Below are positions 1 to 64,000 of a stretch of 64,000 nucleotides of DNA, one piece after another (positions within the stretch are counted from its first letter, which is position 1; every line of letters starts with the position of its first letter). The stretch comes from Rugalucina vietnamica. Lineage: Eukaryota > Mollusca > Bivalvia > Lucinida > Lucinidae. The DNA is taken from the NCBI GenBank assembly GCA_964017185.1, contig OZ024876.1, positions 17,310,226-17,374,225 on the forward strand, given 5' to 3'. The position numbers and the translations under genes are program-made. The notes below the pieces were generated by a model. The model saw nothing but the letters and a program-made list of their open reading frames with translations, was not told where the DNA came from and did no database searches.

Positions 1-2220
1 TTATTCATTTTCATGTTTTGTGTTTACCTCTCTGTTGTATTCGTCATTTTTGTATTTGATTATGACTAGCTGGATGGCTACCTTTTAAGTAAAGAGCTTG
101 TCTTTGCCCTTAATGTGTTCTGTAGATTTTTTGTGATGTTTTGTGTAGTATTTTCCTTCTTGCATGATGTCTGGGTTCGGAGTTTAAAATTATTTATCTT
201 TAGGGATGGCGGATCGATGTCGAGCGGGATGTCGAGCGTTGGTATCTCGGTTCTGGGTTTGGGAATGCTATGCCAATCCCGGAGGGTCCTTTGGGGTGCA
301 TGGTTGCCCCTCCCGGTCCACAGAATAATTCTGCCTACCGAAGCAATATTTATTATAGTCAAGCCTAGTCATATTTCGTCCAAGCATCCAGGGTCAGAAT
401 CAAGGCAAATACTCTACGTCTCTTGTCTTGTTTCACGGTCATGTCACTCATGTATTTCAGATGCACTTGAATTCGCATCGTCTCACATACACCATATGAC
501 AGTATACATCCATATTGATTGTGTTAGCAATGTCAGGCAGTTTGTGTCTCCCTTTTGAAACTGCGACTGAAAGGGATACATACTGCGTTACAGTTACAAA
601 ACTTTCAGAGGAAACGTGAATATGCAGAGATACCAGAACATTAATTTTAGCCTGCTTTTCTGGCGAGTTCATTATCAATCACGCTTGTGTCATTGGATTT
701 TAAAATCCGACACATGCGCAGTGAAACAGTCTACATAAATTTTAAGCTCTCTCCTTCTCTACTACGACTTAATGTCTACGTCATTGATGTACAGCTGTAT
801 GCATGTTTTCTTTTGGCTCATATACTACGTATGTAATCTGAATCGAAATAATGTTGAATTGAGTTTTACAATATCTTCCTTTTCACGAAACAAGGTATTT
901 TTCACCACAAGTGTGCATTACACTGTCTACTTGCACTGACTTTTAGGAATTGCTGCATTTCCTTATTAAAACTATAATATGCAACAAGTATAAGCTTTTA
1001 CAAAAAGCTTGGTCTACGCTTCGCATATATAAACTTGAATGTCAAAGAATCTGACCGTATTCCCATTTCATCGTGGTTCATGTGACTGAACAGAAATAAA
1101 ACGCTGCGCGGTCAAAGCATTCATACCTGACAATCGACCGTCACAGTACTGTCGGTTCATTTCATTCCGTTGTGGCTTGGATAGAATGTAATTGGCTACA
1201 CGGCAGGTGGGGTGCGGTCAAAGATTTCAGGCCTGACCATATAGCGTCACAATACCGTCGGTTCATTTCATTCCGTTGTTGCTTAGATAGAATGTTGTCA
1301 TGCACCAGTTCCACGAATTTAACAATTTGCCCCATTTTTGATACCTACTGCACCATTGGTACAAATGTTACCAACCAAAGGGAGGTTTGCCTGGTGTTTT
1401 GGGTGTTTACACGGTCCTTGGCGAAACGACCCGGAATCCTACTAACACGATGGTCAAGCCACTAGACTCAAACGTGCAGTTGCAGTTGTAAAGAGATGTA
1501 CGAGTTGTCTTGTAATTTAATGAAAAGTAGGTCAATCTCAAACTTTAGAGTAGTCTACGCGCTGGCGCGTAGACAATTAAGAACATTTAGACAAATAGCC
1601 AATTCATTTATGGACAGAGACCAGTAATTGTAACGCTGCACGCGATTGGCCCAAAGTGTGGGCAGATCTACCGCGGTAAATTTAAGATGTAACGCTACCT
1701 ACGATTGGTAATAAATGCGTATCTATCAACCGTCTTTTGCTATATTGTGTGATTTAATCAGCTACTGTTTTGCCATACAATGGCCAAATTGCGGATGTGT
1801 TGATTTTTGAATAATCATTTTTTTATTGTTGAGCAATTTTGGGGTGTCCATAAACAGTGAAAGAAAACGTCCTTGGATGCTGGCTAGCAACCTGTTTGTT
1901 GCTGCACTTGTACACGGCCTGGGACGATCTCTCGTCTGCTGAATGTGTCGGGGCCCACTATGAGTTGTGAAGCATACGAAGGAGTCTTGTTTGGAAGCGA
2001 ATTACAATGGAAGTCTATGGGAACGATAATTATAGGTCTCTGCCCTTTATATCAGATATAAAATCACTGCAACTATTGCTATGGTTGACGTTCCAATGAT
2101 TTAGCTTAACAATGACACTATCGGCGTAGGGACAAAAAGAATCTGCAAAGATAATTCGGCATTGCTCCCATTTGTTTCTATACAATATGGACACATTTCT
2201 TTCAAATAAGTCCTTTTTAT
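1..2220. other. Unassigned noncoding DNA
   Basis: No convincing exon, RNA gene or recognised repeat is visible apart from a short tandem duplication near 1111-1300. Open frames here are short and show no family signature. The stretch ends where a GGTCA-rich dispersed element begins with its TGAGCC hairpin. Confidence 0.5.
1111..1300. repeat. 106-bp tandem duplication, two units
   Basis: The phrase GTCGGTTCATTTCATTCCGT occurs at 1151 and again at 1257, a spacing of 106 bp. The sequence around it also matches (GGTCAAAG, CCTGAC, GCGTCAC or CCGTCAC). The two units differ at several positions, so the duplication is not recent. Confidence 0.75.
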
Positions 2221-4057
2221 TAGCTCACCTGAGCCGAAGGCTCATGAGGAGCTTAAAGGTGCTCGAGCCGGCGTCCGTGCGTCCGTGCGCGCGTGCGTGG
2301 TCCATTCATATTTTCAAAGATCTTCTTCTCTGAAACCGCTAAGTCAATCAAAGCCAAATTTTATATGAAAAATCTTTAGGAAGTGGGAACCAATGTTTAT
2401 ATAAATAATCCAGGTCACATGACCAAGATGGCCGCCATGCCCATATATGTAAAAACCCTTCAAAAATCTCCTTTTCTTGAACCGGTAGACCGATTTCAAC
2501 GAAACTTGGCATGAAGCATTTATGACTCAAGTACTACAATGTGTATATAAATCATGACCCTTCAATGACCGTGACCAATTTAACGGCAAGGTCAATTTTG
2601 GAAACATTGGCTTTTACATGGAAAAAAAGTGAAAACTATGGATTTTCTGAAAACTATTGCAGCCTTAGACCAGAAATGTGGTAGATGCGAACAACTAATA
2701 GATTAGATGAAGGTATATGATTAATTTAGGTCAAGGACATCTCTTGACCTTGGTCTGTCTGTCGTCCATACACACTTTTCAAAGATCTTGTTCGCTAAAA
2801 CCGCTTGGCCAATCAAAGCCAAATTTTATATGAAGCATCTATAGGAAGTGGAAACCAATGTGTATATAAATAATCCAGGTCACTCGACCAAGATGGCCGC
2901 CATGCCCATATATGGTAAAACCCCTTCAAAAATCTTCTTCTCTGGAACTGGTGGACCGATTTCAACGAAACTTGACATGAAAAGGTACAAATAGGAAAAC
3001 ATCAGGAAAAGGCGCAATCAGAAAAAGATTCCCACTCCAAAAACCGAGGTGGGAAAAAACAAACTAACAATCAGGTACTTATACCATGAAAACACATCGT
3101 AAGCCGAATGAGCAGCTATTTTCCCAAAAGGTGGCCACTCAATTACCTAAACTTAACTAAAAATGTGAAAACACGCATAAGGCGCCAACAGCACAAAAAA
3201 TTTAAACACCAAGACATAAAACAAAAGAACCACCACAGAAGTATCGCCTTGGAACGATCAGTAACACAAAGTTACTGGCCGGCTTAAACCGGTTTTACAT
3301 GGCCATAACCTCACCCTCAGCTTCTGCAGTGGTTCATAACATTCAGTTAGTTCTTCGGTCCTCATGGTGAATCACTAACTAGTCAATGAATCATCAAGAA
3401 CAAACAAATAAATTATCTATGACTCAAGTACTACAATGTGTATATAAATCATGACCCTGCGCTGACCTTAACCTATTTTACGGCAAAGTCAATTTTGGAA
3501 ACATTGGCTTTTACATGGGAAACAGTGAAAACTATGGATTTTTTGAAAACTATTGCAGCCTGAGATCTTCTTCCCTGAAACTGTTTGGCCAATGAAAGCC
3601 AAATTTTGTGTGGTGCCTCCATGGGTAGTGGGAACAAAAGTGATTGCGAAATCCTCGTCACATGATCAAGATGGCCACCATGCCTATATATGGTAAAGTC
3701 CACTCAAAAATCTTCTTCTCCAGAACCGGCAAGTAGATTTTCACGAAACTTGGTGTGTAGCATTTAGGACTCAAGCCCATTGTAGTTTGATCATATGATG
3801 ACTCTTGGGTGACCTTGACTTATTTTACAGCAAGGTCATTTTGGAAACATATGCTTTTACAGGGGAAAAAGTAAAAACAATGGATTTTTTAAACTGTTGC
3901 AGCCTGAGACCTGAAACCGATGGACCGAATGAAGGTATGTGATTAATTAAGGTCAAGGTCATCTCTTGACCTTGGCCTATCTGTGGTCCATACACGTTTT
4001 TCAGAGATCTTCTTCACTGTAACCGCTTGTTTTGACTCTCAGGTGAGCGATCGTTGC
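2221..4057 (-). mobile_element. GGTCAAGGTCA-rich dispersed element, interrupted
   Basis: The plus strand opens with the reverse complement of the family's hairpin tail (TGAGCCTTCGGCTCA with AGGTGAGCT). The interior has diverged direct repeats of modules seen in the other copies: ACCAAGATGGCCGCCAT, ACATGACC and GGTCAAGGTCATCTC. No reading frame of note is present, so it is non-autonomous. A Penelope-like 3' fragment is nested at 2982-3413, and the host phrase GACTCAAGTACTACAATGTG resumes after it. The superfamily is not known to me. Confidence 0.7.
2982..3413 (-). mobile_element. 5'-truncated Penelope-like fragment (nested)
   Basis: The fragment begins on the plus strand with AAGGTACAAATAGG, the complement of the shared 3' end TACTTGTACCTTT. 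It then follows the tail of the long copy at 59441-61885 for about 430 bp. It lies inside the GGTCA-rich element, so it is the younger of the two. Confidence 0.8.
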
Positions 4058-4097
4058 CCTTGGGCTACTTGTTGGAAATACATGTAGACAAACAGTA

Positions 4098-4142
4098 TAG
4101 CCCCAGATGTGATGCCACAGAATTCGGCGTCACATCTGGGTC
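4098..4142. repeat. GCCCCAGATG foldback hairpin
   Basis: GCCCCAGATGTGATGCC and its near complement GGCGTCACATCTGGG form a hairpin. Related hairpins lie at 46078, 50139, 50539 and 62900, so this is a dispersed foldback family. The 4058-4728 interval holds nothing else I can name. Confidence 0.7.
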
Positions 4143-4732
4143 CATTTTATTTGCTTAAAAATGTTCATTGAAAAATGGTATAAAAATTCAAAGTCACCCC
4201 TGATGCCCTTAAAATAATAGTTGAGTCATCAATGATAATAATGAGCAAGTCCATTCATTATATATGTGTTAATTTATATGTTTTATCAATGGGTTATTGC
4301 TAAATGAGTCTCGAGCTGTCTTTTGACATATTTTCATATCTTCGGAGACTATCAGCTAAATAATTCATCCTAATAAGATATTGTTGGAACTTACAGGAAA
4401 ATTGTCACGCCATTGTTGTCAAAAAGCTTGTCACATCGCCTATGTTTGAATGCACGAACATAAAGACCAGGAATCATATTTAGAGTCCAAACATGAAAAG
4501 AAAATATAAGACAAACTCTTTCCCGACAGGGTGGCCATTTAGTCTCAACCAAAACCAAAGGCAGCGAGTACAACAGAGAGACAGACAGAAAAATCAGAAT
4601 ATGTATCATGAAGATAAATCACTCATACTGATACCCCGACTACTGCTTTACCGGGACGCCGGCATTTTTTTTTACTTTTTACAGCGAAGTTAGCAAAGTG
4701 GAGATTCCGATTTTATCAATAAAGACATTTAA

Positions 4733-5650
4733 GGATGTTCGCTGCCAACATTTGACATTTCGGAACTTCCGGTTTTTATTTTGTTGAATATCTCGTAAAC
4801 GGTTGCAGATATTTTCCTAATAGTCTATTTTTGAATACATATTGATGATATGATTTGAACGAGTCATGAAAATGGTCAATCTAAGGAACTTCATTTTTTC
4901 ATCCCGTTTTCTGTTACTTTTTTGAAAATTTTGTGTCAGCAAAATTTAGGGAGTAGGATTAAAATTGAATGGTACACAACTATAAATTACTTGCACTGAT
5001 TTGATGTTTAATTTAGCAAAAGTAGATGTATACAATGTCTTCTTTATCAGTACTTTTTTTGGTGTGCTAGTTTTAAAATTTTGGGTGGTTTTATGAAATA
5101 GGGTGTTAGAAGAAAAACGGTCGAAAAAAGGCTTAAAATGGCGATGTTTAAGTTGTTGGTTCTCTCTTATTTGCACACTACCCTATATTTTTCATTCTTT
5201 TATTCGAATAATATGAACAAGTTCTATGTTGTGTGAAAATGCAAGAAAAAGTTTGAATCTACAAATATGGAGTTGAAACATTTATAAATATTGATTTTTT
5301 TCGACTTTTCAAGTTAGGGGGTAGAGTTGTTTAAAAAGTCGAAAAAAATTGTAATCCACTTCAAGATGAAAATTTATGTTTTTTAGGTTCAAAATAGACA
5401 GTGTTACTTAAACAAGCATTCGTGATGTATCGTTCGTCCAGGAAGGTATATGTGAAAGAATTGAAAATTAAATTATTTTTGTAATTTTCAAACGCGTTGT
5501 TTAGAGGTCTCATTCAGAGCCCTGTAGCTCGAAAAAATGCACACTTCCCTATATTCATTTTGTTTTCATATGTCTTATTTTATCTTTTTGAATCAAAAAA
5601 GAGCGGTTAGAAAAAAAGTTTGGATACTTTTTTATTGGAAGCGTACATCC
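4733..5650. mobile_element. TTAA-flanked non-autonomous DNA transposon
   Basis: The terminal inverted repeats are short, GGATGTTCGC at the left and GCGTACATCC at the right. TTAA sits directly outside both (4729-4732 and 5651-5654), as expected for a TTAA-targeting transposon such as the piggyBac group. No transposase frame is present. A second, similar copy starts at 63194 and runs out of the window. The superfamily is inferred from the target site only. Confidence 0.7.
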
Positions 5651-5675
5651 TTAAATAAAAACAAATTATATAACT

Positions 5676-6115
5676 ATCTGTGAGTCCTTGTTTTTTATTC
5701 ATTATGGTGTTAATCATGATTTATTTGCTTGCCCTTGATGATCATTGACTAGTTAGAGGTTCTCCACGAGGAAAGAACAACTAACTAAATGTTGTGAACC
5801 ATTGTTGAAGATGAGGGTGAGGTTAGGCGCCTGCAAAACCGTTGTAAACCCTTCAGTGATCTCATCCAATTCGATACTTCTGTTGTGGTTCTAGTTGCTA
5901 TACGTTTTGGAGGTGGATGTTTGTATTGTTTGCACCTTATGCACGTTTTCATACTTTGAGTTAAGCTCGCCTGAGTGGTCGCCTTTTAGGAAATAGTTGC
6001 CCACTCGGCTTACGATAGGTACCTAATCAATTTAGTTTTTTCCCACCTTGGATTTTGGAGTGAAAATTTCTTTCAGATTGTGGCATTGCATGCTCATTGC
6101 CTACGTTTACCTTTT
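5676..6115 (+). mobile_element. 5'-truncated Penelope-like fragment
   Basis: It carries the tail of the Penelope-like family: TGATTTATTTGCTTGCCC, GTTGTGAACCATTG, GGCTTACGATAGG and a degraded terminus near CTACGTTTACCTTTTT. It begins 22 bp after the TTAA of the preceding transposon. Divergence is higher than in the 46.6-kb and 59.4-kb copies. Confidence 0.75.
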
Positions 6116-6482
6116 TCTTACCGCCAGTTAATTACCATGCATTATTTGCGCCAATGTAAGGGTAAGTTAAGCGAGGTAAAATCAGCTGTCACATCGCGGT
6201 TTCTATGGCGTCACCGACTTTTGGTTATGAACAAGTGAAAATCGCGCTGGGAATTCCAACCGTGATGTAGTCAAGTAGCACGAGTGGTCAACCATACAAA
6301 TACACTTGTATACAGTTTCATTAGTTGTATATGTGTTCATGAATTAATATAACCTCCGATTGACGAAATGAAATGCTGCTAATTGAAATGTTGAATGTTC
6401 GAAGAGATATTAATGCATATTGGGTGAATCTTTATTACCACACGGGATAACCAAGCGGTACAAATCAATCACTCGAAGAATA

Positions 6483-6635
6483 TGAGCTGCGTCATAAGAA
6501 ACCCAACAATGTGGTTTGCGAATAGGTCCGACACAAACCGAGCCGTACATGCACAGAAGACAGCTGGAGACTGGAAATTTTGTGTATCAAAAGAAGAGGA
6601 ATTGTACTATCCGTGTAGTGAAACAGACACTTGTA
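6483..6635 (-). mobile_element. CCAACAAT-type MITE, partial
   Basis: Shares GAAACCCAACAATGTGG, TAGGTCCGACACAAACCG and TGTACTATCCGTGTAG with at least seven other copies in the window (for example 36785-37015 and 39853-40087). The central GATCAGCTTCGCGG palindrome seen in longer copies is missing here. Confidence 0.7.
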
Positions 6636-6658
6636 TAATTCAAATGGGACCAAACATA

Positions 6659-7981
6659 TTAAACGTTGGTGAGAAAATGAATCTAAACCAATGACAATTT
6701 TCTGATTTCTCACAAAACCTCGCTGATCTCAACGGACCAAATGAGAAAATATAATTTGCACTATTGATAATGTACGGGGAGACCTTTTAGGGCCGAGACA
6801 CGACACAACACTAGCTGCAGTAACACCAAACAAAAATAAAACTGAGATCATTAAAAAGCAGTGAAAATATAAATGAGAAAGAATGGGTTTAGACGTTCAT
6901 TGGCAGCTTAAATGCGATGAACTGAAATATTATTTATATAATGTCATTATGCATGTAAGTTAAATTGGATTTCTATTATGTTTTAGTTTGAATGCAATAT
7001 TTTTTCATAGTCTGATTAAATTAATTTCGATTAAGGTAATCAAGTTGCAAGGGCTTATCTTACAATTATGTTTCCAACTTGAATCTTAAGACCTGAATAA
7101 ACTTGTGGTATCTTACCCGCTGAGTATCTGGGTTGGATTTATCTGCTGTTTGATGTAGCACTGTTAATGTCTCTGAAATGTGCAATATCTTTTTTTGTAA
7201 ACCGTTAGGGTCCCGTTTCGTGTTCAAACCTTTTTAAGATAACCATAAAAATAACCCATAATTTTCATGATATTCGATTTTTATTTTCTCATTTCCCAAG
7301 ATTAAATTTTGAATATGCGAAAAGAAGACATTAAATGCTGCATAGCCTTTGTGTTTTGCAGCCATCAATGGAATAATGTTGTTTGATATTAGACGATTGT
7401 CTGTTTCTAATAGAATTTCGTAAAATATGCTATTTGGCGGTCGTACAAATGTGTAATAAAAATACAAAACGTCTTGCTTTTTACATTATATTGTCATGGG
7501 TAATCATGGTAATAGTTTTGATTATTTGACGGTTTACAAACGTTACCATTGTGTGCGTGCGATTTTATTAAGCCAGAGTTGTTTTCATCCCAAAGTGCAT
7601 TATTGCCTCTGGTAATATAAAATGCAATATTGATCAGAAAATGGCGCCTCCAAAACTACAAGTAAATGTAGATTTAATGGATAAAAATACAATTAATGAA
7701 ATAAATTTCAATAACTGCAAAGTTGTGCCGTGTGCGGCCGAAATCGCGGTATGGCCCATCTCTTTTCTCATTAATATGCTCACTGTTCGTAAAGAATCTC
7801 AGTTTGTTTGTTTTTTTTTTTGTTATTTGCTATTACTGCAGCTGGTGTTGTGTCGTATGGCGGCCCTGAAAAGTCTCCCCGTACATCATACATAGTGCAG
7901 ATTCAATTTTTGAGATCAGCGAGGGTATTCAGAGAAATCAGAAATTTATTATCGGTTTAGATTCTTTTCTAGCCAACGTTT
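6659..7981. mobile_element. 1.3-kb element with ~200-bp inverted repeats
   Basis: The left arm (about 6659-6865) reads AACGTTGGTGAGAAAATGAA, TTTCTGATTTCTC, GCTGATCTCAA, CGGGGAGAC and AGCTGCAGTAACACC. The right arm (about 7790-7981) reads the reverse complement in the same order. No transposase frame is present between them. It looks like a non-autonomous DNA transposon, with arms too diverged to be recent. Confidence 0.65.
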
Positions 7982-9163
7982 TATATATTTGGCTCTGTTG
8001 TGATAATACTATTAGTCTAGTCTTTATATCAACTATCCTGTTGAAGGTTGCAAAATTACAGTATTTCTCTTTGGCTCCATCTTGCCAAATGTAAAGGGTC
8101 ACTGAAAAGGTTTCAGAAACCGTGGTATGGTCCATCTTTCTTCTCATGTATATGCTCACTGTTCTTAAAGTCACAGTATATTTTCAATCAATTTTATATG
8201 TGAAAAAAAATTTTTTGGGTCATAAGTTTTGTGCTAAAATGGTGCCTAAATATGGGCATTAAAATTCTTATTTACGCGCCTTAATTTGGGCTAAAATTAA
8301 GGGAAATACCTTAATTTTGCCTTATTTACATTTTTCGATTCTACCCCAAATATTATAAAGAGTTCTAGGCGTGACTTAAGGCGGGGTACCGTAGTAAGCT
8401 TGCGCACTCACATGGTCTCGCGTCATCAATAAAATGTAAACAACATGTAGCCATGAGCGGTTAGTCAATGCCTGAATGCGGAAGCAAAAATAATAAAATC
8501 CAGTGATTCTACAATGGAATATGGAGGAGATGGGGAGCGGGGAATAGGAGGAATGTTATGCAGGTCCCATGACGAGGCGATTTCAAAACTTCTAGGCATT
8601 TGGTAAGGGTACAGTGTCAGTTCTGTTTTTTTCAAACATAGAGCTAAATAATAACACTCATGTACATGTATATTTTGCATTTCGCTTTACGCATTCCGTT
8701 AAGCCAGTTAAGGAGCCACTGAGATGCCACATGGATGGGCGTATATATAAATCTGTAAAATAGCACCTTGTCCACCTCCAATAACAGTTGGAAGTGGTAT
8801 AGAGACACGATTTTATAACATGTACATGTACTGTAGATCTATTTTAATTGAGGTTCGATACGGGGGTATATTGACTACTTATGACACAAGTATTCGCTTC
8901 TCAAAGGGAAATAACATTGTCGAGCTGTACATTAAGATTTCGATAATCACAGATCATCACACTTTTTAGTGTATATAACCAGTCAATAAATCATTCATGT
9001 TATACATACCAGGTCATATTGCATGATTTTATCATTTTAGGCATTGTTAGTGAAAGCCAGACACAGATTCTACCAAGACCTATTGAGAGGGCTGAGGTAA
9101 AATTTTCATTGAGTGATACATTTTCATTTATTTTCACTATGGTTTCCAATTGTTTCGTTTCGT

Positions 9164-9198
<35 letters not shown>

Positions 9199-9640
9199 CG
9201 AACCCATGTCATTTTGAAAACCACTTCGGTCTTTTCATACACATTTTTGTTCATTTCGTACCCAATTAAAACCATTAGTTAAAAATTGATGATAGTGACA
9301 TGAAGTCAGATCCAAACAAAACCCATGGTTCTGACTTTATGTCACAATCAACAATTTTTCAGTCATGTTGGGACGACGCCAGCTGTTCCTGGGTTTCTGG
9401 GTGTCAACCAGTGTTATGCGAAGCTTAAAAGTGCCTTGTTGAAGAACACTGCACGGTAGAAGTAGTTATCGTAATTATCTTGCTGCAGACTTATCCTCTT
9501 CCACTAATTTTGCTCGTTTGCACAAGATTACCTTATTAAACTTATGGTTGTATTATATTATTCTTTTAGGCAAAGAAGTACGGTGCTAACTTACATAGTA
9601 GAAGACGGTTTAATGCTCGGAGGTGTTGGGGAGATGCTTA
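7982..9640. other. Unassigned noncoding DNA with poly(T) tract
   Basis: No gene or named repeat is seen. It includes a poly(T) run at about 9166-9199, and short open frames without family signatures. TATATA and TGTACATGTA stretches are low complexity. Confidence 0.45.
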
Positions 9641-10080
9641 AGCCGTGTTCTAACTGTCCCAGATTATCTACGGTTAACCAGGATGAAACGTATCAGACCG
9701 GGATAGAACCATAGCGCCACCATGGACATGCGTGGCAATTCGGGACATTCCGGTGCAGAACTGGGCGACACCGGGACAAAGCGTTCGAGCATGATTCATG
9801 CTCGAACGCTTTATTGATAAACCGGAATGATCCGACGTAAAGTGGGGGTAATTAAGACGACACCGTGCTATTCTACACAAGCTCATGAAGCTGTCCCTTC
9901 ACCGGAACTCATTTATGACGAACCAGACCTTTAAAATTTTGCCCACCGTGAAAGCCCGTTTTGGGCCCGGTCGTCACCAACACAATCGTTGACAACCATC
10001 CGGCTTAACATCGGAGTTTACCGAAGTAAAGCCGGGATCCACCGGCCTGCATAGTGACAACACTGTGTTAGAACACAGCA
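9641..10080. mobile_element. Possible ~440-bp MITE with a central palindrome
   Basis: GTGTTCTAAC near 9644 is matched by GTTAGAACAC near 10070, giving short terminal inverted repeats. Inside lies a perfect hairpin with 17-bp arms at 9778-9812 (AAAGCGTTCGAGCATGA and its complement). The DNA is GC-richer than its surroundings. No second copy exists in the window, so the call is tentative. Confidence 0.4.
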
Positions 10081-11662
10081 AAAACGTGACTCCACCGGGT
10101 TCATCTATAAAAGTGAAATAAATGAAGTTATTTTATACTTTACAGAGAAAACCAGTGTATATCAAAACTTGATAAAATTGGTATTTTCATTGATATGAAA
10201 TTTCACTGATATCAAATCTCACTGATATCAAAAGTCACTAGTGACTAATATTAGCCTTTATCTTCACTGTAGATTTTGGATTACTTCTGACGTTTCCATT
10301 TACTTGATATTATTAAAGGGGTCTCACTTCAGAAATTCAAACGCCTATAACTCCGTTATTTATGAACGAAAACATAAAGTGTGGATATTCATTTTCTTAG
10401 TTAGAACGTAAGGAACAATGTCATTGTTCCTTACGTTCTAAATTATGTGGTACCAAAATTATTTGTTTTTAAATTTTTTTTTTTGTTTTTTTTGCATTTT
10501 CACCGCCTGCCTTGTGAATTGGAAAATGCCCGTGTATTGTATAAAATAAAAAGAAAACTTGAGTTGAAAACATTAAAAAATTTTCACTTGTGCTGCGCAC
10601 TCGTGAAAATTCTGATGTTTTCAACTCACTCGATGAAATATATTTGGTATTCACCTAAACAAAGCAAATATCCTCTATATCTGTATCAAAACTATACTAT
10701 GCAAAATACATTTAGCAATTTTTGATGTTTTATAAATTTTTGGTCATCTTAGAGCAATTTTGAACATTTCTTTCATTTAAATGACAAGAATAGGGTCTTA
10801 GGCACATGATACGATTAATTTAAAAACGCCATCATTCAAGAGGTTTTTGGAGCAATCAAGAAATACAGAAAGGGTGTGAAGGCAACATATTTAGGCCATT
10901 AGACACATACTTTTCATCCCTTGTTTATCAACGTTGTTGATTATATGACAAATGAGAGTGGTCTTTTTCGGTACAAACTTTACCTACCGAAAAAAAAAAA
11001 ACGACGTCAACGTTTCGCCAAGTGGTCGAAATTGTCTTAATTTCGGGTTACTTGGTTCCCATGTATTTTCAGAAAAACAAAACAAGACAAACAAAGCACA
11101 ATGTAGCCAATACAGTGGCAAGTAACACTTTAAAGTTTCAGGGCCATAACGCGTCATGCTAGTCAGATAGGGGAAATCCTAATAAGAAACGTAACTGTAC
11201 GGCAATAATTAAAAAACTAACGATCTTTATTTCACGGCAATTAAACTTCGTTTCCATGGTTAATGTTTTTTTTTGTTTTGTTTTTTCTTTGTTTTGATGT
11301 CTAAACAGTTGCTTAAGCATGATTTTGGTTTCCCAAAATAAGCAGACTTGCAAGTTTTGATCATGCGTCCTAATTTGTGACGTTACGTCAGTATCGCCGT
11401 AAGGTTTGCTTTTTCGAAATTTTTCGTTTGCAAGTTCTTGTCGAAAGGTTACCACTTACGCATATATTCAAAATATAACTTTTATTTTTTATGTGCAGAG
11501 ACATGCGAATGTAGTTAAAAAATTGCTAAATTTAACGTGCATAGTATTTTCACCGATGAAATGATATTAATACTATTGCATGAAGTCAGACGATATATCT
11601 ACAGTAAAGTTTTGATCATTTCTGACGTTTCCATTCATTTGACTTCATTGACTCTAAAAAGT
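10081..11662. other. Unassigned noncoding DNA
   Basis: AT-rich, with no supported gene. TTCTGACGTTTCCATT occurs near 10287 and again near 11622 in a similar context, suggesting an old duplication. A perfect palindrome lies at 10401-10441. Confidence 0.4.
10401..10441. repeat. Perfect 20-bp-arm palindrome
   Basis: TTAGAACGTAAGGAACAATG is followed by one base and then its exact reverse complement. The core TTAGAACGTAAGGAACA also occurs singly near 13120, so the palindrome may be an end-to-end pair of a repeat terminus. Confidence 0.8.
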
Positions 11663-11715
11663 AGGGGAGCGCAGTGGCGTTCTAATAGAGCATCGGACTC
11701 CGTGTGGAGAGGTCG

Positions 11716-13010
11716 TTTTTAGCTCGCCTGCACGAAGTGCATAGAGCTATTGTAGTCACCTCGGTCGTCCGCGTTTACGTGTACGTCCGCGTCCGTGTCC
11801 GCGTCCGCGTCACACTTTTGGTTAAAGTTTTTTAGAAGTCTATATCTCTTGACCATGTTGATGGATCAAGTTGATACTTTGCATGTTGATAGATATTGGT
11901 CTGAAGTTTTACGCAGTACCATCATGACCCACCCTGGGTGACCTTGAGGTCAAGGTCATGGACTTAGAAATTTTGTGTTTAATTTTTTGGTTAAAGTTTT
12001 TGTAAGTCAATATCTCTTGACCATATTAATGGATTGAGTCGATACTTTGCATGTTGCTAGATATTGGTCTGAAGTTTTACGCAGTACCATCATAACCCAC
12101 CCTGGGTGACCTTGAGGTCAAGGTCACGGACTTAGAAATTTTGTGTTTAAGTTTTTGGTTAAAGTTTTTGTAAGTCTATATCTCTTGACCATATTGATGG
12201 ATTGAGTTGATACTTTGCATGTTGCTAGATATTGGTCTGAAGTTTTATGCAGTACCATCATGACCCACTTTCGGTGACCTTGAGGTCATGGTCACAGACT
12301 TAGAAATTTTGTGTTTAAGTTTTTGATTTAAGTTTTTGTAAGTCTATATCTCTTGACCATGTTGATGGATCAAGTTGATACTTTGCATGTTGATAGATAT
12401 TGGTCTGAACTTTTACGCAGTACCATCATGACCCACCCTGGGTGACCTTGAGGTCAAGGTCATGGACTTAGAAATTTTGTGTTTAATTTTTTGGTTAAAG
12501 TTTTTGTAAGTCAATATCTCTTGACCATATTGATGGATTGAGTCGATACTTTGCATGTTGGTAGATATTGGTCTGAAGTTTTATGCAGTACCATCATGAC
12601 CTACCCAGGGTGACCTTGAGGTCAAGGTCACAGACTTAGAAATTTTGTGTTTAATTTTTTGGTTAAAGTCTAAATCTCTTGAACATGTTGATGGATAGAG
12701 TTTATACTTGCATGTTGATAGATATTGGTCTCAGGTTTTATGCTGTACATCACAACTCACCTGGATGACCTTGAGGTCAGGGTCACGGACTTGGAAGTTT
12801 TATGTTTAAGTTTTGGTTAATGTTTTTATAAGTCTATATCTCTTGAACATGTAGATTGATCAAGTTGATACTTTTCATTGGTCTGAAGTTTTATGTTGTA
12901 CCATCATGACCCACCTGAGTGACCTTGAGGTCAAGGTCATGGGTCATAGATTTTAACAGATGTAGTGGCAAAGCACAAGTCAGGCGAGCTACGCTGTCCT
13001 GCGACAGCTC
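11716..13010. mobile_element. AGCTCGCCTG-ended element carrying a tandem array
   Basis: The left end TAGCTCGCCTG pairs with the right end CAGGCGAGCTA. Each end has a further small hairpin (CTGCACGAAGTGCA at the left, GCTGTCCTGCGACAGC at the right). The interior is almost entirely the 168-bp array. No coding frame exists. It entered a SINE between its A and B boxes. The ends resemble those of the AGGTGAGCT-tailed GGTCA-rich family, so they may be related. Confidence 0.65.
11820..12960. repeat. 168-bp tandem array, seven units
   Basis: TGACCTTGAGGTCA recurs at 11939, 12107, 12275, 12443, 12611, 12766 and 12920: four intervals of exactly 168 bp, then 155 and 154. Each unit carries CTTGACCATRTTGATGGAT, GATATTGGTCTGAA and TTAGAAATTTTGTGTTTAA. 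Most units contain TGACCTTGAGGTCAAGGTCA, an inverted pair of extended nuclear-receptor-type half sites. Confidence 0.9.
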
Positions 13011-13110
13011 TTATTCGATCCCCACTGGTGGCATAGTGCTGTGTCCTTGAGTAAGACACATTAACATCCCAGAGTGCTGGTTAAAACCCCGGAAGCGGTG
13101 AGTCCGTCCC

Positions 13111-13900
13111 GACATTCCTTAGAACGTAAGGAACATTTAAAAAGTAAAAACGTAAAAATGCAGAGGAACTAAAACAATTAAATTCCAAATCCGCACACCA
13201 ACAGGAAACGCTAATAGCGATATGCTGAAACCCAGGAATACTAAATGATGGAAGGATATGGACAGTAGATATGGTACAGCCATGTGCATTCAGTTGATTT
13301 GATTATTTGGTTTTTACGTCCCAGTCAACAGCTATGGTCACACGAGGACGGGATCTTGGTTTAATGTCTCGCACGAACAACAAGAGAAGCTCAGGATGGA
13401 ACACATTGCCATGTTTTGCCTGGCAAAACTGCCTGGCAAAACTACACCAAAGAGGTTTTTTCTAGATCCATGTAAAGGTCAATCTATGATACACGAATAA
13501 TATGATTTGATATGTTTATAAAATGTTATGAAACCATTATATAATAGTAAATATGGCCCGACGAGTCATAATGCTACTAACAGGTATAAGTGATGCGCGC
13601 ATGTCTATTTCGATACTTATTCGGTCTTTGATCTGTCTGTGGTCATTATCTTGCTCCAGCTGCGTACGTACGACGTGCCTCTGGCGGTCCTGTGGCGTAG
13701 GTGTGACTAGTCACAATATGTGTGACCGCCTTCTTTACAGAATGATGGACCACAATGCTACCTTTGTACTGAGGCTACGATCGTTTTGCATTTTGGTCGC
13801 TTAGAAATCGATTGAATTTCAAAACATGATTTTTAAAATAAATCTTATTTTAAGGGCTTATTTTATGGTAATCGACTGATATTTTATGGTAATGAGCTGC
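13111..13900. other. Unassigned noncoding DNA
   Basis: The interval 13285-13400 (TTTTTACGTCCCAGTCAACAG, CACACGAGGACGGGATCTTG) resembles dispersed-repeat sequence but has no second copy here. An 83-codon frame at 13553-13804 has no recognisable domain and is not called a gene. Confidence 0.35.
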
Positions 13901-14150
13901 TGCATTAGAAAAAAAAAACAACAATCTGCATATGCGGAAGCAAAAGCGCAGATCAGCTTCCCAGTAAATGCATAGCTGATCAGCACCTTTATTTTCGCTA
14001 CACTGAACGTGCTATCCCTCTTCTTCTAACATCCAAATTTTCAAGCTTCTCTGAGCCTTCTTCTGTGCACGTGGTTGTACAGGCCAGTTAGTGTCATAGC
14101 TGGTCGAAATCATAGATTGTTGGGTTTCCTCATGCGAAGGGCCATATGTA
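13900..14150 (-). mobile_element. CCAACAAT-type MITE
   Basis: AACAATCTGCATATGCGGAAG, the palindromic pair GCAGATCAGCTTCCC and ATAGCTGATCAGCACC, CACTGAACGTGCTATCCC and the tail TTGTTGGGTTTCCTCATGCG follow the order of the family's better copies. It is degenerate. Confidence 0.7.
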
Positions 14151-14199
14151 TAAATTGCTCAAACAACGATATATATACACCGTTTCTAGGTGATGTATT

Positions 14200-14670
14200 A
14201 CTTAAACCGCTGTCATACTATGGCGTATCGACTCGCGTATCTACGGTGTATCAATATACGAAAGGTCCGACACGCGTACGTCGTACATACGTGAGCATAC
14301 GTAGCTCATAAGCCGAGGTGCTACGTTTTTTTATGTGTGCACTTAAAAATTCGTAGCCGCTGACGTACGTGGCAGTTCCGATACGCCGTACATACATCAC
14401 ACATACGTGGTACATACGGAAGCAACGGTGGCAGATACGCCGTAGATACGTAGCTCATACTCCTGATACACCACACGTACGTCGCGGGTAACATGCCACG
14501 TAGCCGTGGCGTATATACAGCGTACCTTTCGTATCTGCTACGTACGTGTGACATATGTGTGACGTATGTGTGTCGTATCCTCAACTCTTTTCGTATCTAC
14601 GGCGTATCAGCGACGTACGTGTATCAATAACGTATGAGCTATGTACGTTTCGCTGCTGTGGAGTACGTGG
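14200..14670. repeat. ACGTA-rich degenerate repeat array (left)
   Basis: Dense short motifs such as CGTATC, TACGTACGT and CGCCGTACATAC recur in both orientations. The stretch from GAGGTGCTACG through GCAGTTCCGATACGCCGTA is matched in reverse complement at 22310-22375. No coding capacity is apparent. Confidence 0.6.
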
Positions 14671-15093
14671 TCTAAAAATGGCGGAGTCGTGTTTTTGTTT
14701 TGCGGAGAAAAAAATGATAAAAATGTGACTTTAAAGGGGACTTTGGAGGCTACTTTCATGTTCGGTGACACTATTTGGTGTTAATGATTGAGTGTTAATG
14801 AATTTGACGTGAACATATGTGAACTTTTGGAGATAATCAATTCTTCATACTGTATGTATAATTTCTATTTCGCGTAGCCAAATTGAGTAGAACGCCATTG
14901 TGCTCATGAGTGACAGTTCATGAATGAAATATGAGTAAACTGTAAATTTTGGGAGGTGTATGTGCCTACGACTCCTGCCGAAATTTTTTTCAAGTACAGT
15001 AACTGCCCAAATGTGAGTGATGAGCAGTTATGAATAGTGGCATGCTCATTGCTTTCACTACTACCCTTTTGGATTATATACAAATGCGCAATG

Positions 15094-15098
<5 letters not shown>

Positions 15099-15173
<75 letters not shown>
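15099..15173. repeat. (CA)n microsatellite
   Basis: About 37 uninterrupted CA units. Threonine-histidine and cysteine-valine open frames across it are artefacts. Confidence 0.98.
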
Positions 15174-15175
<2 letters not shown>

Positions 15176-15689
15176 TAATATGCTCGCACATGTTAGTTTT
15201 CCCTCCATACTTTGCTGCTTATTCTTGTATGCATTTTATCTTGATATTGTTTTGTTCAACTATTTTTTGTTTTCTCTGGGGGACTTGGGGAAGAGGGTAT
15301 GGTCTCATTGTTGTTGCAAACCGGCACCTTTACCAAGAGCTGACATACGCATGGCATCCTTCATTCTGTTTCTTCTTCTTATATCTACAGTTACATAATA
15401 ACAACACCGCGCAAACAGAATCCGTGTGATGTCATGCCGTTATATCGTCGCGCATGTACCAAAAATCTTAGTTTGCACCTAATTGTGATGTTTACTTCAT
15501 TGCCTCATGTACTCTATACATACTCTTTATTTTCATGGGTTAAAGAAAATGCTTGTAAAACTACTATGATGGTCCCGTTTTGTTACCGTAGATGTGTATA
15601 CCCAAGCACTCGCGCGCGGAATAATGCTTCGTTTACTTTGCATTGCTTGATTTTATTATCTGCATCTAATGTAATGCATAGCAGAAAAA

Positions 15690-16495
15690 TTAAAGTCTAA
15701 TTCTTTGCCTCCAAAAGATTGGTGGCCAACCCTGAAATCCTTCATTACTCCAACATTATCTTCAAATATTCCACCACTAGACTCTGACGGTCATGTTGTA
15801 ACTGACGAATACGAAAAATCTAATATCTTTAATACATATTTTCAAAGCCAGACAATCTTAGATGACTCAAATGCTAATCTTCCTGATCTCCCACCACCTG
15901 CTTACTACACAGAATTAGACAGGATAATCCTAACACCCCTTGAAGTTGAATCTATACTAAAAACTCTCAAACTAGGAAAAGCTTCCGGACCTAATGGCCT
16001 CAATAATCGAGTGTTGAAAGAACTTTCAAAAGAGCTGTCGGAGCCCCTTTGTAAACTTTTTAATAAATCCTTAGAGCGAGGTGTGGATGTAGTTCACTAA
16101 ATCTCGATCTCTTCTTAAAAAGTATTTCTGACTCTCCTACGTGTAGATGCGGCAGCATAGAAAACACACAGCATTTCTTCTTCCATTGCAACCTCTTTCG
16201 TCGACAACGTATTGTTCTGTTGAACTCGGTCTCAAACTATTGTATACCTACACTTCAAGTTTTATTATATGGTGATCCATCTTTGTCTGACGTCACAAAT
16301 GAGCATATATTTAACCACGTCCATGATTTTATAATAGACTCAAATCAATTTTAAGAATATGGTTTGTACGGCATGCGACGACATTTCACATTTCATACTT
16401 AAAGTGCTACAGGCCTCCTTTGCGACCAAGCCCTCCTCTTCCACCCCTCTCTTGATTTCCTACTTTACTTCCATCTTTATTTTTTCTTTCTATCT
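15690..16495 (+). mobile_element. Internally deleted LINE, 5' segment
   Basis: A 5'-truncated non-LTR retrotransposon. The frame starting near 15697 reads PPKDWWPTLKSF and then GKASGPNGLNNRVLKEL, the fingers part of a Jockey/CR1-like reverse transcriptase. At about 16090 it jumps to the extreme C-terminus, with the cysteine-histidine knuckle CRCGSIENTQHFFFHC and LRRQ-like LFRRQR, ending in a stop near 16352. The catalytic core is therefore deleted. The 3' UTR is split by the 16496-21191 transposon and resumes at 21192. Clade assignment is by motif only. Confidence 0.85.
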
Positions 16496-17482
16496 CACTG
16501 TGGCATAACTCGCTAATAAGGATTTCAACATTTCGTGAATTTCGGTCACAACAATTTCACGAAGGACACAACTTATTCGCGAATTACCTGGATGAAGATG
16601 TACCTGCTATGTTTGAAGACACGCTTTGAAATGATTAAGGTGAAATCTAAACTGAAATAGTTTCATATGCCTTGGCGAGACATATGGGTGAATGAATATG
16701 TAGTTTTTATGTTTGGGAAAGCTAATTAAAGATACTCATTCTCATTTTTCTAACAAAATTAGGTGTTTTCCTAGTTTAATTGCCAATCTAGTAAAAGTGT
16801 CCTTATGCACCAGAATTTGGGCATGCTACATGTATAAAAGGACACCTAAAGAACTTCTTGGTATAAAAAGATTGAAACTTCTGTAACAATAGAGTCTGTA
16901 ATACACCGAGAATCCCATGTACCAAGTCAGCTAGTGGACACAACTATTTCAGGAGTGAGCCATGAGAAAGCTACAAACATTTCTTGAGTCAGTCATAACT
17001 GTTTCTTGAGTCAGTCACAACTGTTTCTTGAGCAATACACATTATTTAGCATACAAGTTTCAACAATTGTACACATAAAGCACTGGAGATAGACAATGCT
17101 TACAGTTTGAACCAAAACAGAAAAATATACAGGCATAGTACAAGCCATGATGGTATGGAGAGGTTTAACGGAATACCGATGGAAATATTCCGTCTAGCTG
17201 CTACCGTGATCTCACGGCTAGGTCTAATCAACCCACAGTGTTCTTGTCAGCGCACTGACAAAGATGTTTCCATGGCGTTTCATTTTTAAGTATGGCCTTC
17301 TATGCGACCGCATGGTGCTTATCGGCGATGTTACTGTGTTGCTTTTCAAGTACTGTAACAGGCTTGCTTGCGATCGTACTGCGCGCACCTCGGTGTTCCA
17401 ATTTTCCTAGAACGCTACGTATGTGGCCGCCGTATCAATGCCGTCCTTATGCGAAAGGGGTTTATATCATTTATAAGCAATC

Positions 17483-17512
17483 AAACAAACAAACAAACAA
17501 ACAAACAAGAAA
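17483..17512. repeat. (CAAA)n microsatellite
   Basis: A short run of CAAA units, directly followed by the head (ACCAGATGACCAATTGGTCC) of the next GGTCA-rich element. Confidence 0.85.
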
Positions 17513-17748
17513 GAAAACCAGATGACCAATTGGTCCTGATATCACTCACCTGAGATTTTGTCTTTGATGAAAGACCTTTGGCTAAGGCCATGTTGGCCAA
17601 CATAAAATATAAACTTGACCTCAAATACTCACATAATTGTTAACACTATAAACTGCTTGAATCTACCAACTTTCAGATCTTTCTGGCAATATTTGACCTT
17701 TCCGTTTAAATTAACTGTTAAATAGGTCAATGTCATATCTCCAGTTTA

Positions 17749-17834
<86 letters not shown>

Positions 17835-19285
17835 ACCATATCACATATATTAGAGATATTGTGCATTTCATACATCAACAAAGTATATTCCAATTCGATT
17901 CTCAGGAGATGACTTATATAAGCCATACAGCTTTCTGTCTAATCCTGTTTCAACATGAGATTTTTGTACATGTATATATTATTGTTTCTCTAATAATAAA
18001 TATTGTTTAAACCAACCCAAGGCCATGATTTATATAAACTATAAAGGGCCAGAGCTCCCAATGCTACATACCAAGTTTCATTGAAATCAGTCCACCTATT
18101 CCAGAGAAATTTATTTTTAAAGGATTTTACAACATATATGGGAATGGCGGCCATCTTGGTCATGTGACCTGGACCATTTATACAAACTTTGGTTCCCCTT
18201 CCTAAGGATAGCACATATAAAATTTGGCTTTGATTGGTGCAGTGGTTTCTGAGAAAATTTAGTTTTAAATATAATATGTAAATGACCTTTGGCCAATGTC
18301 AAGAGATGACATTGAACTTAAATACTCATGGGACTTCATTAACTCAATAAGTTGTATGTATGTACCAACTTTCAGGTCACAGGCCACAAAACGTTCTGAA
18401 AAATCCAATGTTTTCCATTGAGAAGCCTATGTGACCAATGTTGACTTTGCCATAAAATAGGTCAAGGTCAACCCAAGGTCATGATTTATACAAACTATGA
18501 TGGGCCAGAGTCCCCGATGCTACATACCAAGTTTTATTGAAATCGGTCCAGCAGTTCCAGAGAATAAGATTTTTTAAGGTTTTTACCATATTTGGGCATG
18601 ACAGCCATCTTGGCCATGTGACATAGACCATTTATATAAACTTTGATTCCCCCTTCTTAAGGATACCACATTTAAAATTTGGCTTTGATTGGTCAAGTGG
18701 TTCCCGAGAAAATTAATTTTAAAATTTATTATGTAAATGACCTTTGGCCAGGGTCAAGAAATGACCTTGACCTTGAATACTCCTAGGACTTCATTTAATC
18801 AATAAGTTATATGTATCTACCAACTTCCAGGTCACAGGCCAAAAAACTTCATGAAAAATCCAATGCTTTCACTTTTGTCCATTGAACAGCCTATGTGACC
18901 AAAGTTGATCTTGCCGTAAAATAGGCCAAGGTCAACCCAAGGTCATAGTTCATACAAATTAGGTGGGCTAGAGTCCTCAATGCTATATACCAAGTTTCAT
19001 TGAAATCGGTCCACCGGTTCCAAAGAAGAAGGTCTTTTAAGGTTTTTACCATATATGGGCATGACCGCCATATTGGTCATGTGACATGGACCATTTGTAT
19101 AAACTTTAGTTTCCCCTTCCTAAGGATGCTCCACATGAAGTTTGGCATTGATTGGACCAGGGGTTTCAGAGGAGATCTTTGAAAAGTGTGAACGACGACA
19201 AAGACGACAAAGACGACAACGACAGGCGACGGAGCATGGCCATCCTATAAGCTCACCTTTTGAGCCTTCGGCTCAGGCGAGCTAA
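17510..19285 (+). mobile_element. GGTCAAGGTCA-rich dispersed element, long copy
   Basis: The head ACCAGATGACCAATTGGTCC and the hairpin tail TGAGCCTTCGGCTCA are both present, so this copy looks end to end. The interior holds about three diverged modules with CATCTTGGTCATGTGACCTG, CCAAGTTTCATTGAAATC and AGGTCAAGGTCAACC. A CT microsatellite at 17749-17834 sits inside. No protein is encoded. A shorter copy follows with no spacer. Confidence 0.75.
17749..17834. repeat. (CT)n/(CA)n microsatellite
   Basis: About 34 CT units with one break, followed by seven CA units. Serine-leucine frames across it are artefacts. Confidence 0.97.
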
Positions 19286-20160
19286 AAAACCCAGAAGACC
19301 AATCGTCGTGTAAACTCTCACCTGAGATCTGAGATATATACCAATAAACTTGTTTGACTATAAAGGTCTATAGGCCCTGGACAGAGTCAGAATACCCATT
19401 GGGGTTAATTTCTTTTTCAAATTCATAAATATTCCGTCCACTTGCCCATTTCCTGGAAGTTTTTTTCCTTCAGTGACATTTCAACAGTTTTCTGCATATG
19501 TGAACTATGGTGACCTTGTCATAAAATCTGTCAAGGTCATCACAGGATCATGATTTATACACACATTGTAGTACTGAAGTCTTAATTTTTACATATCAAT
19601 TTCCGTTGCAATAGGTTCAGCAGTTCCTGTGAAGAAGATTTTTGAAGGGTTTTTACCATATATCTGCATGGTGGCCATCTTGGTCATGTGACCTGGTATA
19701 TTTATAATCACATTGGTTCCCCATTCATACAGTTGCTTTCTATAAAATTTGACTTTGATTGGCCAAGTGGTTTTAGAGAAGAAGGTCTTTGATGTTGGCC
19801 TGGCCATAAAATAGGTCAAGGTCATCCAAGGGTCATGATTTATACAAACTTTGTAAAGCTGCATTGCCTGATGCTTCGTGCCAAGTTTCAAAGCCATAGA
19901 TGGCCTTCTGGTTCTGGAGAAGAAGATTTTAAAGGCTTTTGCTGTTTATAGCCATGGCAGCTATCTTGGTCATGTGGCCTGGACCATTTATACAAACTTT
20001 GGTTCCCCCTTCCTAAGGATGCCCGATATAAAGTTTGCTTTGATTGGCCCGGGGGTTTCAGAGGAGATGTTTAAACATTGTGAACGATGACGATGGACGA
20101 CGGAGCATGGGTATACTGTAAGCTCACCTTGTGAGCCTAACGGCTCAGGTGAGCCAAAAA
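19286..20160 (+). mobile_element. GGTCAAGGTCA-rich dispersed element, short copy
   Basis: Starts with CCCAGAAGACCAATCG and ends with AGCTCACCTTGTGAGCC and CTCAGGTGAGCC. It has about half the modules of its upstream neighbour and lies directly against it, as a head-to-tail pair. Confidence 0.75.
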
Positions 20161-20319
20161 GAAAAGAAAAACGAAAACAAAAAAAAAGAACTAGAGCATT
20201 ATTTCTGTAAACCTTTTTTGTGAAAACCGATACTTAATTATTATTGGCGGTAGTGGCATCTAAAATCCTCAATTTTCTGAAAACCAGGAAATTCACAATG
20301 ACTGTCATTCAATACACAT

Positions 20320-20322
<3 letters not shown>

Positions 20323-20366
<44 letters not shown>
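20323..20366. repeat. Poly(A) tract
   Basis: About 42 A residues in a row. The sequence upstream shows no LINE or SINE body, so it is recorded as simple sequence. Confidence 0.9.
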
Positions 20367-20368
<2 letters not shown>

Positions 20369-21191
20369 TTGCGAGATTTCTAAATTTTGGTTGCTTAGAC
20401 AGCATAACATCCTAGATATGACATTGAAATTTACTGAAATATAAGGAGTTAAGAAACCTGAGCAGCAATGTCAGTCTCGCCTGGTCTACAACCCAAAAGA
20501 CAATTTTATAGGCCAAATGATGGTTTGAAATAGTGTAGTTAATCGGTATTAAGATGATTTCTTGCATTTAAGTATGTCAATACTATTGAAACAAAATGCG
20601 AAAGGCACATCGTGCTTCTGAGGTGACTTAAATCAGAGTTTTTGCAAATCATTGATCACGAAACGTTTGTGTCCAACAGTCATTAAGATCAAGAAACAGT
20701 TGTAACAGACTCATGAAACAGTTATAGCCTTCTCAAGAAATAGTTGTAGCCGCATCAACAAAGGGTAGTCATCTTTTCTTCCTTATTTCATGACTTATGC
20801 GTATTATTTTAAGACAGTTTTTGACAGGTGTCTTTGCAATTGATTTTTGTTCATTTTCAGTGCAAAATCATTATAGAAATGTCAAAGATATTCATGTTTA
20901 ACCCCAAGAGAGCATGAATTACACAATTTTTCACATAAAAAGGTAAAAAGAAAACAGCAAATGCGACTGCAGAATGTTATTGCTTTAAAACCATAACCCA
21001 ATGAGTATGTGACATAGAAAAATAGTTGATTTAAACAATAATATACCTTTAAAGCACAGAAAAGCGCGTAAAAAGAGAGTCACCTCCATGTTTCCACCTG
21101 CAATTCGCGAATAAGTTGTGTCCTTCGTGAAATTGTTGTGTCCGAAATTCACGAAATGTTGAAATCCTTATTAGCGAGTTATGCCACAGTG

Positions 21192-21470
21192 TATCTATAT
21201 GGTTTAAAATTACATTTATCCTTATTCTATAACCAATGCCTCTTCATGTTTTTCTTTTTTCTAGTTTAATTGAACCCACCTCTTTTAGTTTAGATAGTAT
21301 ATTTATTATCGTACAACCATGCAATACTCCGCCTATATATTACATATCACGTCTGCTAAGGAGAAGAACTCTATAAGCTCTGCTTCCGTTCTAATCCTTT
21401 TCGTCATTTACCTATTTATATGTTTGTATCGATGTAATTTGTAAGATTTGGAATAAAATATGTTTAAACT
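21192..21470 (+). mobile_element. LINE 3' UTR, segment beyond the nested transposon
   Basis: This stretch resumes directly after the TATCT copy and is the remainder of the LINE begun at 15690. It ends near GGAATAAAATATGTTTAAAC, where AATAAA may be its polyadenylation signal. Confidence 0.6.
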
Positions 21471-21685
21471 ATGTGGAATAAGGAGTATTAGGAATATTTT
21501 GTGGCGTTCCAAGAGAATCTTAATGCTTCTATATAAATGTTTTCGTTTTTCCGAAGTCATGGATCAAATGTTTCTCACGGCCCGGGTGCCGTGTCTGGTT
21601 CTTTTAAGGCTACGCTTGGTGTAGCCTCTGTCTTTGTTCATTTCGTCTTTAGACCAGTATTGGGAGCTTGGAGATGTCACCCCCT

Positions 21686-21688
<3 letters not shown>

Positions 21689-21750
<62 letters not shown>

Positions 21751-21771
21751 TGTGTGTGTGTTTTTTTTTTT
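21689..21771. repeat. Poly(T)/(GT)n/poly(T) simple repeat
   Basis: About 48 T residues, then about 12 GT units, then more T. Confidence 0.95.
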
Positions 21772-21914
21772 CGGTGTTAATCTATATTATCCAGATTTCT
21801 CCTGTGGCATCTTCGACCTTTGATACTAGTAATTGATAATAGTAATTTAAAAATGTGCGAATTGTATTAACAGAGTGAACACAACCGTTTGTTCTCATAG
21901 ATTTTAAAAAAGCA

Positions 21915-22520
21915 AATGGTACAGAACAGATACGCCGCAGATAAGAATAGAACGTAGTACATACGCCGTAGATACGTCACGCGTACACTTCATACGCCAT
22001 ACATACGTAACACGTACGTAGCACATACGCCTGGCTACGCCGTACATACGAAAGTGAAATTCAACACGAATACAGATTCGTCACTGATACTCCACGGGAA
22101 CGTAGTAGGAACGTCACACGTACGTGACCTACATACGTCGCTTGAACAAACTGATACGGCTCAGACCTCGGCGTATCGACATTATCATAGATACGCGAGC
22201 GATACGCCGCAGATACGTGAATATGTGACAAAGCTATTAATCGTTACGTTTACGTGGCGTATTAGGAGTACCTGCTGCGTTGCATTCTTATACATTTTAT
22301 TGGCGTATGCACGGCGTATCGGAACTGCTGCGTTATGGTACGTACTCGTAAAAATTGTAGCACCTCAGGCTGCCATTTGTACGAGTTGTGTATCGAAGAA
22401 TGCAAGCTACGTATACTCTTTAACTTAGGTTGTTCCCGGGTCGACATGGCTCATACTCCACATACCACTTTATTCTCGTTTTCAGTAACCCGGGCATTGA
22501 GAATTTTTGCGGTATACGTA
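21915..22520. repeat. ACGTA-rich degenerate repeat array (right)
   Basis: Motifs GATACGCCGTA, CACGTACGTAGC and TACATACG recur densely. The reverse complement of 22310-22375 matches 14310-14400 in order, so the two arrays face each other across 7.3 kb. They may be the ends of one large, heavily invaded element. Confidence 0.55.
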
Positions 22521-23261
22521 AGTTTTCTCTGATTTCATTGCAACGCCACCCCGTATGAAGGCTGACCACAAAACACAACGTTATTTTAGGGAGGAAATAT
22601 GACGTTGTGGCTATGATGTTGGCATAAAAATGAATGTGCCAACGTTCGGGTAATGCATTATAGAGAATGCAGAATTGCTACAGAACGCGGTTCTTGAACG
22701 GTCTTTCATGTCTGCGCTGTTATCTTTCTTAATTTCCCCCTATGTAGCCTCTCCGTAAATAAAATCGATTATGTATGACAAAATACCACTTTGTTTAGGG
22801 CACACACTATTGCCTTTCAATGATGGGACAAGTAGTCATGAACAAGATTTGTCAATGCACACGATCATACCTTCAATAGTTTTTATTTTACAGTAAATCA
22901 TAAGTATATGTAATCTGGTAATTATGTTTGGTCGTAAATAGAGTTTAGCACGTGTTTCTATTTACTTCCGGAATTCCAAAACTTTGCGCATAAAATTCGA
23001 GTGTGAAGGCGGGCAAAAGTATATATTTATTACTGTCACTCATTTAAGTCAAATTTTAATTAGTCTTTAATTGGTTTATCTGTAATGCATTTGGGAAGTT
23101 TTCGACAGATCCTTGTTCGGCAAACGAAGCACTAGAACATATCAAAAATTATCAAAATTGAAAAAAATTAATTGAAAATTTACTGACACTTTAAAGGATC
23201 TCAATATATTTTTTTACTTAAATGAACATTAGTCAAAAGTATTGTTTATCTAACCGTCATT
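22521..23261. other. Unassigned noncoding DNA
   Basis: AT-rich, with no supported gene or named repeat. Confidence 0.4.
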
Positions 23262-26200
23262 ATAGTCGGCCGTGCTTAATTTCTAGGGCCTCTAGAAAAA
23301 AGTTTTGATGGCATTTTTTGTTAATGCTCGGCATCCATGTTAGAAATGTTCTTTGGTGTATGACAAAGTGTCCCAGGGCGGATGCCGCGTCTGAATCTTC
23401 GAATTAAGATCATGGTAAGGTCAAATGTCAACTAGGTGCATTTCGGTTTTAAAATCTCTGTTTTAGAATCTAATTTGTCATAAATATTATTTTATCAGTG
23501 TCTAACTATGATTAATATGCTCAAAACTAGCCATGCAGTAATAGAAATAATGAACAGAACAATTTTAGGAATATAGTTCCTATTATGGGATAGATACAAG
23601 TACAGCTTTTGCCAAAATCATTCTGTCAGAGTAGCTTGCACAATGTTTGTAGTAATATTTGTAGTCACGAATTGCAGATCCATTTTGCTTTACAAATTTA
23701 AATGCTATTTAGAAGTAACAATGATCTTTCCTAGTAATAACAACACCTAGCCGCACCGACATATAGAGAACGCTACAAAAGCTAGATTTAAAACAATTCG
23801 CATTGCTGACGTATATCAAACGTTCCAATTCATTGCAAATTAAAATGACCCTGAGGCTTATTTGACCTAACTTGCACCCCCGAACAATTTTTCATGGGTG
23901 CCAAATCGTTCATTGGGATCTCTGAAATGCAAAGAGTTTTTGACGTACACGATAAACTCAATTGCATTTTGAAAAATGCAGTATTTCCATGGCAACTGCT
24001 AACGTGATTCATTAGCATGAGGGTGTTCCTACAAAATTGATCACAGTTCTGCTGTTACTAGTCCTAGACCTCTGAATCTGGTCTCGTGTTAACGCTGAGG
24101 CATAGGCCTTTCAACGCGTGGTAAGTACTGCAAATTAACTAATTTGCATATTCATGAATGTTAATGAAATCATTCAAAGTGATTTAAACTGGTTATATAT
24201 CCACGAATAAACTAATTTTAATCCTAAATTATCATTATCACACTTTGTTACTGCACCAGTAATACAGTATAATGAAAAAATATTTATGTCATGGGCATAT
24301 ATGATAATAGTCTCATTTGTATATTCATGAATATTGATTAAAATGTTGAACATCTGGGCAAAGCAAGGGAAAATCTATTCACATTTAAGGATTTTATGTA
24401 GGTTATATAAGATATTCCTTTCACTTTAGGACAATTCTCATGCTGCCAGTTTGGCCCGAGGGACCACCTAAATGCCATAGAATATTGCTGTCCTCAACAA
24501 TGAGCACATTTGCATGATGTGAAATTACATAGTTTCCACGCCCACTCCCTATAATGTGATTCTAAAGTATGGGATGAACGTACAAACAAACTCATATCCC
24601 ACCAAGAATATGCTCTAAGATACTTTGATTGGTCTGATAGTAATGCATTGACATAGTAATTTAACATATAAACATAATATTCAAATCATTGAACTTACTT
24701 AATCTTGAATATAAATGAAGAAAATAAGATAAGATATTGAGTATACATACAAAATCACTTGTTCAAGGGCTGTGAATAAATCTAGGATACTGTATATAAT
24801 TATTATTAATCACTCTGAAGTCTGATAAAAGAGTAATCTGATCTTCAATCTCATGAATATTAATGAAAATCTAAGAAATATGAGAGAAAAAAATGAAACA
24901 AAATAAACACGTTAATCTACAAAATGACTTGTATCTCGGCAACAAAAGCGCTAAGGTCCTAAAAGTGGTATCAAGTGGTTGCTTAGGTAATATTAAAGCA
25001 CTTAATCTAAAATATGTAAGTCATTGGATTTTTTTCATGACCATTGATAAAATCGTTAGAAATTGCAGTAAAAATACGGAAGAATTAAGAAGGAAACCAT
25101 GTAAAACACATGTATCTTGGTTACTGATAGACCCTAGAGTGTTGTTTTTTGGAATCAAATGATTTCCAAGACTGCAATTGGACTCAAATGATTGCAAGGA
25201 CAATGTTTATTGTATATATCATGCAATCAGATATATAAATCATAAAATATTTTGTATGGATATGAATGAGGACTTTATGAATTAGAAAACATTCACCAAA
25301 AATGAAGTGGGAATACCAACAAAATTATATCTCGGCTTCAAATGCCCTGGGAGCCTTGAAATGGTATCAGTATGGTGCTATATCAATGTACTATTGCCAT
25401 ATATAGTCTTATAGATAAACCATATTATATTGAATATTGTAAATACTATGTAAGATACGAACAAAATAATGAAAATTACAGAAAATTGAAGATTGTGCGC
25501 CAAGAAAATTGCTTATATAATCTTGGTTGCCAACAAATATGCTTTACATATCTGAATCTATATCAATAAAGTATTGTTCTATTAATTATATGATGCTACA
25601 TTGAGCTTTCTAGGGCTATTAGTAGTCGAGACCCGAGATATATGCGACCTTAATGGTATAGCCCTTCATTATTCGATGATTTTTCTCCAATTTAAGCATA
25701 TTTTTAATATTGATACCACAAAAATATCAACATATTTATATAATCTGATTAAAAAATGATAAAACATTGTCCTAGCAATCAGCTGATACCAATTTCAGCA
25801 CTCTAGGTCCATCAGTAGCCACGCTACATTTGCTTTTACATGTATACCACATTAATTCGCCCCGATTTTACTCCGATTTCTGAAGATATCATTAATGTTC
25901 ATGAAAACAAAAATCCAATGACTTATATATGTTATATATTTGTGTATGATCAAAATGGTATAATGTAACCCTAGCAATCATTTGATGCCATTTTCAGCAC
26001 TTTAGTGTTTGAGTTGCCGAGATTCACGGCATTTTGTAGGTTTACCCGTTTAATGTTTTCTTTTTTTCTCTCCTATTCCTAAAGTTTTCATTAATATTCA
26101 TGAGATTGAAGATCAGATTGTTCACATACCAGACGCATGAGTGATATTTCTTTTCCATAGCATTCATTCTATACCTCTATACCACTTTCAACATTCTAGG

Positions 26201-27172
26201 TTTATATACAGCCTTGGGGTAAGTGATGTATGTACGTATATCCCCTATTTTTCTTTGATTTTCTCAAATTTCTTATGTTTTGTATCATTAATATTCATGA
26301 ATTAGCAAGTTCAATGATTTGAATATTAAGTATTTATGTTAAGTATTACTGTCAGGCCAATCATAATAGTTTAGAGCATACTAGCTATTTGTTTGATATG
26401 AGTATTTTTGTAAGTACAGCCAATTCGTTTGAATCACAGGTCGGTGCGGACACTGTTATTTGACACCATGCAAATGTGTTGATTGTTGAGAACAATATGG
26501 ACAGTTATTAGAAAACCGAATGTTCATGTCACAAGCAGGAATTATAAAATAATATCAAAAGTACATTAAAAAAGTCATAGCAACTTTACAGGATCAGGTT
26601 TATGATAAAGATTAGTTGTAGCATTTTATATTATATTGGCACAATGCAAATAACCTGGGGTGCTTTATTAGCACAAATACGGCATGTTTACTGCTTTAAA
26701 AAAGGTAAATTACATCTTTAGCCCTCTGCATAACACTATGTCTAATTACAATTCTTTCACTCATAATTAAATTAGCAAATTAGGATAAAGAAAATAGGTG
26801 GTTGTATTTGTAAGCATTTTCAGCATTTTCGCACTAGTTTGACCTCTGACCTTCCTGTGTATCGAACCCATGTGTCAAATTAAACCTTGTGGCAATCCTT
26901 TTGGTCATTCCATATAAACTGGCAGCTATTTTTATTTATTTTATAACAGTTTCGTGACATAAAAGTACATATTATGAAATTAAGTATTATTTTTCTTACA
27001 GGATGCACTTAGTTGACCTTTGACCTTACTGTGACCTTAAAACGCAAATTCACGCTTGGCATCCGGCCCTATGTTGTTTGTAGTATCCCAAGGAATAATT
27101 CTAGTCTGGATGCCGAGCATTAACAAAAAATGCCATCATGAGTTATCGAAGAAATTAAACACGGCCGACTAT
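23262..27172. mobile_element. 3.9-kb foldback element
   Basis: The ends ATAGTCGGCCGTG and CACGGCCGACTAT are inverted, and each is followed inward by GGCATTTTTTGTTAATGCTC or its complement. Symmetry continues far inside. CAACAATGAGCACATTTGCA near 24500 mirrors AAATGTGTTGATTGTTGAGA near 26470. TCAATCTCATGAATATTAAT near 24848 mirrors ATTAATATTCATGAGATTGA near 26090. CTCGGC..GGTATCA modules repeat near 24930, 25325, 25785 and 25975 in both orientations. No protein is encoded. It is a non-autonomous foldback transposon, and a transcript would fold into a long, imperfect duplex. Confidence 0.85.
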
Positions 27173-27860
27173 TAATTGTTATTACATGTATGCAAGATCA
27201 GTTATGCATATTGCTAATTTGACACATAACATAACAATATTTATTTCTTTGACATTAACTAAACAGTTCCTAGTCATGCACATATATACTCAATAATCTC
27301 AGAGTGTGAATAATACAATAAATTATATTACAATACAAATAGTCTATTGGCATTAAACGTACAAAATAATTTTCGCCATACAAATACAAACAAATACCGA
27401 TATAGTCTCTCTTGTATTTGCTAACTTTTGCATAAATACATGTACTTCGGAGAATGTTTATTTTGTCTGTGGATAATGTGTGCTTATTCGTATATGTAGT
27501 AAAGTTGTGGTAATTGACTGGCTACTTTTAACGAAAACAACGGCTCAATCAGCTTATGATATTTCTCTTCGTTATAATTTCTCATTGTCAAGTTTGTTTT
27601 TATCCAACCTCAGTTTATGAGCGAGCGGGACTTTGGTTCTTATTTAATGCAAATATGGTGATGAAATAATATTTTACATTAGACATAAAACTGTTCATAT
27701 CGGGAAAAGCTCTCCTATTTGACTGTGTTTGGCCTATTCACATAACAATAAAAACAGCAATAACACCAAGTCCGCTGCTTTCTAAAAATAGAAACACAAA
27801 TCTGTTTTGCCAGTCTACCAGACTATGCTTAATACAGTAATGTATTAATAATGCAAGACC
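27173..27860. other. Unassigned noncoding DNA
   Basis: No supported gene or named repeat. Confidence 0.4.
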
Positions 27861-27861
27861 A

Positions 27862-28315
27862 TATAAGCCGCCGCATGAGAACACCAACAATCTGCATATG
27901 CGAAAACAAAGACACAGATCAGCTTCGCGGTAACCGCGAAGCTTATCAGCCCCTTTGTTTTCGCTACATGGATAGCACAATTCATGTACTATCTAAATCC
28001 AAAATTTCAAGCTTGTAGCCGTCTTCTCTGACTGTACAGGTTGGTTTGTGTCAGACCTGATGGAGAGCCCAAATTGTTGGTTTTCTCACTTTCTCATGCA
28101 CAGGCTCATATTTCATTTTTCTTGACAGACACACAGATTGCAGCGCACATACAGCGTATTCTGGTTTCCGTATCTTAGTAGAAGAGGGATTAAACTATCA
28201 GATACTATCAGATGTAGCGAAAGCAATGGTGCTGATCAGCTGTGTACTGCACAGCTGATCTGCGTCTTTGTTTTCGCATACGCAAATTGTTGGTTTTCTC
28301 ATGACGCGGCTCTAT
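27862..28315. mobile_element. Two CCAACAAT-type MITEs close together
   Basis: First copy: GCATGAGAACACCAACAATC, AGATCAGCTTCGCGGTAACC (palindrome centre), CAGGTTGGTTTGTGTCAGACC, ending near 28110 at TTGTTGGTTTTCTCAC. Second, shorter copy: ACTATCAGATGTAGCGAAAG, GCTGATCAGCTGTGTACTGC, ending near 28315 at AAATTGTTGGTTTTCTCATG. Confidence 0.75.
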
Positions 28316-28749
28316 GAAGTAATATGATTAAATCCGTTAATGATTAAATTGTGACAAATCTGGTCATTTTGTTTATGACATTACATCATCTCTAGAGACA
28401 ACAATAATTGAATTGTTCTTTTAGAATGCAGATTGTACTAATATCATTGTACTACTATCGTTCTGAGAACCAAGTTTCACTGAAAGAAAGTTATAAGAGG
28501 CCACATTTCAAACTCTATTTTTTGTTTCTAAGCGATGTTCAGAAATTGCATTATTTTTTACCTAAAGACGTGTCCTCCAAAATGCTTCGTCTGCGCGAGA
28601 TATATTTCACATTCTGGAATGCAGCAACTTACAGAGCCACTGATAGACATTGGTTTATTCATATCATCATGAATTTTAATTGATCGTATTTTACTTTCAG
28701 ATGTGAGGTGGCCACTTTTAACTTTCTATGTGTAGTCGTCTTTCTTAGT
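28316..28749. other. Unassigned noncoding DNA
   Basis: A 91-codon open frame at 28408-28683 shows no recognisable domain, and no splice or family evidence supports it as a gene. Confidence 0.4.
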
Positions 28750-29263
28750 CGTCAAGTTATTTGGCGCACAGGGATCTCCATCGTCGGGAAGCTTACTCAA
28801 TCTGTAAGTCCTCGTTTTTGATTCATCATGGAATTTATCAAGATTTATTTGTTTGTCTATGATGAGTCATTGACTAGTAAGAGATTCACTACGAGGACCG
28901 AACAACTAACTAAATGTTATGAACCACTGCAGAAGCTGAGGGTGAAGTTAGGATCCTGTAAAACCGGTTTAAGCCTGCCAGTAATTTTATATTTCTGATC
29001 GTTCCAAGGCGATACTTCTTGTGGTGGTTCTTATTGTTTTATGTCTTGGTGTTTAAAATCTTTGCATACTATCATATTTTTAGTTAAGTTTAGGTAACTG
29101 AGCGGCCAAATATTAGGAAATAGCTGCTCATTCGGCTTACGAAATGTTTTCATGGTATAAGTACCTTATTGTTAGTTTGGTTTTTTTCCCGCCTCGGTTT
29201 TTGGAGTGGGGGTTCTTTTTTTCTGATTGCGCCATTTCCTGATCGTTGCCTACATGTACCTTT
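28750..29263 (+). mobile_element. 5'-truncated Penelope-like fragment
   Basis: Begins with AGTTATTTGGCGCACAGGGA, continues TCTCCATCGTCGGGAAGC and ends GATCGTTGCCTACATGTACC plus T residues. It covers the last ~510 bp of the family, the same start point (near AGTTATTCGGCGCC) as the copy at 35200, suggesting a favoured truncation point. Confidence 0.85.
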
Positions 29264-29514
29264 TTACGTGTTGTAGTTTTAATAAGTACCCAGAGTAAGA
29301 TAAGAATTAGGGCTCAATAGAAAAAAGAAAAATACTTCTTAGTTTTGTCATTTTACCTAGAACATCATATTAGTTCTTAGAGGCGTGACTTACCAGAACA
29401 ATTAAAAGAAACAGTAGAAAAGTCAACGAATAAACCAGATTTTGTCTCAATGAGGCGAATTCGTCGGATGACTCACAACATAATTCTATAGACATACAGA
29501 GGAAACAGACATCA

Positions 29515-29715
29515 GGAAAACATGTCCATGCAATATATACCCCCATAAACCCCATTTTATATATGGTGAAACTCGGGTATACACGGGTATGCATTTTTTC
29601 TTATTTCTAATTCAAAACATAGACCATGGGTACTCGTTAGAACCGCCTCGGCGAGGCGGTGATAACGCGTACCCACTATCTAAGTTTTGAGCAAAAAATA
29701 AAAAAAAAAAAAAAT
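29515..29715. mobile_element. Foldback MITE with GCCTCGGCGAGGC core
   Basis: The centre AACCGCCTCGGCGAGGCGGT is palindromic. Outward it pairs ACATAGACCATGGGTACTCG with CGCGTACCCACTATCTAAG. A left arm with GGGTATACACGGGTATGC is shared with copies at 36185, 38270, 44080, 47730, 48200 and 58560. The right side is lost in an A-rich tract and a tandem repeat. Confidence 0.85.
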
Positions 29716-29775
29716 ATATCATTTTTTTTCTTTGAAATTGAAATTTTTCATTTTTTTTCGGAGTGGCTATTACCA

Positions 29776-29975
29776 GTCAACTGGTTATAGCGATTTTACG
29801 TTAAAATGGCTGCTGCCAGTTGACTGGCAATAGCGATTTTACGTTAAATTCGCTGCTGCCAGTTGACTGGTAATAGCGATTTTACGTTAAATTCGCTGCT
29901 GCCAGTTGACTGGTAATAGCGATTTAACGTAAAATTGGCTGCTGCCAGTCAACTGGTTATAGCAATTTTAACATA
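29776..29975. repeat. ~45-bp tandem repeat, about 4.5 units
   Basis: Units contain GCTGCTGCCAGTTGACTGG and TAATAGCGATTTTACGTTAA. The outer units carry CAGTCAACTG and the inner ones CAGTTGACTG, so orientation of the core flips across the array. It lies between a foldback MITE and a Penelope fragment. Confidence 0.85.
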
Positions 29976-29988
29976 AAATACGAGCTAC

Positions 29989-30203
29989 TGCTGTTTGAGC
30001 CTTATGTACGTTTTCATCTTTTAGTTCAGTTCAGGTAACTGAGTGACCGCCTATTGGGGAATAGCTACTCACTCGGCTTACTATATGTTTCTTGGTATAA
30101 GTACCTAAGTGTCATTTTAGTTTTTTCTCACCCCTCGGTTCATGGAGTGGGGATTTCTTTCTGATTGCGCTATTTCCTGATCATTGCCTACTTGTACCTT
30201 TTT
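29989..30203 (+). mobile_element. 5'-truncated Penelope-like 3' end
   Basis: Covers only the last ~215 bp: GTGAGTGACC-type text, GCTACTCACTCGGCTTAC, CACCCCTCGGTTCATGGAGT and the terminus CTACTTGTACCTTTTT. Confidence 0.85.
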
Positions 30204-30755
30204 ACATTTGTACCGTTGCGAAGACATATTGTTCGGCCATATATTGCATAACATTTTAAATGAAGGGTTAAAACTCTGCTCCAGAATATTGGTCACAAAC
30301 CAAGTGGGGGCCAATTGTTAAAGTCACATAATCATTGCACCGATTTTTAGTCTATCTCGAAGGATTACTTAAGTTGTTTGGACCCCTCTGAGTCACCTCA
30401 GGTACGCAGACACTAACTCTTTCTATCCCTTATCCTCAGTGCTCAAATAGGGGTTCTAAAAGCTTTGTAGCTCATGTCGTTTACCTGCATTTTGATCAGA
30501 GACACACCTTATGAACCATAAAAAGTTAAAAGCATGATTTTATGAGCTGTTATGGTCCATAACGACCAATTTACGAAAAAAAAAACAAAACAAAAAAAAA
30601 CAACAAAAAAAACAAAACAATAAAAAACAGCTTTTAAAAGTTATGCAACAAGTATCGTTATTGCACCTCACATAACAATTCAAATCCATTCGCTAATTTC
30701 GTGTTTATGGTTCTTTTGAATAATAACGTCCAAACTGTTTTTTTTTTTTTTTTTT

Positions 30756-30787
<32 letters not shown>

Positions 30788-31510
30788 TTTTTTTTTGTCT
30801 TTACAATAGAATAGTAAACATCTCCATGTATGCTCAACGTCAGCAAGATTCGATCAAAAATAGAAATTCTTTGACATTTTAAATTTGATTGATTTTTTCG
30901 GAGCTGAACGGGAAAATCTCAACATTGCATGTCTTTTTTGTCGGATATATGAAACACAGATCTGGACGAGAAGAAAGTGAGTGAGCCTATATCCTTAATT
31001 GTTAGAAAAATTGTGATAATTTAATATGGGTTTAGGTATTTTTAACTTAAACTCTATCAACATGAATTCATGAGCATTGAAAGAACAAAACTATATAAGG
31101 GAAAAAGAATTGTACTGATTACTGGTTAATTGCAACTGTTGTGTGTAACCATTACAACTATATATCAAATTTGTCACATTCAAAGGAAACAATGCAGACC
31201 AGTAGAACAAATCTCTATTTTGCGTGCCAACAGTTCTATGCGGGCAATCTGGAATATTGGAATATTAACTTCCAAATGCTAAAGAACCTTAGTTTTCCTT
31301 CATTGAAAATAATTGATTGCTTTTATGCACTGTGCTCTTAAATATTTTGTAATGGGAACTTCCTTAATCGTAAACTAAAAACGAGTAAATGAAATTTGCC
31401 GTAAAACGTCCCCATGACACACGTTTTCTTTTTTCTTTGGGGTTTGAATACAGATTCGTGTAAATTATTTCTGACAAAAAAACGAGTTACAAAAACGTTC
31501 TACATACATG
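30204..31510. other. Gene-free interval downstream of the transporter
   Basis: It holds A-rich sequence near 30578-30630 and two poly(T) blocks at about 30739-30797. It is the 3' flank of the minus-strand SLC22 gene, whose stop codon lies at 31511-31513. I could not place a clear polyadenylation signal. A 66-codon plus-strand frame at 31141-31341 has no recognisable domain. Confidence 0.45.
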
Positions 31511-31732
31511 TCACAGTTTTGTAGATTCTGCTACATTTGAATCGTCTTGTTTCGCAGCACTATCATCTGCACTGTATGTCAATGCTTTAGTACTGAACGT
31601 TTCTGCATCCTCAATTGTGTCCGGAAGCTTAACGCCACGTGTTTCAGGTAAAATGAACGACAGTATGCCTCCAAGTAGGGTCACAGCACCAAATATTATC
31701 AGTGGGATAGATTTGTTATCAGAAAACTCATC
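31511..31732 (-). CDS. SLC22-like exon 9 (residues 473-545 and stop)
   Basis: Acceptor TTTCAG, then DEFSDNKSIPLIIFGAVTLL (last helix), FILPETRGVKLPDTIEDAE (the family's PETRG/LPDTIEDAE C-terminus) and a short hydrophilic tail ending at a TGA. It is separated from exon 8 by a 4.2-kb intron filled with repeats. Confidence 0.95.
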   Translation of the reverse strand, partial: DEFSDNKSIPLIIFGAVTLLGGILSFILPETRGVKLPDTIEDAETFSTKALTYSADDSAAKQDDSNVAESTKL

Positions 31733-34224
31733 CTGAAAAATAAATTCGTCACGAAAAGTCGGACATGCAAGATACAGAGATATTTTTGAAAATTTCACTA
31801 AAAAAACTTGATATTTTTTTAATATTTTTGCTCAAAACATTGATTGTGGGTACTCATTAGAACCGCCTCACCGAGGCAGTTCTGTTTTGGAACAAAAATG
31901 AGAAGCCAGAGGACCAATGGTGCTGTAAACGCTCTCCTGAGATCTGGGATGTACCAATAAACTTATTTGAGTTATATATAGCCCGAGGGCAGGGACATAT
32001 GAACCCCTGCGGTCAATTTTATTCTCAGAATCATAAATATTCTGTCAATTAGCCCATTTCCTGGAAGTTTTTTCTCACCAGTTTACTGCATACGCGACCT
32101 AAACTGACCTTACAGGTTATCACAGGGTCGCAATTTATGTATACAGTGTAGTACTCTAGTCCAAAAATCTACATGCCAAGTTTTGATGAAATTGGTCCAC
32201 CGGTTCCGGTGAAGTTTTTAAGTGTTTTTACCATATATGGGCATGGCAGCCATCTTCGTCATGTGACCTGGATTATTTCTATACACATTAATTCAAACTT
32301 CCCATGGATGTTCCATGTCAAATTTGATTTGATTGGCCAAGCGGTTTTAGAGAAGAAGAAATTTAAATATTATGGTGATATACACATGCGCATATACTTC
32401 TCAAAGTTTGATAAGCATCAAAGTCTTATTTTCCATACAACACAGTGTTAAACACCCCGAGTTTCACCCACACTAAATGACAATGCCCAAGGACATGAAT
32501 GTCGGTCTCATTTGCTTTTCCTTAGATAATGCCTCGAAGTTCAAGTTCTGACAACAAGATCTTTGAAACAGCCAATGTCCTACCATTGCCCTTTAATATC
32601 ATTCTTCGCATTTTTCTAAAAGTCCTGAAATTATGGCATTTTCTAAAACCAGAGGACCAATGGTCCTGTAAACGCTCATCTGAGATCTACTGCATATACC
32701 AATAAACATGTTTGAAAAGTATGGTATTTTAACCCCATTGCAGGGGCAGATGACGCCCTTGGGCCATTTTCTTTTTTCAGAATAATCAATATTCTGTCCA
32801 TTTGCCAATTTCCTGCTGGCTTCTCCCTTCAAATGACATTTTAACAGTTTTCCCCATTCAAATGCATAGGCATACCATGTAGACCTTGCCATAAACTGGG
32901 TCAAGGTCACCACAGGGTCATGATTTATATATACATTGGATTACTTTAGCCATCGATGCTTCACGCCAAGTTTCCTTGAAATCAGTCTATTGGTTTCAGA
33001 GAAGAAGATTTTTGAAGGGTTTTTATCATATATGGGCATGGCGGCCATCTTGGTCATGTGACCTGGATTATTTATATACACATTGGTTCCCACTTCCTAT
33101 AGATGCTTCATATAAAATTTGGCTTTGATTGGCCAAGTGGTTTCAGAGAAAAAAATCTTTAAAAAGTGTGTATGGACGACTGACCGGCCAAGTTCAAGAG
33201 ATGACCTTGACCTAAATTAATCATATACCTTCATCTAATCCATTAGTTGTTTGCATCTACCACTTTTCAGATCTCAGGCTGCAATAGTTTTCAAAAAATA
33301 GCTAATTTCCACTTTATAAGTCTATGGAAACTTAAAGTTACCATAGCAACCAGAGTTCTTATCCGACTGGAATAAAAACACAAATTATGTAGAGGCTACT
33401 GTCAGGAACATGTATACAAAGTACAGGATTCATCCACTTGACAGTTTTTGAGGAGAAGATTTTTGAATGTTTTTTTTTTCAAAATTTTGCCCTTTATGGG
33501 GCCCCAGCAACCAATCAAAATAAAGGATTAGGACAAAACTCGCAAGAAACGTCAAACACTACTCAATAAACATTTCTGCAAAAACAAAATTCAAATCTCT
33601 GCAATTTTAGCGGAAAAATAGCCGATTTCCACTTTTCCCATTATAAGTCTATGGAAACTTTAAGTTGCCATAGCAACCAGAATTCTTATCCGCCTGGAAT
33701 AAAAAACACAAATTATGTAGAGGTCACTGTCAGGAACATGTATACAAAGTACAGGCTTCATCCCCTTGACAGTTTCTGAGAAGAAGATTTTTGAATGTTT
33801 TTCGAAATTTTGCCCTATATGGGGCCCCTGCAACCAATCAAAATGAAGGATTAGGACAAAAGTCACATGAAACGTAAAGGATTACTCAATAAACATTTCT
33901 GCAAAAACAAAATTCAAATATCTCCAACAAGACAGCAAAAACTGGCAATTTTCACTTTTTTCCATTATAAGTCTATGGGAAGCATAAGTTGCCATAGCAA
34001 CCAGAGTCCTTATCCGATCAAAACAAAAAACACAATTATTATTTCCCTTTACCTGTAGATGGTGTATGTGTAATATGAGAACAATCGGCCCAGCGGTTTC
34101 AGAGAAGATCTTTGAAATTGTGGACGACGGACGGACGACGGACGGACGGCGGACGACGGACGGACGCCGGAGCATGGGTATACTATAAGCTCACCTATGA
34201 GCCTTCGGCTCAGGTGAGCTGAAA

Positions 34225-34282
<58 letters not shown>

Positions 34283-37200
34283 AAAGGTGCACGAAAATTC
34301 AACTTGAAATTGGTCAGCCTGAAAATGCATTCTGGCAGATGTAAGTAGTGCGGGATATAAACGTGTTTGCAAGGTCATGTGTGGCTAATTTTCAACAGAA
34401 TCTCTGTTTTCGTGAAAATTCAAATTTTAGAAGAAATATTCTATGGACTTCGAGAGGACATTTCTTGTTTCAAATTTCTTTTAGTTGGTAGATTCGATAC
34501 ATATTCTATCATAAAACAAATGAGACCGTCATTCTTGCAACTTGGGGATTGTCATTAAATTTAGGTCAAAGTCTGAGTGTTAAACACTCAGTCTGTCATA
34601 ATAATACTTTGATGCTTATCAAATTTTTGAGTAGTATATATTGACCTGGGATAGGGGCAGACAAACCCCTGGGGACCCCTGGAGACCATTTTTTTCAGAA
34701 TAATAAATCTTCAGACCATTTGCCCATTTCCTTCAAGTTTTTCCCTTCAAATGACATTTTGATATTTTTTTCCCTTTCAAATGTATGTGCGACCCATGTT
34801 GACCATGCCGTAAAATAGGTCGGGGACATCCCAGGGTCATGATTTATATTCTCTCCTTGATGCTTCGTGCCAAGTTTCAAAATCATATGCCTGCTGGGTC
34901 TGGAGAAGAAAAGAGTGTAAAAGTTTGTGCTATCTATTGCGGCCATCTTGGTCATGACCTTATAAACTTTTGTTCCCCCTTCCCAAGGAATACTATGGTA
35001 ATATACATTTTTATATTCCCGGGGTGGGGGGACCAGACCAGCCCCTGGGGTCTATTTTTTAAATCATAAATGATAGGCCCTCTGGTTCTGGAGAAGAATA
35101 TTTTTAAAGGTTTTTGATATCTATAGCCATGGTGGCCATCTTGGTCGTGTAACCTGGGTCATTTTATACAAACATTCGCCCCCTTCCTAAGGATGCTGCT
35201 AAGTTATTCGGCGCCCAGGGATCTCCATCGTCGGGCAGCTTACTGAATTTGTTGAGTCCTCGTTTTTGATTAATCAGGGTGATTATCACGATTTATTCGT
35301 TTGTCCTTGATGATTCATTGAATAGTTAGACATTCACAACGAGGAACAAACAACTAACTGAATGTTCTGAACCACTGCGGAAGATGAGGGTTAGATTAGC
35401 CGCCTATTAAATCGGTTTAAGCCCCCCAGTAATTTTACATTAATGGTCGTTCCAAGGCGATACTTCTGTTGCGGTTCTAATTGTTTTGTGTTTTGTAGTC
35501 TATTTGTGTGCTGTTTGAGCAGTATGTACGTTTTCATATTTTAAGTTCCTTTCGGGTAACTTAGTGGCCGACTATTGGGGAATAGCTGATCACTCGGCTT
35601 ACGATATGTTTTCTTGGTATAAGTACCTAAGTGTCATTTTGGTCTTTTCCCACCCTCGGTTTATGGAGAGGGAATATTTTTCTGATTGCGCCATTTCCAG
35701 ACCATTGCCTACTTGTACCTTTGATTGGCCAATCGGTTTCTGATGGACGGACGGATGGCCGGAGCATGGGCATCTTATAAGCTCACCTTTTGAGCCTTCG
35801 GCTCAGGTGAGCTAAAATGTAATATGATTATTATTGTATCTAAAAGTACAAATGCTAACACAAAGAATGATTTCTCAAAATGACTATATTATTGTGATAA
35901 TCAGTGACTAACCAGTAGCATGATTTGTGGAGCAACAACCCCTCCCGCTCTTGTCCAAAATGCACAACTACCAAGCCCAATATTCCTGCAAAAATACAGC
36001 GTGGCATAGTTAATACATATATTTATGACAAAAAAAATAAGAGCGGGACAAACTATCCGTACAAAAACATTTTAAATCAAATTTCATACCACAAAATATC
36101 TCTTTCCATTTCATTTCTTTTCAGACATTAAATTAAAACAGTTAAAAACGCAAGTCATATTGTCTTTAACCGAGTCATTCATTATGAAAACATGTCCGTG
36201 AAATGTATACCCCTTATACCCCACTTTTTATATAGTAAAACTGGGGTATACAGGGTTATACCTATTTTTTTTATTTTTGCTTCAAAGCATAGATTGTGGG
36301 TACTCGTTAGAACCGCCTCACCGAGGCGGTTCTGACGTCAACCCACAATCTATGCTTTGAGCCAAAATAAGAAAAATATAAAAAAATCTACTGAAAATTT
36401 TCATTTTTTACAACTTTAAAAATCTCTGTATATTGCATGGGCGTGTATTCGTAATGACATCGGATATTAGAAAATTGTGATACTTGCCTGATGACAGTCG
36501 GGTAAAGCTCTGTAGTGTAGAGAAAAATGATACAAAACAATCCTCCCATTCCAAATCTACCAGCGATCGCAAAACCAGTGGAAATCATTTTATCTGGATT
36601 TATAAAACAACACATTTATGGTTGATAGTAGCATAGAGTGTAAACATATATACAGCTGTACACGTGCTCACTTTAAGGAAGGCCTCACTGACAGATTTCA
36701 AACCATCAACAACGTGTCTGACACCGTGTATGACATTACTGACACCACATACTGTAGATCTTTCCATTTTTAAAAGTGAGCCTGGCGTAAGAAAACCAAT
36801 AATTTGGATTCCGACAGGGTCCGATACAAACTGGGCTGTACAGTCACAGAAGATGGTTAGACTGAGGCTGGACATTTTAAATTTAGAAAGTAGAGGAAAT
36901 GTACTATCCGTGTAGCGAAAACAAAGGCGCTGATCAGCTTCGCAGTTACTGCAAAGCTGATCTGCGCCTTTGTTTTCGCCTATGCAGATTGTTGGTTTTC
37001 CCATGCGGCGGCTAAAGTTATAAATAGATGTATACATTCATATTATTCCAACTCGGTTGTTGCTGGACCTCTTTAAATGCTCTTTCCCGCCTGACATAAA
37101 GCGGATTCTACAGTCGCGGTGGTGAAATGGATAGCGTATTTGCTTAGCAATGTAGAGGTTGCGGGTTCGAATAACGGCGAGTACACATGCCTGTCATGTT

Positions 37201-40200
37201 GGTGACAAATGTTCACCTTGACGTAATAAAGGCAAGCCGCCCATAGGGTGTAACATTGAAGAAAAAATAATGATTATTTATTAACAACTATATTATGTTC
37301 AGTCTTTTTTTATCTTTTTCAGATGCTTGGCGATGTAAACATTATGATTTCAGAAATGTTATGTCCTCTAGACTTCGAATGAGCCGCTCCATGAGAAAAC
37401 CAACATTATGCATTAAATGCGAAAACAAAGTCACAACACTTTTGTTTTCGCTGCACTAATAGTACTTTCTAAATCCGAAATATTCAGCCTCTAGTCATAT
37501 TATGTGCTTGTACAGCTCGGTTTGCGTCGGACCTGTTCGAATTTTCCACGCAGCTCAAATATATATTATTGCTCTACCTGCATCAGTTTGAAGTAAAATA
37601 CCGGCAGTAATGCAGCTCCCAGATGCCAGAAAGAAGTTGAATATCAGCGGTTTCTTTCTTCCAAAGCTGTAGAAAAATGAAATATTAACGAAGTTCACAA
37701 AAACTTATTGAAATATCGAAATGTTAACAACACTTATGGTGATAAAGACAACATCAACGAGAGGTGGACAGAATAACCAGGCAAAGATAAACTTTACACT
37801 AACTGAAATAAGATTGAATCGGAATGGATTGGCAATACATCATATTAGACATAGTCAAGTACTACAGCCATGGGCAGGACGCCACAGATAACACAGTCCC
37901 GTCTGGGGTTATTTATTTTGCATTGAAAAATGAAATAAAAAAAATCAAAATCACTGCTGAAGTCCCTCCCGATGACAGTGGAATTACAAAATGATAATGA
38001 CTGAAAAATCCATTCGTCCCAGCTGGTTTTTAAATATACTTACAGTTTAGTGACCGGTAAAACCAGCGCATATGCGACAGTTTCTACTGCACCACCGATG
38101 AAAAAGTTGAGATATTTGTTCCCTGCCAGCCCAGTCATCAGCCAGGTAAGGCCATAGTATGCCACAGATATGGCAAACCTGAAACAATCAAACGTTTCTC
38201 ATTTGTAGTTTTCCATTACGAAAAATTGCCTATGCATTAATTAAACAGAGATTTTTTAGCTTAAAAAAAAGAAGAAAATTGTTTAGCTGTAAAATTTTAA
38301 TATTTTTCTTATTTTTGCTCAAAACATAGATTGTGGTTACACGTTAGAACCGCCTCGGGGAGGCGGATCTAACGAGTACCCACAATCTATGTTTTGGGGC
38401 AAAAATAAGAAAAATAGATATACCCCTGCATACAACAGTTTCGCTGTATAAAGTGGGGTTCAGGGGGTATGCATTTCAGGGACATGTTTGATGTACTTCG
38501 TACTCCAAACAATCAATTACTGACCATATCTATGCGGCGCTGTTATTAGGTTTGGGCTCTTGATTGGAAACGTGTATAGCGGTTGGAACCTACCTTTTGA
38601 GCCGACGCATCAGAAAACCAACAAACTGTGCGTAACTGCACAGCTGATCAGCACCTTTGTTTCCGGTTTTCGGATAGTATGTCCCTCTTCTTCTTAAATC
38701 CGAATTCAAGCTTCTAGCATTCTACTATAACTGCACTGGCCGGTTTGTGTCGGACCTGTTCGGAAACCACATGATTGTTTTTCTCATTAGCCGGACGGCT
38801 CATTAAATTCGACAATGATTTCCAAACATACAAATGTACTTATCCGTATATATTGGTGTTACATGTCTACCGGCATTTCTTAAAACGTTTTAAGACTTAT
38901 ATTTACATTTTCAGTGCAATTGCTATAGATGAAAGTGTCTTTTCTTTGGGGGGGGGGGAGTTTCTTCATTTTCCCGAAAAACATAATGTCACGTGATCAA
39001 AAGTACACGAATATGGGCGGAGCGACGTCAAAATCAGCCAGTGATATTGTTTGTTTACTCTTGTGGGTGTGGCGTTGGTGGCAAATCGCCATGACGTAAG
39101 GCACGAAAATTTGACTTTTTGGCTGTTCCAAAATTCTGCTAAGTTTGATTTAATGTCAAATAACTGAAAATTACTGATTATATATGCAAATACAAGTCTA
39201 TAAAAATCATTATAATACTTGATCGATAATATAAAATGTAAATATAAGTATCGGAATTCAGATTTTTAGCTTTCACTGGATGAAAAGAAAAACATAGGTT
39301 GTTTAAAAGTCTCTTCACTGACAATAAAACAGCCTAATGTGTTTCACCATACCGTGAAAGCTGTAAATCTAAATTTCAATCCTTAATTGAAGAATTGTAG
39401 CTTCAGTAACTGTAGACATCAAGCTATATTTCAAGCTTCTAGCCTTCTTCTGTGACAATATAGACCGGTCTATGTCGGACCTGGTCGGAAACCTAAATTG
39501 CTGATTTTCTCATGTGAAGACTCACTGTATCATCTTACCAAAGGTAGAACAGAACGAGGCTTCTTCGTCTTAAGTTTGGTGTCTTTACAAGATGTATGAA
39601 TGAATACTTGGTGCCTTCATCTTCGTCACTCGACGCTTTGCGTATTTCTTGCCACCTGTCACTTGGAAATGATATTCTGTTAGTCGCTGTTACTTTGTTT
39701 AATAGTGTTTCAGCTCTATCCAGTTGTTTTGATGAAATTAACCATCTTAAGGACTCAGGAAGTACACTGAAATAATTCATAGGGTATAACTAGGAATTAA
39801 AATACTTATTCTAGTTTACTTTATTCAGTTTGTTTATTATTCATTAATATTTGAGCCGCCCCGTGGGAAAACCAACAATGTGGTTTCCGAACAGGTCCGA
39901 CACAAACCGACCTGTACAAGCACAGAAAGAAGCTAGAAGCTTGAAACTTTGGATTTAAGTAGAGGAGGAATTGTACTGTCCGAGTAGCGAAAACAAAGGC
40001 GCTGATCAGCTTCGCGGTTACCGCGAAGCTGATCTGCGTCTTTGTTTTCGCCTATGCAGATTGTTGGTTTTCTCACGAGGCGGCTCAATTTTATTAATTA
40101 CTGATCGATGTCTAATAGACGAAATCCATTGAATACAATTTATATTATCTTGTTACCTTCACTACCTATCTTTCCATCCATCTGATTGGATTAAAAATAA

Positions 40201-43082
40201 GATTTTATAACTTCATTTCAACGAAAGCAAAATGTGCTAAGACGAAAGGTAACGCCCTTGTTCACATCATGGAGTGCACTAGTAAGTGCACTAATCACTA
40301 TCAAACATTGCAAGTAAAGTGCACTTCGTCGTGCACACCAAGTGCACTTACTGTTATGTTACCTTTCGCCTTGGCACTACTGTAATCTTACTTTCCGGGT
40401 AAATATGCTTACCTATATCAAAATGGTATGTAAATTGTTAAAGTGCAGGAACTAAAACCCAAAGATATATATTAGCTAACATTTCGCGTGTAAAGAGCAG
40501 AGGGCGTATTGACAAAATATCTCGACCTTTAGGTCTGTGTGCAACAACTTACCAAATATACCAGAAAACCAAGATGCTTGGAAGAGATATTGCCAGCTGT
40601 ATGTATCTCCATGACTTTATCAAGTATGCTAATGCTGGTATGACCATTACTCCTGTTCCCCAGACTAACTCCATGAATACTGCAGCATGGGGTCGATGTC
40701 TCGGCTGAAACATCTCCATTGCCATCGTGTAGGTCGTGGACTGTAAACCCTGAAGAGCACAAACAACACCGTTATCAATGATGCAGCCAGGAACTAATAG
40801 CTGCGTGTCATTGTTACAATAAAGAAGTAATACAATAACAATTCGCAGTCTTGGGTTGTATCGAATGTGTCAGTCATTATAATTTGCATTGGGTAATGAC
40901 ATGGGTGACATTAACTATGCTCGAAAGTAAGCAATGATCAGGAAATGGCACAAACAGAACGAACGCCTGACTCTCATATGTAAACACTACTTTGAGACAA
41001 CAGTTATTGGTATAGACAAAGACTAGTTCTTCCTGTCGGTGTAATGCGATACCACTATGTTATGGGGTGGAACAATGTATTGTAGCGAAGTGCAGACTAC
41101 GAGGGCGATCCAAGAAGTAATGCGAACTAATGTGTAATTTCTTTCACCATTGCCATTTTTAAGATGGTTTACATCACAATAATGATGCATTATCGATTTT
41201 TCCAGATCCGATTACTATTTTGACTGAATCACATAGCAACCCTCGTTGCCTAGCAACAGGAGAATGCAAGGTAAACGACCTTGGCCACGGTTAAAATAGA
41301 TTTTATTAATGTAATGAAATGTCATAATTTAAAGCATAATTACGTTAATAATCGTTTTATTCCAAAGTACAATAATCCCTTTAATAAAGTTACTATACAT
41401 ACCTTGATGAGTTGAACGTGGCACAAATTATTGAGGTTCGGCTATCTGTACCCCCTAGAATTTGAGTCAATTTTTGTCTCTCTAAATCTCTACATTTTCA
41501 TCAACGCCCCTTCTACTTAACCAAAAAGATAAAATTCCATACAATATTTATTTTTTGAATACAAATTCTTCGTTGTGATAGGCTGTGGGCATAAATGTCC
41601 ATATTTACATACTTATCTGTGTCAAATATACGCATGAATTATGGGTATTTGTCGTACTTGGTCGAAATTGTGATATTTTTGTCAGATGCCGTTGCTAGGC
41701 AACATAGAATAGTCCCTGCTGATCTTTGCATTTCGTTCTCTCTATCATTCAAAAACATAAGGCATATATAACACAACGAATATGATTTGTGTGTATATAA
41801 ATGTCAATTTGATAAATTGGAGCACAAAATCTTTCCCAGTACACCAAACAAAAATAACATTTTCAGTCAATTTAGCGTCCATGTCGACTTCGGGTCGACA
41901 AATCAAATAATTCTTATATCTCAACTGGTCATCTGAACTTCATGATATTACACCTAATTACTGCACATATATGCACGTGTAAACATGCCAAATTATTTAA
42001 ATGTATTTGCATTTGTTACTAAAAATATAGTTGTGTTCGCATTACTTCTTGGATCACCCACGTACATGTGGCCAGCTGAGCGATCTTGCCCAAACACATT
42101 GATTAACAAAGTGGCATGTTAACCTACAGTCGATTCGGTAATTAAAAACCTGTGCTATATTACCTGCATGAACATCCCCTGTATAAATCTGAGAGTAGCG
42201 AACAGCCAGAACCACGGTACAAACGATATACCAACTCCCACAGCGACTGGCAGCAGCAGGCAGGACATCATCACAGGGTGTCGACCAAATACATCTGCAA
42301 GGTGACCAAATAATACCCCTCCAACCATTACACCGCAAAAGTAGATGGTGGTGGACAGGGCTGAGAGATACTTCTGGTCACAAACTAGGTCCCACTGGAA
42401 TACAGTTTAGAAATGTTAAAGCAATGATCAGGAAATAAACGACCACCCTAGCACTGGGATGGCATGATTTACGCATACTTAAACAGTGTAGTAAATACGC
42501 CATACCAATCCTGAAAAGCGGGCGATTGTTAAAGGTAAAAGTAGGCAATGATCAGGAAATTGCGCAATCAGAACGAAATTCCCACTCAAAAAACCGAGGT
42601 GGGAAAACCTAAATTGACAATGAGGTACTAATACAAACAGAACAAATCGTAAGCCGAGTGAGCAGCTATTTACTCAGTTACCCGGGCTTCCCTAAATATA
42701 TGAAAATATACATAAGAATTGCTAACAGAACAAATATTCAACACCAAAATGTTAAGGCATCTGGCTATTATTCCATGCTGCCTGATTTCTAATTGAGTGG
42801 ATTTCTTATATTTTAGACGTTATTTTTAGTGAAAACGCTAACGTCATTACAACATCAAAATGAAAAATGCGACCCAAGCTAATTTTTGGTGTATCATTAT
42901 TTTTTGTACAGTATCATTAAATACGTCGTTTAAGTATATATCCATATTTCGAACTCCGTATTTATGAAATGAGTTAAGTTTGCCTAATAATCACAGTGAA
43001 CCACCGTTGTCGGATACACAAGGTCTGTTGTTACTGGTTCAGTTCACGTAACAAATTAATAACTCTCTAAATTCTTGAATCA

Positions 43083-43124
<42 letters not shown>

Positions 43125-43521
43125 GTGATGATGGTGGTGATGGTGATGATAACTATGATGATGATGATGATGATGATGATGATGGTGATGGTGATGGTGA
43201 CGATGGTGATGGTGATGATGATGATGATGATGATGATGACCGACCCCGATAGCTCAAGTGGTAGAGCGCCCGCTTCGGGATCGGGAGGTCGCAGGTTCGA
43301 TCCTCGGCCGCGCCATACCAAAGGCGTAAAAAATGGTACTGGTAGCTCCCTTGTTGATGCTCGCAATAAAAGGGTAGTTCCAGGAAGATACAAGAAGGCA
43401 GGTAAGTATCTGTTAAGGATATTTGTTATGTCGCATAATAGCTCATGAGCTGATGTTGTCTGTTAAAAACGCGACGTTAAATAAAGCTTCTTTATCTATC
43501 TTTATCTTATCTTTATCTTTG

Positions 43522-43556
<35 letters not shown>

Positions 43557-43967
43557 GTGATGGTGATGATGGTGGTGATGGTGATGAAATAATGCGAACA
43601 TATAACTAACCTCAGTGACAATTGACGTTTCTCTGTCTTCTTTCGTATACACAAATCTTGCGTTATCATTGCCCAAATTACAGGACACACTCATATTCTT
43701 CCCAGACCGTAGGGCGTAGGTAGCGTCGCATGTTTCGTGTTTAGAGACCAGCACAGTGTCGTAACTGGACTGATTCCAGCTGGCGTCAGAAGCAATCATA
43801 TTGTCGTAGTACTCCGAATGGCACATGTGAGGTGGTCTTGTCCCATAAAACGCCATGATAACGTGGTTAAACACAACGGGAAAGTAATTCAAGCACAGCA
43901 GTATGAAGACGCGAGTCTGGAAACGCCCTGGGGCACCGATCTCTGCAAATAACCTTTCCAAATTCAT
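31511..43967 (-). CDS. SLC22-family organic cation/carnitine-type transporter (9 exons)
   Basis: A complete gene, read from nine coding exons joined at 43967-43611, 42394-42164, 40749-40553, 39766-39539, 38178-38044, 37666-37578, 36593-36488, 35985-35913 and 31732-31511. The sum is 1638 nt, 545 residues plus stop, the usual SLC22 length, with all phases agreeing. Residues 1-41 carry the first helix. Residues 42-119 form the large extracellular loop, with NQS (65) and NMS (91) glycosylation sequons. WDLVCD is at 120, GRHPV at 157, LPESLRWL at 264-271, FGRKKPL at 384-390, ELYPTVIRNIGLG at 441-453 and a last helix at about 481-500. Family members sit in the plasma membrane and move organic cations, anions, zwitterions or carnitine. 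Substrate cannot be read from sequence. All introns are GT-AG except intron 7 (GC-AG). The ATG at 43967 suits the SLC22 N-terminus. Promoter not located. Confidence 0.93.
31795..31890. mobile_element. GCCTCGGCGAGGC-type foldback MITE, left half (intron 8)
   Basis: Has TTTTGCTCAAAACATTG, GGGTACTCATTAGAACCGCC and the decayed core CTCACCGAGGCAG. The right half is missing and a GGTCA-rich element starts at once. Confidence 0.75.
31895..32350 (+). mobile_element. GGTCA-rich element, head part only (intron 8)
   Basis: Head GCCAGAGGACCAATGGTGC, then CCAAGTTTTGATGAAATTGG and GCAGCCATCTTCGTCATGTG. The hairpin tail is absent. Confidence 0.7.
32641..34222 (+). mobile_element. GGTCA-rich element, end-to-end copy (intron 8)
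   Basis: Head AACCAGAGGACCAATGGTCC; tail TGAGCCTTCGGCTCAGGTGA. The middle holds two further modules with TTGCCATAGCAACCAGA and TTATAAGTCTATGG that are absent from the short copies. An (ACGGACG)n-like run precedes the tail and (AAT)n plus poly(A) follows it. Confidence 0.75.
34223..34281. repeat. (AAT)n and poly(A) tract
   Basis: Seven AAT units followed by about 34 A residues, directly after the element tail. Confidence 0.9.
34640..35816 (+). mobile_element. GGTCA-rich element with nested Penelope end (intron 8)
   Basis: Modules GACCTGGGATAGGGGCAG, CGTGCCAAGTTTCAAAATC and GCCATCTTGGTCATGACC lead to the tail TGAGCCTTCGGCTCAGGTGA at 35792-35811. The Penelope fragment at 35200-35722 interrupts it between AAGGATGCTGC and GATTGGCCAATCGG. 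Confidence 0.7.
35200..35722 (+). mobile_element. 5'-truncated Penelope-like fragment (intron 8)
   Basis: Starts AAGTTATTCGGCGCCCAGGG and ends CCTACTTGTACCTTT. It sits less than 200 bp from exon 8, on the opposite strand to the gene. Confidence 0.85.
35913..35985 (-). CDS. SLC22-like exon 8 (residues 448-472)
   Basis: A 73-base exon found by matching phase and motif. Acceptor TTGCAG, then NIGLGSCAFWTRAGGVVAPQ, the conserved SLC22 stretch after ELYPT. Donor GTTAGT, phase 0. Confidence 0.92.
36185..36440. mobile_element. GCCTCGGCGAGGC-type foldback MITE (intron 7)
   Basis: Palindrome centre GAACCGCCTCACCGAGGCGGT, flanked by CATAGATTGTGGGTACTCG and ACCCACAATCTATG. Subterminal text GTCCGTGAAATGTATACCCC and CTGTATATTGCATGGGCGTG marks the ends. 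It stops about 50 bp short of exon 7. Confidence 0.9.
36488..36593 (-). CDS. SLC22-like exon 7 (residues 413-448), GC donor
   Basis: Acceptor AATCCAG. Encodes DKMISTGFAIAGRFGMGGLF (helix 10) and YTTELYPTVIR. The donor reads AG|GCAAGT, the classic GC-AG donor consensus. Use of GC here is forced by the phase-2 arginine codon completed by exon 8; the GT three bases downstream would break the frame with exon 8. Confidence 0.92.
36785..37015 (-). mobile_element. CCAACAAT-type MITE (intron 6)
   Basis: GTAAGAAAACCAATAATTTG at one end and GTTGGTTTTCCCATGCGGCG at the other. The centre GATCAGCTTCGCAG and CTGCAAAGCTGATCTGCG forms a hairpin. Confidence 0.85.
37113..37255 (+). mobile_element. tRNA-derived SINE (intron 6)
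   Basis: A box-A-like TGGTGAAATGGATAGCG and box-B-like GCGGGTTCGAATA lie 35-40 bp apart, followed by a body ending AAGCCGCCCATAGGG. The cloverleaf is poor, so it is a SINE head rather than a tRNA gene. Confidence 0.6.
37381..37560 (-). mobile_element. CCAACAAT-type MITE, shortened (intron 6)
   Basis: GAGCCGCTCCATGAGAAAACC, then ACTTTTGTTTTCGCTGCAC and CGGTTTGCGTCGGACCTG. The central hairpin is deleted. Confidence 0.75.
37578..37666 (-). CDS. SLC22-like exon 6 (residues 383-413, both split)
   Basis: Acceptor CTACAG. Encodes LFGRKKPLIFNFFLASGSCI, the second MFS GRKK-type loop leading into helix 9. Donor GTAGAG, phase 1. Confidence 0.93.
38044..38178 (-). CDS. SLC22-like exon 5 (residues 338-383, both split)
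   Basis: Acceptor TTTCAG. Encodes WFAISVAYYGLTWLM (helix 7) and NFFIGGAVETVAYALVLP (helix 8), ending phase 2 before GTAAGT. Confidence 0.94.
38270..38490. mobile_element. GCCTCGGCGAGGC-type foldback MITE (intron 4)
   Basis: Centre GAACCGCCTCGGGGAGGCGG, flanked by CATAGATTGTGGTTACACG and CCCACAATCTATG; right arm GTATACCCCTG-type text and GGGGGTATGCATTTC. Confidence 0.88.
38600..38810 (-). mobile_element. CCAACAAT-type MITE (intron 4)
   Basis: GAGCCGACGCATCAGAAAACC through CGGTTTGTGTCGGACCTG to GATTGTTTTTCTCATTAGCC; the central palindrome is partly lost. Confidence 0.75.
39420..39530 (-). mobile_element. CCAACAAT-type MITE, 3' part (intron 4)
   Basis: CAAGCTTCTAGCCTTCTTCTG, CGGTCTATGTCGGACCTG and GATTTTCTCATGTGAAGAC match the family's right half. 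It ends about 10 bp from the exon 4 donor. Confidence 0.7.
39539..39766 (-). CDS. SLC22-like exon 4 (residues 262-338, both split)
   Basis: Acceptor TTTCAG, then VLPESLRWLISSKQLDRAE, the diagnostic SLC22 PESLRWL motif, and the large cytoplasmic loop with an acidic patch (SSDEDEG). Ends at LVLFYL with a phase-2 donor GTAAGA. Confidence 0.95.
39853..40087 (+). mobile_element. CCAACAAT-type MITE, best copy (intron 3)
   Basis: The ends GAGCCGCCCCGTGGGAAAACC and GGTTTTCTCACGAGGCGGCTC are inverted repeats. The centre GATCAGCTTCGCGGTTACC and its complement form a perfect hairpin (GCGCTGATCAGC...GCTGATCTGCG). About 235 bp, no coding. Confidence 0.88.
40234..40377. mobile_element. 144-bp MITE, GTGCNAAG...GGCAC ends (intron 3)
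   Basis: GTGCTAAGACGAAAGGTAAC and GTTACCTTTCGCCTTGGCAC are nearly perfect inverted ends. Several AAGTGCACTT and AGTGCACTA palindromes lie inside. Confidence 0.85.
40553..40749 (-). CDS. SLC22-like exon 3 (residues 197-262, split)
   Basis: Acceptor CTTCAG, then GLQSTTYTMAMEMFQPRHRP, matching the family's conserved cytoplasmic segment after helix 4. Helices 5 and 6 follow (ELVWGTGVMVIPALAYLI, LAISLPSILVFWYI). Donor GTAAGT; two bases of codon 262 remain. Confidence 0.95.
40927..40963 (-). mobile_element. Minimal Penelope-like 3' end (intron 2)
   Basis: GTAAGCAATGATCAGGAAATG and GCACAAACAGAACGAA match only the last ~37 bp of the family tail. A similar scrap (GCAATGATCAGGAAAT) lies at 42421-42436, just upstream of exon 2. 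Confidence 0.6.
41100..42062. mobile_element. Tc1/mariner-like non-autonomous transposon (intron 2)
   Basis: The TIRs CGAGGGCGATCCAAGAAGTA and TACTTCTTGGATCACCCACG match over 28 bp with two differences and are flanked by TA on both sides (41098-41099, 42063-42064). The end sequence (GAGGGNGATCCAANAAGTAATG) is typical of mariner relatives. No transposase frame is visible in 963 bp. Confidence 0.85.
42164..42394 (-). CDS. SLC22-like exon 2 (residues 120-196)
   Basis: Acceptor TTCCAG precedes WDLVCDQKYL. Helices 2-4 follow, with the MFS loop motif as GHLADVFGRHPV between helices 2 and 3. The donor is GTAATA, phase 0. Confidence 0.95.
42531..42755 (-). mobile_element. 5'-truncated Penelope-like fragment (intron 1)
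   Basis: AAAGGTAAAAGTAGGCAATG at the 3' end, then AAAAACCGAGGTGGGAAAAC, AAATCGTAAGCCGAGTGAGC and ATTCAACACCAAAATG. Truncated after about 225 bp. Confidence 0.85.
43083..43240. repeat. (ATG)n microsatellite, imperfect
   Basis: ATG/GTG units over about 158 bp, directly against a SINE head. Poly-methionine and poly-isoleucine frames are artefacts. Confidence 0.97.
43242..43510 (+). mobile_element. tRNA-derived SINE with ATG microsatellites on both sides
   Basis: Box A (TAGCTCAAGTGGTAGAG) and box B (GGTTCGATCC at 43294-43303) are good, and the anticodon loop TTCGGGA suggests a proline(CGG)-type tRNA ancestor. The acceptor ends do not pair. A body with CTCGCAATAAAAGGG, GCGACGTTAAATAAAGC and a (CTTTAT)n tail follows. 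It lies in intron 1 of the transporter. Confidence 0.85.
43521..43587. repeat. (GAT)n microsatellite beside the exon 1 donor
   Basis: About 20 GAT units, some as GGT. The array ends about 20 bp from the splice donor and reads as poly-histidine on the coding strand. Confidence 0.95.
43611..43967 (-). CDS. SLC22-like exon 1 (residues 1-119)
   Basis: Begins MNLERLFAEIGAPGRFQTRV, the SLC22-type N-terminus, then helix 1 (FILLCLNYFPVVFNHVIMAF). It encodes the long extracellular loop with cysteines 49, 80 and 96. It ends phase 0 at CACTGAG before a GTTAGT donor. A GAT microsatellite starts about 20 bp inside the intron. Confidence 0.92.
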
Positions 43968-44079
43968 GCTTAAAATACGGCAGGTAATTTCACCACACGA
44001 ATATAATAAAATGTAATATAAAACTGAATGGTTAAACAAAAATGCAGATGTTTTAGAAAAAATAAAAAGGTACATCGGG

Positions 44080-44320
44080 AACATGTCCATAAAAAGTATA
44101 ACCCTTGAACCCCAATATTATATAGTAAAAATGGGTAGAACGGGGGTTTACCTTTATTCTTATTTCTTTTTATCAAAAACATAGATTGTGGGCTTCGGTG
44201 AGGCGGTTCTAACGCGCATCCACAATCAATATTTAGATCAAATAATATTAAAAATATCTTCTTTTTTTTTCATTGATTTTTACAGCTAAAAATCTCTGTA
44301 TATTGCATGGCCATGTTTTC
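44080..44320. mobile_element. GCCTCGGCGAGGC-type foldback MITE, decayed core
   Basis: Left arm ATGTCCATAAAAAGTATAACCC; right arm CTGTATATTGCATGGCCATG. The core is reduced to one arm (GGTGAGGCGGTTCTAACGCG). It lies just upstream of the transporter start and could sit in its promoter or 5' UTR. Confidence 0.8.
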
Positions 44321-44949
44321 GTAATAAGTTGAATGGTTCATTGATCTTCTTTATGATGAATGTTTAACCTATGCATTGGACGGTTAAATATTTTTTTTTT
44401 TCATTTAAAACCGATAGTGTGATAGTGTGTAAATCTAGTTCATTGAACCTGTCCAAGAATTCGACCATTCGTTTTGGTTTCCAAATCACTAAGAATACAT
44501 GTACTCAGCTCATAAATAAACGCAAAACGTATATTTTGGGGTATAACTTGTACAATTTTAACGATAACCATTTCAAATTTCAGGAATTAAAGACTGACAT
44601 GTCTCCTACCCGCAGACTTAATTCCATAACTTTCGAAACCCATAAACATTATGTTTACCTTTGTCAATCAAGAGTGCCCAGAAACAAAATGCCGCAAAAG
44701 TATGTGGTGATGAAAACTTTTTTTTCTCCTTTATAAACAAACCCCTTATGGTAATTTTTTCTTAAAACGATATTTAATCATTTTCTGATTGCTTCTTGTG
44801 AACCAGAATAGAGTTTGTGATTCACTCAGACTAGCTTGGGCTGCTATAGCCAACAACATATAGTCAATGATGGCCAATCTGGCACACTAAATAAATTTGT
44901 TTCGGGCTTGACTGCACATGAAATGCGTAAAAACGTCTAACTACACCTA
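44321..44949. other. Unassigned noncoding DNA upstream of the transporter
   Basis: A 121-codon plus-strand frame at 44371-44736 shows no recognisable domain or repeat; I do not call it a gene. No promoter element can be fixed from sequence alone. Confidence 0.35.
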
Positions 44950-45732
44950 ACTACACCTTGAGGGCACTGTACTGGAAAACGCTGAAAGCATAAAATACCT
45001 GGGTGAAACTATCACAAACAATCTGAAATGGAATACTCATATTTCCAATCTTTGCACAAAGGTAACACAACTCTCGGATTCTTGAGGAGAAATTTGTATT
45101 TTTGTCCCCCAGATGTGAAAGAAGCAGCTTGTAAAGGACTGGTGCAGCCGGTCTTGGAATATGGGACCTCAGCTTGGGACCCTCACACTCATGGCCTCCA
45201 GGAAGACCTGGAAATGCGACAAGGTTTGTGACTGTAAATTATGTTTTTGAAACTGGGAGCATGACTGGCATTTTATGTCAACTGAAATGGGAATCTCTTA
45301 AGAAAAGGAGGAAGGATAGTAGACTTATATTGCTATACAAAGTTCTAAAGGGTAAAGCCGGAATACCCACAGATGACCTTATCCCGAAGAATAGGCGTTG
45401 TAGGAATCAAAAGTCTTTGGCTTTTCAGATACCTTCAGCTAGCAAAGAAGCGTACAAAAGTAGTTTCTTTCTACAGACTATCAGGGACTGGAATGACCTC
45501 CCTGATTCTCTGATGTCCTCTGCTGAAATGTACATGTATGATACCGTGTGTCCAAGTTCGCATCTCTTGTAAGGACCAGGGACTAATTTCCCTCCTGGCG
45601 CTCCGCCTGGTGAAGTATTGTCAGTTTGACGCATCACCAGTAAACCATTCAGATTCAGATGGATAAATGTGTTCCTTTGAAGCTGTTAATAATTAGTATA
45701 AAATTATATTCTCAAAAAAAAAAAAAAAAAAA
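44950..45732 (+). mobile_element. Decayed LINE 3' end with poly(A)
   Basis: The C-terminal part of a Jockey/CR1-type reverse transcriptase in three successive frames: VLENAESIKYLGETITNNLK, then GFLRRNLYFCPPDVKEAACK and LVQPVLEYGTSAWDPH, then WESLKKRRKDSRLILLYKVL and TIRDWNDLPDSL. At least two frameshifts separate these blocks. The 3' UTR ends in 19 A residues at about 45714-45732. 5' truncated. Different from the LINE at 15690, which retains other parts. Confidence 0.85.
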
Positions 45733-46077
45733 GGCTTAGTACAATGCGTATTTTGGGAGGCGGTCCTTCAGTGGTAGAATGTGAGGGAGACTGAGGGAAA
45801 CTGGCATAAGGCCCCTTAACAAAACCATTTTTCCGCCCAACCACGAGAAGGCTATGTGGCACTTACTGTCGGCGTTCCTGATTATCTCTTAACCCATTTA
45901 TGACGAATGGACTTTCCATCATTATCATGTGGATGAGCCCACAGTCATGTTAACCCATATTTGACGAATGGATTCTCCCATCGTTATCTATTGGGTGAGT
46001 CCACTTTCATTTTAAGGGGTGTTAGGAGTATTTTTTTTATCTCATTTTTGATGAAATTTCTCTGTGCAAAAAGAATA

Positions 46078-46125
46078 GCCCCAGATGGGACGCCACGTTC
46101 TGCCGCGTCACATCTGGGGCTATAC
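46078..46125. repeat. GCCCCAGATG foldback hairpin
   Basis: GCCCCAGATGGGACGCC and GCGTCACATCTGGGGC are inverted, followed by TATACTGTTTGCC. Same family as 4098, 50139, 50539 and 62900. Confidence 0.8.
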
Positions 46126-46639
46126 TGTTTGCCTTTGTCCCACAAAAGGGGCACCTGGCTTATTAAGAGTTAAGAGACATCAGATGTTACTTTGAATTTC
46201 AGCTCCAATTCTTCGTTGAAAATCATCTTAGCAAACAGTATATACTGTTTGCCTATGTCCAATAAAAAGGACGCTAGGCTTATGAGTGAAGGGTCTGACC
46301 TACAATGTCGTGCTAGCATCATGATGATGCTACAAACGTTCGTGCATACTGGACATCATGTCATTATGGATGATTCTAAAATTGTTTCGCATTAAAGTAA
46401 ATCTGCAAATGCCAACTGAGACTAATGCGGCGTGTATATGAAAACATTCAGACAACAGCAAGACATTAAGATCAAAAGGAGATGTCTCATTGTTTTCATT
46501 TTCTGAGACGTTAGACATCGTTCAGATCAAAACATACGTCATAATTAAGGCAGTTCAATCTTTGGGATTATCTGTAGTCGCAAGTTTGTTTGATGTTTCT
46601 AAAGAAGCACGCAACGGAAAAATGGATGGTTTAACATGT

Positions 46640-47397
46640 AACACGTTACAAACGTATAGGTTATAACTTGAATGTTATGCGACAGTCTGCATGCTTAGTT
46701 TTTATCCCAATCACGGTTGATAACTATGCTGCCTTTTTTAATTGCACGCCGGTGGGTCGGGGGTCAGACTGTATGATGGCCCCGACTTAAAGCTATTCAT
46801 TTTAGTTGGTTGGGGCCGGAGCTTCTTGTCTGTTGCTTGGCCCACCGGGGTCCAACTGCTCCGAAGTTAGTAAGTTATTCGGCGCCCAGGGATCTCCATC
46901 GTCGGGCAGCTTACTGAATCTGTGAGTCCTGGTTTTTGATTCATCAGGATGTTTATCATGATTTATTTGTTTGTTCTTGATGATTCATTGACTAGTTAGA
47001 GATTCACCACGAGGACCGAAAAACTAACTAAATGTTATGAACCACTGCAGAAGCTGAGGGTGAGGTTATGGCCATGTAAAATCGATTTAAACCCGCCAGT
47101 AAATTCGTGTCACTGATCGTTCCACGTCGATACTTCTGTGGTGGTTCTTTTTGTTTTATGTATTATGTTTAAAATATTTTTGTGCTGTTGGCGCCTTATG
47201 TGTGTTTTCATATTTTTAGTTAAGTTAAGGTAACTGAGTGGTCACCTATTGGGAAAATAGCTGCTCATTCGGCTTACGAAATGTTTGCATGGTATAAGTA
47301 CCTGATTGTTAGTTTGGTTTTTTCCCACCTCGGTTTTTGGAGTGGGAATCTTTTTCTGATTGCGCCTTTTCCTGATCTTTGCCTACTTGTACCTTTC
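46640..47397 (+). mobile_element. 5'-truncated Penelope-like copy, ~760 bp
   Basis: Begins within the end of the coding region (text GTTATGCGACAGTCTGCATG and GCACGCCGGTGGGTCGG matches the complement of 60080-60190). It runs through AGTTATTCGGCGCCCAGGG to GCCTACTTGTACCTTT. Copy B of the duplication lacks it between TTTTAACAT and TCTATAACGAG, so it inserted after or independently of the duplication. Confidence 0.9.
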
Positions 47398-47729
47398 TAT
47401 AACAAGTTACCCTAAGGACAGTTTACTGATGGGCGGGTTTCAATGAATTTCAAAGTCATCCTTTCTTTCCTGCCTAATGTCTGGGTTTTAATTTTCAATT
47501 CATTTTTAAATTAATAAATTCCTGAGCATTCTGTTTATACGTTATCTAAGATATTATGCCTGCAAAAATGACAAATGAAAATGATGAAATAATAATGAGG
47601 GTTCTAATGGTATTGTTTAAATGAAATTCTCAGTGGCCGCTTACTCTCAGGTCGGTGTTGGAATTTTGGTGAAATTTTTAAAAATCCATCCAAGTTTAGT
47701 TTTATGCAAGCCGTCCTCGTAACCTGCAA

Positions 47730-47960
47730 GAATATGAGCATGACGAAAACACGCTCATGCAATACACAGAAATTTTTAAAAATTGTTAAAAAATAAAAAG
47801 TTTTCAGAAGAAAATTTTTATATTTTTATTATTTTTGCTTAAATTATAGATTGCGGGTACACGTTAGAACCGGCTCGGCGAGGCGGTTCTAACGAGTACC
47901 CGCAATCTGTAATTTAAGCAAAAAAAGGTATACCCCTGTAAGCCCCAGTTTTTCTATATA
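47730..47960. mobile_element. GCCTCGGCGAGGC-type foldback MITE
   Basis: Centre GAACCGGCTCGGCGAGGCGG, flanked by TATAGATTGCGGGTACACG and ACCCGCAATCTGTA. In copy B the matching site (57900-58080) has lost the palindromic centre. Confidence 0.85.
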
Positions 47961-48199
47961 AAAGAATAGAAGAGCCACTTAAAACTGAAAGTCGCTGGTC
48001 AGGCGTCTTTACATCATCTCTTGCATTACAAATCTATGAGAATTGTCGAAACACACGATGGGAGCTAACTCTGCAGCTCATAGTCAAATATCGCCGAATG
48101 TCTTGCTCACGCGATGTTTTATGCAAGACGCATTACGAAAACACCGTCGCCCATTCAATATACAGAGATTTTTTTCAAAATCAAAAATTGAAGTTTTCA

Positions 48200-48415
48200 T
48201 TGGAAAATAATTGATGTTCAAACCTTTATATTTTATTCTAAATATTTTTACTCAAAACATAATTTGTGGGTAAACGTTAGAACCACCTCGGCAAGGCGGT
48301 TCTAACGAGTATCCACAATGTATGTTTTGGATCAAATATAAGGAAAAAGATAAACCCATGCAAACCCAAGTTTTCTTATATAAAAATGGGGTTTAGGGGG
48401 TATACATTTCACGGA
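48200..48415. mobile_element. GCCTCGGCGAGGC-type foldback MITE
   Basis: Centre GAACCACCTCGGCAAGGCGG, with CATAATTTGTGGGTAAACG and ATCCACAATGTATG. The orthologous copy in segment B is at 58560-58765, so it predates the duplication. Confidence 0.88.
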
Positions 48416-49602
48416 TGTTAAGAAAATTCGACGAAACATGTAGGCTCTACAGTGCTCGCAACATTCCTCCGTTATAATGCTATAGGGACTATCATTTGCC
48501 ATGAAAACCGAATTTATTGTCTGATCGAAATGGCATCTGATCTGTTTCTAGACCCCGTGCAGACAATCCGTTACCCCGATGATGGTGCAGATAACATATT
48601 TGTCATAGACCTACTGGGCGAATAGTCCAAGAGATAAATTCATGTTTGAATGTGTGGAATGACGGGCCTTCTGATCCTATAAGCAATGTAAATCGATTAT
48701 TTGTACAATGCATGTCTGAACAGTGAAATAAATTATATTAAAAGAACTATGAGCGCAATTTTGTTTTCTGTAGCTATTATCCTTGATTTTATCTGATGTT
48801 ATTCTTGACTATTAATTGAATGGCATCGTTTAAGTGTGTTAATAACGCCAATTTCTCTCTGATTCTGGAGGCGTTTATTATGATCTGAAGCCGTAGAATA
48901 GTTCTTAATTATATTTCTGTGACGATATTTATACGCTGCTGTACTGTTAACTACGTGTGAAATCTAGAATATTAAGAAAGCAAAATGCAACGCATTTATA
49001 TAACGATTTGAAACAAAATCTAACAAACGTTTTTGGTTAGGATATCTACAAATGTTGTAAGCTACTTATCTGTCTTTAACAGTTATTCGGAGGTCAATAA
49101 AACAAATATTATTTGTTTTGGTTAAGATAATAAGAAGAAATAAGGCACAATAAAGAATAAAGGTTTCTAGATTTAAAATTTAATTGCATGGATTAGATTC
49201 CTGGTCCCTCTATTCTTACTTTATGTAGAGTGACATAGTACATAGTGTATATGGATACGACGTAACGGTCAAACGCAATTAAAGCAATGCCAAAATGCCA
49301 TTATATATCTGTGTTATTTCCTGCGCTCCATCACAACAAATCAGTACAGCGACACCAGAACTTACTGTACTAAGGACTTCTCACGCTACTGGGGATGTCT
49401 CGGTTAACAATGTAAAAGTGGAATAAACTATTTTCCTTGATTCACGATGTTCGTGCATACTAACTAATTTTTTTTTCATTTTTTCCCATACTTCTTTCTT
49501 TTTCATTCCTGTATTTTCGTTATCTACTCTCTTTCTTTCTCCTTTTCTTTGTTTTTGTTTCCTGTTTTTCTTTCTTTGATTTTTTCTCACTTTCTTAATA
49601 GA

Positions 49603-49655
49603 TAGATTGATTGATTGGTTGATTGATTTATTGTTTGAATGACCGACTGACTGAC

Positions 49656-49688
<33 letters not shown>

Positions 49689-49692
49689 TGTT
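49603..49692. repeat. (GATT)n microsatellite
   Basis: Runs of GATT and GACT units. The paralogous tract is at about 62420-62490. Confidence 0.92.
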
Positions 49693-50138
49693 TCAAGGCT
49701 TCAAGATGTTTGTTCGCATGTTTAAACATTTTAACAAGATAATCAATACCAGATTTTCGGTGGACGGGGCAGGGGAAATATCTATATTCATCTGCGCGTA
49801 CACATTTTTGTTTATTTTCAAGTCCTCATTATCAAGCGGCGTTTTTACTAGCGCTAATCAGATACATGTATTTACAAGGCGTCGCAGTGTTTGTTCAAAA
49901 TAAACTGAAACAAACTTGTTTTGAATGACATTCTTTTAAGTGTGTTATTAACGCAAATATCTCTCTGATTCTAGAAGCGTTTATCATGATCTGAAGCTGT
50001 AGAATAGTTCGTTATTATACCTCTGTGTTGACTTCATCTGCTTTTAACTGCTATACACGCGAATGATCGTTGTTAAAACTTGTAAATCTAACTCATATTA
50101 GACTGGCGTCCTTTTTATGGCCATATGTAAACTGTATA

Positions 50139-50182
50139 GCCCCAGATTTGACGCCGCAGAACACGGCGTCCCATCTGGGGCT
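50139..50182. repeat. GCCCCAGATG foldback hairpin
   Basis: GCCCCAGATTTGACGCCGC and GCGTCCCATCTGGGGC pair. A second, looser hairpin of the family lies at 50539-50580. The paralogous site in copy B is at 62900-62955. Confidence 0.8.
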
Positions 50183-50709
50183 GTGTTGTTTACTAAGAAA
50201 AAAAAATGCATAAAAAATCAAATAAAAATTAAAAATCACTCCCGATATCCCTCAAAATGACGGTCGACTCACCCAAATGATAATGATTACTCACAATATC
50301 GACCCGTTTAGGTGCGATTGTGTCCTTGGTCTGTGACATTATTATCTGGTTGTGCTAAAATCATTAGTACAATGAAGTGGTCAAACTTAATTAAAGCATT
50401 AACAGAAAACAGACATTATACAAATTCGTGACATTTCCTGCATTCTATCAGAACAAATAAGTGAAAACGGCACATGAACTCTTTTGCACTTAATTCATAT
50501 AAGCCTGACGTCCAATTTATGTGACATGGACAGCAATATAGCCCCAGATAAGGCGCCACGATTCCAAATCTGGGTATAGTCTGTTTTCTTAGGGGAAAGC
50601 CGTTAAACAAATGCAAATTAAAAATCACTCCTAATGCCCCTAAACACAAACGTAGACGCACCCAATTGATAATGATGGGTGAACCCATTCGTCACTTTTG
50701 GGATTGTAA

Positions 50710-51105
50710 ATAAAACCAGAAGACCATTGGTCCTGAGAACACTCACCTGAAGCCTGACCTAGGATCATTTCGTCATCATGAAATCACCTTGACCTTGAAT
50801 TCTCACATACCTTTAATGACTTCATTAGTTGTCTGCATCTGTCAAGTTTGAGGCCTCAGACTGCAATAGTTTCCAAAAATTCCTTGGTTTTTATTTTTCC
50901 CATGTAAAAGCCAAAGTTTCCAAACTTCACCTTGGGGTAAAATAGGTCAAGGTCATCCCTGGGTCATCATTTGAACAAAATATCATGGGCTAAGGCCCCT
51001 GATGCTCGATATTAAGTTTCAGGAATATCGGCTCACCGGTTCTGGAGCATGGCAGAAATGATGTGCATGCAGCCCCGATTTCACAAACAAAATTATATTC
51101 TCCCC
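50710..51105 (+). mobile_element. GGTCA-rich element, head part
   Basis: Head AACCAGAAGACCATTGGTCC, then TCACCTTGACCTTGAATTC, AATAGGTCAAGGTCATCCC and GGCTCACCGGTTCTGGAGC. No hairpin tail follows. Confidence 0.7.
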
Positions 51106-51113
51106 GTGTATGA

Positions 51114-51182
51114 AAAGGTACAAGTAGGCAATGATTAGGAAAATGCGCAATCAGAATGTAAATATCACTCCAAAAACCGAAG
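51114..51182 (-). mobile_element. Penelope-like 3' end, ~70 bp
   Basis: AAAGGTACAAGTAGGCAATG, then AATGCGCAATCAGAATG and CTCCAAAAACCGAAGTA. It is cut off where the TA microsatellite starts. Confidence 0.8.
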
Positions 51183-51186
51183 TAGC

Positions 51187-51320
<134 letters not shown>

Positions 51321-51354
51321 AGAAACAGGGAACAGCACGATACAGGAAATTACA

Positions 51355-51465
51355 TAAACAAACAGAATTAGCGTACAAAAATCGGTCGTGCCGCGACCGG
51401 GAATCGAACCACGGACCTCCTGCATTCCGGGCAGACGATTTTTGTACGCTAATTCTGTTTGTTTA
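51355..51465. repeat. Foldback with a tRNA-like loop
   Basis: Perfect 30-bp arms (51355-51384 and 51436-51465; TAAACAAACAGAATTAGCGT and onward) enclose 51 bp. On the minus strand the loop contains GGTTCGATTCC, an exact B box (plus 51400-51410), and the 3' half of a tRNA-like fold. No A box is visible. TA microsatellites flank both sides. Confidence 0.85.
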
Positions 51466-51493
51466 TATATATATATATATATATATATATCTT

Positions 51494-51495
<2 letters not shown>

Positions 51496-51541
<46 letters not shown>
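51496..51541. repeat. (GA)n microsatellite
   Basis: About 23 GA units. Confidence 0.95.
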
Positions 51542-51542
<1 letters not shown>

Positions 51543-52655
51543 ACCAAATTACACTGTATATACTTATTACGCTTTTTTCGCGGTTTCACTGTATTTTCAA
51601 CAGATTATCAAGAAGACAATTTGAATATATGTGACGTCGCGCACGCTGTTGGGGAATTTTTGTACAAGGCAACTAAAAACTTACAAGACTATGCCGGTTT
51701 GTTTGCTATTTAAACAATGGATTTTGGAGTATCTTTGGCTGGTCTTTGACATTAGTAATGATATAAAAATGTCATATTTTTATCGCACTTTAGGCAATAT
51801 ATCATAAGAAAATGCCGATTTTTAATGAAAAATCGTATGTTTACTTGTAACAAAAATAAACGGTTGCTTTTAAGAAAATGGCAATATCTCGGTCATTTCG
51901 ACGCCCAAAAATTGCGATAAACTTCTTACGTTTAACAGGCAATGCCACAATTTACACAATGCCATTTTTTTTTGTTTTCCCAGCTTAAATAAGCGCATTA
52001 CGGACAATCACGAGAATAGGAAAACGTGTTAACTTTTCGTAAAATTACGCCAAATTTCTCGGAAGGTGTTGTTTTTTATTAAGCTAGTTTTCGAAAATCA
52101 AAACAAGTAGGATGTTAATTTTTATATGGTAGGAATGCACATTGTCTTAAGATTCCAAAACACAAAACGATACTGAATTGTCATTTCAAATGCAAGTTTA
52201 AAATTCGAAATCGCAAGTCTTACAAAATGTCCCAAATCGCGGCAAAATTGTCCTAAAACAGATAGACCAATGTTTGTCCAATGTATTTGTCATAAACATG
52301 ATGTAAATATACAAAAATATAATATTGATGATAATGCACATAGCATAAAATACTTTATCTGAAAACTTCAAGTAAATGCGCTGATGTACAGAGCCGAAAT
52401 TTAAATTTTCGCAAGTCTTACAAAATGTCCCACGACGCAAAATTTAGCGCCGACGTCGGAGTAAATTAATTATAACAAAACACTCAAATACGAATATTTC
52501 CCCAATATCTTGCGATTTGTCATGTATTATAGTAAAATACACGGGAATACAATTTATTCTTACTTTTGCTTCAAAACATAAATTGTCCTCACAAAATGTG
52601 GAAAATATCGAACATTTTCATCCCAAACTTTAAAAGTTTTACAGCCCCCGAAACT
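51542..52655. other. Noncoding left flank of the Polinton-like element
   Basis: AT-rich, no gene. CGCAAGTCTTACAAAATGTCC occurs near 52212 and again near 52410, a short direct duplication. The last ~115 bp (from about 52540) resembles an arm of the GCCTCGGCGAGGC-type MITE (TTTTGCTTCAAAACATAAATTG). Confidence 0.5.
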
Positions 52656-52661
52656 TTTGTA
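52656..52661. other. Target site duplication TTTGTA, left copy
   Basis: Directly outside the left terminal repeat; the identical TTTGTA is at 56975-56980. A 6-bp duplication is the known Polinton/Maverick size. Confidence 0.9.
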
Positions 52662-52675
52662 AGTAGTAATGGCAT

Positions 52676-52800
52676 GCACTCTGGCGCCTTTTTCTGAAAA
52701 CTTCTAGCGCCTTTTTATAGCGCCATTTCAAATAAGCGTAGCGCTAGAAATGGCGCTATAAAAAGGCGCTAGAAGTTTTCAGAAAAAGGCGCCAGAGTGC
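52676..52800. repeat. Perfect 53-bp-arm palindrome in the left terminus
   Basis: GCACTCTGGCGCCTTTTTCT starts one arm and its exact complement ends the other, around a 19-bp loop containing AAGCGTAGCGCT. It lies 14 bp from the element end. Confidence 0.93.
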
Positions 52801-52867
52801 GCACCCTGGGTCTCAGTTTAAAAATGAACTAGCTAAGTTGCATGTGTAGGTAAGTATCCTTGAGTTA

Positions 52868-53135
52868 AGACAAGCCTGCACATCTGCTCATCTGACCTGC
52901 ACATCTGCTCATCTGCACATCTGCTCATCTGCACTGCTCATCTGCACATCTGCTCATCTGCACATCTGCTCATCTGCACATCTGCTCATCTGCATATCTG
53001 CTCATCTGCACATCTGCTCATCTGCACATCTGCTCATCTGCACATCTGCTCATCTGCTCATCTGCACATCTGCACATCTGCTCATCTGCACATCTGCTCA
53101 TCTGCTCATCTGCACATTTGCACATCTACACATCT
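52868..53135. repeat. CATCTGCT/CATCTGCA 8-bp tandem array (left)
   Basis: Roughly thirty 8-bp units, each containing CATCTG, with scattered slips. The mirror array is at 56480-56755. Confidence 0.95.
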
Positions 53136-53819
53136 ACACGCCTACACATCTTTAGAGACTATGAGATAACTGACATAGTCAAGTTTTTCTGTAGGTAAGT
53201 TCCATTACGAAATTAAGAAAGGGCCTTTTTCCTCTAGTGTTCCTGGGTAGACGTATTTGATTTTGCAGTAACATTCACATCTACACAAACATAGAAACTT
53301 CAAGTAAAATGCCCCTGTGTTTTATTATTATTCACAGATAAGTACAGGTCATTAAAACTTTATATAACTGAAGCTTTCAAAGATGATTAAAATTTGTGAA
53401 TGGAAATTTGCATATGGAAATCCATTCTCATATCAAAAGTAAGAAAAGTGTTGCAATTATTTTATTGAATGTAATACAATTTACTTAAATATCACAGTTT
53501 CTAATTAAAAAGAAAATAAATAAACACATTGTTTTGCTTGAATATTCACAGAAAAATTTTATTAATTTCATAGTTGATATATTTGTACGTTCAAGGGGAA
53601 CTATCTGTATTGGTTTTTCTGAGAAAAGTAGGTAAGCATTTCCAGAAAATTATAAAACTGAAAGTAGATAATTTTCGGAAAACGACGCATGAATGAAAAT
53701 CGACAAAAGATGATGTTATATACAGTTTTGCATTTAAATCAAACTGATATAAAGCATTTGCATTTCTGAAGTTATCCATTCACTCAAGTAGTACTGGCAC
53801 ATTCTGTAGTTCTTCAAAC

Positions 53820-54662
53820 ATGAAGGATTTTTACATGACATTACTAAGTGACAGTTCTATGAACATGTTCCCATCAAATAAACAGTCTGAATTTACTGTA
53901 AGATTGGATCATCCTATTAAAATTGACGTGGAAAGCTGGGAGGTTGCCTTGGTTGAAATTGCAACACCATCTGAAGTTCTCAATATAACAGAAGAAAACA
54001 ACTATTTCTTTTTGACTTTCCTAGACCAATCCAGTTTACGCAGAGTTGGAAATCAAAACATCACAGACATATGTAGCAGTAAAAATGGCTGCTATAACTT
54101 CAAACTAACAATTCCAACTGGAAATTATGAGTCACATGAATATCTAGCTGAAGAAATGCAGAGCTCCATTGACAACTTTGAAAAAGGCATACTGAAAAAA
54201 TTCAATGCTCACATTACTATGACATATGATCATTTGAGTCAACGTTTCAAAATATCAGCCCAAAACGAAAGGCTGGTTAGGCTTTTATTCCCAAAACCAT
54301 TTGCTCAAATCTTAGGATTAGATTCATCATTTGTCGAAAAGCCTATAGGAAATGAGCAAAATGTGTTTAAGTTCAATGCAAAGTTGAATCACAATTTTAG
54401 CAACTTTTATGTTTATTCTGACATTGCAAATTTCACTTTTATTGGTGATACTGTAGCACCTATTTTACGAGTTGTTCCATTTCAAAGTAAATCAGATTCA
54501 TATTTCTTCTATAAAGAATTTAAAACTCTGCACTATGTTTCTGTTTCAAAATCTATTGTAGACCAAGTGCACATTACATTAAAAACAGAAAATGGTATGA
54601 TTGTTCCTTTTGTAACAGGCAAAACGATTTTAAAATTACACTTTCGTAGAAAGAAAAACTAG
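53820..54662 (+). CDS. Polinton-like element gene 1: putative minor structural protein (280 aa)
   Basis: Starts MKDFYMTLLSDSSMNMFPSN and continues with FTVRLDHPIKID and WEVALVEIATP. This N-terminal pattern (short polar start, FP, FT.RL..PI, WEVAL.EI.P) recalls a family seen beside Polinton-type elements, which I take as a penton-like or minor capsid candidate. That is recollection plus gene position, not proof. There is no signal peptide or membrane segment. It is the first of three genes and is 56 bp from the next. Confidence 0.5.
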   Translation: MKDFYMTLLSDSSMNMFPSNKQSEFTVRLDHPIKIDVESWEVALVEIATPSEVLNITEENNYFFLTFLDQSSLRRVGNQNITDICSSKNGCYNFKLTIPTGNYESHEYLAEEMQSSIDNFEKGILKKFNAHITMTYDHLSQRFKISAQNERLVRLLFPKPFAQILGLDSSFVEKPIGNEQNVFKFNAKLNHNFSNFYVYSDIANFTFIGDTVAPILRVVPFQSKSDSYFFYKEFKTLHYVSVSKSIVDQVHITLKTENGMIVPFVTGKTILKLHFRRKKN

Positions 54663-54718
54663 TATAAATACATTCTAAGAGTTTGTAAATTATCAGTTTT
54701 GTATAAAACGCTTAAGAG

Positions 54719-55033
54719 ATGACTTCTTTAGAAAAACAGACAAAACAATCCGGCAAGGCTATGGAAGAATCTAAGAAAACACCTGTGACACAGAAACCGA
54801 GTGGATCTCATGCAAGTTATGCACAGATCAGAAACCTTATGAAAAGGTTGAATACAGCTTTGAGTAAAAGGCTTAGAGAGGGCAGACCATCGAAGTATTG
54901 CAGAGTGTGTCGGGCTGAACTGTTAAAAGAATTGTCAGAGAAAAAGAAGAAATCAACAGCTAAACGTCAGAGGATTACAAAGAAACCCAAACTGAGAAGA
55001 ACTAGAACAAAACCAACTCCAGCGATGGTATAA
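54719..55033 (+). CDS. Polinton-like element gene 2: small basic protein (104 aa)
   Basis: Very rich in lysine and arginine, especially the C-terminal third (KKKKSTAKRQRITKKPKLRR). A middle segment has KYCRVCRAELLKEL, a paired-cysteine CRVC. Charge and size would suit a DNA-binding core-type protein, an inference from composition only. Lies between genes 1 and 3 with short gaps, so it is probably co-expressed. Confidence 0.5.
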   Translation: MTSLEKQTKQSGKAMEESKKTPVTQKPSGSHASYAQIRNLMKRLNTALSKRLREGRPSKYCRVCRAELLKELSEKKKKSTAKRQRITKKPKLRRTRTKPTPAMV

Positions 55034-55080
55034 AAGAGACAGACTCAGGATGAATCTCAGTATTCTTCGACTAACCAGCT

Positions 55081-55356
55081 ATGGGTCGATATCAGTGCCA
55101 TCAGTGCGATCGAGTATTTGCCAGATCATTCAATTTGAGAAGACACAAGGACAGTGGTATCTGCAGAGGTGCTCAGGCTAACATGTTAGACAGTGATGAA
55201 GAAAGTGTTATGTCTGAAAGAAGATCACTGGACGATGGAAAAGACATCTTCAGAAAACCTGATCTTGAAGATGTAGAAGAAGTCGATGAGGAAGAAGAGG
55301 ATGAAACTGAAGAAAGTGAGGAAGATGAGGAAGAAGAAGATGAAGAAGAAGAAGAA

Positions 55357-55392
<36 letters not shown>

Positions 55393-55908
55393 GAAGAAGA
55401 TGAAGATGAGGATGATATTGATGATGAGGAGGAGGAGGAACCTCAGAAAATAAAACCATGGGATGTTTTGATGAACATAACGACAGATAAGATGCAAGAC
55501 ATTTTCAACGAAACGGTTGAAAAAGCCCTGCATGAAAATCCTGGCAAAGACGTACAAGAGGCTGAAGAGATAGCATATGATGAACTAAAGCCAAAGTATC
55601 TGTCAGAGTTCGTATCCCGCTACAAGTATCTGACTGATCTCTCAGCTGCACTTAGAAAAGATCCAGTCAACAAGAAAATACAGGAAACAGCTAAACGATT
55701 GAGGGATGAAGAAGATTATGACGAGGACGAATCAAGACTGTATGCCATCAAGAAACGAAAATTCTTGATTGAGAAGAAACTGAATGACTATGACCCACCA
55801 AGCTACGAAGTGGCAGAGGAACATACATCATTGTTGCCACATAAAACACATATGAACAGTATTAACAATAAACCAAAGAGTAGCTATATTCAGGGAAAAC
55901 ACTTGTAA
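55081..55908 (+). CDS. Polinton-like element gene 3: zinc-finger/acidic protein (275 aa)
   Basis: Residues 4-28 form one finger of C2HC type (C6, C9, H22, C28; YQCHQCDRVFARSFNLRRH). Residues about 55-122 are almost all Asp and Glu. A helical, charged C-terminal half follows, with DPPSYE (a PPxY motif) near residue 245 and a basic KKRKFLIEKK just before it. Single-finger proteins of this sort occur in Polinton-type elements. Function unknown; DNA binding by the finger is plausible. Confidence 0.55.
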
Positions 55909-55969
55909 ACGAGAACAGAGGGACGGTCCTAATCCTCTGTTTCATCGTGCATTCATAGTTAGCGGGACA

Positions 55970-55975
55970 AATAAA
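55970..55975 (+). terminator. AATAAA polyadenylation signal
   Basis: Lies about 60 bp past the gene 3 stop codon and is the only AATAAA close behind the gene block, so it probably serves the last or all three genes. Confidence 0.55.
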
Positions 55976-56081
55976 ATTGTTGAAAATGTTATTAAGTCTT
56001 GGGTTTTCATTTCTCCTCTCAGGAGGTAGTAGTAAAGGGTTTAAAGTTTGACAATAACTAGCTGAGTTTTTTGACGCTAAT

Positions 56082-56273
56082 CAATGTTCTCGAGATACGA
56101 GAACATTGAAAAGCCTCAATATATTAGGAAGACGCTATAAAGTTATGCCTTTTGACTAGTTGAGGTCTTGAGATACAAGACCAAGAGACAGTGAAACGCA
56201 TACCACTTTAAAGCCTCTAAGGAAGCTATAGAGTCATGCCTCTAACAGAGTTGAAGTCTTGAGATACAAGACT
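56082..56273. repeat. Three GAGATAC hairpins in diverged repeat units
   Basis: CAATGTTCTCGAGATACGAG with ACATTG (56082-56108), GGTCTTGAGATACAAGACC (56164-56182) and AGTCTTGAGATACAAGACT (56255-56273) are three hairpins sharing the loop GAGATAC. They are 82-91 bp apart, with AAGCCTC and ATGCCT between them, so they are diverged tandem units. Confidence 0.85.
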
Positions 56274-56374
56274 AAGACATTCTTCAGACGCATTCAGCTG
56301 TATAGCAACAGAAACTTCTACATACCCACACATAGCCATCCCAGACAAGTCCAGCAAGTGTCACAATGCGACAA

Positions 56375-56974
56375 GTCTACCCAGGAACAAAAGGCCTTTG
56401 TTAATTTCGTAATGGAACTTACCTACAGAAAAACTTGACTATGTCAGTTATCTCATAGTCTCTAAAGATGTGTAGGCGTGTAGATGTGTAGATGTGCAAA
56501 TGTGCAGATGAGCAGATGAGCAGATGTGCAGATGAGCAGATGTGCAGATGTGCAGATGAGCAGATGAGCAGATGTGCAGATGAGCAGATGTGCAGATGTG
56601 CAGATGAGCAGATGTGCAGATGAGCAGATGAGCAGATGAGCAGATATGCAGATGAGCAGATGAGCAGATGTGCAGATGAGCAGATGTGCAGATGAGCAGA
56701 TGTGCAGATGAGCAGATGTGCAGATGAGCAGATGTGCAGGTCAGATGAGCAGATGTGCAGGCTTGTCTTAACTCAAGGATACTTACCTACACATGCAACT
56801 TAGCTAGTTCATTTTTAAACTGAGACCCAGGGTGCGCACTCTGGCGTCTTTTTCTGAAAACTTCTAGCGCCTTTTTATAGCGCCATTTCTAGCGCTACGC
56901 TTATTTGAAATGGCGCTATAAAAAGGCGCTAGAAGTTTTCAGAAAAAGGCGCCAGAGTGCCTGCCATTACTACT
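56375..56974. repeat. Right terminal inverted repeat of the Polinton-like element
   Basis: About 600 bp, the reverse complement of 52662-53252, with the same order of parts. Ends TGCCATTACTACT, directly followed by the target copy TTTGTA at 56975-56980. Confidence 0.9.
56836..56960. repeat. 53-bp-arm palindrome in the right terminus
   Basis: Same hairpin as at 52676-52800, with the loop in the same orientation relative to the element end and one arm difference (GGCGTC against GGCGCC). Confidence 0.92.
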
Positions 56975-58262
56975 TTTGTATATTTCATGGGCACGTTTCC
57001 GTAATGTGTCTTGAACGTTTTGACCACGATGTCGACATGTCTTATCCCATTCATAACGAATTAACTTATCCATCATTATAATTTGGGTGAATAGAATGTC
57101 ATTTTAAGCATCTTAGCAAAGTTAGGACGCCGCAGACCGTCTGGGGATATACTGTTTGCCTTTATCCCATAAGAAGGACACCAGGCTCATGAGCTTATTG
57201 TCTGACCTACAATGTCGTGCTGGCATCATGATGATGCTAGAAAAGTTCGTGCATACTAGACATCATGGCATTATGGATGATTCTGAAATCGTTTCTCATT
57301 TAAGTAAATCTGCAAATGCCAAATGAGACTAATGCGGCGTGTATTGAAAATATTCAGACAACAGTAAGATATTAAGATCAAAGAGAGATGTCTGATTGCT
57401 TTCATTTTCTGAGACGTTAGACATCGTACATATCAAAACATACGTCATAATTAAGGCATGACAATCTTAGGGATTATCTGTAGTCGCCAGTTTGTTTGAT
57501 CTTTCAAAAGAAGCACGAAACGGAAAATGGATGTTTTAACATATATTCTATAACGAGTTCTATAACGAGTTGCCCAAAGGACAGTTAACTGGTGGGGGGG
57601 GGGGGGTTCAATGAATTTCAAAGTCATCCGTTCTTTCCTGACTAATGTCTGGGTTTTAATTTTAAATTCATTTGAATCAATTCCTGGACATTCTATTTAA
57701 ACGTTATCTTAGATATTATGCCAGCCCTGCAAAAATGACGAACGAAAATTATAAAATAATAATGAGGGCTCTAATGGTATTGTTTAAATGAAATTCTCAG
57801 TGGCCGCTAACTCTGAAGTCGGTGTTGGAATCTAGTTGAAATTTTTAAAAATCCATCCAAGTTTAGTTTTATGCAAGCCGTCCTCGTAACCTGCAAGAAT
57901 ATGAGCATTACGAAAACACGCCCATGCAATACACAGAAAGTTTAAAACATTGTTAAAAATGAAAATTAGTCTCAGTTGACATTTGCAGACTTACTTTAAT
58001 GCAGTCTATGTTTTAAAGCAAAATATGTATACCCCTGTAAGCCCCATTTTTCCTATATAAAAGTGGGGTGTAAGGGGTAAATATTACACGGAAATGTTAT
58101 CCTGATGAAAGTCCTCGTAACATCAGAGAATAGAAAAGCCACTTAAAACTGAAATTCGCTGGTCAGGCGTCTTTACATCATCTCTTGCATTATAAATCTA
58201 TGAGAATAGTCGAAACACTCGATGGGAGCTAACTCAGCAGTTCATAGTCAAATCTCGCCGAA

Positions 58263-58451
58263 GCTTACGCAACTGTGCTAAAAGGACATGTATGCTGAGT
58301 ATATAATTATGTAATAGTTTGTCGATGTTATCATGACATGTTTGTGTGTTTATAAATCAAATATGCTTGCTGTCACTTTCTTGTTCCCATAGCATGTGTT
58401 AGTATTCTTGTATTGTTGTGTCAGATGAGAATAAAAAATAACCCAAAAAAG
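58263..58451 (+). mobile_element. Polyadenylated retrocopy with 9-bp target duplication
   Basis: CTCGCCGAA occurs at 58254-58262 and 58452-58460. Between them are 189 bp ending GATGAGAATAAAAAATAACC and a short A tail, with AATAAA just before it. Segment A has a single uninterrupted site here. It looks like a 5'-truncated reverse-transcribed RNA 3' end; the source transcript is unknown. Confidence 0.75.
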
Positions 58452-58559
58452 CTCGCCGAATGTCGAGCTCACCTGATGTTTTATGACACAGTGCTGTTGT
58501 CTGCAAGACTCATTACGAAAACACCTACGCCCATGCAGAGATTTTTTTCAAAATCAAAA

Positions 58560-58765
58560 ATTGAAGTTTTCATTGGAAAATAATTGATGTTTCTAAGTAT
58601 TTTTACTCAAAATATACATTGTGGGTAAACGTTAGAACCGCCTCGGCGAGGCGGTTCTAACGAGTACCCACAATGTATGTTTTGGATCAAAAAGATAAAC
58701 CCCTGCAAACCCTAGTTTTCTTATACAAAAATGGGGTTTAGGGGGTCAACATTTCACGCAAATGT
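58560..58765. mobile_element. GCCTCGGCGAGGC-type foldback MITE, well preserved
   Basis: The centre GAACCGCCTCGGCGAGGCGG is perfect, with TACATTGTGGGTAAACG and ACCCACAATGTATG outside. Orthologous to the copy at 48200-48415. Confidence 0.88.
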
Positions 58766-58807
58766 TTTCTTGATGTTAAGAAAATTCGGCGAAACAAGTA
58801 GGCTCTA

Positions 58808-58864
58808 GGAGTGGGAATCGTTTTCTGATTGCGCCTTTTCCTGATCTTTGCCTCTTGTACCTTT
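58808..58864 (+). mobile_element. 57-bp Penelope-like 3' end
   Basis: GGAGTGGGAATCGTTTTCTG through CCTCTTGTACCTTT, between GGCTCTA and CTATAGTGC. Segment A reads straight through (GGCTCTACAGTGC), so the insertion is dated after the duplication. Confidence 0.88.
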
Positions 58865-59440
58865 CTATAGTGCTTGAAACATTTCTCCGTTATAATGCTA
58901 AAAGGGCTATCCTTTGCCATGAAAACCGAATTTATCATCTGATCGAAATGGCATCTGATCTGTTTCTAGACCCCGTGCAGACAATCCGATTACACCGATG
59001 CTGCTGCAGATAGCATATTTGTGTCATATGCCTACTGGGCGACTAGTCTCAGGGTTAAATTCATGTTTGAATGTGTGAATAGACGGGCCTTCTGATCCGT
59101 AATAATGTAATTTGTATGAGCGCAATTTTGTTTTCTGTAGCTATTATCTTTAATTGTATCTGATGTTATTCTTGACTATTAATTGAATGGCATCGTTTAA
59201 GTGCGTTAATAACGCAAATTTCTTTCTGATTCTGGAGGCGTTCATCATGATCTGAAGCTGTAGAATAGTTCATAATTATATTTCTGTGACGGTATTTACA
59301 TTATCTGCTGCTGTACTGTTAACTGCATGTAAAATCTATGATATTAAGAAAACAAAATGCAACGCATGTATAAAACGCTTTGAAACAAAATCAAACAAGC
59401 GTTTTAGGTTAGCATTTTATATATCTACAAATGTTGTAAG

Positions 59441-61885
59441 AAGGTACAAGTAGGCAAAGATCAGGAAAAGGCGCAATCAGAAAAAGATTCCCACTCCAAA
59501 AACCGAGGTGGGAAAAACCAAACTAATAATCAGGTACTTATACCATGAAAACATTTCGTAAGCCGAATGAGCAGCTATTTTCCCAATAGGTGGCCACTCA
59601 GTTACCTTAACTTAACTAAAAATATGAAAACACGCATAAGGCGCCAACAGCACAAAAATATTTTAAACACCAAGACATAAAACAAAAAGAACCACCACAG
59701 AAGTATCGACTTGGAACGATCAGTAACACAAAGTTACTGGCGGGTTTAAATCGATTTTACATGGCCATAACCTCACCCTCAGCTTCTGCAGTGGTTCATA
59801 ACATTTAGTTAGTTCTTCGGTCCTCGTGGTGAATCTCTAACTAGTCAATGAATCATCAAGAACAAACAAATAAATCATGATAAACATCCTGATGAATCAA
59901 AAACCAGGACTCACAGATTGAGTAAGCTGCCCGACGATGGAGATACCTGGGCGCCGAATAACTTACTAACCCCGGAGCAAAAGAAAAACATCAGTTGGAC
60001 CCCGGTGGGCCAAGCAACAAACAAGAAGCTCAGGCCCCAACCAACTAAAATGAATAGTTTTAAGTCGGGGCCATCATAGAGTCTGACGCCCGACCCACCG
60101 GCGTGCAATTAAAGAAGGCAGCATAGTTATCAACCGTGATTGGGTTAAAAACTAAGCATGCAGACTGTCGCATAACATTCAAGTTATAACCTATACGTCT
60201 GTAACGAGTTATGATTTTTCTAATCTGAAAAGAAAAATCATTACTTCCTATAAGTTTCTTAAATTTGTAAACCAAGTCACCATAAAATTCTGGTTCCGAA
60301 AGGCCCTCACTTAAAAGCGTCTTTAACCCAACATTATATTTGGAAATCAATTCATAGTGTCTACGAAAAAATTTAGAAAAGGTTTTTCGAAGTTTATGAT
60401 ACCGATAGCCCTGTTGGAGAAGTTTGGCCGTTAAACATTTATTTCGAGCGTTGAAGTCTGTAACGTGATTGCAGACTCTAGCAAACCTAATAAGTTGCGA
60501 AATGTATACACCATAAGAAGCACGACGAGGAACGTCACCATCCAAAAACGGAAAATTTTCTATATCAAAATCAAAGTCATCGCGCTTATCATAAATTTTA
60601 AAAGAAACAAATCCATTTGCAACAGAAAGATGTAGATCTAAAAAGGGGGCTTCGGTATCCGAGATATTGGCTTTGTTCAACTGTAGTTCAGATGGATACA
60701 TTTGATTGACCATACCTTCAAAATAAGGGTTGTCAATGTTCAAAAGGTCATCAAGGTACCTAGAAGTGGAATTAAAAGCCTCGATAACATCAGCTTGATT
60801 ATCATGGTTAAGAGAATCCATGAAATCTCTTTCGTAGCAGTATAAAAATAAATCAGCTACGAGAGATGCGCAGTTTGTACCCATCGGAATTCCAACAATT
60901 GGTCCCAAATCTAATATAAATATTATCAAGGAGATAGGATAAGGCGTCGCACACATTCTGACATGACCAAAGTGTATACCGACTTTGGTCAGAGGAAGTG
61001 AAAAAAGCCTTTCTGTCATTACATGCCAAATAAAGTGAACCATAGTTTTTTAATGCCCTTTTGAAGGTCCACTCTATCAAATCCAGAAGTTTTTCTTTAA
61101 TTACATTATGTGGTAAAGTTGTATACAGAGTAGAAAAATCATATGTGATCAAGCTCGTCGCACGGAACCCTCTACACTTCAATTTATTGAGCAACTCATT
61201 AGAATTCTCCACTGACCAAAACCAATCTCCATTCGAAGCCCCATACACTGTCTCACAGTATCTTATAACATGAGACTGGATAGGAGTAAGACAGGAAGTT
61301 AATAATTTAGAAAGTTCAGTAGTAGTACAAGAGCTAGAATTTGCAACAAATCCAGCTCTGCATGGTCTTTTGTGAAGCTCAGGCAACCAACACACCGTAG
61401 GAAGTCTGTCTTGGTCTTCATTGACACAAACAGAAAACTTAACAGGTAAATCGCCCAAGTGGGCATTAACCACAGACATTTCATCAGCATCTGTCTCCAG
61501 ATAAGCCCTGGTACCATCAAGCTCCTGTTTTAAGGTGCCAACGCAGTGAAGCCCACAAACAACAACAACATTGTTTGCGGCTTTGTCTGCCGGAACCAAG
61601 ACACTCTTTCTGTGAAACTCTTGGATACCCTGCTTCAAATGCCTAAATGACGATTTAGGTTTAGGAGGTAAAAGATTAGTATTTTGTGAATAAAACTTTA
61701 TACGTTTATCCACGATAGTGAAGATACTTCTTTTCCATTCTTTAAGAGCATTATCCTCAACACCCTCTCGTTTACAACATCGATTACCGCAATCTCCTCT
61801 CTACATTTATCGAAATTGATGTAGGAAGGGAATCTATATTTCGGACCTTTAGAAACAATTTTACGAATTCTAGAATCCGAAATCT
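59441..61885 (-). mobile_element. Penelope-like retroelement, long copy
   Basis: The 3' end is AAGGTACAAGTAGG on the plus strand; the 5' end stops near GAATCCGAAATCT, where it is probably truncated. The pre-insertion site survives in segment A near 49050 (TGTTGTAAGCTACTTATCTG). The minus strand carries a reverse transcriptase region, then a ~620-bp tail of which about nine other copies lie in the window. No GIY-YIG endonuclease domain was recognised. The retroelement class is judged from RT motifs. Confidence 0.85.
60060..61713 (-). pseudogene. Penelope-like reverse transcriptase, disrupted frame
   Basis: Two overlapping open frames cover it: 61713-60853 (286 codons) and 61043-60060 (327 codons). 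The first reads SVLVPADKAANNVVVV, LPELHKRPCRAGF and TYDFSTLYTTLPHNVIKEKL (RT motif A region). The second reads VGIPMGTNCASLVADLF (motif B), STSRYLDDLLNIDN (motif C, catalytic YLDD) and EAPFLDLHLSVANGFVSFKI. Order and wording fit Penelope-like RTs (RYIDD and PMGT motifs) better than LINE RTs. The frame change near 60900-61000 means this copy is inactive unless recoded. The C-terminus is family-typical (CTPVGRASDSMMAPT). Confidence 0.8.
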
Positions 61886-62419
61886 GCTACTAATCTGTCT
61901 TTAACAGCCTGTCTTTAACAGTGATTCGGGGGTCACAAATATTGTATTTGTTGTGGTTAAAATAATAATAAAAATAATGCACAATAAAGGATTAAGGTTT
62001 TTAGATTTTAAATTTAATTGCATGGATTCCTGGTCCCTCTATTCTTACTTTATGTAGAGTGACATTGTACATAGTGTATATGGATACGACGTAATGGTCA
62101 AACGAAATTAAAGCAATGCCAAAACGCCATTATATATATGTGTTATTTCCTGCTCTCCATCACAACAAATCAGTATAGCGACATCAGACCTAATTGACTT
62201 AAGGACTTTTCACGCTAATGGAGATGTCCCGGTCAACAATGTAAAAGTGGAATAAACTATTTTCCTGGCTTCAATGATGTTCGTGCATATTTCTTTTTTC
62301 ATTCTTTCCCATATATCTTTCTTTTTCATTGGTGTATTTTCATAATTTACTCTCTTTTTTTTCTCTTTTTCTTTTTTTTCTCTTTTTTCTTTCTTTATTT
62401 TTTCTTTCTTTCTTGATGG

Positions 62420-62490
62420 ATTGACTGATTGACTGACCGACTGACTGACTGTTTGATTGATTGATTGATTGATTAATTGATTGATTGATT
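62420..62490. repeat. (GATT)/(GACT)n microsatellite
   Basis: Paralogous to 49603-49692, preceded in both by a T/C-rich stretch (TTTCTTTCTTT). Confidence 0.9.
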
Positions 62491-62899
62491 TGTTTCGAGG
62501 ATTAAAGGTGTTTGACCGCATGCTTAAACATTTACACAATAAAAAGCAATAACATAGTCTCGGTCCTCTTTATCAAGCGCCGTCATTACTAGCGCTAATT
62601 GGTTACAAGGCGTCGCAGTGTTTGTTCAAAATAAACTGAAACAAACTTGTTTTCTTCTTAATTTTATCTGATATAATTCTTGACTATTAATTGAATGACA
62701 TTGTTTTAAGTGTGTTAATAACGCAAATTTCTCTCTGATTCTAGAGGCGTTTATCATGATCTGAAGCTGTAGAATAGTTCGTGATTATACCTCTTTGTTG
62801 ACTTCATCTGATTTTAGCTGCTATACACGCAAATGATCAATGTTAAAACTTGTAAATTTTACTCATGTTAGACTGGCATCCTTTTTATGGGCATAAGCA

Positions 62900-62955
62900 A
62901 ACAGTATAACCACAGACGGGACGCCGCAGAGCACGGCGCCCCATCTGCGACTTTA
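62900..62955. repeat. GCCCCAGATG foldback hairpin, diverged
   Basis: GACGGGACGCCGCAGAGC and GGCGCCCCATCTGCGAC pair with mismatches. Copy-B counterpart of 50139-50182. Confidence 0.65.
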
Positions 62956-63193
62956 CAGTGGACTCACCCAAATGATAACGATAAATCACAATGTCGACGG
63001 TACCCGTGTAGGTGAGATTGTGTCCTTGATCTGTGACATTATTATGTGGTTGTGCTAAAATCTTTCTTAGAGTGTTTTAGTACAATGAGGTGGTCAAAAT
63101 TAATTAAAGCAACGCCAGAAAACAGGCATAATAAATGTGTGCCATTTCCTGCTGCCTATTAGAACAAACCAGTGAAAAACGGCATGCACTTAA

Positions 63194-64000
63194 GGATGTT
63201 CGCTGCTAACATTTGACATTTCGGAACTTCCGGTTTTCTTTTGTTGAATATCTCGTAAACGGTTGCAGATATTTTCCCAATATTTTATATTTGGATACAT
63301 AATGATGATACGCATTGAACGAGCCATGAAAATTGTCAATCTAAGAAACTTCATTTTTTTCACCCCATTTTCTGCAACTTTTCAGAAAAATTTAGTTGTC
63401 AGTGAAATTTAGGGGGTAGGGTAGATTAAACTTGAATATTACACATTTTCAAATTAATTGCACTATTTCTTTGTTTATTTTAGCTGCAGTATATGTGTAC
63501 ATGGTCTTCTAAGTCAGTCTTTGTGTCTTTGGTGTGCTGGTGTTAAAATTTTAGGTGGTTTTATGAAATGGGCTTATAAAACAAAACAGCTGAAAAAAAG
63601 CTGAAAATGGTGATTTTCAAGTTGTTGGTTCTCTCTTATATGCACACTACCCTATATATTTCTTTCTTTTATTCGAACAATATTACAAAGTTCTATGTTG
63701 TGTGAAAATACAAGAAAAAGTTTGAATAAACAAGTATGGGTTTGGCAGATTTCAAAATATTGATTTTTTCAGACTTTTAAAGTATGGGGGTAGGGTTGGA
63801 AAAATACTCGTAAAATTTTGTCATCTACTTCCAGTTGCAAATTTTTCTATGCGTTTGGTCCAAAATAGTCTGCGTTACGTAAATATTATGACGTTTGAAA
63901 GCATTCTAGGTGCATTTTTGTTCAAGACAGGTTTGTTTCCAAGAATTAAAAATTAAATTAATTTTACTAAATTTAAAACATGATGCTCAGAGGTCTCATT
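63194..64000. mobile_element. TTAA-flanked transposon, second copy (runs off window)
   Basis: Starts GGATGTTCGCTGCTAACATT directly after TTAA (63190-63193) and follows the copy at 4733-5650 in order (GAACTTCCGGTTTT, ATCTCGTAAACGGTTGCAG, CACACTACCCTATAT, AGAGGTCTCATT). The right end lies beyond the window. Confidence 0.85.

Follow-up and report, generated by a model that had tools for sequence, protein, structure and literature searches.

A compact gene-bearing element that is probably a satellite of a Polinton (Maverick)

Structure of the element

Positions 52662–56974 of the window (the whole 64,000-nucleotide stretch of DNA that was analysed) hold a 4313-bp element bounded by inverted repeats of ~590 bp whose first bases are AGTAGT. 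The inverted alignment of the ends covers 591/600 bp, matching a left repeat of ~591 bp on the plus strand (52662–53252, starting AGTAGTAATGGCA) to a right repeat of ~600 bp on the minus strand (56375–56974), and the target-site duplication TTTGTA flanks both sides (52656–52661 and 56975–56980), as read directly and by script. The combination of AGTAGT...ACTACT inverted repeats with a 6-bp duplication is of Polinton/Maverick type, an (AGT)2//(ACT)2 end motif and a 6-bp duplication having been described for vertebrate Mavericks (PMC8097293). Within each repeat lie a terminal hairpin with 54-bp arms (52676–52800 on the left, placed by folding and 16 aligned ends; 56836–56960 on the right) and an 8-bp minisatellite detected by Tandem Repeats Finder (52876–53151, CTGCACAT/CTGCTCAT, and 56466–56760, respectively).

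Three open frames occupy the plus strand between the repeats, with no other sizeable plus-strand frames in the element: gene A (53820–54662, 280 aa), a probable penton (PX) gene on the grounds given below; gene B (54719–55033, 104 aa), a small basic protein with matches elsewhere in the genome; and gene C (55081–55908, 275 aa), which combines one C2H2 finger, an acidic stretch and a conserved C-terminal domain. None of the three has a Pfam match to PolB, integrase, ATPase or protease families, and by frames and Pfam the element lacks PolB, RVE integrase, packaging ATPase, protease and major capsid protein altogether. After the last gene begins a plus-strand 3' block (55903–56389) that is shared with full Polintons. 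This block includes AATAAA at 55970–55975 on the plus strand (read directly; a possible polyadenylation signal, also present in the helper described below) and three stem-loops with the loop AGATA, one with a 12-bp stem (56081–56109, the same in the helper, L040) and two with 7-bp stems (56164–56182 and 56255–56273). An earlier note on this DNA had described Polinton-like ends, the TTTGTA duplication, a size of 4.3 kb and three whole frames, and was exact on each.

Copies in the genome

Matches to genes A, B and C and to the terminal repeat across the genome identify a multi-copy family, the outcome that the earlier note had said would support a distinct family. The first 439 bases of the left repeat have at least 100 matches (40 of 419 candidates scored), gene B has 130 (142/142 candidates scored), and gene C has at least 150 in the 1.09-Gb genome (150 of 225 candidates scored), a count in which dimeric elements enter twice. 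Gene-C matches are spread over contigs C1–C17 and C40, and 84 of them are near full length (≥147 of the 154 residues aligned, with identity of at least 92%), 79 being free of stops. Among the 17 copies read at both ends, the window copy included, 16 have an exact 6-bp duplication and the remaining one matches at 5/6 positions. Copy number and insertions elsewhere rule out a one-off internal deletion, which the earlier note had named as a possible refutation, and the exact duplications in 16/17 copies rule out host genes lying between chance repeats.

Relationship to a full-length Polinton

A full element with matching ends is present in the same genome, where further complete elements likewise combine ends of this type with PolB and integrase. 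The one helper read is an 18.5-kb element (C4:35060783–35079292; own duplication 5/6) with Pfam matches to PolB (4.6e-48), an rve integrase (6.5e-13) accompanied by a chromodomain, and an A32/FtsK-like ATPase (3.1e-05). Its first 11 bases are the same as those of the window element, the inner tip is homologous, and identity reaches 96% over a 488-bp block (about 490 bp) corresponding to the 3' block. The suggestion of "the same ends" thus holds for the start and the inner sequence and fails for the hairpin arms, which differ in sequence between the helper and window tips. End sharing on its own is expected of any non-autonomous transposon.

Satellite copies in general share the 3' block with helpers at 92–98% identity. 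In a tree of this block helper and satellite copies are intermingled, and a topology with all helpers in one clade is rejected (AU p = 0.011), most forks being weakly supported; one satellite copy (L038) also has a right-end hairpin of helper type. Judged from these alignments, the 3' block is exchanged between satellites and helpers. Gene A presents a different picture, as the window copy is only 52% identical to that of the helper although the 3' block is 96% identical, and between satellite and helper its synonymous sites are saturated (dN 0.43). Since no relative of genes B and C occurs in the helper read and gene A is saturated at synonymous sites, the satellite is, on comparison of its parts, a long-separate lineage that has swapped 3' ends with the helper. 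For the same reasons the description of the element as "reduced" was misleading.

Affinity of gene A

In addition to the close matches, the genome contains 34 divergent gene-A copies that are 46–52% identical to the window gene. Each of the 34 has, no more than 5 kb away, a capsid-like gene related to the 434-aa helper frame described next; 32 are near PolB, and 31 are beside the 3' block that satellites share. Of the 105 close matches, 71 were examined, and no listed PolB lay within 20 kb of any of these. The helper gene order is the gene-A homologue, a 141-aa frame and a 434-aa capsid-like frame, the last of which we take, from its size and place, to be the probable major capsid protein; it gave no useful database match, its PDB hits being weak and to unrelated proteins (E ≥0.2). 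The penton (PX) gene of Polintons is described as adjacent to or one gene from the major capsid gene (PMC4028283, section 5), and the helper homologue of gene A occupies such a position, one gene upstream of the capsid-like gene. Protein A is accordingly placed as a homologue of a Polinton protein, and probably as the penton, by position and literature. The possibility raised earlier that the proteins might be without any Polinton relative was not borne out. Searches with protein A gave no noteworthy Pfam match, nothing in PDB for the single sequence, weak PDB hits to unrelated proteins for the profile (E ≥0.2) and no relative in phage records, and the IMG/VR viral contigs contained no relatives of protein A alone or of the alignments of gene A (A1) and gene C (A2).

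Genes B and C and related compact families

Within the family, pN/pS is 0.40 for gene A, 0.37 for gene B and 0.51 for gene C, with bootstrap 95% limits all below 1, so that the element, having three open frames with pN/pS <1, does not fit the definition of a MITE as short and non-coding. Among the 18 gene-A copies aligned, 5 have a disrupted frame. For gene C the ratio is 0.74 among shared variants versus 0.38 among singletons, and constraint on this gene within the family is not clear-cut.

Neither gene B nor gene C has a relative among the frames of the one helper read. All 130 gene-B matches are more than 25 kb from every listed PolB and every divergent gene-A place. For gene C, none of 133 places comes within 25 kb of the 56 listed PolB places (86 of 155 PolB candidates scored), the same holds for 134 places and the 97 listed capsid-like places (97 of 152 candidates scored), and none of the 84 family-1 matches (the family of the window element) has a listed capsid-like gene inside 25 kb. 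Among the places listed, gene C is therefore not seen to reside in full Polintons. No enzyme domain was found in gene C, only the C2H2 finger and weak matches; PHROGs gave weak matches only, led by one at 2e-4 to the acidic part of gene C, and NCBIfam gave nothing for A, B, C or the relatives of C in families 2 and 3.

These relatives belong to two more compact families with Polinton-type ends whose tips differ from those of family 1. Family 2 carries a 114-aa gene that is probably a diverged relative of a Polinton gene adjoining the capsid gene. In family 3, gene C is the sole large frame inside the repeats (one element read), and there is no listed PolB near any of 11 places; one family-3 stretch on C16 (C16:23507273–23525659) spans 14–18 kb and contains gene C. 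Gene C looks like a hallmark of compact satellites. The idea of a distinct family was right as to the many compact copies and too narrow as to the class, which extends to these two further families.

Terminal hairpins

The left hairpin folds as DNA with z = −18, and across the 16 aligned ends 21 of 58 hairpin pairs have changed at both positions without loss of pairing, a covariation greater than in all 500 of 500 shuffles and in any slid control. Within a copy the left and right ends agree at a median of 0.987, versus 0.833 between copies. Two inverted dimers (L020 and L027) have halves that are 99.6% and 99.3% identical and exact target-site duplications, and a copy-back form was also found inserted with exact duplications. 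Together, the covarying hairpins, the inverted dimers and the copy-back form point to replication of the element as linear DNA. An RNA gene in the hairpins was considered and rejected, as the 15 Rfam matches are all below gathering scores, mostly to miRNA families and on both strands, consistent with an effect of shape.

Interpretation and alternative explanations

We consider it probable that the window element belongs to a family of satellites that carry genes of their own and depend on a Polinton (Maverick). Ends shared with an 18.5-kb Polinton, combined with conserved genes of its own, make it look like a satellite living off that Polinton, and constrained genes without a counterpart in the helper read are what a satellite should possess (less clearly so for C). 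The satellite-like use of full elements' enzymes proposed in the earlier note is supported; mobilisation in trans by the helper is strongly supported, and we infer helper dependence, packaging and capsid hijack. Polinton PolB would likely copy the satellite as linear DNA, starting at the ends, and Polinton integrase would likely insert it with a 6-bp duplication. Less certainly, the 3' block with its three AGATA-loop stem-loops could be a packaging or replication signal for helper proteins, and protein A could be a satellite-specific penton fitted into helper capsids, where it might favour satellite particles or alter particle size or entry. Protein B could condense DNA, and protein C could attach to the ends or shift helper expression in the satellite's favour, both again less certain. 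A broader proposal, which we hold tentatively and at somewhat under even chance, is that at least three compact families with different Polinton-type tips, united by gene C and in two cases also carrying a diverged relative of a Polinton gene beside the capsid gene (gene A in family 1, the 114-aa gene in family 2), form a satellite class of their own that would pirate helper replication, integration and capsids, with a vertex protein steering assembly and the hairpins recording a hairpin-copying step.

That the ends and the 3' block are common to a full Polinton, and that internal-deletion derivatives are expected for any DNA transposon, would also suit an ordinary non-autonomous Polinton, namely an internal deletion copy amplified in trans whose remaining genes are functionless passengers. 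We regard this as unlikely, as the helper read contains nothing related to genes B and C, no listed gene-C place is near PolB or capsid-like genes (gene B having been compared with PolB and divergent gene A), and gene A is at 52% with saturated synonymous sites against 96% for the 3' block; in addition, all three frames give pN/pS <1, and gene C recurs in two other families with different ends. A further alternative is a domesticated or commensal brake, in which protein A would act as a dominant-negative penton, C as a repressor and the copies as an anti-Polinton defence, by analogy with endogenous virophages reported to mitigate giant-virus infection (PMC10945749). Protein A is indeed a diverged relative of a helper gene under constraint; however, the spread appears selfish, with gene C on C1–C17 and C40 and exact duplications in 16/17 copies, and we find this reading improbable. 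An autonomous minimal transposon, in which gene C (or B) would encode a so far unrecognised enzyme of replication or integration and a helper would be unnecessary, draws on the family-3 element read, in which gene C is the only large frame, and on the absence of listed PolB near the 11 family-3 places. We give it very little credence, since gene C has only a C2H2 finger and weak matches instead of an enzyme domain, a PolB-bearing element has its ends and 3' block in common with family 1 and has traded sequence with it, and the 6-bp duplication with AGT-AGT ends is of the reported Maverick type.

Significance and comparison with known systems

In the openly licensed PMC literature we came across no account of Polinton satellites with genes of their own, a comparison that leaves Repbase-style non-autonomous Polintons to one side. 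Such satellites may have been overlooked because short elements are set aside as incomplete, one survey having dropped Polinton-like elements <10 kb (PMC4028283). Virion formation by animal Polintons is an open question, particles in animals not having been observed as of one account (PMC8097293), and the satellite bears on it indirectly and gives a way to test it: selection maintaining a penton-like gene in an element that has no polymerase, integrase or capsid gene would make little sense if particles were never formed. If the satellite reading is true, it would extend the helper–satellite relation of phages and giant-virus virophages to the transposon-viruses of animals.

Non-autonomous Polintons and MITE-like derivatives in Repbase share ends with an autonomous element, and the satellite resembles them in this and, presumably, in movement in trans, but differs in that it carries its own genes under constraint, for two of which the helper read contains no relative. 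The phage satellites P4 and SaPI have cis signals in common with their helpers, as here, and carry their own replication or morphogenesis genes; in contrast, the present element resides in an animal-like nuclear genome, has transposon ends and would have a protein-primed helper. Tlr elements of Tetrahymena have tandem repeats within their terminal repeats. They are comparable as transposons with Polinton-like capsid genes, but are described as carrying integrase, ATPase and capsid genes (PMC4028283). Transpovirons, 7-kb DNAs travelling with larger DNA viruses (PMC7031253), differ from the satellite, which is integrated with target duplications and whose kinship with its helper lies in the ends and a single gene. 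Autonomous Polintons/Mavericks are 15–20 kb long (PMC4028283) and share with the satellite the end motif, the 6-bp duplication and, in this genome, relatives of gene A, whereas the satellite is 4.3 kb, is without PolB, integrase, ATPase, protease and capsid gene, and has genes B and C, which were not found in the helper read. Compared with virophages such as Mavirus, as described in PMC3671162, the satellite is without its own major capsid, polymerase and integrase genes and its helper is an integrated Polinton instead of a giant virus, but it would be alike, by analogy, in exploiting a larger DNA virus as a double-stranded DNA parasite and in carrying a capsid-related gene.

A compact multi-copy element with Polinton-type ends

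The element at 52662–56974 (4313 bp) is bounded by inverted repeats, of which 591 bp align to 600 bp when its two ends are compared, with tips beginning AGTAGTAATGGCA and TTTGTA flanking it on either side; vertebrate Mavericks are described with (AGT)2//(ACT)2 ends and 6-bp duplications (PMC8097293). Three plus-strand open frames lie inside, gene A (280 aa, a probable penton homologue), gene B (104 aa, a small basic protein) and gene C (275 aa), bearing out the Polinton-like ends, target duplication and whole frames described in the earlier note. Searches against Pfam assigned a single C2H2 finger to gene C (4.5e-05, just below the cut-off) plus weaker matches, and returned no match of note for genes A and B. 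Elsewhere in the window are tandem arrays of 168-bp units (11816–12939) and 455-bp units (18013–19155), and two long overlapping minus-strand frames at 60060–61800 that we take to resemble a reverse transcriptase-bearing element.

The earlier note had called for a genome search with the ends and the three proteins, allowing that the locus might prove a one-off internal deletion of an ordinary Polinton. Many copies were found in the genome (1.09 Gb, 47 contigs): the first 439 bases of the element gave at least 100 matches (40 of 419 candidates scored), gene A at least 139 (138 of 285 scored), gene B 130 (all 142 scored) and gene C at least 150 (150 of 225 scored). Identity is ≥70% for 105 of the gene-A matches. 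Counting dimeric elements twice, 84 gene-C matches span no fewer than 147 of the 154 residues with identities of ≥92%, and 79 of these are stop-free, a multiplicity of intact copies that argues against a one-off deletion. The copies studied further came from 20 stretches representing 18 places (one stretch is a duplicate and one copy extends across two). Adding the window element brings the total to 19 copies; both ends were located in 17 of these and a single end in the other two. The 6-bp duplication is exact in 16 of the 17 two-ended copies and matches at five of six positions in the remaining one. Judged by end coordinates, nine of the 17 are 3.6–4.9 kb long. Of the other eight, two are inverted dimers, one is a copy-back form of 2.2 kb, one (L019) contains an additional inverted fragment and four are longer, at 5.8–11.7 kb.

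Copies aligned over ≥95% of a gene and with ≥95% of the frame open, dimers being counted twice, numbered 13 of 18 for gene A, 22 of 25 for B and 21 of 25 for C, with pN/pS values (95% range) of 0.40 (0.24–0.73), 0.37 (0.22–0.71) and 0.51 (0.33–0.79), respectively. When one half of each dimer was dropped, variants common to at least two copies gave pN/pS of 0.21, 0.24 and 0.74, and singleton variants 0.49, 0.67 and 0.38, for A, B and C. The higher ratio among shared variants in gene C is the reverse of the expectation under constraint and thus argues against a simple constraint reading for this gene within the family, designated family 1. Between families the C-terminal domain of gene C is clearly conserved, at an overall identity of ~30%.

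A full-length Polinton as the probable helper

A full-length partner with matching ends, polymerase and integrase, as anticipated in the earlier note, is present as an 18.5-kb Polinton on contig C4 (C4:35060783–35079292). Its tip, AGTAGTAATGGG with a long hairpin, is of the same kind as the satellite tip, its terminal repeats are ~265 bp long and 94% identical, and its flanks, TAAGAG and TAAGTG, are alike at five of six positions. The helper encodes a 1085-aa PolB frame (PF03175, 4.6e-48 in Pfam), an rve integrase that includes a chromodomain, an A32/FtsK-like ATPase and a protease (weak adenovirus-protease match). It also has, in this order, a gene-A homologue, a 141-aa frame and a 434-aa frame with zero database matches, which we take as the putative major capsid protein. 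The gene-A homologue disposes of the possibility that none of the three satellite proteins has a Polinton relative; among the frames of this helper no relatives of gene B or C were detected. The Polinton penton gene is described as adjacent to the capsid gene or, more often, one gene off (PMC4028283), and gene A occupies this reported place in the helper.

Genome-wide, 34 divergent gene-A matches (46–52% identical) were recovered, all stop-free. By coordinates, a PolB match lies within 20 kb of 32 of them, and a relative of the capsid-like gene from a second Polinton, on contig C7, lies within 5 kb of all 34. Of the 105 close gene-A copies 71 were tested, and zero have a listed PolB match within 20 kb; for all 130 gene-B places, the 25 kb on either side contain neither a listed PolB nor a divergent gene-A place. 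The PolB matches number at least 111 (86 of 155 candidates scored), merged to 56 places, and the capsid-like matches at least 97 (97 of 152 scored). At C8:29445541–29463062 two helper gene-A copies and two copies of the 3' block shared with the satellite (described below) are arranged in mirror orientation at a distance of ~17.5 kb. No listed PolB is nearby, and the arrangement probably represents the right half of a helper as an inverted dimer. PolB matches at C14:42150106 and 42156460 also form a mirror pair.

Exchange of ends between satellite and helper

The ~490 bp that follow the last gene of the element (55903–56389) are 96% identical to the helper 3' end. Among 40 scored matches to this 3' block (of 186 candidates), 31 are at divergent gene-A copies (31 of the 34), 3.5–3.8 kb away, seven are in satellites and two in neither; in 22 satellite copies its identity is 92–98%, one short piece at 85% having been dropped. 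In a tree built from eight helper blocks and 21 satellite blocks, sequences of both kinds are intermixed; all 200 bootstrap trees fail to unite either kind as a single clade, and a constraint to a single helper clade was rejected (p-AU 0.011). Support is low at most forks, and the best-supported ones, taken alone, are compatible with one origin. Synonymous sites of gene A are saturated between satellite and helper (pS 0.79, dN 0.43). Gene A being saturated while the 3' block is intermixed, the genes have long been separated and the ends exchanged. A direct trace of this exchange is the copy at C6:2101884–2111880 (L038), which has a satellite-type hairpin on the left and a helper-type hairpin on the right (near position 4950 of L038). 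The block contains three stem-loops that differ in their stems and have the loop AGATA in common, identical in the helper; such stem-loops (stem ≥7) occur nowhere else in the 64-kb window, nor in the other Polinton and the family-2 and family-3 stretches scanned. We infer that this block is the leading candidate for a signal acting in packaging or replication.

Terminal hairpins and dimeric forms

Each terminal repeat of the window element contains a hairpin with 54-bp arms, as well as an 8-bp minisatellite, and the left hairpin folds as DNA at −72 kcal/mol compared with a mean of −21 for shuffles. Its arms (52676–52800, and in other copies) consist of repeated units with cores such as GCGCC, GCGTC and GGCTCC, which covary across several units and both arms as though a recognition tag switches. 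Among 36 ends surveyed (34 satellite, two helper), the normal hairpin is lost at the left end of copy L036 and a shorter one is kept at the left end of copy L033. An alignment of 16 satellite ends, one per copy and excluding L033, showed two-sided, pair-keeping changes in 21 of 58 predicted pairs (90 cells), compared with one-sided changes in four cells. Covariation was 0.285 against 0.089 in shuffles, above all 500 of 500 shuffles, which take no account of relatedness, and slid controls reached a maximum of 0.047. One reading of the few one-sided changes is a hairpin-copying step; another is exchange of whole tips, as at L038.

Over the first 150 nt, the two ends of the same copy match at a median of 0.987 compared with 0.833 for ends of different copies (17 copies, 136 pairs). 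The smallest within-copy values are those of L038 (0.60), L036 (0.65) and L033 (0.82). Such likeness within a copy is what would be expected if a linear molecule whose ends pair with themselves were copied. The halves of the inverted dimers are 99.6% identical in L020 and 99.3% in L027, the margin for L020 being modest because its nearest other tested copies already reach 98.5–98.9%. Exact duplications at L020, L027 and a further copy, L021, indicate that dimer and copy-back forms were inserted as such.

Further compact families encoding gene C

Family 2 is represented by a 4949-bp element (C10:24283440–24288388, L043) with 1.8-kb repeats at 99.9% identity, tips AGTAGTGAT and an exact CCCACA duplication, which carries a gene-C relative and a 114-aa frame. 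Its tip (320 bases) also matches the C7 element at 87–88% over bases 82–320 (10 of 10 candidates scored), and at the right end of that element (11260214) the first 15 bases are the same. Comparison with the frames of the first helper identifies PolB-, integrase-, ATPase-, protease- and capsid-like frames in the C7 element (~18.4 kb), which also has a weak match to gene A; by this predicted content it is a full Polinton. A 134-aa frame directly precedes its capsid-like gene and is related to the family-2 114-aa frame; when the two sequences were compared, they were 32% identical over 76 aa (E 3e-11). The family-2 tip is also common to a 13-kb element at C5:9617627–9630625, with a capsid-like gene inside.

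Family 3 is represented by an 8344-bp element (C12:20469281–20477624, L047/L048) with tips AGTAGTTGT, an exact TATAAT duplication and a 283-aa gene-C relative as its single large internal frame. The C-terminal extension of this relative (L047 4041–4892) resembles by eye part of the 114/134-aa gene, a possible gene fusion. A search with the tip gave 68 matches (40 of 40 candidates scored), which pair by eye into ten elements of 4.5–10.4 kb, gene C being present in nine of them, and an eleventh place, a stretch of 14–18 kb that likewise contains gene C (C16:23507273–23525659). This stretch might represent either a larger element or an insertion. None of the 11 family-3 places is near a listed PolB. 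Within 25 kb, none of 133 gene-C places has one of the 56 listed PolB places and none of 134 has one of the 97 listed capsid-like places. Given this separation and its presence in compact families, gene C provisionally looks like a satellite hallmark within the Rugalucina vietnamica genome, subject to the content of the C16 stretch and to exhaustive scans.

Inferred lifestyle and relation to known satellites

The element belongs to a compact, multi-copy family with Polinton-type ends and duplications and its own genes at pN/pS below 1, and its partner encodes PolB and integrase, matches it at the ends and has exchanged end sequence with it. Polintons encode capsid proteins and have been proposed to be viral in nature (PMC4028283). 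The satellite probably replicates as linear DNA by means of the partner's enzymes, which probably also insert it. It might in addition be packaged into particles, and conceivably protein A substitutes for the penton, protein B condenses DNA and protein C regulates or binds the ends. In the open literature, with most subscription papers and Repbase outside the search, we found no report of a satellite of an animal Polinton that has its own conserved genes. Non-autonomous transposons, phage satellites and virophage satellites are known kinds, and the class that gene C defines has a fair chance of being more than a variation on them.
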